A stretch of DNA of 32,085 nt from Chthonomonadaceae bacterium (lineage in GTDB: Bacteria; Armatimonadota; Chthonomonadetes; Chthonomonadales; Chthonomonadaceae): contig DAIDKH010000017.1 in the NCBI GenBank assembly GCA_027450145.1, positions 29,716 to 61,800 of the forward strand. The letters are read 5' to 3'. Shown one piece after another: positions 1-32,085 of the stretch. The stretch's first letter is position 1; each line of letters begins with the position of its first letter. The translations under genes were made by a program, and so were the position numbers. The notes beneath the pieces were generated by a model that was not told where the DNA came from, did not search any database, and was given only the letters and a program-made list of their open reading frames with translations.

Positions 1-873
1 ATAGCCCTCCGGCATCCCCGCTCCTGGAATACCATCAGAAACCAGAATTACCCCGCGGGGTGACTTTGCCTGCACCAGGGCGCCACACACTGCCGGGTGC
101 ACGTGAACGTTGTCCCAAATCAATTCTGCGGTAAGCTCAGGGTGAGTCATTACTGCGCCTACTACTCCGGGTTCTCGGCTGCCCAGTGGCCGCATTGCAT
201 TACAACAGTGCGTTACATGACGTGCCCCCGCGTCGATCGCCAGGCACACCTCATCGTATGTAGCATCGGTATGCCCTATTGAGGGAATAATGCGTAAACT
301 CGACAGCATGCGTGCGAATTCAAGGCCGCCGCTTACCTCCGGCGCGAAGGTAACAATTCGCACAAACGGAAGCAGATCGCCCACCCAGCCTAAAAACGCC
401 TGAGGATCCGGCGGAAGTATGAACTGCTCCGGTTGTGCCCCCTTGCGAACGGGATTAATGTACGGCCCTTCAAGATGAACGCCCAACAAATTCGCACCAT
501 CTCGTCCGTGACGCATAACATTTCGCGCCGCCGACAACACTTCTCTCGTTTGATCCAGCGGTCCCGTTACTGTAGTTGCTAACCAGCTTGTCACGCCGTG
601 TGATAGGAGGTGCTCACCAACGGCAGTGAGCGCCTCCTCCGACCCTTCCATCACGTTTCTGCCAGCACCACCGTGAATGTGTATATCGATAAAACCCGGA
701 ACCACAGTGCACGCGCTCATGTCAACATCCGTGCCGCCCGGACGCATGTCCTGGTTCCAACGCTGTATCTCAACTATGCGGCCATCCTCAATCGCTATTG
801 CAGCCAACGCACGCTCCGCACGCGCATCCGCCACAGTGCCAGCAATGATGCGGAACGTAGTCTCCCTTGCCAT
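1..873 (-). CDS. nagA: N-acetylglucosamine-6-phosphate deacetylase, 5' part (3' end beyond left edge)
   Basis: Translating the minus strand from ATG at 873 gives 291 residues without a stop up to the window edge; full-length NagA is about 380 residues, so roughly 90 are missing. Metal-site and catalytic landmarks of the amidohydrolase family are visible: PGFIDIHIHG (H65, H67), HLEGPYINP (E135), SIGHTDA (H201), VTHCCNAM (H222), and LVSDG with the catalytic Asp at D280, just before the cut. The enzyme removes acetate from GlcNAc-6-phosphate in the cytoplasm, feeding amino-sugar and cell-wall recycling. A GGAG lies 8 bases before the chosen ATG; an in-frame ATG two codons upstream (879) is possible but sits too close to that GGAG. 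It is divergent from the cell-wall 3D protein gene. Identification is firm; only the C-terminus is unseen. Confidence 0.93.
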   Translation of the reverse strand, partial: MARETTFRIIAGTVADARAERALAAIAIEDGRIVEIQRWNQDMRPGGTDVDMSACTVVPGFIDIHIHGGAGRNVMEGSEEALTAVGEHLLSHGVTSWLATTVTGPLDQTREVLSAARNVMRHGRDGANLLGVHLEGPYINPVRKGAQPEQFILPPDPQAFLGWVGDLLPFVRIVTFAPEVSGGLEFARMLSSLRIIPSIGHTDATYDEVCLAIDAGARHVTHCCNAMRPLGSREPGVVGAVMTHPELTAELIWDNVHVHPAVCGALVQAKSPRGVILVSDGIPGAGMPEGY

Positions 874-1181
874 CTCCATTACTCCATACAAACTGTGTTG
901 CTGTTAGATTACCCATCTCCACTACTACAAAACGATATAAAAACCTCCATTTACTCCACGGATTTTTCTGCGTTTAACAGGCAATTATTGACAACAATTA
1001 GTAGCAAGTCAATTATTACCAGATTTTTGTCTACTGTTGCCAACTTGACTTAGCTAGCACACGCTGGTAAACTGCACGTTAGAAGATATACCGTCAGGCA
1101 GTATGGCATGTCTTTCGTTAGCAAATTGGAGCTCTAATGCTCTCTTATGCTGGCAATCTATATGGAAAGGAGGACTGAAAT
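874..1181. other. divergent intergenic region nagA / 3D-protein gene
   Basis: About 300 bases without a gene, AT-rich between about 900 and 1060. It should carry the promoters of both divergent genes. The octamer CAATTATT occurs twice on the plus strand (982-989 and 1010-1017), 28 bp apart and flanking the predicted plus-strand promoter. I see no convincing terminator or structured RNA. Confidence 0.6.
988..1016 (+). promoter_or_regulatory. predicted sigma70-type promoter of the 3D-protein/rsmA genes
   Basis: A perfect -35 box TTGACA (988-993), a 17-base spacer and an AATTAT -10 box (1011-1016, 4 of 6 matches). This would start transcription near 1023 and leave a leader of about 160 nt before the ATG at 1182. 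Confidence 0.4.
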
Positions 1182-1868
1182 ATGTCCCGCATTCCAGCAG
1201 CGCGAAGCGGAGCTTTTGTCTCTCTGCTCTCTGCGTTAGCAATTGCGGCCCCGGTATTATCTCCGGCAGGCCCTCCCCCGCAACACCCTGCCACAACACA
1301 AAATAAGAAACTGGTAAAGGCATCCGCGGTTACGTCCTCTGCGAACGTAATCACAGTGAAGCAAACATTCAGGTTTCCAGTCATTGTTCATCACTCATCT
1401 AATCTTCGTATCGGCAGTTCGCGAATACTGAGAGCTGGAAGTGATGGCCTGGAATTAGTGACTTACCAGGTAACCTCCAAAAGCAGCGGCGTCGTTGGGC
1501 GCAAACAGTTATCTGTTCGCATCTTACGACATTCCACACCTGAAATCGTTCAGGTTGGTATGGCCGCAAGGCTTCCCTCTCGTGGGTATTTTTCAGGCCG
1601 CAAGGTTATTACCATGATCGCAACCAAGTATTATGGCGTCAATGGTAGAACCTACTCTGGCCTTCGCGGCACATATGGAATTGTTGCCGTAGATCCCCGT
1701 GTTATTCCATTGGGCACACGCCTCTTCATCGACGGGTATGGTTACGCCGTTGCAGCAGACACCGGTGGAGCTATTAAGGGGAACCGAATCGACCTCTGCG
1801 TAGATAGAAACCATCCCGCAAGCCACGTTCCCGATAAGGGCCCCGTGCGTGTGCACATTCTCAACTAA
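1182..1868 (+). CDS. secreted G5/3D-domain cell-wall protein (YabE-like)
   Basis: 228 residues. The ATG is preceded by AAAGGAGG at 1166-1173 with 8-base spacing, which fixes the start. Residues 10-30 form a hydrophobic secretion signal. Residues about 55-128 look like a G5-type domain, ending in EIVQVG. Residues about 142-227 are a 3D (double-psi beta-barrel) domain: [20 protein letters not shown], then [16 protein letters not shown], with the three aspartates D171, D193 and D204 that name the family. Such domains occur in Firmicutes YabE/YuiC and resemble the lytic transglycosylase MltA core, so a peptidoglycan-remodelling role outside the cytoplasmic membrane is inferred. The stop is 3 bp before rsmA. 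In Bacillus, yabE lies just upstream of rnmV-rsmA, so the neighbourhood supports the call. Confidence 0.85.
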
Positions 1869-1871
1869 TCC

Positions 1872-2849
1872 TTGCTGCTGGCAGCCAACCACGGTGCAAC
1901 TGCCAGCAGATGGTACCAGGTCATAGAACTCCCAGACATTACTTCACCATCGTACGTCACCAAAATACTACGTGATCGCAACATACGCTTACAGAAGCGA
2001 CTAGGACAGAACTTCCTAATTGACCGAAACACGCGAGACCGAATTGCTCGTGCGGCGAAAATGGATGTCGATCTACCGGTATTGGAAATTGGAACGGGTT
2101 TGGGCGCGCTAACTGCCGCGCTTTCGCAACAGTCACGTTGGGTCACGAGCATTGAGATCGATACCCGTTTAGTCGAACCGCTTCAGGAGACGCTTGCTCC
2201 TTATAACAACGTGAGCCTCATTTCCGCTGACTTTATGCATATGGATGTGCCAAGGGTTCTTGACCAGGCATTCGGTGAAGAAAAGGGTATCGTTGCAGCT
2301 AATATTCCGTACTACATCACCACACCAATCCTGGAAAAACTGCTGGCGCATAGGAGACGCATTGCCCGTATCGTACTGTTGGTGCAACAGGAAGTCGCCC
2401 GACGAGTCGTTGCCCCTGCTGGATCCGACGATTACGGCTCACTTTCGCTATTTGTGCAGTTTCAGGCGGAAGCAGTAATCGCAGGCGAAGTTCCCCCAAC
2501 TGTGTTCCTGCCACAACCGGAGGTCAAATCGGCAATACTGGTACTCACACCATCTGAACGGGGAACGGTGCCGGTACGCAATGAAAACCGTCTATTTCAA
2601 ATTGTACGCGCCGCGTTTGGGCAGCGGCGTAAAACCGTACTCAACGCACTCATGCGTGCCCCGGCCTCATTTGCGCTTGGGCTAGGCATGGATGATAGAG
2701 AACGAATTGAAGAGCTACTAAATAGATGCGGTATCCGACCGGAGCGCCGCGGCGAGACCATCACACTGCAGGAGTACGCTATCCTCGCGGATGCTTGGCC
2801 TGAGCCACCTCCTGCAGTGAATACCAACGGTGTTACCGGCGCGCCGTAA
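1872..2849 (+). CDS. rsmA: 16S rRNA (adenine1518-N6/adenine1519-N6)-dimethyltransferase
   Basis: 325 residues from a TTG at 1872; no ATG, GTG or other TTG occurs in frame before the conserved core, so TTG is the only reasonable start. There is no clear ribosome-binding site, and the start lies 3 bp after the stop of the 3D gene, so translation is probably coupled. Landmarks are KRLGQNFLID (about 42-51), SAM motif I EIGTGLG (72-78) and the NIPYYIT catalytic motif (144-150), then a C-terminal helical domain with FGQRRKTVLNAL. The enzyme dimethylates two adjacent adenines near the 3' end of 16S rRNA during small-subunit maturation. The length is typical plus a longer N-terminal lead of about 25 residues. 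The 3' end overlaps a small convergent gene. Confidence 0.95.
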   Translation: MLLAANHGATASRWYQVIELPDITSPSYVTKILRDRNIRLQKRLGQNFLIDRNTRDRIARAAKMDVDLPVLEIGTGLGALTAALSQQSRWVTSIEIDTRLVEPLQETLAPYNNVSLISADFMHMDVPRVLDQAFGEEKGIVAANIPYYITTPILEKLLAHRRRIARIVLLVQQEVARRVVAPAGSDDYGSLSLFVQFQAEAVIAGEVPPTVFLPQPEVKSAILVLTPSERGTVPVRNENRLFQIVRAAFGQRRKTVLNALMRAPASFALGLGMDDRERIEELLNRCGIRPERRGETITLQEYAILADAWPEPPPAVNTNGVTGAP

Positions 2850-3045
2850 CGGCACTGCTCTGCATAACCGCTGGCTGCACATTCACACTTCGTGACCCGC
2901 CATGTTGCTGCCACAATATAAGACAAACCGGACCGCTCACCGAAAGGACTATGGCAACCATTAATGCCACAATGATCCTATCGAGAAACTGTATTGCCGA
3001 TCTTCGTCGGTTTCGTGCACACTCGGCTTCTATGTTCCAGTTCAT
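2833..3045 (-). CDS. small single-span membrane protein, unknown function
   Basis: I do not recognise this 70-residue protein. It starts MNWNIEAECARNRRRS, with a basic cluster, followed by one hydrophobic segment of about 25 residues (IIVALMVAIVLSVSGPVCLI) and a short hydrophilic tail, so an N-in single-pass protein is predicted. The chosen ATG (3045) has AGAAGGA about 8 bases upstream; a second ATG at 3054 falls directly on that site and is less likely. The gene is convergent with rsmA and overlaps its last 17 bases. It could be a chance reading frame; the ribosome-binding site and clean membrane segment argue for a real gene. Confidence 0.5.
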   Translation of the reverse strand: MNWNIEAECARNRRRSAIQFLDRIIVALMVAIVLSVSGPVCLILWQQHGGSRSVNVQPAVMQSSAVTARR

Positions 3046-3380
3046 GTTCACCATCCTTCTCGAGACTAACTATTCGTGAATGCAACGGTTGGATTATTCC
3101 CCGACCAAAACAGTCGCCGCACTGCACCATTCACTAGGTTTTAGCTGAACCATGGCAAATAGCCGCACATCGGACATAAAACGCGAGGATCTCCACTTCC
3201 ACGATTAAGTACACCACGAGGACAGATTAAACATTGAAATACGGGGCGAGAGGGAATTGCCAGGCAAGTCCCCGCGGTGACTGGTGGGCGATGATAATGC
3301 CGAAACTATGACCTAAGAGGCAAACGCATTTAAGGGGTTGACCGCTAGCAATAGGCCGTGGTACACTTAAGACGTTTATC
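3046..3380. other. intergenic region before tRNA-Arg, with a weak hairpin candidate
   Basis: No gene. One nested inverted repeat: CGGGG (3242-3246) pairs with CCCCG (3270-3274) and encloses TTGCC-A-GGCAA (3257-3267). Its identity is unknown. The tRNA-Arg promoter lies at the right end. Confidence 0.4.
3338..3367 (+). promoter_or_regulatory. promoter of tRNA-Arg
   Basis: TTGACC (3338-3343), an 18-base spacer and TACACT (3362-3367). The predicted start is about 7 bases before the tRNA 5' end, the usual spacing for a stable-RNA promoter. Confidence 0.6.
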
Positions 3381-3453
3381 GCGTCTGTAGCTCAGCGGAT
3401 AGAGCACCAGTCTTCGGAACTGGGTGTCGGGCGTTCAAATCGCTCCAGACGCA
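3381..3453 (+). tRNA. tRNA-Arg (anticodon TCG)
   Basis: A complete 73-nt cloverleaf. The acceptor GCGTCTG pairs with CAGACGC; the D arm is GCTCAGCGGATAGAGC; the anticodon stem CCAGT/ACTGG encloses the loop CTTCGGA, giving anticodon TCG (reads CGA); the variable loop is GTGTC; the T arm is GGGCG-TTCAAAT-CGCTC; the discriminator is A. The 3' CCA is not encoded. It is convergent with the tRNA-Met gene 138 bp away. Confidence 0.95.
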
Positions 3454-3591
3454 TCCCCGCATTTATGCCTCAATGAACCGATGCTTGGCTACTGTTTGGT
3501 AGATACAATTCGCCACTACTAGTTTAATACCTGGAATATTGGGAGAGGTGTACAAACGCACGAGGATGATTCTACCACTGACTTCTTAAAA

Positions 3592-3663
3592 TGGGCCCAG
3601 GAGGATTCGAACCTCCAACCAACCAGTTATGAGCCGGGCGCTCTGCCGTTGAGCTATGGGCCC
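3592..3663 (-). tRNA. tRNA-Met (anticodon CAT, elongator type)
   Basis: A 72-nt cloverleaf on the minus strand. The acceptor GGGCCCA pairs with TGGGCCC; the D arm is GCTCAACGGCAGAGC; the anticodon loop CTCATAA gives CAT; the T arm is GGAGG-TTCGAAT-CCTCC; the discriminator is A; no CCA is encoded. The first acceptor pair is G-C and the anticodon stem lacks three G-C pairs, so it is not the initiator. A lysidine-modified tRNA-Ile2 also has CAT and cannot be excluded by eye, but the acceptor/D-arm opening fits elongator Met better. Confidence 0.9.
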
Positions 3664-3676
3664 CGGTGCAGTACGA

Positions 3677-3705
3677 AGTGTACCTTCCAGGCGACAGATT
3701 GTCAA
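3677..3705 (-). promoter_or_regulatory. promoter of tRNA-Met
   Basis: On the minus strand: perfect TTGACA (3705-3700), a 17-base spacer and TACACT (3682-3677), with a predicted start near 3670, about 7 bases before the tRNA. This is the best promoter match in the window. Confidence 0.7.
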
Positions 3706-3740
3706 GCAAGAAGTCCTGTTGCCATTCCCAAGAGACGCCT

Positions 3741-3786
3741 ATGTGTGCTGCAGCCCATCATTCACCAGTTAGGCAGCAGCACACAT
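3741..3786. repeat. 11-bp perfect inverted repeat downstream of the GH10 gene
   Basis: ATGTGTGCTGC (3741-3751) and GCAGCACACAT (3776-3786) are perfect reverse complements around a 24-base loop. It lies between the GH10 stop and the tRNA-Met promoter. No T-run follows on either strand, so it is not a classical intrinsic terminator; a 3'-end hairpin of the GH10 mRNA is plausible. Confidence 0.55.
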
Positions 3787-3824
3787 CGTTTAAATTACAC
3801 ACAACCTTGTTAGGCTATGGGCCG

Positions 3825-4913
3825 TTACTTATTGCCACTCGTTTGATCAACGCGCGGAGGTGGGTTTTGGAACGCCTTGTACAGCGCCCAGTAGCAGGGC
3901 TTTGGCTGATAGTTGGCGTCAAACGGCAGCCCATTCGCGGGAAACAGCCATGAATGCTTGTCGGTGTATCCCCACATGAATAGGGCCTGACAATTGGGAT
4001 CTGCCAGACAGATGTTCGCAATTTTGGAGTAGATTTCAGCCTGCAGCTTCCAATCCGGGTGCGCACCATCGGTACCGCAGTCCAATTCGGTCACCTGCCA
4101 CTTAAACCCGGCGGCATCCACCGCTGCTGTGTTAGCGGCGTTTAAAATGCTCTGGGGCCACCTCGTATTTTCATGGCACTGAAAACCAATGCCGTCTATT
4201 GGCACGTTCTTGTTTTTAAGAGCGACAAGGTAGGCAAGCATTCCGTTGAACTTTGGGCCCGGGCTCTCGGTACCAAAATCGTTGTAGTACAGCTGTGCAC
4301 CGGGATCTGCCTCATGAGCCCACCTGAAGATATTCGCCATGTATTTATCACGGCCCAGATGCTCGTACCAAAAGTCATGTATCAGTTTGCCCTTGCCATC
4401 AAAGCATTCGTTGGTAACATCCCAGTACTTCACAACGTCGGCGTACCGTTTCATCCTGGCAAAGATATACTTTTTCACCATAGCCTTTATCTGTGCGTTA
4501 GTGAATGTCGTGTGAATTCCGTCAGGAGTAATCCAGTGTGGTATGGCCTTGTTGTACACCAGCACGTGCCCACGCATCACCATGTGATTTGCGCGAGCAA
4601 GGTTTGCCACGGCATCCGCGCCGCTGTTGTCTATGATGGGTGTACCAGTGAGAGGATCCCCTTTCCAGCCTGTGAACGAGTACATCTTTAGCTCATTTTC
4701 GCAGCCTGTAATATTGAACTCCCGTATGGCAGTATTTGCATATTTTGAACCAGCCGGCAGATTCTTCAGGTAGGTTCCATTTAGTTCGGAGCCAATGAGA
4801 AGTTGGCTTGCACCCGGAAGATTTTTTAAACCAACAGACTGTTGTGCTTTAGACGCAATCGATAACCCAGGCAGCAGTACAGCCGCAACCAAGCCAATCG
4901 CTAACCGTTTCAC
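3825..4913 (-). CDS. secreted GH10 family endo-beta-1,4-xylanase-like enzyme
   Basis: 362 residues from GTG at 4913. AGGAGG lies 11 bases upstream of this GTG, and starting here puts a clean signal peptide at the very N-terminus (MKRLAIGLVAAVLLPGLSIA, cleavage after SKA at about residue 23). An upstream in-frame GTG (4949) would add 12 residues before it, including codons over the ribosome-binding site. GH10 landmarks are RGHVLVYNKAIPHW, YWDVTNECF with acid/base Glu169, YYNDFG, IGFQCHE, and VTELD with nucleophile Glu276, in the order and spacing of the (beta/alpha)8 barrel. The protein is a single catalytic domain without a carbohydrate-binding module. It should cleave xylan or a related plant glycan outside the cytoplasm. 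The W of the usual GHxLxW motif is Y here. Divergent from the small gene at 5271. Confidence 0.92.
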   Translation of the reverse strand: MKRLAIGLVAAVLLPGLSIASKAQQSVGLKNLPGASQLLIGSELNGTYLKNLPAGSKYANTAIREFNITGCENELKMYSFTGWKGDPLTGTPIIDNSGADAVANLARANHMVMRGHVLVYNKAIPHWITPDGIHTTFTNAQIKAMVKKYIFARMKRYADVVKYWDVTNECFDGKGKLIHDFWYEHLGRDKYMANIFRWAHEADPGAQLYYNDFGTESPGPKFNGMLAYLVALKNKNVPIDGIGFQCHENTRWPQSILNAANTAAVDAAGFKWQVTELDCGTDGAHPDWKLQAEIYSKIANICLADPNCQALFMWGYTDKHSWLFPANGLPFDANYQPKPCYWALYKAFQNPPPRVDQTSGNK

Positions 4914-4972
4914 TTTAGTCGCAACCTCCTCTTGTTGAGTAGGATTCACTGTTCGAGATCCTATACTAAGGA

Positions 4973-4978
4973 ATTATA
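4973..4978 (-). promoter_or_regulatory. -10 box of the GH10 gene promoter
   Basis: A perfect TATAAT on the minus strand about 60 bases before the start codon. No good -35 is seen at 16-18 bases, so an activator or extended contact may be needed. Confidence 0.35.
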
Positions 4979-5178
4979 TCCGTCTATGCGCGGCTTTAGT
5001 TCATGCTTTAACGTTATTTTAGCGGTATTTTGCCACTATAGACAACTTTTATGCCTTTAATATCATCTGGAACAGATGGTAATTAGAGGAAGTTAGCCGC
5101 CAATTGGGGGTTATTGTTAGTGTTGCCACCACAGGGAAAATGGGTGAAATTACTCGACTTTTGGATACGAACGGGAAA

Positions 5179-5184
5179 TATAAT
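5179..5184 (+). promoter_or_regulatory. -10 box of the small basic protein promoter
   Basis: A perfect TATAAT on the plus strand, with a poor TCGACT-like -35 about 19 bases upstream (5154-5159). The implied leader is about 80 nt. Confidence 0.35.
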
Positions 5185-5270
5185 AAATAGTGCCAGATTA
5201 GTTAGGTAAGTGCGAGCGAATGTAGCCATCGACAGAATGGTAATTGGCGCCAGAAAGGTGGTATTGCCCG

Positions 5271-5510
5271 ATGCGAAGAGGATTTATACGTAAACCCTCC
5301 ATTACGAAGCGAATTGCGGCTCGAACGTCATGGAAGCGGTACGTGCGTCATAACCTGGGTTTTAAAGCGCCACGAGGTTACGGCTGGATTACAAACCCCA
5401 AAAGGGCCATGTATAACAAAATCTACTACCGCACAAGTCGAGGATGCATGGTGATACCGGTTGTGTTGCTTGCAATATTGCTTGCCGCCACAAATCTACA
5501 CGGATACTAA
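5271..5510 (+). CDS. small basic protein with C-terminal hydrophobic tail, unknown function
   Basis: 79 residues from ATG 5271; AAAGGTGG (5254-5261) lies 9 bases upstream, favouring this start over an in-frame TTG at 5244. The N-terminal 55 residues are very rich in Arg, Lys and Tyr, with segments such as FIRKPSITKRIAART, GYGWITNPKRAMYNKIYY and RTSRG. The last about 20 residues are hydrophobic (MVIPVVLLAILLAATNLHGY), so the protein is likely tail-anchored or attached to the membrane by its C-terminus. The pattern of kPs-aRT-GYGwI-nPk-A-YNK-Y-rT resembles short uncharacterised proteins I recall from Gram-positive and phage genomes, but I cannot confirm that without a search. It is convergent with the helicase gene, 31 bp apart. 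Function unknown. Confidence 0.7.
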   Translation: MRRGFIRKPSITKRIAARTSWKRYVRHNLGFKAPRGYGWITNPKRAMYNKIYYRTSRGCMVIPVVLLAILLAATNLHGY

Positions 5511-5541
5511 CTCATCACTATGGATTGCCGGCTTAAAATCC

Positions 5542-8500
5542 CTAGATCCTCAGCAATCGACACAACGTAGGCTGCAAACGCGCAGGTATTGCATGTTCAA
5601 GCTCCAAGGTGATTGACATTGGCCTACTACCCTTGTGGCTGACATAATGTGCTGGTCCAAGATACCAGTAAGGCACGGTTCGGTTGTTTCTCGCCTTAAA
5701 ATCGCGTACCGCCAACAGAAGAGTCGTAGGCTTTTCACTCTTCTGCTGATATCGCCTGCCCGTGGTGCTCTCAGGCGAGGTGGTTGACTGAGATTGCCAG
5801 TGGAAAAGCTTATCGTCTATTGCATAGTCCTGGTACATGGTAGTAGGAGAGTATTCGTCTTCCGTCTTGTTTAGCGTTACAAAGAGCAGATCATAATGAT
5901 GGACCTGGTTATAGTACACTCCCTCTCTAACTTCCTTGGGGTTTGCAAGCGTCCAGGCGCCCAAGCCAGCGAGCAATTCGTCGCGAGAGTAGCGCGCATG
6001 CAACTCCAATGCGCTCGGGAAGGATAGACTGACTTGGGGAGGTTCTTCCACCACTAAATCTAATCGCAAGCCTAATAATTCGTGTAACTCCCACAAGAGC
6101 TCAGGATTAGCGCGCAACGTGGCTGCGGCCTCTTCGGCGGACCCAGGCTGCCTGTCACCAAATAGTGAGGCAAAAAGCATATTGAGCGAATAGGCCAGAA
6201 GCGGGTCCTCGTCGTGCATCGCGTCTGTTGTAATCGTCCGAAGCCAGTTGAGTAGACGCTTTAGGTGTGCAGGCCCATCCAGGTGAACGAGCCTGCTAAA
6301 CCCGTCCTCCAGTCGCCTGGCTGTCGCTGTGCGTGTTAGATCCCGCGAAAACGCCTTGTCCTTTGCCCAAGTCCATCCGTGGTTATTCCGATAGACGGTC
6401 TCGAGATTAATTCCGTGGTGCTCCACGAATGCACCTAAAGATAGCGGTTTACCAGTATCGTGTTCAAATGACCGGATCAGTTCTGGGAGACCTCGCATGC
6501 TAAGCGACATTTCGATGTTACGCAGTACATGCTCCATTGCCTGACGGTCTAATTTAATAGAGCAACCCGACGGCAGGTAAGGCAGGCCGTGTTTAAAGTC
6601 TTTAGGCAGCGAAGAAACCGGACGTCCGGTTAAGGCGGCAAAACGCGCGCCGAATCTGAAGTTTCTATTGGCATCACCGATAAAATCAAGCACCGTTAGG
6701 CACTCTTTTTGACGGCTGTGACGAAGACCACGGCCCAATTGTTGAAGAAACACAGTCAGGCTCTCTGTCGGCCTTAGGAATAGCACGGTGTCCACTTCCG
6801 GAATATCTACGCCCTCATTAAACAGATCTACTACAAACAGAAAATTAACTTCACCATTACGTAACTGCTTGCGCAATTCAGCGCGATCCTCACGAGGTGT
6901 ATTCGCAGAGAGTGCTGCCGATGCAATACCCGAACGCGTGAAATAGTCGGCCATAAACTGAGCGTGACGTACCGAAGCGCAGAAACCCAGTCCACGTGCG
7001 CGATGGGGATCTAACAGCTTGTCACGCACCTCACGAACTACAAGTCCGGCACGTTCGATATTGTCGTCTAGAAGCATGCAGAGTTCATTGGGATCGTAAC
7101 GACCCGAAACCCATCGCACGTTGCTAAAATTGACTGCATCGGTGATGCCGAAATACTGAAAAGGGACGAGCAGACCGCGGTTGATTGCGGTAAACAGCCT
7201 AAGTTCAGCAGCAATTCTGCCACCAAAATAGTGAAGAATATCCAGGTTGTCGTGGCGCTCGGGAGTAGCGGTGAGTCCTAATAGGATCTTAGGCTCAAAG
7301 TGCTCTAGAAGCTTGCGGTAGGTGTCCGCGGCTGCGTGGTGGAACTCGTCCACGACGATATAGTCATAGAACGTAGGAGGTAATTGATTGGCTATTTTCC
7401 TTGTGTTAAAGCTCTGAATAGACATAAACACGTGATCAAAACTGTCAGCCGAGTTACCGCCTACCATTAGCTCACCGAAATTGTAATCTTGTAATATGCG
7501 CCGAAAGCAGTCGCGGCTCTGCTGTAAAATCTCCTCCCGATGAGCTACAAATAGTAACCGCGGCCGCCTCGTCTGAGCGTAACTCTTATAGTCGAATGCC
7601 GCAATTACTGTCTTACCGGTACCCGTTGCAGCAACTACTAAGTTGCGCGAATGGTTATGAATGGTCCGTTCGGCATGCAAGCGATCCAAAACTTCCTGTT
7701 GAAAGGGGTATGGACGAATATCAAACTGAAAGTCGGCCTCGTACTCAGTTCCACGGTGTTGCTCGCGAACAAGGGCCTTGCTAAGGTGCTTGGAATCCGC
7801 AGCTACATAGTGCGTCATCCCTTCTGAACGCCAATAAGATTCAAACGTGCCTAACAGCTTGTCCCATAAATGTGGAGATTCACTTTGACTTATGCGTGTA
7901 TTCCATTCCAGACCATCCGTCAACGCCGCACTAGAGATATTCGATGAACCTACATAGGCAGTACCGTATCCGCTGTCACGATGAAACAGATATGCCTTAG
8001 CATGAAGCCTAGTGCTTCGCGTATCATACGAAACGCGGACTTCTGCAGAAGGTAGGTTCGTGAGCATAGTAACGGCTCGTTCGTCAGTCGCCCCCATATA
8101 AGTCGTCGTTATTACTCGCAATGCAGGCTCTGGTAAATGGCGATGAGCTTCACAAAATGCTTGTAACTCGTGCTTGATGAGCCGCAGACCACTCCACTTC
8201 ACAAATGCACATAAAATATCGACGCGGTCAGCAGACTGTAATTCTTGTGCCAACAGAGTCGCTAACGACGGATCAATTGAGGAGCCAGTTAAAAGGTCGC
8301 CTTGGCTTAATCCCAACGATGGCCGCGGACGCGAAGTACTGCCGCGTTCACGGATTTCTATCAGTTTGTTTTCTGTAAAAGCGTTTGGTGGTCCAGCATG
8401 GCCCGCCATAACACTGGGTAGCAGGCCAATAATGTGGTTAGCAGCCTCCAACTGGTTTTGGAGACGATTCGTGGATGGCAGGGATGCAAGAGCGGTCTCC

Positions 8501-8643
8501 AGTAGCCGCTGCACATACCGAGCAAGCAATATGCTGCTTTCAGCCTCGTCAAGTTTGACTGTTTCAATTTGCTTGGCTAGGTTGTTTAATTTACTTCTTA
8601 ACTCGGCATCCACAATGCAGTCGTACAACCCGTCTGGCAGCAA
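5542..8643 (-). CDS. PLD-nuclease-domain SF2 helicase with C-terminal DUF3427
   Basis: 1033 residues. GGAGG at 8656-8652 lies 8 bases before TTG 8643 (5 before TTG 8646); a TTG at 8658 would start before the ribosome-binding site and is less likely. Domains in order: a helical N-terminus (1-110); a phospholipase-D-type nuclease module (about 115-275) with the single HxK motif LHAKAYLF (H214, K216) and YVGSSNISSAAL; a ResIII/DEAD-like helicase with Walker A ATGTGKT (339-345), Walker B VVDEFHH (432-435), motif III TATP (458-461), DLFNEGVDIP and motif VI QQLGRGLR (634-641); and a DUF3427 C-terminus ending with SPTTMYQDYAIDDKLFHWQS. It is probably a DNA-acting ATPase/nuclease in repair or anti-phage defence. 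All helicase motifs are intact. An APH-like kinase gene lies 96 bp upstream on the same strand. Confidence 0.9.
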   Translation of the reverse strand: MLPDGLYDCIVDAELRSKLNNLAKQIETVKLDEAESSILLARYVQRLLETALASLPSTNRLQNQLEAANHIIGLLPSVMAGHAGPPNAFTENKLIEIRERGSTSRPRPSLGLSQGDLLTGSSIDPSLATLLAQELQSADRVDILCAFVKWSGLRLIKHELQAFCEAHRHLPEPALRVITTTYMGATDERAVTMLTNLPSAEVRVSYDTRSTRLHAKAYLFHRDSGYGTAYVGSSNISSAALTDGLEWNTRISQSESPHLWDKLLGTFESYWRSEGMTHYVAADSKHLSKALVREQHRGTEYEADFQFDIRPYPFQQEVLDRLHAERTIHNHSRNLVVAATGTGKTVIAAFDYKSYAQTRRPRLLFVAHREEILQQSRDCFRRILQDYNFGELMVGGNSADSFDHVFMSIQSFNTRKIANQLPPTFYDYIVVDEFHHAAADTYRKLLEHFEPKILLGLTATPERHDNLDILHYFGGRIAAELRLFTAINRGLLVPFQYFGITDAVNFSNVRWVSGRYDPNELCMLLDDNIERAGLVVREVRDKLLDPHRARGLGFCASVRHAQFMADYFTRSGIASAALSANTPREDRAELRKQLRNGEVNFLFVVDLFNEGVDIPEVDTVLFLRPTESLTVFLQQLGRGLRHSRQKECLTVLDFIGDANRNFRFGARFAALTGRPVSSLPKDFKHGLPYLPSGCSIKLDRQAMEHVLRNIEMSLSMRGLPELIRSFEHDTGKPLSLGAFVEHHGINLETVYRNNHGWTWAKDKAFSRDLTRTATARRLEDGFSRLVHLDGPAHLKRLLNWLRTITTDAMHDEDPLLAYSLNMLFASLFGDRQPGSAEEAAATLRANPELLWELHELLGLRLDLVVEEPPQVSLSFPSALELHARYSRDELLAGLGAWTLANPKEVREGVYYNQVHHYDLLFVTLNKTEDEYSPTTMYQDYAIDDKLFHWQSQSTTSPESTTGRRYQQKSEKPTTLLLAVRDFKARNNRTVPYWYLGPAHYVSHKGSRPMSITLELEHAIPARLQPTLCRLLRI

Positions 8644-8676
8644 CAAAAACACCTCCAACTTCGGCTAAATGCTGTG

Positions 8677-8704
8677 ATAGTACCAGTAATTAAATGAGCG
8701 CCAA
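8677..8704 (-). promoter_or_regulatory. possible promoter of the helicase gene
   Basis: On the minus strand TTGGCG (8704-8699), a 16-base spacer and TACTAT (8682-8677), between the kinase stop and the helicase start. If real, the helicase can be transcribed independently of the kinase gene. Confidence 0.35.
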
Positions 8705-8739
8705 CGCCCGGAAATCAACTGTTTGTACTGCAGAGGAAA

Positions 8740-9792
8740 CTAACCAGCCAGTGCCTTCTGCCACACCGCCGACCGGTTGATTATTTCTTGAGGAATTTGG
8801 ATCTCACGATGCAAATCGTTAAAGCCCCTTCGAGCCAATTCATTCGAGTCTAGGTCCACCAGCCATCCACCAAACCACCAAAGTGGCTGTCGGGCGATTG
8901 AGAACGGTAGGATTCTCCTTTCGTCAGCAGTTAGCGGTGGCTGTGCCCGGCTATCGTAGGCGTCTACTAACGCGCACGCATACTCAAGCAAGCCATCCAG
9001 TGGAATACGAGTGCCCAACGTGGCAGTCAGAGCGAAATAGATTGTTCGCGCCAGGTCGTCGGTGCGTGGTGTTCGGCCCATGTAGTCAAAGTCCGCAATA
9101 AGTATGACCTCTGTACCATTGAAAAAGACATTGTTGTCCCAAAAATCCCCATGTGCCCGCTGGTATTTCAGTGCCCCCAGTAGTGGCTGTTCGTCGAATG
9201 CGACGGTTTCGGCCAGGTTTCTTAACGCAGAACGGAGATCCGCTTCTTCTCTGGTAAGAGCCCAGGTTCTCAACCGCATTTCAGCTCTATCAAATGACGG
9301 CAGGATGGCAGCAGACTCAATGTGGTTGGAAAACAATGGTGCATCCGCGTGAACATCCGGCGGTATTTGCGCGAGGACTTCATGCATACGAGCTAACCAG
9401 GGCATCGCTAGTTCTATTCGTTCGGGCGTATCCATTGTCCATTCACTTGGTACGAACGCCTCCACCTCCACCAGGTTTTCCTGGCATCTTACAAACTTCT
9501 CACCAAATGTGGTCTGGTACGGCACTGCACACGGTATGCCAGCGGCAGCAAGAGCTGCACGAGTGGACTGAATTGCATGTAATCGCTGCACCGTTACGGA
9601 GGGTCGATAGACTCGAGCAACTAAGCGTCTATTGTCCGTTTCAAAGTAGATGTTTAGATTAGATGAGCCCCCAAGGTCACGTTCGTTCTGAATGCTGTTA
9701 AAGCCATACTTACTTTGAATAATACCGAGCAGCGATGCACTCAGTGACGGGCGATTACCACGCAGGCCATTACGTGCATTATCGTTGTTCAT
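8740..9792 (-). CDS. aminoglycoside-phosphotransferase-fold (APH) kinase, substrate unknown
   Basis: 350 residues from ATG 9792; no strong ribosome-binding site. The kinase signature is intact: an N-lobe with RRLVARVYRP, the catalytic loop HGDFWDNNVFF (H214, D216, N221) and the metal-binding segment IADFDYMGR (D234/D236), followed by the usual helical C-lobe with LARTIYFAL. The fold covers aminoglycoside kinases, choline kinases, homoserine kinase II, fructosamine kinases and CotS-like spore proteins. The sequence alone does not tell the substrate, and there is no reason to call it a resistance gene. It precedes the PLD-helicase on the same strand, so the two may be co-expressed, though a promoter-like sequence lies between them. 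Confidence 0.82.
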   Translation of the reverse strand: MNNDNARNGLRGNRPSLSASLLGIIQSKYGFNSIQNERDLGGSSNLNIYFETDNRRLVARVYRPSVTVQRLHAIQSTRAALAAAGIPCAVPYQTTFGEKFVRCQENLVEVEAFVPSEWTMDTPERIELAMPWLARMHEVLAQIPPDVHADAPLFSNHIESAAILPSFDRAEMRLRTWALTREEADLRSALRNLAETVAFDEQPLLGALKYQRAHGDFWDNNVFFNGTEVILIADFDYMGRTPRTDDLARTIYFALTATLGTRIPLDGLLEYACALVDAYDSRAQPPLTADERRILPFSIARQPLWWFGGWLVDLDSNELARRGFNDLHREIQIPQEIINRSAVWQKALAG

Positions 9793-10305
9793 TTGAAACC
9801 CCGTGAAGGTCGAACCTAATTGATGACCTTATTGTACTACCGCGTGCGAAATTGAGCTACTTACAACATAAATAGACGGCATTGCGAGCCTACCAGAATA
9901 GAAGTCCGCGGACCACTTGTTCAGCTTTATCTAGCACGTCACGTGGTGCTGCACACTAGAAGCTGATTGCGCGATGGATATGGCCAGAATATACGCATGA
10001 CTTAAATCACAATCATGAATTTATTGTAATAACAATCATTTAAACAAAGGTTAATCTCTTCTTAACACCGCAGTACCATACTGAAGTTGGTACCGTGTTG
10101 CTCAGCTCTATGTGCGCCAGCTAGTCCCTACAGGCCAACGGCCGTAAATGTGGGCAGCTCTGGTTCGGCGTCAATTTCTGCGTTAAAACCTTGTACCTGC
10201 AATGTACGGTCAATGAACGAACGCCACAAGGCACTGTTTGCATTATGAATATCTTCGGTATCTAAGAAACACGCACTGATGTGCTTTCGCAAAATGGGAG
10301 GACAG
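9793..10305. other. divergent intergenic region kinase / prepilin
   Basis: About 510 bases without a gene. Around 9990-10070 it is strongly AT-rich and contains an 8-base direct repeat and a dyad (listed separately). I could not find a good -35/-10 pair for either gene. A short minus-strand frame (10128-10352) crossing into the prepilin gene looks spurious. Confidence 0.55.
10009..10039. repeat. ACAATCAT direct repeat with ATTGT/ACAAT dyad
   Basis: ACAATCAT occurs at 10009-10016 and 10032-10039, 23 bp apart (about two helical turns). ATTGT (10023-10027) and ACAAT (10032-10036) form an inverted repeat around AATA. This arrangement suits a dimeric DNA-binding regulator upstream of the prepilin gene. 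Confidence 0.4.
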
Positions 10306-11145
10306 ATGAAACCTAGTAATCGAGGCTCTTTAGGCATGAATGCCGGATTCACTCTTATCGAATTATTGGTAGTAATAGCAATAATTGCTATTTTGGCGGC
10401 AATCCTGTTCCCAGTCTTCGCTCAGGCAAGAGAAAACGCGCGCAAGATCTCGTGCACCAGCAACCTTAAACAACTAGGACTTGCAGTGGGTATGTACGTT
10501 CAAGACTATGATGAAACCTTTCCGTGCGTAACCGCAAATAACAACCCACCAATTCCTGGGGCGCCTTTTGAGGGTTGGATACAGAACGACATTGTATTTC
10601 TCATTCAACCTTACGTTAAGAGCTATCAGGTGTTCTTCTGCCCAGATCGACCGCTCACAACGAACCCCAATGGCGACTTCTGCAACCCAGGTTCCGGTAC
10701 GCCACAGCCTGTGTGGGGTTACGGGTACAACTGGAGCAGCGGCTATGGCCCCGGGGGCAATCCCCACAGTCTATGGAACCAGGGCGACGGCTGTGTTATG
10801 GCAGACACTGCATCGGGTACATTACCAGGACGCTCCATTGCTGCGGTCAATTTTCCTGCGCAATTCATCATCCTGGGTGACTCCGCCGATACGCCTCGCC
10901 AGACGCTTCACACTGCGGTCTATGACACAAGGTGCAATCCATCGAGCGGTTGGAACTCCGACATGCCCACTGGAGCACGGCACAACGGAGGCAACAACTT
11001 TGCATTTGCGGATGGGCACGTGAAATGGTACAAGGTGAACCTTACCTATGTTGACCCATACAATGTGGGGGTGACCACACCTGCCGTTGTGCCTAACCGA
11101 TACTGGTTCAGTGCGACCTGGGATGGAGTTTCCCACTCGCCGTAA
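10306..11145 (+). CDS. DUF1559 (SBP_bac_10) type II pseudopilin-like protein
   Basis: 279 residues from ATG 10306, with GGAGG 4 bases upstream; in-frame ATGs at 10279 and 10294 lack a better site. The N-terminus has a class III leader: a short basic part, then G14 followed by [16 protein letters not shown], with Phe as the first mature residue and Glu at +5. Cleavage and methylation by prepilin peptidase are therefore expected, as for type IV pili and type II secretion pseudopilins. Then comes [22 protein letters not shown] and, near the C-terminus, [13 protein letters not shown], an exact H-X9-DG motif. Large paralogous sets of such proteins are characteristic of Planctomycetota, Verrucomicrobiota and Armatimonadota; the FPVFAQARE form is one I associate with Armatimonadota. 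It probably lies at the cell surface or in secretion structures. Followed by a small lipoprotein gene. Confidence 0.93.
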
Positions 11146-11176
11146 ATTTCAGCTTTTACAGAATAGGGATGCCGTC

Positions 11177-11198
11177 GCCCCCGTAGCCTTACGGGGGC
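11177..11198 (+). terminator. strong hairpin between prepilin and lipoprotein genes
   Basis: GCCCCCGTA (11177-11185), tetraloop GCCT, TACGGGGGC (11190-11198): a perfect 9-bp GC-rich stem 31 bases after the prepilin stop. No T-run follows, so it could be an mRNA-stabilising or processing hairpin, or an inefficient terminator that sets the ratio of the two proteins. Confidence 0.5.
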
Positions 11199-11222
11199 AT
11201 GCGCTCCTGAGGAATAACCTTG

Positions 11223-11420
11223 ATGTCAAGGAAGAGGATCTATCAGAAAATCGTAATATCAGCAGTGATCTCGGTATGGGTCACCATTTGCATTTCGGGT
11301 TGTTCGGGTAACGCGGCGCCACAGTCGCCAAATGCCGCCACTGCTGCGCCGGCGCGCCTACCTGGTGAAAACCCGCACGCGTATCCTGGTGCTGCCGTAC
11401 CAAAAGGGATGACCAAGTAG
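11223..11420 (+). CDS. small lipoprotein, unknown function
   Basis: 65 residues from ATG 11223, with TGAGGAA about 8 bases upstream. It starts with a basic N-region (MSRKRIYQK) and a hydrophobic core, then the lipobox ISGC with the acylated cysteine at C27. The mature part is only 39 residues, rich in Ala, Pro and Asn (NAATAAPARLPGENPHAYPG), with no recognisable domain. It follows the DUF1559 prepilin by 77 bases in the same direction; small lipoproteins after DUF1559 genes are a recurring arrangement in related phyla, so a joint role in a surface structure is possible. Too short to assign a function. Confidence 0.75.
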   Translation: MSRKRIYQKIVISAVISVWVTICISGCSGNAAPQSPNAATAAPARLPGENPHAYPGAAVPKGMTK

Positions 11421-11433
11421 CAAAGTCAACTCT

Positions 11434-11463
11434 GTTCCGGTGGGGTGCCTTCCTTACCGGAAC
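11434..11463. terminator. hairpin between convergent lipoprotein and nrnA genes
   Basis: GTTCCGGT (11434-11441) and ACCGGAAC (11456-11463) are perfect complements around 14 bases, in the gap between two converging genes. No clear T-run on either side; possible bidirectional 3'-end hairpin. Confidence 0.4.
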
Positions 11464-11566
11464 CTTGACCAAATTTACCACTGTACGACAGTTAAATATG
11501 ACGCGCGCCGCAGAGCTGATGGGTCCCAATAGTTCGCCGGTATGTCTGTTGGATGTCTAGTACTGG

Positions 11567-12547
11567 CTAACTTACCTGCCGAGTCGCTTCGGCAACCACC
11601 TTACCAACAGCATCGTCCAGCGTTCCTTCTACGCTGCATCCAGATGCAAGCTTGTGGCCGCCGCCTCCAAAAACCCGAGCAATCTTCGTAACATCACAAC
11701 CTTCGCGCGATCGCAGGCTTATGCGTACGGTGCCAGGCTTTACTTCACGGAACAGAATACCAAGCTTTACGCCCTTTATTGAACGGAGATTGGAAACAAT
11801 TCCCTCCGTATCCGCATCCACCGCCCCCAGCCGTTGAAAATCATCGAAACTTATTGCTGACCACGCAATTTGTCCATCCGCACTAATGCTCATTTTAGTG
11901 ATTGCCAATCCCATAAGCTGCAGCGCAGCAAATGAGCGATTCTCAAAAACCTGCTCGGCAATGGGCGCGGGATCAGCGCCCAGGCGTTGTAGATGTGCTG
12001 CAAGTGAGAAGGTATGCGGCGTTACATTCAGGAAGCGGAATGATCCGGTGTCCGTAATGATACCCGTCATAAGACAGACAGCTACTTCATTTGTTAGCAG
12101 GTGATGGTGGCACGCCGCCTGCAGAGACCGAAGCAGATGGTAAACCAACTCGGCAGTTGCTGCCGATCGTTGGTCGACTATCTGAATGTCTCCAAATAGT
12201 CCGTCGCTCACATGGTGGTCGATATTAATTAGAGTACGGGCTGATTCAGCCGCTGGCGCGACCGCACTCCCGATGCGGTTAACGGCTCCCGCATCACAGA
12301 TAATAGCAAGATCGAAATCATGGTGCTCACAGGCGGTTTGTACCCACGAGGCGCCCGGCATCCAGTCGTAAATGTCTGGCACCCCGTGAGCGGAAAACGG
12401 TACAGCTTCTTTACCCAAAAGCCGCAGGGCATGCGTTAAGGCAAGAACGCAGCCCAATGTGTCTCCATCGGGATTTACATGAGCTGCCAGCATTATTCGG
12501 TTGGCGCCGCAAATAGCCTCAACGGCTTCACGATAGGGAAGCTTCAT
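11567..12547 (-). CDS. nrnA: bifunctional oligoribonuclease / PAP phosphatase (DHH/DHHA1 family)
   Basis: 326 residues. The DHH phosphoesterase motifs are complete: HVNPDGDTLG (H23, D27, D29), ICDAG (D85), NIDHH (110-112) and TGIITDTGSF (D166). The C-terminal DHHA1 substrate-binding domain carries the glycine-rich RVFGGGGHKLASGC. NrnA degrades 2-5 nt RNA fragments and dephosphorylates 3'-phosphoadenosine 5'-phosphate using manganese in the cytoplasm. The ATG overlaps the TGA of rbfA by 4 bases (ATGA), with no ribosome-binding site of its own, so translation is coupled. It is the last gene of the nusA-infB operon here; truB, often next in other bacteria, is not present. Confidence 0.93.
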   Translation of the reverse strand: MKLPYREAVEAICGANRIMLAAHVNPDGDTLGCVLALTHALRLLGKEAVPFSAHGVPDIYDWMPGASWVQTACEHHDFDLAIICDAGAVNRIGSAVAPAAESARTLINIDHHVSDGLFGDIQIVDQRSAATAELVYHLLRSLQAACHHHLLTNEVAVCLMTGIITDTGSFRFLNVTPHTFSLAAHLQRLGADPAPIAEQVFENRSFAALQLMGLAITKMSISADGQIAWSAISFDDFQRLGAVDADTEGIVSNLRSIKGVKLGILFREVKPGTVRISLRSREGCDVTKIARVFGGGGHKLASGCSVEGTLDDAVGKVVAEATRQVS

Positions 12548-12933
12548 TGAATTGGTTCGTCACCCGGCTCTTCGGTGGTTGCTTCAGGCGTAAGGTCAGC
12601 CTCTACAGATTTCAGCAATTCAAAGATGTGTTGCCCACGTTCAATACCCTCGTCATAGTGAAATGTCAGCTCAGGTGCTACACGTAGGTGAGCGCGCCGT
12701 GCGAATTCGCCGCGGAGCATGCCCGCTGCACCATTTAGAATACGAAGACTGTTAGCTCGCACGGTTTGATCACCCAAAACACTTACATAGACGCGTGCGT
12801 TCCTCAAATCGCGTCCAATCTCTGCATCGGTCACTGTTACAAAGCCAAGTCGCGGGTCTCGCACCTCCCGTTGAATCATCTCGCTTATCTCGTGGATCAT
12901 CTGCGATTTAACACGATCCTGTCTCAGGGTCAT
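12544..12933 (-). CDS. rbfA: 30S ribosome-binding factor A
   Basis: 129 residues with the characteristic RbfA order: RVKSQMIHEISEMIQREVRDPRLGFVTVT, then the central ARVYVSVLG and the C-terminal LRVAPELTFHYDEG. The fold is a single KH-like domain that binds the 30S subunit near the 16S rRNA 5' helix during late maturation. The C-terminal tail (EATTEEPGDEP) is acidic and probably disordered. It sits in the standard place downstream of infB, separated from it by the DUF503 gene, and overlaps nrnA by 4 bases. Confidence 0.95.
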   Translation of the reverse strand: MTLRQDRVKSQMIHEISEMIQREVRDPRLGFVTVTDAEIGRDLRNARVYVSVLGDQTVRANSLRILNGAAGMLRGEFARRAHLRVAPELTFHYDEGIERGQHIFELLKSVEADLTPEATTEEPGDEPIQ

Positions 12934-12951
12934 GGCTGCGCACTCGCTTTC

Positions 12952-13233
12952 TTATAGAAATTCCATCTCAATCGAACTAACCTCTGCCGTAAGGCAGTTT
13001 TCAAACTCATTAACTACGTTATCCAATACCTGATTGACATACCGGCGATTGTTCGCTACGCAAGCGACACCAAGGGTGGCCTGATGATGACGATCCATAT
13101 CGGCAATCTCAGCAATTGAGATGTTGAACTTACGCCGGGAAGTCGTAATCAGACTCTCAATGACTTGCCGCTTATCTTTAAGGGACTGCGCCTCGGGCAG
13201 GAATAATCCTATCGTTAGTATGCCAATCTGCAT
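12952..13233 (-). CDS. ylxP: DUF503 family protein (YlxP-like)
   Basis: 93 residues matching the DUF503 pattern: start MQIGILTIGLFLPEAQSLKDKR, then SRRKFNISIAEI, HHQATLGVACV and a C-terminal helix. In Firmicutes this gene (ylxP) lies between infB and rbfA, exactly as here (13 bases after infB, 18 before rbfA). It is a small cytoplasmic alpha/beta protein thought to assist ribosome assembly or translation; its molecular role is not well established. Confidence 0.9.
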   Translation of the reverse strand: MQIGILTIGLFLPEAQSLKDKRQVIESLITTSRRKFNISIAEIADMDRHHQATLGVACVANNRRYVNQVLDNVVNEFENCLTAEVSSIEMEFL

Positions 13234-13246
13234 TGAAACGGCCTAA

Positions 13247-15189
<1,943 letters not shown>

Positions 15190-15193
<4 letters not shown>

Positions 15194-15540
15194 ACCTTGT
15201 TCTCCTTGTCCGTTATCCTTTGTTGAGGCACCACAGCATTCATTTGCATTGGCGGTACCAAATCGGTAACTCCAGATGCAGCTGCCACTGCCAGAAGCGC
15301 CTCGAAAACATCGGCACTAACCGTACTCGCGCGCAGTGAGCGCTCCAGGCGTTTCTGCCGCTGGGCCTGCGTAATGCACTCATTGGCGGGGCACACGTAT
15401 GCACCCCGGCCGTTTATTTTGCCTTTTGGGTCATAGCAAACGGTACCATCTGGCTGGCGCACAACGCGCAGCAAGTCACGTTTCTCGTCCGTGGTACGGC
15501 AAGAGACGCACGTTCGTACCGGCTGTTTTCGTACTTTCAA
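15190..15540 (-). CDS. ylxR: YlxR (DUF448) RNA-binding protein
   Basis: 116 residues if started at TTG 15540, which matches the usual YlxR N-terminus (basic residues then PVRTCVSC). Conserved parts: RTCVSCRTTDEKRDLLRVVR, then DPKGKINGRGAYVCPANECI. It is a small RNA-binding or nucleoid-associated regulator encoded between nusA and infB in many bacteria. The frame stays open upstream to a GTG at 15654, but that 38-residue extension has a non-coding look (polypyrimidine tract) and no family support. The ribosome-binding site before TTG is weak, so the exact start is uncertain. Its 3' end overlaps infB by 4 bases. Confidence 0.85.
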
Positions 15541-15796
15541 ATTGGAAATTTCCCATTGTGAACCGGGAAGAAGGAGAGTACTTACAGAAAAGGGGAGAAG
15601 TGGAGTGAGCACCGATATAGAGGAATGTAATCGGCGCGGGGCGCAAAATGACACCCCCGGATTTACAGTTCCATCTCGAACTCCTGCTCACCGGTTGCAG
15701 CTTTGCCGAAGTCGCCAAAGCCGCCAGCGGTTACACTCAGACCCACCCTGCACCAATTCTGATTAGCACCCACGATCAACCCTGAGCTGCAGCGGA
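15541..15796 (-). other. unusually long nusA-ylxR spacer
   Basis: 256 bases inside an otherwise tightly packed operon. On the coding strand it has a polypyrimidine tract (about 15604-15560) followed by a TGGGAAATTTCCAA palindrome-like site just before the ylxR start. No convincing gene; an internal promoter or a leader controlling ylxR-infB is possible. Confidence 0.45.
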
Positions 15797-16936
15797 TCAT
15801 ACCCGTGACTCTCCATCGTCATTGATGGGATCTGCTGACTGACCATGATGAACACCGTCTACACCTAAGGCCTCTCCCGGGTTACGAGCGACCTGCGATT
15901 CACTCCTTATGTCAATGCGCTGCCCAGTTAACCTGGCAGCAAGCCGCACATTCTGGCCGGCCTTGCCAATTGCAAGAGATAATTGGCTGTCGGGCACAAC
16001 CACAAACGCGCTCTTACCTTCTTCATTCACGGTGACTTTACTCACCTTTGCAGGTGACAGAGATTCAGAAATGAACAGCGCCATGTCCTGGTTCCATCTC
16101 ACGATGTCAATCTTCTCGTCGTACAATTCGTTTACAACTGCCTGCACGCGAGTTCCCCTATGCCCAACACAAGCGCCAACGGGATCTACCTTTTCGTCAC
16201 GGCTGGCAACTGCTATTTTGCTTCTAGCGCCAGGCTCTCGGGCCACACTTTTGATCGTGACAATTCCGTCGGCTATCTCGGGAACTTCAAGTTCAAACAA
16301 CCTTCGGATGAGGCTTGGATGCGTGCGAGACACCATTGCCTGATCGCCTCGCTGGCTGTCTTTAACATCCAATACGTAAACCTTGAGCCTGTCGTTTATT
16401 CTATAGGGCTCTGTATCCACTTGCTCCTGCGGCGGCAATGCTGCTTCCAGTTTACCAAGCGCAATAATGACAGTACGACCTTCACGACGCTGCACCGTGC
16501 CCGTCATGACTTCGCCCTGACGCTCTCGAAATTCATCGAGAACCTTAGCTCTTTCAGCCTCACGAATATACTGTGTTACGCTCTGCTTTGCCCTATGAGC
16601 GGCAATTCTGCCAAAGTCACCCATAGAGGGCAGGTCAACATTTACGATGTCACCAACTTTAGCATGAGGATTAAGCGCACGTGCCTCGGCAAGATCGAAT
16701 TCATTTACAGGATCGGTCAGCTCCTCGACCACATGTTTCACCGCATAAACCCTAAACGGCAGAGCCTGGTGACTGCGCGAGTCTATTGAGACACGCACGT
16801 CCCCAAGTACTGTATGGTTCTTCATATGGTTTTTATAGGCGGCTGCAAGCGCCTGCTCCACTGCTTCTACCAGCCGCTCTAAAGGAATATCCTTCTCTCT
16901 GGCAATCTGCTGAAGCGCTTCCAAAAACTCGCTCAT
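15797..16936 (-). CDS. nusA: transcription termination/antitermination protein NusA
   Basis: 379 residues from ATG 16936 with GGGGAG 5 bases upstream. A longer open frame reaches 17149, but the extra 71 residues do not resemble NusA and run over the predicted promoter. Domains: an N-terminal RNA-polymerase-binding domain (1-120, starting MSEFLEALQQIAREK), S1 (about 142-205) and tandem KH domains (about 240-365), with DPVGACVGHRGTRVQAVVNE and FVVVPDSQLSLAIGKAGQNVRLAARLTG. There is no C-terminal acidic repeat, as in most bacteria outside the Proteobacteria. It modulates pausing, termination and antitermination. First gene of the operon in this window; rimP, usually directly upstream, is absent. 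Confidence 0.96.
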   Translation of the reverse strand: MSEFLEALQQIAREKDIPLERLVEAVEQALAAAYKNHMKNHTVLGDVRVSIDSRSHQALPFRVYAVKHVVEELTDPVNEFDLAEARALNPHAKVGDIVNVDLPSMGDFGRIAAHRAKQSVTQYIREAERAKVLDEFRERQGEVMTGTVQRREGRTVIIALGKLEAALPPQEQVDTEPYRINDRLKVYVLDVKDSQRGDQAMVSRTHPSLIRRLFELEVPEIADGIVTIKSVAREPGARSKIAVASRDEKVDPVGACVGHRGTRVQAVVNELYDEKIDIVRWNQDMALFISESLSPAKVSKVTVNEEGKSAFVVVPDSQLSLAIGKAGQNVRLAARLTGQRIDIRSESQVARNPGEALGVDGVHHGQSADPINDDGESRV

Positions 16937-17052
16937 GGCTGCTCCCCGCACGAGGCCCTCGTGTGGCCGAATTGTGCACCGTACCTCCGGTAGCAGAAGA
17001 GAGTGGGCACAAACCCACTCTCGCCGGGCAAACTGCTCGCGATCCTTTGCAA

Positions 17053-17081
17053 AGTATAGCATAGGAGACCTAAAATTGCAA
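17053..17081 (-). promoter_or_regulatory. promoter of the nusA-infB operon
   Basis: On the minus strand TTGCAA (17081-17076), a 17-base spacer and TATACT (17058-17053). Predicted start near 17046, giving a leader of about 110 nt before the nusA ATG. It also argues that nusA is not simply read through from the upstream DUF5695-like gene. Confidence 0.55.
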
Positions 17082-17181
17082 GTAGCCTGCTCGGTCTGCA
17101 GCACTCTTGGGAGGCACCAAACAACCCATGGAACCAACCGTGAAGCCATATTTTGGCAGGCATACTTACCGCTTGTTTTAC

Positions 17182-20100
17182 CTAGCGCAGCAGTGTAACA
17201 TTCGCTTTATCATGGGCCAGCGGAATGCTCCAAACACCTCTCACTAGAGGGTACACGACGGCGGTATGCCATTTTACTGCGCGGTTTGCGGTACTGGTTA
17301 CCTGTACCGCAAGTAGGACATTGTGCGTAACCGACGGCCCGCCAGTGATAGCAAGTCTCACTGCACCATCGCTGGTATTGTAGCGAACGCTTTGAAACTC
17401 ACCGACCTTTAAAGTCATCCATAGCCCCAATGGCGCTATAAAAACTCGTCGATGAAACCCATCCCTAGGTGATATGAGAATAGCGTGTCCTTGGCGGGTG
17501 ACGGCGCAGCCAAACCCCAGCCATCCAAACCGGCGGCTGTGAACCACGTAGGAACCATCATTGCGAGCGTAACCATAAAATGCGATGCCGTAATCTGCAC
17601 TAAACGGATCAAACTTCAACACCGCTGGATCCGCGACAAAGCCGTATGAGGCAAACCCGCTGGGGTAGATGTTCGCCATCAGCTGGTCCATGCCGGCATA
17701 GCCCACACGCAGCAGATACAGGTTGGAAGGGTGTCGTCGGAAATCATCAAGTACAGGAATGGAGTTAATGCCGCTGCCGTAATGATTGGTCATTCGTACT
17801 ATCTGGCGATAGTGACATCCATTCACTGCCCCATCCCAATAGCGCCTGGCCGCACCGTTGTATGCCCAGTTAGGAATTAGAGGCATGTAACCTAGAACCG
17901 CATCTACGGTGACCCGTGCTTTCTCATTTGCTCCAAAGTACCTGCACCAGGTGTAGATCTCTTCCTGCCCGGTTGAGTCCCACGGCATCTCACTGCCAAA
18001 CGGATACCTCCGCGTAACCCAATAGCGCTCCCTGGCGTGCATGAATGCCAGCAACTTGTCCGCGCGTGCGCTCCAGCCTTCCACTTGCATATCGTGAATG
18101 ATCTTGGGGAAGATGCTGCCAACCATTAGCCCAAATTGTGCGTATCCTGGTGCGAACTGTTTAATCGCCATTCCTGTTCTGTAAGCATGGTACAAATACC
18201 AGCTCCAGTTATGTATCAGCTTTAGGTCGGGATGAGTACGCGCGATTCTATACATTGCCCAGTAAACGGCCGCGACATGCGGATAGTTAAATGAGCGCCA
18301 GGTTGTTTCGGACCGCGCTTTATCCCACCCCTCCGTAACTGTGTAGTGGTAGTTAGGAAGAAGATTTGGCTGATAGTAGAATAGACTTGCACGAACTGAA
18401 TAGTTCTTGTTTTGCAGGTGACCCCACAGGCATCTGGAAACGTAGAGGTCGAGTAGATGCACCTCGTGAACATTGGGTCGGTTGGCGTTTTTCATGGCCA
18501 TTCCAACCGAAGGTCCAGCACCAATCTCATCACTTAGCCCAACGAACCAGCTGTTAAACCGTTGTAGCACCATACTCTTAGTCGCGCGGTCGTAGCCTAA
18601 AAAGGAGTCCGTGCGGTGAAAGGGGTCCGAAGGGTCATCGTACCACTGGTGCGACGCCATAAACGAGCCGTATCTAGAAACTTGAACCGTTTCTGGTGGA
18701 GTCACAAAGTATTGAATGTTTTGGGTTGCACCATTATTGTAATGGACAGAAATAAGGCACCGTCCATGAACATGAGCGCTAAGCGCGTATCCCACCCAGC
18801 CGCTGGCTATCTTATGCTTGTATGGAGAGATAGATATAGATGCCCGCGGCGAACAATGTATGGATGTGATTTTGTGGCTTGAATGCACAAACAGCTCAGC
18901 AGGTTGGTTTGTTGGTAGAACATAGCCCGGAATACCCACTACAACTGGCCGCTTACAGGCGATCAGCGTATTCTGGATCTGCTGAACGCCTGGAGATGTG
19001 GCAAATCTGAAGGTGAAATCTGTTGATCCGCCGGGCTGCAATATTCGTTCTGTAGCGGGGTTCCACGGCTGCACGCCTCTCCAGTCATGATGAATGTAGG
19101 CACGGGTACAGCACATCCACTCATAAAAGCCTTCGAAAGTGACGCCTCGCGGAGTAGGATCGTCGTAAAGCGGTCGATAGGCCTCCAGTGGTGTTTGGTG
19201 GTCCGGAAGAACGAGCAGAGCCGGTCCATGACCGTTTAGGCGTGTCACCTGCAGGTAACCACCATCTTCTCCAATGCACGGGTCCGCAAAGGAGCACGTG
19301 TCGTGTGCCTGATTGAGGGTTTTGCCAGAGAGGTCGTTGTTAAACACCATGGCCGCGCCAAACGCACCCAACGTAACCGCATGACGGTGTGGATTGTAAA
19401 ACGTAAAGCGCAGCAGAAGGTGGCCGTCTTTAACTAACCAGCGTCGAACAACACGCACAGGGCAGTTACCAGCAACGGTATCTGTTAGATCATAGGCAGA
19501 AACTGCGCCGGCGGAGTGAATTTGCCGTGCAGCAGCAGCGTTGTGCGAGGTGGAAAACGCTCTCCACTTGCCGCTCGCATCCTTCAGTCTAAATGTGCAG
19601 TCACCAAGATAGTAGTATCCTGGACCTGAACGCGATGCAACTCGGTCACCAGGTAAGAAGTTAAAACCTGAACCAACTGGAGCAAGCCCTGCAGCGCCGC
19701 CCGTAGCCTTGAGCAGTGTTAACCTGAACCCTCCTGCCGTTAACGCGGTCACACCATCCGCGAGGTAACCTTCTGCGTCGGAGGGTTTTGCGCCATAGCT
19801 TTTCGCTTGAGAAGTAAAATCATTGGCAATCTGCGCAGGGGAAAGAGCCTCGCCGTAGACCTTCACAGAGGAGATTACAAGCGAACCGGCCTGCTGCGCT
19901 CCGGTGTACTCGTTTTTAAACTGCACTTTGCCGTCTTGAGCGGTTTGTGCTGCAATGGTAACTGGGGCATTATCCGCCGTATTGATAGCGGTTGTGAGCG
20001 AGCCCTTAAGGAGACCATCGTCGTATATCCTGGCAGTTTTACCGTCATACGTGTACGCCAGCAGATGCCAACGGCCCGCGGACGGCACTCCATTCCACCC

Positions 20101-20577
20101 CAGGTCATCACTCCAGTGCGCCATGGCGCCATAACCGGGATTAGCTCCCCAGCCGAATGCCATCAATGAACCGGTTGGCCCACCTCGCCTGCCCCAGGAA
20201 ATGATCGTCTCCTCGTCCGAATCGATGCTTGGATTGAGTGCCCATACCTCAATCGTGCGAGGATGGTCTCCCACCAATGCCTTAGGAGGCATCGGCCCGA
20301 CGAACGCATCGGTGCGGCCATTGAATGCAACACCCACGGCGCCACGCATATGGACAAGCGTTGGTGCCCCTAACGCAGTGAAGGTGAAATCATCTGAAAC
20401 ATCGTGCCAGGTTTTGGTGCCTGGTACGAACTCCTTGGCACTTAGCGACAGTAGAGGGTCTGGTGCTTGCGCTACGGCAGGGGGTGTAATCAACAGCCCT
20501 ATTATCGCAGCGGTAAAAACCGCGAACATTCCACCTAACGAACGCGATTTCAGCAGATTCATAGCCAGTGGTTTCAT
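17182..20577 (-). CDS. secreted LamG-fold + DUF5695-like protein
   Basis: 1131 residues from ATG 20577, with AGGAA about 7 bases upstream lying over the stop of the preceding gene. Signal peptide about 1-37 (hydrophobic AVFTAAIIGLLI, cleavage near AVAQA). Residues about 40-275 form a concanavalin/LamG-like jelly roll (RTIEVWALNP, GRWHLLAYTYDGKTARIYDDG, VKVYGEALSPAQIANDF). The remaining about 850 residues resemble the DUF5695 family of large extracellular proteins: beta-rich first, then a helical (alpha/alpha)-barrel-like part with many aromatic residues (YSVRASLFYYQPNLLPNYHY, WSWYLYHAYRTG), then a C-terminal beta domain. Such architecture suggests a glycan-binding or glycan-degrading enzyme; I assign no activity. 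It is second in an operon with a GDSL hydrolase (9-bp gap). The DUF5695 call is from memory of the family. Confidence 0.78.
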   Translation of the reverse strand: MKPLAMNLLKSRSLGGMFAVFTAAIIGLLITPPAVAQAPDPLLSLSAKEFVPGTKTWHDVSDDFTFTALGAPTLVHMRGAVGVAFNGRTDAFVGPMPPKALVGDHPRTIEVWALNPSIDSDEETIISWGRRGGPTGSLMAFGWGANPGYGAMAHWSDDLGWNGVPSAGRWHLLAYTYDGKTARIYDDGLLKGSLTTAINTADNAPVTIAAQTAQDGKVQFKNEYTGAQQAGSLVISSVKVYGEALSPAQIANDFTSQAKSYGAKPSDAEGYLADGVTALTAGGFRLTLLKATGGAAGLAPVGSGFNFLPGDRVASRSGPGYYYLGDCTFRLKDASGKWRAFSTSHNAAAARQIHSAGAVSAYDLTDTVAGNCPVRVVRRWLVKDGHLLLRFTFYNPHRHAVTLGAFGAAMVFNNDLSGKTLNQAHDTCSFADPCIGEDGGYLQVTRLNGHGPALLVLPDHQTPLEAYRPLYDDPTPRGVTFEGFYEWMCCTRAYIHHDWRGVQPWNPATERILQPGGSTDFTFRFATSPGVQQIQNTLIACKRPVVVGIPGYVLPTNQPAELFVHSSHKITSIHCSPRASISISPYKHKIASGWVGYALSAHVHGRCLISVHYNNGATQNIQYFVTPPETVQVSRYGSFMASHQWYDDPSDPFHRTDSFLGYDRATKSMVLQRFNSWFVGLSDEIGAGPSVGMAMKNANRPNVHEVHLLDLYVSRCLWGHLQNKNYSVRASLFYYQPNLLPNYHYTVTEGWDKARSETTWRSFNYPHVAAVYWAMYRIARTHPDLKLIHNWSWYLYHAYRTGMAIKQFAPGYAQFGLMVGSIFPKIIHDMQVEGWSARADKLLAFMHARERYWVTRRYPFGSEMPWDSTGQEEIYTWCRYFGANEKARVTVDAVLGYMPLIPNWAYNGAARRYWDGAVNGCHYRQIVRMTNHYGSGINSIPVLDDFRRHPSNLYLLRVGYAGMDQLMANIYPSGFASYGFVADPAVLKFDPFSADYGIAFYGYARNDGSYVVHSRRFGWLGFGCAVTRQGHAILISPRDGFHRRVFIAPLGLWMTLKVGEFQSVRYNTSDGAVRLAITGGPSVTHNVLLAVQVTSTANRAVKWHTAVVYPLVRGVWSIPLAHDKANVTLLR

Positions 20578-20586
20578 ATGCGGTTC

Positions 20587-21849
20587 CTATTTGGCAGGCA
20601 GAAAGCGCTCAATGGTCTGCAAAACTAAAGGAGCGAGGTAGGCATGGCCAGCCATGTTGGGGTGAACGCCGGCTCCGTAAAGAGGTGATGCCAGGGCAGT
20701 GGCGGTCTCCGGGCCCAAGTCGACAAGGTGTGTGCGGTGATCCGAAGGATGCTGGTGTAAGTAGCTAGTTACTGCCGTTCGCAGCGCAGCCGCATACCGA
20801 GGACCGTTTGCACCATAGATCTGTGTGCTCTCAATGCCAAACGGAACGGCTACCACAATCTGCGCCTTTGGGGCGGCACGCCGCAGTGCAGGAAGACACT
20901 GAACTATAGAGGCGATCATCCGTTTAGTACCGGCCCTGCTGAGAGTTTCATTGGTACCGTAGTTAAAGAAGATAAGTGAGGGCTCCTGCCTCTCCCCACC
21001 GTAACTTGATATCCTGCCATGCGCATTTAGAAGGCTGCTGGTTCCGTCAATTCTGTTCCACCTGCTTGCAGCATCGTCGTACGCCCAGCGTCCATCCGGC
21101 CCCTTGTTCACCACATAATATCCCGGCACGTCGCCATCGGCGCAGCCCGGACGCACCCAACCGCTGTACCCGCAAGCGCTAATGCACGTTTCGTAGCCTT
21201 GGTAGAGTAACGCCCGTGAGTCCAGCCAACTGTAGTCATCAAGCACGCTGTCACGACCGTTATCGGCCATAATGCCCTCTGTTATACTGTCCCCAACAAT
21301 TAGCACCCACCGCTTGTGTGGTCTTGAAGCTATTGGCAGGGCGCCCTGGCCTAGGGTGATACCCTTCACTTTCAAGACGTTACTGCCTATGCCACCTGCG
21401 ACCCACCTGTGCAGTTGTTGGCTATTACGCAGCCATACAGTAAGAGTGTGCTTGCCTACAGATGGAACGGTGATGGTAATAACACCGTTGTGTGCGGGAC
21501 CATCAGCCGATACGTTATCGGTGAGAAGACCATCCAACGCATAGCTTATATCCGGTACAGGGTTTTGGAGCGACCATGAACTACCAGTCCAAGTTCCATA
21601 CTGCTTCACCGAAAAAAGAATGGAAACGGGAGTGGCCGCGTCTACCGTTTTGAAGGTCACTCTAAAGTACGCACCCGCATTCCATGTTTGTTTGGCATCA
21701 GACTTTACGCCGCTGGACGACCAGTTGGCAGGGCTGAATACAAAACAGGAACTGGTTGGCCGGTAGGTTTGCGCATTAGCGACTTTAGAGCTGACTGCGC
21801 AGAGGGATGCTAGTGACAGGCCAAGTGCAAGTGGAAGAGGCAGGTGCAT
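20587..21849 (-). CDS. secreted SGNH/GDSL hydrolase with N-terminal beta domain
   Basis: 420 residues from ATG 21849 with GGAG 7 bases upstream. Signal peptide to about residue 26 (cleavage after ANA). Residues about 30-165 look like a beta-sandwich carbohydrate-binding-type domain, as in CE2-like or acetylxylan esterases. The SGNH core follows: block I VLIVGDSITEG (Ser188), block III FFNYGTNE (N300) and block V GAGVHPNMAGH (His396). The Asp normally three residues before the catalytic His is Ala (A393). The predicted role is removal of acetyl or other acyl groups from polysaccharides outside the cell. It is the first gene of a two-gene operon with the LamG/DUF5695-like protein. Confidence 0.88.
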   Translation of the reverse strand: MHLPLPLALGLSLASLCAVSSKVANAQTYRPTSSCFVFSPANWSSSGVKSDAKQTWNAGAYFRVTFKTVDAATPVSILFSVKQYGTWTGSSWSLQNPVPDISYALDGLLTDNVSADGPAHNGVITITVPSVGKHTLTVWLRNSQQLHRWVAGGIGSNVLKVKGITLGQGALPIASRPHKRWVLIVGDSITEGIMADNGRDSVLDDYSWLDSRALLYQGYETCISACGYSGWVRPGCADGDVPGYYVVNKGPDGRWAYDDAASRWNRIDGTSSLLNAHGRISSYGGERQEPSLIFFNYGTNETLSRAGTKRMIASIVQCLPALRRAAPKAQIVVAVPFGIESTQIYGANGPRYAAALRTAVTSYLHQHPSDHRTHLVDLGPETATALASPLYGAGVHPNMAGHAYLAPLVLQTIERFLPAK

Positions 21850-21861
21850 AAAGGGCTCCGA

Positions 21862-21947
21862 AGTAAGTTATATTCTTACTGTTCTTCAGATAACTTTGGA
21901 ATACCTGCAAGGATGCCGAAAGCACCTTGGGCTCTAAAGGCCCAGGG
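21862..21947 (-). promoter_or_regulatory. leader region of the GDSL operon: dyad and hairpin
   Basis: AGTAAG (21862-21867) and CTTACT (21875-21880) form a dyad around TTATATT, 13 bases before the GDSL start. Further upstream CCTTGGGC (21925-21932) and GCCCAGGG (21940-21947) form an 8-bp stem (one G-T pair) with a 7-base loop. No T-run is present. The hairpin may be the phoU 3'-end structure or part of the GDSL leader. Confidence 0.4.
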
Positions 21948-22042
21948 AAATAAATAACATGAGCCTGTGCACTGCAGCCATTAAGTAATAGTGCGAACTA
22001 ATTCACCACGGACGAAAAGTTGGTGCGCCTGTTAAGTTAAAT

Positions 22043-22738
22043 CTATACAGTTTGATCGTCCCGCATGGCCGCCGTGGGGGACATATGCTTCAGGTCACCT
22101 GTCTCTATAAAACAGACGCGTTCAGCAATATTCACCACATGATCGCTAATGCGCTCAAGGTATTTTGCAGCAAAGAGCGTGTTGAGCGCGAGCAGACTGT
22201 GGGCGGGTTCCTCCGCCAAAAGATGGGTCAACCGGGTCCGCATACTGTGATACAGGGCGTCTACTGCATCGTCGGAACGTATAACGCGATCCACAAGATC
22301 CAGGTCGTGATGAATAAATGCTTGCAGCGCATCGTGCAGCATTACTCTGCTGAGCTGAGTGAGACGTGGAAGGTCTACCAACGGATGATACATTTCGTGA
22401 GCACGCACAAGTCGTCTGCCGATCTTGGCGATATCTACTGCGTAGTCCCCAATGCGCTCGATATCAGTAATAACTTTTAACGCCGTACCAATGATGCGGA
22501 GGTCACGCGCAACCGGCTGCTGTGTCGCAATTAACCGGAGACACCTCGCCTCAATGTCCAGGTCTAATTGGTCAACCGTGTCATCCCGTTGAATTACTTC
22601 GTGCACCAACTCAAGATCGCCGGTCTCCAGAGCTTCCACCGAAAGGGCCACCATGTTATCGGCACAGGTCGCCATCTCCAACATCTTGTCGCGTAGTGCA
22701 CTTAATTCGGTATCAAAATGAGCTCTGGTCGTCGTCAT
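22043..22738 (-). CDS. phoU: phosphate transport/signalling regulator PhoU
   Basis: 231 residues from ATG 22738, with AGAGG 8 bases upstream. Two three-helix PhoU repeats are visible (about 16-105 and 120-205), each with the metal-binding acidic pattern: ERIGDYAVDIAKIGRR in the first and ERISDHVVNIAERVCF in the second. PhoU links the Pst phosphate transporter to the PhoR histidine kinase and represses the phosphate-starvation response when phosphate is plentiful. Here it stands alone: no pst or phoBR genes are in the window. Length is normal. Divergent from the FmdB-type gene. Confidence 0.95.
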   Translation of the reverse strand: MTTTRAHFDTELSALRDKMLEMATCADNMVALSVEALETGDLELVHEVIQRDDTVDQLDLDIEARCLRLIATQQPVARDLRIIGTALKVITDIERIGDYAVDIAKIGRRLVRAHEMYHPLVDLPRLTQLSRVMLHDALQAFIHHDLDLVDRVIRSDDAVDALYHSMRTRLTHLLAEEPAHSLLALNTLFAAKYLERISDHVVNIAERVCFIETGDLKHMSPTAAMRDDQTV

Positions 22739-22841
22739 ATAAGCAGCCTCTTCTACGGGTACAACCCGCCTTACCTATCTAACTACCCTATACGTATCGG
22801 TAGATTTACCAGATACTCATACGGCAGATTGCGCAATAGAA

Positions 22842-22847
22842 TATAAT
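22842..22847 (+). promoter_or_regulatory. -10 box upstream of the FmdB-type gene
   Basis: A perfect TATAAT (22842-22847) on the plus strand, with no good -35 at standard distance. The implied leader is about 90 nt. Confidence 0.35.
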
Positions 22848-22943
22848 ATTTAACAGAACAGAGGAGAATTCCTGCCCGGCCTCTAACGGTTAGATGCTAC
22901 TGCTGCGAGGATGTGCAGGCTATGCCTACTAGGAGTCTGCGTA

Positions 22944-23267
22944 GTGCCCATCTATGAATACAAATGTACTGAATGTCATCGTAAGTTCAGCCGGCTGGTG
23001 AGTAGTCAGGACGCGGTACCCCTCACATGCAAATACTGCAACAGCACTCACGTGTCTCGTCTAATGAGCCGGTTCGCGCGCCATAGGTCGCAAGAGGATG
23101 CGATGGATGCGCTTGCAGAAAAGCTGGAAACTGCCGACGACAGCAATCCATCTGCGCTACGGCAAATGGCGAAGGAGATGAGCAGCGAACTAGGTGAGGA
23201 GATTAGTGATGAAGAGCTTGAAGGCATTCTAGAGGGTGATGACACAGCAGGAGATGACGAAATCTAA
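22944..23267 (+). CDS. FmdB-family zinc-ribbon protein
   Basis: 107 residues from GTG 22944; AGGAG lies 8 bases upstream, and the N-terminus MPIYEYKCTEC is the family hallmark, so the longer frame from 22911 is rejected. The zinc ribbon is C8-x2-C11 and C29-x2-C32 within the first 40 residues. The remainder is helical and strongly acidic at its end (DEELEGILEGDDTAGDDE). These proteins were named after a putative regulator of methylotrophic amidase genes; their molecular role is mostly unknown. A strong terminator starts at the stop codon. Confidence 0.88.
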   Translation: MPIYEYKCTECHRKFSRLVSSQDAVPLTCKYCNSTHVSRLMSRFARHRSQEDAMDALAEKLETADDSNPSALRQMAKEMSSELGEEISDEELEGILEGDDTAGDDEI

Positions 23268-23297
23268 TGAGGCTGCGTTCCTTGAGGCAGCCTCATT
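23266..23297. terminator. bidirectional terminator between FmdB-type gene and 66-residue ORF
   Basis: AATGAGGCTGC (23266-23276) and GCAGCCTCATT (23287-23297) form a perfect 11-bp stem with a 10-base loop, beginning inside the plus-strand stop codon and followed by ATTCTATTT. On the minus strand it lies just after the stop of the next gene. It serves two converging genes. Confidence 0.75.
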
Positions 23298-23300
23298 ATT

Positions 23301-23501
23301 CTATTTGCTTAACTGTTGTGTGCGTACCAAATACCGGTATATTGCCATTCGCTCATCATTGGGATAAACCCGTAACTTGTTGCTAATATGCAATCCATGC
23401 TGGGCGCACCATGCCATAAACTGTTCATCTGTCATACGGCGAACACTTGCAGGTACATCCACATATTCGTCGTCTCTTCCTTCAACCTCACGGGGTACCA
23501 T
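23301..23501 (-). CDS. small hypothetical protein (66 residues)
   Basis: Not recognised. 66 residues from ATG 23501 with GAGGTG a few bases upstream; a GTG at 23510 would add three residues. The sequence is hydrophilic and looks like a folded small domain: VPASVRRMTDEQFMAWCAQHGLHISNKL, then YPNDERMAIYRYLVRTQQ, probably helical. No signal peptide or membrane segment. It is flanked by strong hairpins on both sides, which supports an independent small transcription unit. Confidence 0.62.
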   Translation of the reverse strand: MVPREVEGRDDEYVDVPASVRRMTDEQFMAWCAQHGLHISNKLRVYPNDERMAIYRYLVRTQQLSK

Positions 23502-23534
23502 CGCACCCACCTCACCTTTCGGCGCTTAAGACTT

Positions 23535-23566
23535 CCTGAGAGCGAACGCGCCTGTTCGCTCTCAGG
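23535..23566. terminator. 13-bp perfect hairpin downstream of htrA
   Basis: CCTGAGAGCGAAC (23535-23547), loop GCGCCT, GTTCGCTCTCAGG (23554-23566). A very stable stem between the htrA 3' end and the start of the 66-residue gene. No long T-run; probably a 3'-end/terminator structure for htrA, or it insulates the small gene. Confidence 0.6.
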
Positions 23567-23571
23567 CCATT

Positions 23572-23590
23572 AGGTCTGAAAAGCAGACCT
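23572..23590 (-). terminator. hairpin immediately after the htrA stop
   Basis: On the minus strand AGGTCTG-CTTTT-CAGACCT begins right after the htrA stop codon: a 7-bp stem with a 5-base T-rich loop. With the larger hairpin just downstream it makes a tandem 3'-end structure. Confidence 0.5.
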
Positions 23591-25153
23591 CTAGTTCACC
23601 AGATGCAGACTGAGCAGCACAGTTTCAACTTGCATACCACCGCCTGGTGTTTTAATACTTCTACGAATTACCACGGGAACCTTAGCATCGGCAGGCAGAG
23701 CGCCAGCAACGTCCGACAACTGCTGAGCGGAGGTAATGGGCTTTCCGTCCATCGAGACGATGACGTCACCCGCCATTAGCCCTGCCATTTCCGCAGGACT
23801 GCCTGGATAAACCTGCTCTACTACCGCGCCGGATTGAATGGATGGACTGATACCAAGCTGGCGGCGTACATCCTGATTGGTAAGATCGGCAATACCTATG
23901 CCCAGCCTACTCTTAGACTTTTGAGGAGTCACAGTAGGAGCGACCTGGTTCATATCGTTGGGCAGATTACCGATGGTCACATTCAACGTAATGTTGTTGC
24001 CATTGCGATGTACCTCGACTGGTACAGTGGTACCCGGGGCGGTGCGCATGACAAGATTTCGGAAGGCCACCTCATCCTTTACTGGCTTATTATCAAAGGA
24101 AGTGACCACATCCTGCACTTGAAAACCAGCCTTGGCTGCGGGTGTACCATCAACCACGGCACTTATCAGGGCGCCATGATCCACGCCATATCGCTGTTTG
24201 TCACCGTAGGTGAGCGGCGCCGGGTCCACGCCTAAGTACCCTCTGGTTACCTTGCCGTTCTCTATCAACTGATCCATGATGTATTTAGCGGAGTTGGCGG
24301 GAATGGCGAAACCGATACCCACATTGCCTCCGCTAGGCGACTCAATAGCCACATTAACGCCTACTACCCGGCCGTAGATATCTACGAGCGGCCCGCCAGA
24401 GTTTCCGGGGTTAATGCTCGCATCAGTTTGCAACAGGCTTGGGTAGTAACGCATTTCGTTGCCCTGGCCAATTGTTGTCTGCCGGCTTAGAGAGGAGATA
24501 ATTCCCACCGTCATCGTATCTTTTAGATCAAATGGGCTTCCAAACGCAATGGCCCATTGTCCCACCTTCACATCATTGCTATTCTCAAATTGCACGGTAG
24601 GCAGGTTATTAGCGTCGATTTTGATAACCGCCAGGTCGCTCATAGGATCCCTATACACCTTGCCAACGTACTTGTGCCCATCGCGCAGAGTTACAGTAAC
24701 GCGGTCGGCGCCTGCAACAACGTGGTCATTAGTGAGAATGTAACCGTCGGAGCGGACAATCATTCCGCTGCCGCTGGCGACCGCGTACTGCTGGAACTGC
24801 GGACCATTGCCCTGGCCCGGATTTGGGAAGATTTGCACATTGGGTGCGCCGCCGGGGAAGCCGGGCATATTAGGAAACTGAAATCCGGGAGCCTGATTAC
24901 CAAAAACCCGCATGGAGTTATTGACTGGCTGCCTGCTGGTAATTGAGACTACGGAAGGCAGCATGGCATTTGCGACATTTTCAAAATCGTCCTGTAAGCT
25001 CACCGTTTGAACTGATGGATGCACCGGCGGCGGGGCATCAGCTTGCCGTGCGCTGCTGCTGCGAACGCTCATAAACTCCAGTGTGCTTATTCCAACGGCC
25101 AGCACCGGTAAGGCAAATACCGCCCATCTTTTCGATTTCATTTTTAGAGACAT
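23591..25153 (-). CDS. htrA: HtrA/DegP-type periplasmic serine protease
   Basis: 520 residues from ATG 25153 with AGGAGA 7-8 bases upstream. An N-terminal signal or membrane anchor (WAVFALPVLAVGIS) is followed by a Pro/Gly/Asn-rich linker (about 85-120). The trypsin-like domain has an intact triad: TNDHV (His144), DPMSDLAVIK (Asp173) and INPGNSGGPL (Ser252). Two PDZ domains follow (about 305-395 and 415-510) with GYLGVDP and GIADLTNQD starts. It degrades or refolds damaged envelope proteins outside the cytoplasmic membrane. The gene has its own promoter with an operator-like dyad and ends in tandem hairpins, so it is probably monocistronic and stress-regulated (inference). Confidence 0.95.
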   Translation of the reverse strand: MSLKMKSKRWAVFALPVLAVGISTLEFMSVRSSSARQADAPPPVHPSVQTVSLQDDFENVANAMLPSVVSITSRQPVNNSMRVFGNQAPGFQFPNMPGFPGGAPNVQIFPNPGQGNGPQFQQYAVASGSGMIVRSDGYILTNDHVVAGADRVTVTLRDGHKYVGKVYRDPMSDLAVIKIDANNLPTVQFENSNDVKVGQWAIAFGSPFDLKDTMTVGIISSLSRQTTIGQGNEMRYYPSLLQTDASINPGNSGGPLVDIYGRVVGVNVAIESPSGGNVGIGFAIPANSAKYIMDQLIENGKVTRGYLGVDPAPLTYGDKQRYGVDHGALISAVVDGTPAAKAGFQVQDVVTSFDNKPVKDEVAFRNLVMRTAPGTTVPVEVHRNGNNITLNVTIGNLPNDMNQVAPTVTPQKSKSRLGIGIADLTNQDVRRQLGISPSIQSGAVVEQVYPGSPAEMAGLMAGDVIVSMDGKPITSAQQLSDVAGALPADAKVPVVIRRSIKTPGGGMQVETVLLSLHLVN

Positions 25154-25171
25154 TGAAGTTTCTCCTAAGCT

Positions 25172-25256
25172 GATGTTTAAGCTATATGACTGGACGCGTG
25201 TATTTCATTGCGTCAGGTTGTTATCGTGATGTTTAAGACGCGCAGTTGTCAGGTTG
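25172..25256 (-). repeat. interleaved short direct repeats in the htrA leader
   Basis: GATGTTTAAG occurs at 25172-25181 and 25228-25237; CAGGTTG at 25214-25220 and 25250-25256 (plus-strand reading). Both pairs lie between the predicted htrA transcription start and the start codon. They may be binding sites or remnants of a local duplication. Confidence 0.4.
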
Positions 25257-25262
25257 AGTAAC

Positions 25263-25306
25263 ACAATTATGGGATAAATTGTATGTTGCACGCCGCAATT
25301 TGTCAT
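25263..25306 (-). promoter_or_regulatory. htrA promoter with overlapping operator-like dyad
   Basis: On the minus strand ATGACA (25306-25301), a 17-base spacer and TACAAT (25283-25278): both boxes match consensus at 5 of 6 positions. ACAATT (25263-25268) and AATTGT (25277-25282) form a perfect 6-bp dyad with 8-base centre that covers the -10 box and the predicted start point, where a bound repressor would block RNA polymerase. Confidence 0.55.
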
Positions 25307-25333
25307 ACGAGAATATCATCACGTTCTGTTACC

Positions 25334-25373
25334 AAAAAAATGGGGCTCCGTGACGATAGTTCACAGAACCCCA
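25334..25373 (-). terminator. intrinsic terminator of the FKBP gene
   Basis: On the minus strand an imperfect 13-bp stem (TGGGGTTCTGTGA with TCACGGAGCCCCA, two mismatches, 7-base loop), followed directly by seven T residues (25340-25334). A textbook intrinsic terminator 24 bases after the stop. Confidence 0.88.
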
Positions 25374-25396
25374 TAAACAGAACCTAAAAGCGAGAT

Positions 25397-26017
25397 CTAC
25401 TGAATTTTAACGAGCGTAACAGTAAAATCCAGCACGGCGTTGGGTGGTATTGCGCGAGTAGGCGGTGTCGCGCCGTACGCTAGATTAGCAGGTATCACCA
25501 ATTTCCTGGTTCCGCCCACTTTCATGCCCGAAACACCTTCGTCCCAGCCGGCAATTACCTGGCCAGCGCCAACGGTGAACGAAAATGGTTGAACATGGCC
25601 AAACTTAGGGTCGACGTTGCTGTCAAAAACGGTGCCGTCGGTCAACGAACCGGTATAATTTACCTGCACGCTGTCACCGGTCTTCGCAGTAGCGCCGGTT
25701 CCTATTTGTGTATCTTCATATTGTAAGCCGTCGGCTAACTTGATCATCGTTGGTTTCCTGGTGGCGGCCACCGCAGTGCTCTTTGAGGGAGACGCAGCCG
25801 TGGCTTCTTTCTTCGGCTGTGGTTTTACAGAATGTTTTGTAGCCATTGTGCTTGGCTGCGGCGCCCCTGTGGTTGGCTGCGGTGAAGCAGTGGAGGTAGC
25901 AGGTGGCGTACTGGGCTGAGGTGTGGGAGTGCTGGAATCTGCTGGCTTTCCAGATTGGCACCCCGACAACAAACTAGCTGCCAGCACCAGGATTGCTGCC
26001 GTTCCTGAAATGCGCAT
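25397..26017 (-). CDS. FKBP-type peptidyl-prolyl isomerase lipoprotein
   Basis: 206 residues. A lipoprotein signal with lipobox LSGC puts the acylated cysteine at C20. A Pro/Ser/Thr/Ala-rich linker follows (about 25-90), long enough to carry the catalytic domain away from the membrane. Residues about 98-206 are a complete FKBP domain: GDSVQVNYTGSLTDGTVFDS, PFSFTVGAGQVIAGWDEGV, GMKVGGTRKLVIPANLAYG and FTVTLVKIQ. It speeds proline cis-trans isomerisation in envelope proteins. The start ATG has GAGGAG about 13 bases upstream, longer than ideal. It is upstream of htrA on the same strand but has its own terminator; both fit envelope protein quality control. Confidence 0.93.
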   Translation of the reverse strand: MRISGTAAILVLAASLLSGCQSGKPADSSTPTPQPSTPPATSTASPQPTTGAPQPSTMATKHSVKPQPKKEATAASPSKSTAVAATRKPTMIKLADGLQYEDTQIGTGATAKTGDSVQVNYTGSLTDGTVFDSNVDPKFGHVQPFSFTVGAGQVIAGWDEGVSGMKVGGTRKLVIPANLAYGATPPTRAIPPNAVLDFTVTLVKIQ

Positions 26018-26321
26018 AGAAATCTTGTGTCTCCTCTATGAGATTGTCGCTGTAACAATGACAACGGGGTTGAACGCGTGACAGCAAATAGTATACACTG
26101 CGTCAACGTACGCGCCTATTCGGCGTCCCTATTTGTCCGACCACTGTAGTGCCCCCGTAAGGTAATTAAGCCTGGCGTGGATGAGCATCCTGCAATAACC
26201 CGCATGTGCATAGATTGCACTAAGTTGCTAACCGCGATTAGGAGTGCATTACAGCAACATCCGAAGGCGTTCCTTCGTTAATTATATAACGGTAAAGTTT
26301 TCAAAGGAGTTGAATCCGGTA
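26018..26321. other. divergent intergenic region FKBP / TolC-like gene
   Basis: About 300 bases. It contains a TATACT -10-like box for the FKBP gene (26095-26090, minus) without a good -35, a GTGCA-TAGAT-TGCAC dyad (26206-26220), and a CGAAGG-CGTT-CCTTCG hairpin (26262-26277) in the presumed leader of the TolC-like gene. No gene seen. Confidence 0.45.
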
Positions 26322-28073
26322 ATGTACCCCAACAAATCGATGCGATTAAACGTGATTGCCGCCACTTTTGGCGGACTATCGCTCATGTCATTTAGCGCAG
26401 GTGCTCAGCAGCCGTCTCCATCTCTGCCACCTGCTAAACCGCTGCCGGTGCCAACAGGTGTCGTTCCACTGCCCTCGGGGGCACCTGAAACACGACCGCT
26501 ATCGGTACCCACTGCTCCTGCAGTACCCGCCGCGCCTGCATACAAACCGCTTCTCGTTTCTCCACGGCTGCAGGCAATCAACGGCTACCTCAGCGGCAAG
26601 CCGGTTACGCTGAGGGAAGCCATCGGCATAGGCCTTGCGTTAAGCCCCGATATGGCCCGTGCAGTAGCAAATTTGCTGATAGCCGAGGGGAACACCAGTG
26701 CGGCACGTGCGGCACTCAATCCCAGCGCCAATATTAACAGCCAGATAACGGAATTTGATGCGGCTACCAACGCCAGCTTTGCCGGAACCTCGCTCACCTT
26801 AGTTAATCAATTCAACCCAGTAGTCACTGCTCAGGCTAACATGCCCATCGATGTCACGGGCTTATTGCGAGCAGCTGTCACACAAGCGCAATTTCAGCAG
26901 GCAGCGGCGCGTATTGGTGTTAATCAGGTGCGCAGTCAGATAGTGTTTAATGTTCAAAATTCATTCTATGCCGTGTTACGTGCTCAAGCGCAGCTGGCTG
27001 TTACGGCGGACACAGTAAAATCCGACCTGCGTCAGCTGGATGATGCACAGAAAAACTACGCTGCCGGTACAGCACCCAGGTTCGACGTACTTACTGCGCA
27101 AACGAATGTCGCAACCGCCCAGGATTCTTTCCTGCAGGCTCAGCGCGGAGTTAGCCTTGCACTCCTCAGTCTGAAGCAGGCTATGGGAATCGACGTGGAT
27201 TCGCCTATAACCATTTCCGATGTCAATGCAGTACCAAGCCTGCCAGAAGCAGATCAGGTTGCGCCAGCAGCTTCTGAGACTACGGCCGCGCCCTCTCTAG
27301 AGCCCCAGAGATATACTGGTCCAACCCCCACGCAGCAACTGGAAAAAACGCTGCCGGGCGCGAGTGCAGTAGCCATGCCGGGCAGTTCATCCTCTGCAAC
27401 CCTCGTTCAGGACCCCATCCACATGGGGCCGGCCGTTGAACCGCTTATTACAGAAGCATTGGACCATCGTCCCGACATCCTCGCAGCAGATGCGCAGGTA
27501 GACGCGGGCAAGAAGGGGATTTATCTCGCCAGGGCCAGCATGCTGCCGCAGCTCTCCCTTGGCATGGCTTACACATTAAATCCTAACGCCGCCGGATTTA
27601 CGAGGTATAACCAGTTTGCAGCTACGCTTAACGTAACGCTGCCGTTGTGGGACGGTGGGCTTTCCCGCGCAAGAATGCACGAGGCGCAGGGAGCAGAGGC
27701 CGAAGCAATCGTGCAACGTCGAGCGGTGGTGGATGCCGCCAAACTCCAGGTGCGACAGGCCTACCTTGCCTTGCTGCAGGCCAGAGACCGCGTTGCCGTG
27801 GCCAACACAGCTTTGCAGCAGGCTCAAGAGGCATACAGGTTAGCGCAGGTTCGCTACCGTGCGGGAGTATCTCAGCAGCCGGGAGTGTCACCCATTCTAG
27901 AGTTGTCCAACTCCCAAGCTAGCCTTACTCAGGCACAATCTAACCGAGTGAGCGCACTTTACGATTACTACACAGCACGGGCCGCCTTAGATCAGTCGGT
28001 CGGGCGCAATGCGTTTGTAGGTGTCGGTCCTGGGTACGCAACTGTGCCAAATCAGAAGCACCTCCCACGATAA
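26322..28073 (+). CDS. TolC-family outer membrane efflux protein
   Basis: 583 residues from ATG 26322; AAGGAG lies 12 bases upstream. The frame is open further upstream to 26244, but those codons precede the ribosome-binding site. Signal peptide about 1-34 (VIAATFGGLSLMSFSAGA), then a Pro-rich segment (about 35-90). Two outer-membrane-efflux repeats follow: about 100-310 (LTLREAIGIGLALSPD-like start, FNVQNSFYAVLRAQAQLAVT, FDVLTAQTNVATAQDS) and about 390-570 (ALDHRPDILAADAQVDAG, LQVRQAYLALLQARDRV, LELSNSQASLTQAQSN). A non-conserved Pro/Ala/Ser-rich stretch of some 70 residues separates them. It should form a trimeric channel through the outer membrane for efflux or type I secretion. No MFP or inner-membrane partner is in the window. 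Followed 28 bases later by the Kdo-hydroxylase-like gene. Confidence 0.92.
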   Translation: MYPNKSMRLNVIAATFGGLSLMSFSAGAQQPSPSLPPAKPLPVPTGVVPLPSGAPETRPLSVPTAPAVPAAPAYKPLLVSPRLQAINGYLSGKPVTLREAIGIGLALSPDMARAVANLLIAEGNTSAARAALNPSANINSQITEFDAATNASFAGTSLTLVNQFNPVVTAQANMPIDVTGLLRAAVTQAQFQQAAARIGVNQVRSQIVFNVQNSFYAVLRAQAQLAVTADTVKSDLRQLDDAQKNYAAGTAPRFDVLTAQTNVATAQDSFLQAQRGVSLALLSLKQAMGIDVDSPITISDVNAVPSLPEADQVAPAASETTAAPSLEPQRYTGPTPTQQLEKTLPGASAVAMPGSSSSATLVQDPIHMGPAVEPLITEALDHRPDILAADAQVDAGKKGIYLARASMLPQLSLGMAYTLNPNAAGFTRYNQFAATLNVTLPLWDGGLSRARMHEAQGAEAEAIVQRRAVVDAAKLQVRQAYLALLQARDRVAVANTALQQAQEAYRLAQVRYRAGVSQQPGVSPILELSNSQASLTQAQSNRVSALYDYYTARAALDQSVGRNAFVGVGPGYATVPNQKHLPR

Positions 28074-28101
28074 GCAGTCCATCAGGAGGGTATGACCCAA
28101 T

Positions 28102-28998
28102 ATGCAGGTAGTTACGATAGACACAAGTTTGATTGGCGACCAGTACGGAGACGAGCTATGTCGACACCTTGAAGCCGGCGATATTCTCATGATGGAGCAT
28201 GCACCATTTGCTCCTGTGGAAGCCGATCGCGTGTTTCTAAGAGATCAGAAGCAGTCGGAAAGCAGCGCATTTAAAAACATTGCCTACAAACCGCATCTCA
28301 ACAAAACAACGGGGCTAAGTGCCGACAGCGGCATGGATTGCGATACTGTTCATAGAATTCTTTCTACCTACTCGAACGGGGCAGTGGATTACGTGAGCAG
28401 ACTGCTGCCGCGTTATGGAAGGAAATGGCGCCTTGATTTCGCCACATATAGGCCCGTAGAAGAAGAAGGACGCGACCTGCCGCTGAAGCGCCGTAATGAC
28501 CTCATGCACGTCGATGCCTTTCCCACTCGGCCTACAAACGGCGGACGTATTCTGCGGATATTTACTAACATCCACCCGTCGAAGCCACGGGTTTGGGTCA
28601 CCTCCGACCCTTTTGAAGATCTATGTCGCGACTATGCTATCGCCGCTGGTTTGGGTAGCGTCACATCCGCAGGCGCCGTACTCAAGCGTGCTGCCGGACG
28701 TGCAGCCCGTCTCATCGGGATGAAAGCCCCAAAACGAACTGCATATGATGATTTCATGCAAGGATTCCACCATTACCTCAAAGCCAACGATGAGTTCCAG
28801 AAAACGAGGATGCGTGACACAACGCCCTTCGCGGCAGGTACCACTTGGATGGCATTTACCGACCAGATTGCGCACTCGGTAAAATCCGGGCAGTATGCAA
28901 TTGAACAGACCTGCATTGTTCCCGTGGAAGCAATGGTGGATCCGGACAGGGCGCCAGTATCGGTCCTTGAAAGAATCGCGGGTTGTAAGCTTGTCTAA
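28102..28998 (+). CDS. kdoO: Kdo hydroxylase family protein (Fe(II)/2-oxoglutarate dioxygenase-like)
   Basis: 298 residues from ATG 28102 with AGGAGG 11-12 bases upstream. The central segment [20 protein letters not shown] is characteristic of the Kdo_hydroxy family; H136 and D138 form the HxD iron-binding pair and H258 (DQIAHSV) is the likely third ligand. The family enzyme KdoO hydroxylates C-3 of a 3-deoxy-D-manno-octulosonic acid residue in lipid A-Kdo core, on the cytoplasmic face of the inner membrane. This implies that the organism makes Kdo-containing LPS. It is tightly linked to the TolC-like gene upstream and the dehydrogenase downstream, on the same strand. The substrate is inferred from family only. 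Confidence 0.85.
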
Positions 28999-29063
28999 CC
29001 TGCAGGAAACGTTGCTGCTCCGCATTTCACACCCAATTAAACAAATTTATAAGAGGTAAATCT

Positions 29064-30110
29064 ATGACTCAAATTAAGGCATTTTCCGCCGTGAATGAGA
29101 CGGCGCCGTTGTCCGCGGCCACCATAGAGCGCAGACTTCCCAAAGACAACGACGTATCCATCAATATTGAGTATTGTGGTATCTGCCACACAGACATCCA
29201 TCAGGTCCGCAATGAGTGGGGCGGCTCCATCTATCCCATGGTACCTGGCCATGAGATTACGGGAATTGTAGCAGAAGTCGGCGCTAAGGTAACAAAATTC
29301 AAGGTCGGCGACCGAGTAGGTGTCGGATGCTTCGTCGATTCCTGCAGAACGTGTACTGAGTGCAAGGATGGCCTTGAACAGTACTGTTCCAACGGGTTGG
29401 TACTTACATACAACAGTACGGAGCATGATGGCACACCAACCATGGGAGGGTACTCAGAAAAGATTGTCGTAAACGAAGATTACGTTCTTCGCATTCCGGC
29501 CAACCTCCCGCTGGATGCAGCGGCGCCACTGCTGTGCGCAGGTATCACCCTCTACTCGCCACTAAGACACTGGGGAACAGGGAGAGGCAAGAAGGTGGCT
29601 ATTATCGGCCTGGGCGGCCTGGGTCATATCGGCGTTAAAATAGCCCACGCAATGGGAGCCGAGGTAACAGTGCTGAGCCAATCTCTTAAGAAGAAGGAGG
29701 AAGGGCTAAAGCTTGGCGCCGATCACTACTACGCGACGAGCGATCCAGAAACCTTTACTGAGCTTCAGGGCAGGTTTGACCTTATCATTAATACGGTGTC
29801 GGCGGCACTGGATTGGAACCTCTATCTGAATCTCCTCAAGCGCGACGGAGCATTGGTGGTAGTAGGAATACCCGACACGAACATCCCGGTGAATGCCTTC
29901 CCCCTCGTCATGGGTCGGAAATCAGTAGCTGGATCGCTCATCGGTGGTATAAAGGAAACCCAGGAGATGCTGGATTTCTGCGGCGCCCACAACATCGCCT
30001 GTGACATAGAACTAATACCCATTCAGAAGGTAAATGAAGCGTATGAACGGGTATTGAAAAGTGATGTAAAATTCCGTTTCGTCATCGACATGGCGACGCT
30101 TAAAGCGTGA
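29064..30110 (+). CDS. zinc-dependent NAD(P) alcohol dehydrogenase (YahK/CAD type)
   Basis: 348 residues from ATG 29064 with AGAGGT 7 bases upstream. Catalytic zinc ligands: C41 in [12 protein letters not shown]63-E64 in PGHE, and C158 in [13 protein letters not shown]. Structural zinc: C94, C97, C100, C108. The nucleotide-binding loop is GLGGLGHIG (182-190), and the following strand ends in LSQS, which favours NADP. Near-complete similarity in pattern to Escherichia coli YahK, an NADPH-dependent aldehyde reductase of the cinnamyl-alcohol-dehydrogenase branch, including [17 protein letters not shown] and VKFRFVID near the end. It likely reduces aldehydes broadly. It lies 65 bases after kdoO; a functional link is not obvious. 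Confidence 0.93.
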
Positions 30111-30204
30111 CATCTCCTACCGCGGGCCTATCAGCGCGGGGTTATCGATCCCGTGCTTATATACAAAAGCCCACTGCGTCGACTAGATGCCACGGTAGAC
30201 ATGT

Positions 30205-30290
30205 AGCGGCTGAGGAAGAGCCTCCGACCCCTGGCACTCGCTACGCTCGCAGAATGAGGGAGTAGGGGAGACAGAGGCTGCTGCATAACG
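30205..30290. repeat. GC-rich imperfect inverted repeat downstream of the dehydrogenase
   Basis: AGCCTC then CCCCT pair with AGGGG then GAGGCT across an interior containing ACTC/GAGT and a CGCTACGCTCGC core. It lies in the 257-base gap between two converging genes. It may act as a shared 3'-end structure or be an intergenic repeat element; no T-run. Confidence 0.4.
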
Positions 30291-30367
30291 CATGAAAGTA
30301 CAGAGCAACGACCAGAAGCAGAAGGCAAGTTTTTTACTTCGTAGGGTGTTACCCTGTCTGTAACTTC

Positions 30368-31468
30368 TTACCCACGGGTTCGTCGGTGTGCCCATTGCAG
30401 AATGGGGTTTTCAAGGAAGCGCCAGCTTGCCGCCGCGAGGCAAACCGATCCGATTAGCGTGAGGGCCGCAAGCAGCTCCGTGCTGATATCACGGTGCGTG
30501 GCTTCCAAAATCGCCATAGAAACCGGCCAGGCGTAAAGATAGATTCCGTATGAGAAGTCGCCGTGTTTTGCTGCGCTGCGAAACGCGGGGGGAGCATAAA
30601 ACGCGAAGCTGAAAAGCAGAATGCCGAGGCACGGCGGCAGCAGCAGGGGCTGCAGATATGGACGAAATACGTAAAGAAGCAGACCTGCAGCGGCAGCACC
30701 AACTAGCAGAGGGGTGGGGCGAAGTTTGTTTTTGAATGCGAGGAAGCAAGCGCCGGTAAGAAAATAGAGAAAAAAGCGAGGCATCGCATACGGCCCGCTT
30801 ATTATGTTGAGCAGAGGGCTGCCGCTTCCCCAGTTTGTTGGCAGGCTGTGCATAGGCAGCCCGGGCAGTTGCAGAATGGCCAACGCTACGGTAGTTGTTG
30901 TGAGAAGCGCAGGTTTGCGAAACAGCCCCATGGCCGACACGGGAATGACAAGCAGATAGCAGAGAAACTCGTACTGGATTGTCCAGGTGGAACCGTTTAC
31001 GTTGGCATAGTGAAAGCCCTTAAACACCTTGGGAGAGTATGCCTTGAGAGCAGGGGTGTAAATAATGAACCATGCTGCATGGTGCACCGAGAGGTAACCG
31101 CTTCTGTTCACCGCTCCCCACCACCCTACCACCCAGGTGGAGAAAAACATGGCAGCTATAAATGCAGGATATATGCGTGCCACCCTGCGAAGCAGGTATT
31201 GTTTATTGCCGCGGCAGCGCATATAGCTTTGCACAATCAGGTAGCCGCTGATGAGAAAGAAGCCATCTACTGCGAGCCCTCCCATGGTTAGGCTTCCGCC
31301 GGTGATTTGCATCAGCCACTCACGCTTTGCGGCCTGGGGGCCATACAACTGAGGCGGCACGTGGGAGAAAATGACCAGACAGGCAAAGAGCAAACGTAGA
31401 AAATCGAAGGCGTTGGCACTTCTTGCTTCGTCCGCAGTTTCATTTTGCAGTGCTGGTTTTTCGTACAT
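30368..31468 (-). CDS. acyltransferase 3 (OafA/WecH-like) integral membrane protein
   Basis: 366 residues from ATG 31468 with AAGGGA 6-7 bases upstream. The N-terminus has the family motif R-X10-H (Arg25 to His36 in FDFLRLLFACLVIFSH), followed by GGLAVDGFFLISGYLI and RRVARIYPA, all typical of Acyl_transf_3. About ten hydrophobic segments span the protein. It carries acyl groups (usually acetyl) across the cytoplasmic membrane onto surface glycans such as O-antigen, exopolysaccharide or peptidoglycan. There is no C-terminal SGNH domain, so it would act alone or with a separate partner. The acceptor is unknown; the neighbouring LPS-related gene makes LPS one candidate. Confidence 0.92.
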   Translation of the reverse strand: MYEKPALQNETADEARSANAFDFLRLLFACLVIFSHVPPQLYGPQAAKREWLMQITGGSLTMGGLAVDGFFLISGYLIVQSYMRCRGNKQYLLRRVARIYPAFIAAMFFSTWVVGWWGAVNRSGYLSVHHAAWFIIYTPALKAYSPKVFKGFHYANVNGSTWTIQYEFLCYLLVIPVSAMGLFRKPALLTTTTVALAILQLPGLPMHSLPTNWGSGSPLLNIISGPYAMPRFFLYFLTGACFLAFKNKLRPTPLLVGAAAAGLLLYVFRPYLQPLLLPPCLGILLFSFAFYAPPAFRSAAKHGDFSYGIYLYAWPVSMAILEATHRDISTELLAALTLIGSVCLAAASWRFLENPILQWAHRRTRG

Positions 31469-31851
31469 AACAGTTCCCTTGCTCGCGCAAATTCACCGTG
31501 GTGATATGTGTTTAAACAAATTAGGTGCTGCACTACCTCTTTCCTGCCGAACGCAGTCCTAACATGACAAATTGCAGGCTTCCTTTTCGCCCTGGTTTGC
31601 AGATTCGACATATCATGCACAAAATTGCCACAGGACATTGTGCGGTCGGACACGGACAAAACAGTTCGGTGTACCAGGTATCAACTGAAGTTGCTGCAGG
31701 AGCCCGAAGGCAGAGACTCCTGTCCAGACGCTTACGCGTCGCCCCCTCATCTCGTCACTCGCGCTGACCGTTGAAGGAGGGAGTAGCATAGAAAGAGGCT
31801 ACTTTACTACTAGGTGATCAACGATTTGGATGTTAATGGCAAGCACTGTTA

Positions 31852-31868
31852 TAAGCTTTAAAAGCTTA
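31852..31868. repeat. 17-bp perfect palindrome TAAGCTTT-A-AAAGCTTA
   Basis: Two perfect 8-base arms around one central base. Too tight for an RNA hairpin loop, so it reads as a DNA operator for a dimeric regulator, about 34 bases upstream of the predicted -35 box. Confidence 0.5.
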
Positions 31869-31901
31869 ACACAAATTTATTGTTTTCTTAATAATCAGCC
31901 T

Positions 31902-31930
31902 TTGTAATCGAGACGCGACTTTGTAATAAT
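31902..31930 (+). promoter_or_regulatory. predicted promoter pointing off the right edge
   Basis: TTGTAA (31902-31907), a 17-base spacer and AATAAT (31925-31930, 5 of 6 matches) on the plus strand; transcription would start near 31937 and run out of the window. Confidence 0.4.
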
Positions 31931-32085
31931 AGCCTTGTGTGCTGGTGCCTCGTTGCAGTGTTCGTCGACAAATCGCGTATGCAATGTATGTTTCAGTTTT
32001 CAGATTGTGCAGCAGGTTTCGTTACCTGCCTTTTGTGTACAACCAACTGTTTCTTACCTACCACTACTGCCGCGGAGAAAGTAAC

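What the first reader, a model, noticed from the sequence alone, without database searches (positions are those of the whole stretch)
5542..9792. PLD-helicase-DUF3427 protein paired with an APH-fold kinase
The sequence shows a 1033-residue fusion of an HxK-type nuclease module, a complete SF2 helicase and DUF3427, preceded on the same strand by an intact APH-fold kinase. Nuclease-helicase fusions of this kind recur in defence and repair loci. Whether the kinase belongs to the system is unknown; a co-conserved kinase would be a new two-gene arrangement.
Basis: partly seen in the sequence, partly recalled or inferred. Interest (0 to 1): 0.5.

Follow-up and report, generated by a model that had tools for sequence, protein, structure and literature searches.

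The report
SauUSI-like restriction enzyme with partner kinase
The helicase-nuclease protein looks like a known type of enzyme that shreds foreign DNA carrying modified bases, and in a small group of bacteria it is found next to a particular kinase of unknown role, so the two may work together.

Summary
Window 5542-8643 (-) encodes a 1033-aa PLD nuclease-SF2 helicase-DUF3427 protein; 96 bp upstream, 8740-9792 (-) encodes an intact 350-aa APH-fold kinase. The large protein is a SauUSI-like Type IV (modified-DNA-dependent) restriction enzyme: PADLOC mREase_IV, E=2e-237; SauUSI (7clg) is Foldseek's best match and the only row shown that spans residues 113-1029. That part is known. The kinase is the new part. 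A close homologue (E<=1e-12) occurs in 4 of 291 genomes of the phylum, each time directly upstream of the restriction gene on the same strand, in two genera and two unrelated chromosomal places. Of the other 27 phylum genomes with the enzyme (31 of 291), none shows an adjacent APH gene, two being untestable. Thirty copies from a Bacillota sample showed none either. So the pairing is real but lineage-specific, probably gained once, and not in a defence island. The kinase's substrate is unknown; its fold is nearest small-molecule kinases. Best reading: a modified-DNA-dependent restriction enzyme with a dedicated accessory kinase, the functional link being inferred only from co-conservation.

The parts
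5542..8643 (-). SauUSI-like Type IV restriction enzyme, 1033 aa, TTG start
8314..8643 (-). N-terminal helical region, residues 1-110, outside the alignment with SauUSI, no Pfam hit, aligned in most relatives
   Evidence: (SauUSI aligns from residue 113)
7804..8307 (-). PLD nuclease domain, about residues 113-280; HxK at 7996-8004
   Evidence: PLDc_2 and RE_NgoFVII; H214, K216, N235, E246 invariant in 47
6655..7719 (-). SF2 helicase-like ATPase, residues 309-663
   Evidence: ResIII and Helicase_C; motifs
5575..6018 (-). DUF3427 target-recognition domain (SRA-like by homology to SauUSI), residues 876-1023
   Evidence: PF11907 E=5e-21; D939 and W949, aligned with SauUSI D858 and W868, invariant in 47
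8652..8656 (-). GGAGG Shine-Dalgarno-like site 8 nt before the TTG start
   Evidence: read
8644..8739 (-). 96-bp gap between kinase stop and restriction gene; 120, 93 and 96 bp in G001, G002 and G010
8740..9792 (-). APH-fold kinase, 350 aa, ATG start
9130..9153 (-). Kinase catalytic loop HGDFWDNN (residues 214-221)
   Evidence: invariant in four copies; coordinates

Best explanation
The large protein is a single-chain, SauUSI-like Type IV restriction enzyme. Its DUF3427 (SRA-like) domain binds modified cytosine in incoming DNA, the SF2 motor then hydrolyses ATP and moves along the DNA, and paired PLD domains cut both strands. The upstream kinase is a lineage-specific accessory gene that belongs to the same cassette. 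Shown here: architecture, family, intact motifs, and co-conservation of the pair in two genera and two chromosomal settings. Inferred by homology to SauUSI: modified-DNA dependence, translocation and shredding. Inferred only from co-conservation: that the kinase serves the enzyme. For its action I favour a small-molecule kinase (nucleotide, sugar or similar, about 0.35) over a protein kinase that switches the nuclease (about 0.3); most of the rest goes to a passenger role.
For: PADLOC mREase_IV PDLC03659 covers residues 106-1022 at E=2.4e-237 and matches 47 of 47 aligned proteins. SauUSI 7clg is the top PDB sequence hit (E=1.6e-82) and the top Foldseek hit (E=3.2e-46); VIA aligns 782 residues over 113-1029, Z 24.8, rmsd 14.4, the only row shown that spans the protein. 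Catalytic and two pocket residues invariant. Kinase homologue at E<=1e-12 in 4 of 291 phylum genomes, one copy each, always just upstream of the enzyme on the same strand. Flanks syntenic within the genus but unrelated in G010. Both genes show the same flat divergence: enzyme identity 63-72% and kinase 44-58% in all six genome pairs, while InfB ranges from 69 to 96%. The four paired enzymes form one clade, SH-aLRT 100. Accessory genes beside such enzymes are not unheard of: 7 of 78 neighbour frames in the Bacillota sample are NUDIX hydrolases.
Against: No experiment. Only two independent genomic settings and one clade. Of the other 27 enzyme-bearing phylum genomes none has an adjacent APH kinase (25 testable), so the enzyme family does not need it. 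Branching order in the clade agrees with the species (G010 outside the three congeners, support 82), so vertical descent with rearrangement is not excluded. The correlation of enzyme and kinase identities over six pairs is not significant (r=0.69, p=0.13). A gap of 93-120 bp allows separate transcription, and the promoter and terminator scan was at shuffle level. The Glu of the H(X)K(X)4E motif reported for SauUSI is H221 here, and the methyl-contacting Tyr831 aligns with V909.
Confidence: 0.6

Rival explanations
1. The kinase is a passenger: a small-molecule kinase (metabolic or resistance) that once landed beside the enzyme and stayed by vertical descent.
For: One clade only, support 100, and branching order agrees with species; three of the four loci are syntenic copies of one setting; fold closest to metabolic kinases; the kinase changes faster than the enzyme.
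Against: The pair persists in a second, unrelated setting in another genus; no close homologue of the kinase (E<=1e-12) was found without the enzyme in 291 genomes; catalytic residues are invariant.
Confidence: 0.25
2. The kinase phosphorylates the restriction enzyme or a bound partner and acts as its brake or licence.
For: Tight same-strand co-conservation; the APH fold includes E. coli YihE (1zyl, Z 20.4), a Ser/Thr protein kinase by recall; kinase-bearing defence systems such as PglW exist (passages of PMC12839542).
Against: Nearest folds are mostly small-molecule kinases (Z 24-25); no adjacent APH kinase was seen for the other relatives examined.
Confidence: 0.3
3. The large protein is a housekeeping repair helicase of the RadD/XPB kind rather than a restriction enzyme.
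For: Its helicase core aligns with RadD at Z 30.7, above SauUSI's 24.8; flanks are mostly housekeeping genes.
Against: RadD NCBIfam model 104.8 bits against a cut-off of 720; RadD covers only residues 308-740; PLD and DUF3427 domains with invariant residues; patchy distribution, 31 of 291 genomes; enzyme identity does not rise with InfB identity (Pearson -0.10, Spearman -0.20 over 130 pairs).
Confidence: 0.04

Closest known systems
SauUSI (Staphylococcus aureus, PDB 7clg)
   Same: Single chain PLD nuclease - SF2 ATPase - helical coupler - SRA/DUF3427; HxK, GSSN and a downstream E of the nuclease; pocket Asp858 and Trp868 conserved
   Different: 27% identical over the aligned part; extra helical N-terminal 110 residues; E126 replaced by His, Tyr831 by Val; a kinase gene upstream, which the parts I read on SauUSI do not mention
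PADLOC mREase_IV (PDLC03659)
   Same: Nearly full-length match, shared by all 47 proteins scanned
   Different: A single-protein profile; the kinase has no PADLOC hit at E<=0.01
N-acetylhexosamine 1-kinase NahK (4ocj) and homoserine kinase (2ppq)
   Same: Whole-fold match of the kinase model, Z 25.4 and 24.1, close to tied
   Different: 16 and 20% identity; homoserine-kinase model NF003558 far below its cut-off (41.6 against 271); no PDB sequence hit at E<=0.01
SauUSI homologues with MutT/NUDIX neighbours
   Same: SauUSI-like enzyme with a small enzyme gene beside it (figure legend of PMC7641849; 7 of 78 neighbour frames NUDIX)
   Different: NUDIX hydrolase, not an APH kinase; none by a strict NUDIX pattern in 30 Armatimonadota loci
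BREX type 2 / Pgl (PglW kinase)
   Same: Kinase and nuclease/helicase parts in one defence system (passages of PMC12839542)
   Different: PglW carries S/T/Y-kinase modules fused to a NERD nuclease; no other BREX gene seen among the window proteins scanned

Membership tests
SauUSI-like Type IV restriction enzymes (mREase_IV) | Order PLD nuclease - SF2 ATPase - coupler - DUF3427/SRA in one chain | tested here: met
SauUSI-like Type IV restriction enzymes (mREase_IV) | PLD active-site HxK with downstream N and E | tested here: met
   H214, K216, N235, E246 invariant in 47
SauUSI itself (exact H(X)K(X)4E motif of PMC7913695) | Glu five residues after the Lys | tested here: not met
   H221 here; H, Y, K, R, W or I are the commonest in 47. 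So this is a SauUSI-like subfamily and is not called a SauUSI orthologue
SauUSI-like Type IV restriction enzymes (mREase_IV) | Intact SF2 motor motifs | tested here: met
SauUSI-like Type IV restriction enzymes (mREase_IV) | Modified-cytosine pocket residues (SauUSI D858, W868, F841, I842, Y831) | tested here: inconclusive
   D939 and W949 invariant, F921 and V922 similar, Y831 aligns with V909; the pairwise alignment there is weak
SauUSI-like Type IV restriction enzymes (mREase_IV) | ATP- and modification-dependent cleavage; dimer | not testable with these tools
   needs purified protein
APH superfamily (PF01636) | Score above gathering cut-off, catalytic HGDxxxxN and DFD | tested here: met
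Homoserine kinase ThrB type II (NF003558) | Score above curated cut-off | tested here: not met
   41.6 bits against 271
RadD repair helicase (NF053632) | Score above curated cut-off | tested here: not met
   104.8 bits against 720
Defence island | Other defence genes beside the pair | tested here: not met
   PADLOC scans of window neighbours and of 11 G010 neighbours gave only matches to shared domains: rsmA to mad2, recD2 to RecD-type helicases, trypsin-like proteases to RT-Protease

The most novel reading that the evidence does not exclude
The kinase directly widens what the enzyme can restrict: it phosphorylates a sugar or hydroxyl group on phage nucleotides or hypermodified DNA bases (SauUSI acts on hm5C but not on glucosylated hm5C, Table 1 of PMC3874153), undoing the phage's shield or creating the mark that DUF3427 reads. 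That would be a two-gene, modification-remodelling Type IV system.
Probability: 0.05. Interest if true: 0.8.

Novelty: new variant of a known kind. Interest (0 to 1): 0.38.

Why it matters
SauUSI works as a single protein against modified DNA. A kinase that stays with one clade of such enzymes through a change of chromosomal location suggests that some of them have a phosphotransferase partner; I found no report of this in the open-access library searched (listings). It offers a small, testable two-gene cassette, and, with the NUDIX genes beside some Bacillota relatives, a hint that these enzymes recruit nucleotide- or small-molecule-acting helpers. If the kinase proves a passenger, the locus is an ordinary Type IV enzyme.

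Tried and rejected
Tried and of little use: synonymous divergence as a test of transfer, because synonymous sites are near saturation between congeners in most genes. Empty-site test: in G010 rsmA and infB lie on different contigs without the pair, and recD2 of seven other family genomes has no pair within about 1.5 kb, but the further flanks are not conserved, so no clean empty site was obtained. Horizontal transfer of the pair between genera: the changed location and flat identities favour it, the tree order does not require it. Viral contigs: no confirmed relative of kinase or enzyme. Phage records: no kinase at E<=1e-3; 8 records with the enzyme at E<=1e-40, none annotated. Plasmids: one distant kinase (21.7% identity); 19 records with the enzyme at E<=1e-60, of which I opened three and saw no kinase beside it in the (incomplete) gene tables. 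Promoter and terminator scans were at shuffle level. A host C5-methyltransferase as the reason for a brake: none in G000-G002 (G002 only 74% complete), one partial match in G010, three in G005, which has the enzyme without the kinase; this does not support it. Absence of an APH gene in the Bacillota flanks rests on a four-sequence kinase profile and a motif pattern, less sensitive than Pfam; the Pfam scan of 78 neighbour frames lists only its 25 commonest of 131 families, without APH among them. The N-terminal 110 residues were not folded alone; Pfam found nothing. Families missing from the VIA lists are not excluded by that.
Full report
What is there. The window is G000:C17:29716-61800 of an unnamed 4.1-Mb genome. 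On the minus strand lie a 350-aa kinase (8740-9792) and, 96 bp downstream of it, a 1033-aa protein (5542-8643). The start of the second is the TTG at 8643: a GGAGG lies 8 nt before it, and G001, G002 and G010 have ATG, TTG and ATG at the homologous codon.

The large protein. Pfam gives PLDc_2, ResIII, Helicase_C and DUF3427. PADLOC gives Type IV methyl-directed restriction enzyme, PDLC03659, E=2.4e-237 over residues 106-1022. The best PDB sequence match is 7clg (SauUSI), E=1.6e-82. An AlphaFold model from 47 aligned proteins (mean pLDDT 86, pTM 0.67) has SauUSI as Foldseek's first hit (E=3.2e-46). By VIA 782 residues align over 113-1029, Z 24.8, rmsd 14.4 (the domains are placed differently); motor-only matches such as RadD score higher (Z 30.7) but cover residues 308-740 at most. 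In all 47, H214, K216, N235 and E246 of the nuclease and D939 and W949 of the DUF3427 domain are invariant, and the motor motifs are invariant or nearly so. By the alignment, D939 and W949 correspond to SauUSI D858 and W868, which are modelled to contact and stack on the flipped methylcytosine (PMC7913695; sections 24 and 25 read in full). Two SauUSI features differ: E126 is H221 here, and Y831 aligns with V909. Residues 1-110 are a helical region outside the SauUSI alignment and unknown to Pfam.

The kinase. APH PF01636 at 69.4 bits; HGDFWDNN and ADFD are invariant in four copies. A model from the four sequences (mean pLDDT 80) matches NahK (4ocj, Z 25.4), an Alicyclobacillus APH (4pdy, 24.3), homoserine kinase (2ppq, 24.1) and aminopropanol kinase (6ef6, 23.7), then E. 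coli YihE (1zyl, 20.4). These do not fix the substrate. PADLOC has no hit at E<=0.01.

Co-conservation. In 291 genomes of the phylum, 31 have a match to the enzyme at E<=1e-60, a few of them partial, and 4 have the kinase at E<=1e-12. All four kinases lie directly upstream of the enzyme on the same strand: G000, G001, G002 (one genus) and G010 (another genus of the family); in G002 the kinase is cut by the contig end. At looser cut-offs other APH proteins appear (best E=9e-10 in G038), none beside a full-length enzyme. A scan of the 31 genomes with the Pfam APH model finds no APH gene next to the other 27 enzymes. The nearest is 4.8 kb away on the other strand in G111; a match below the cut-off lies 9 kb away in G006. 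In G106 and G111 the contig begins at the enzyme gene, so upstream adjacency could not be seen, and in G223 only about 0.85 kb is left. In 398 genomes drawn from the phylum of G294 (the genome of the Oscillospiraceae locus L051), 29 carry 30 copies at E<=1e-120. No kinase was found in flanks of up to 1.5 kb by the four-kinase profile or an APH motif; five of the 30 have under 1.2 kb upstream, one of them none. Four further named-genome loci (L047, L048, L049, L052) have no APH match on the same contig, nor has L051, which is G294 again (read against contig lengths).

History. Within the first genus the flanks are the same: GH10 xylanase, two tRNAs and rsmA on one side and, where the contig reaches (G001), prepilin, DHH, rbfA and infB on the other. 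In G010 the pair sits between recD2 and an FHA-trypsin gene; the 20-kb rsmA and infB regions of G010 do not hold it, and recD2 in seven other genomes of the family has no pair within about 1.5 kb. Identities between the four are flat (enzyme 63-72%, kinase 44-58%) while InfB ranges from 69 to 96%. Non-synonymous divergence to G010 is 1.3-1.4 times that to G001 for the pair, but 3 to 19 times for seven other genes: rsmA 3.0, G5-3D 4.0, nusA 4.5, DHH 4.7, rbfA 6.5, infB 8.6, the 93-aa gene 19 (ratios taken from the table). This shared departure fits the two genes moving or diversifying together. Against a strong claim of transfer, the tree (quick method) puts G010 outside the three congeners (support 82), as species order would. 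Counting conservatively there are two independent settings and one gain of the kinase at the base of a clade with support 100.

Context. PADLOC matches among the neighbours are to shared domains only: rsmA to mad2, a DegP-like protease and a G010 neighbour to RT-Protease, recD2 to several helicase profiles; Pfam reads them as housekeeping or general enzymes. Other members of the enzyme family can sit in richer company: UvrD-PDDEXK in G246 and a DruE-like MZB fragment in G256; and among 78 neighbour frames of the Bacillota sample, 7 NUDIX hydrolases, one McrBC component and one Wadjet JetA. Three NUDIX frames found by a strict pattern lie next to the enzyme on the same strand, overlapping it by 11 bp or 2 to 6 bp away (L078, L086, L047).

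Literature. Searches listed no paper whose title or abstract start describes a SauUSI-like enzyme with a kinase; they cover only the held open-access library. Passages of PMC7159879 report a few APH-type kinases among conflict-system effectors and DUF3427 as a predicted modified-DNA binder. A figure legend in PMC7641849 shows MutT homologues beside SauUSI homologues in Streptococcus. PMC3874153 and PMC12839542 were seen as passages.

Verdict. Family assignment of the enzyme: about 0.93. Functional link of the kinase: about 0.65 to 0.7. Kinase mechanism: open, with small-molecule action slightly ahead of protein phosphorylation. The added neighbour scans did not change these odds.

Noticed in passing
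L078:1056-1478, L086:1096-1482, L047:9162-9548: NUDIX hydrolase genes abut SauUSI-like enzymes in Bacillota; Pfam finds 7 NUDIX among 78 neighbour frames. A recurrent partner, noted for Streptococcus in a legend of PMC7641849.
   Followed up: partly
window 5244-5510 (+): 88-aa frame convergent with the restriction gene, 79% and 70% identical in G001 and G002 with far fewer non-synonymous than synonymous changes and no Pfam hit: probably a real small unknown gene of this genus.
   Followed up: partly
G000, G001, G002 against L034:6680-8959: recD2 found at E<=1e-100 in 8 of 17 family genomes but in none of the three genomes of the window's genus, two of which are over 90% complete.
   Followed up: no
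L103, L092, L100: Three copies of the enzyme (in G364, G530, G529) carry one in-frame stop each: decayed copies or sequencing error.
   Followed up: no
window 8314-8643 (-), residues 1-110 of the restriction enzyme: Helical N-terminal region aligned across Armatimonadota, Bacillota and one Thermoplasmata relative, outside the SauUSI alignment and without a Pfam family.
   Followed up: partly
G005 (L038, L182, L184, L185): A genome with a kinase-less SauUSI-like enzyme and three matches to C5-cytosine methyltransferase: useful for working out which methylated sites this subfamily ignores.
   Followed up: no
window 17182-20577 (-): 1131-aa DUF5695 protein with a Laminin_G domain, between nusA and a GDSL lipase frame.
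   Followed up: no
MT837245.1, MT835817.1, MT836409.1 (H21-H23): Unannotated faecal 'Bacteriophage sp.' records hold relatives covering 92-100% of the restriction enzyme; whether they are true phage genes or host DNA is untested.
   Followed up: no
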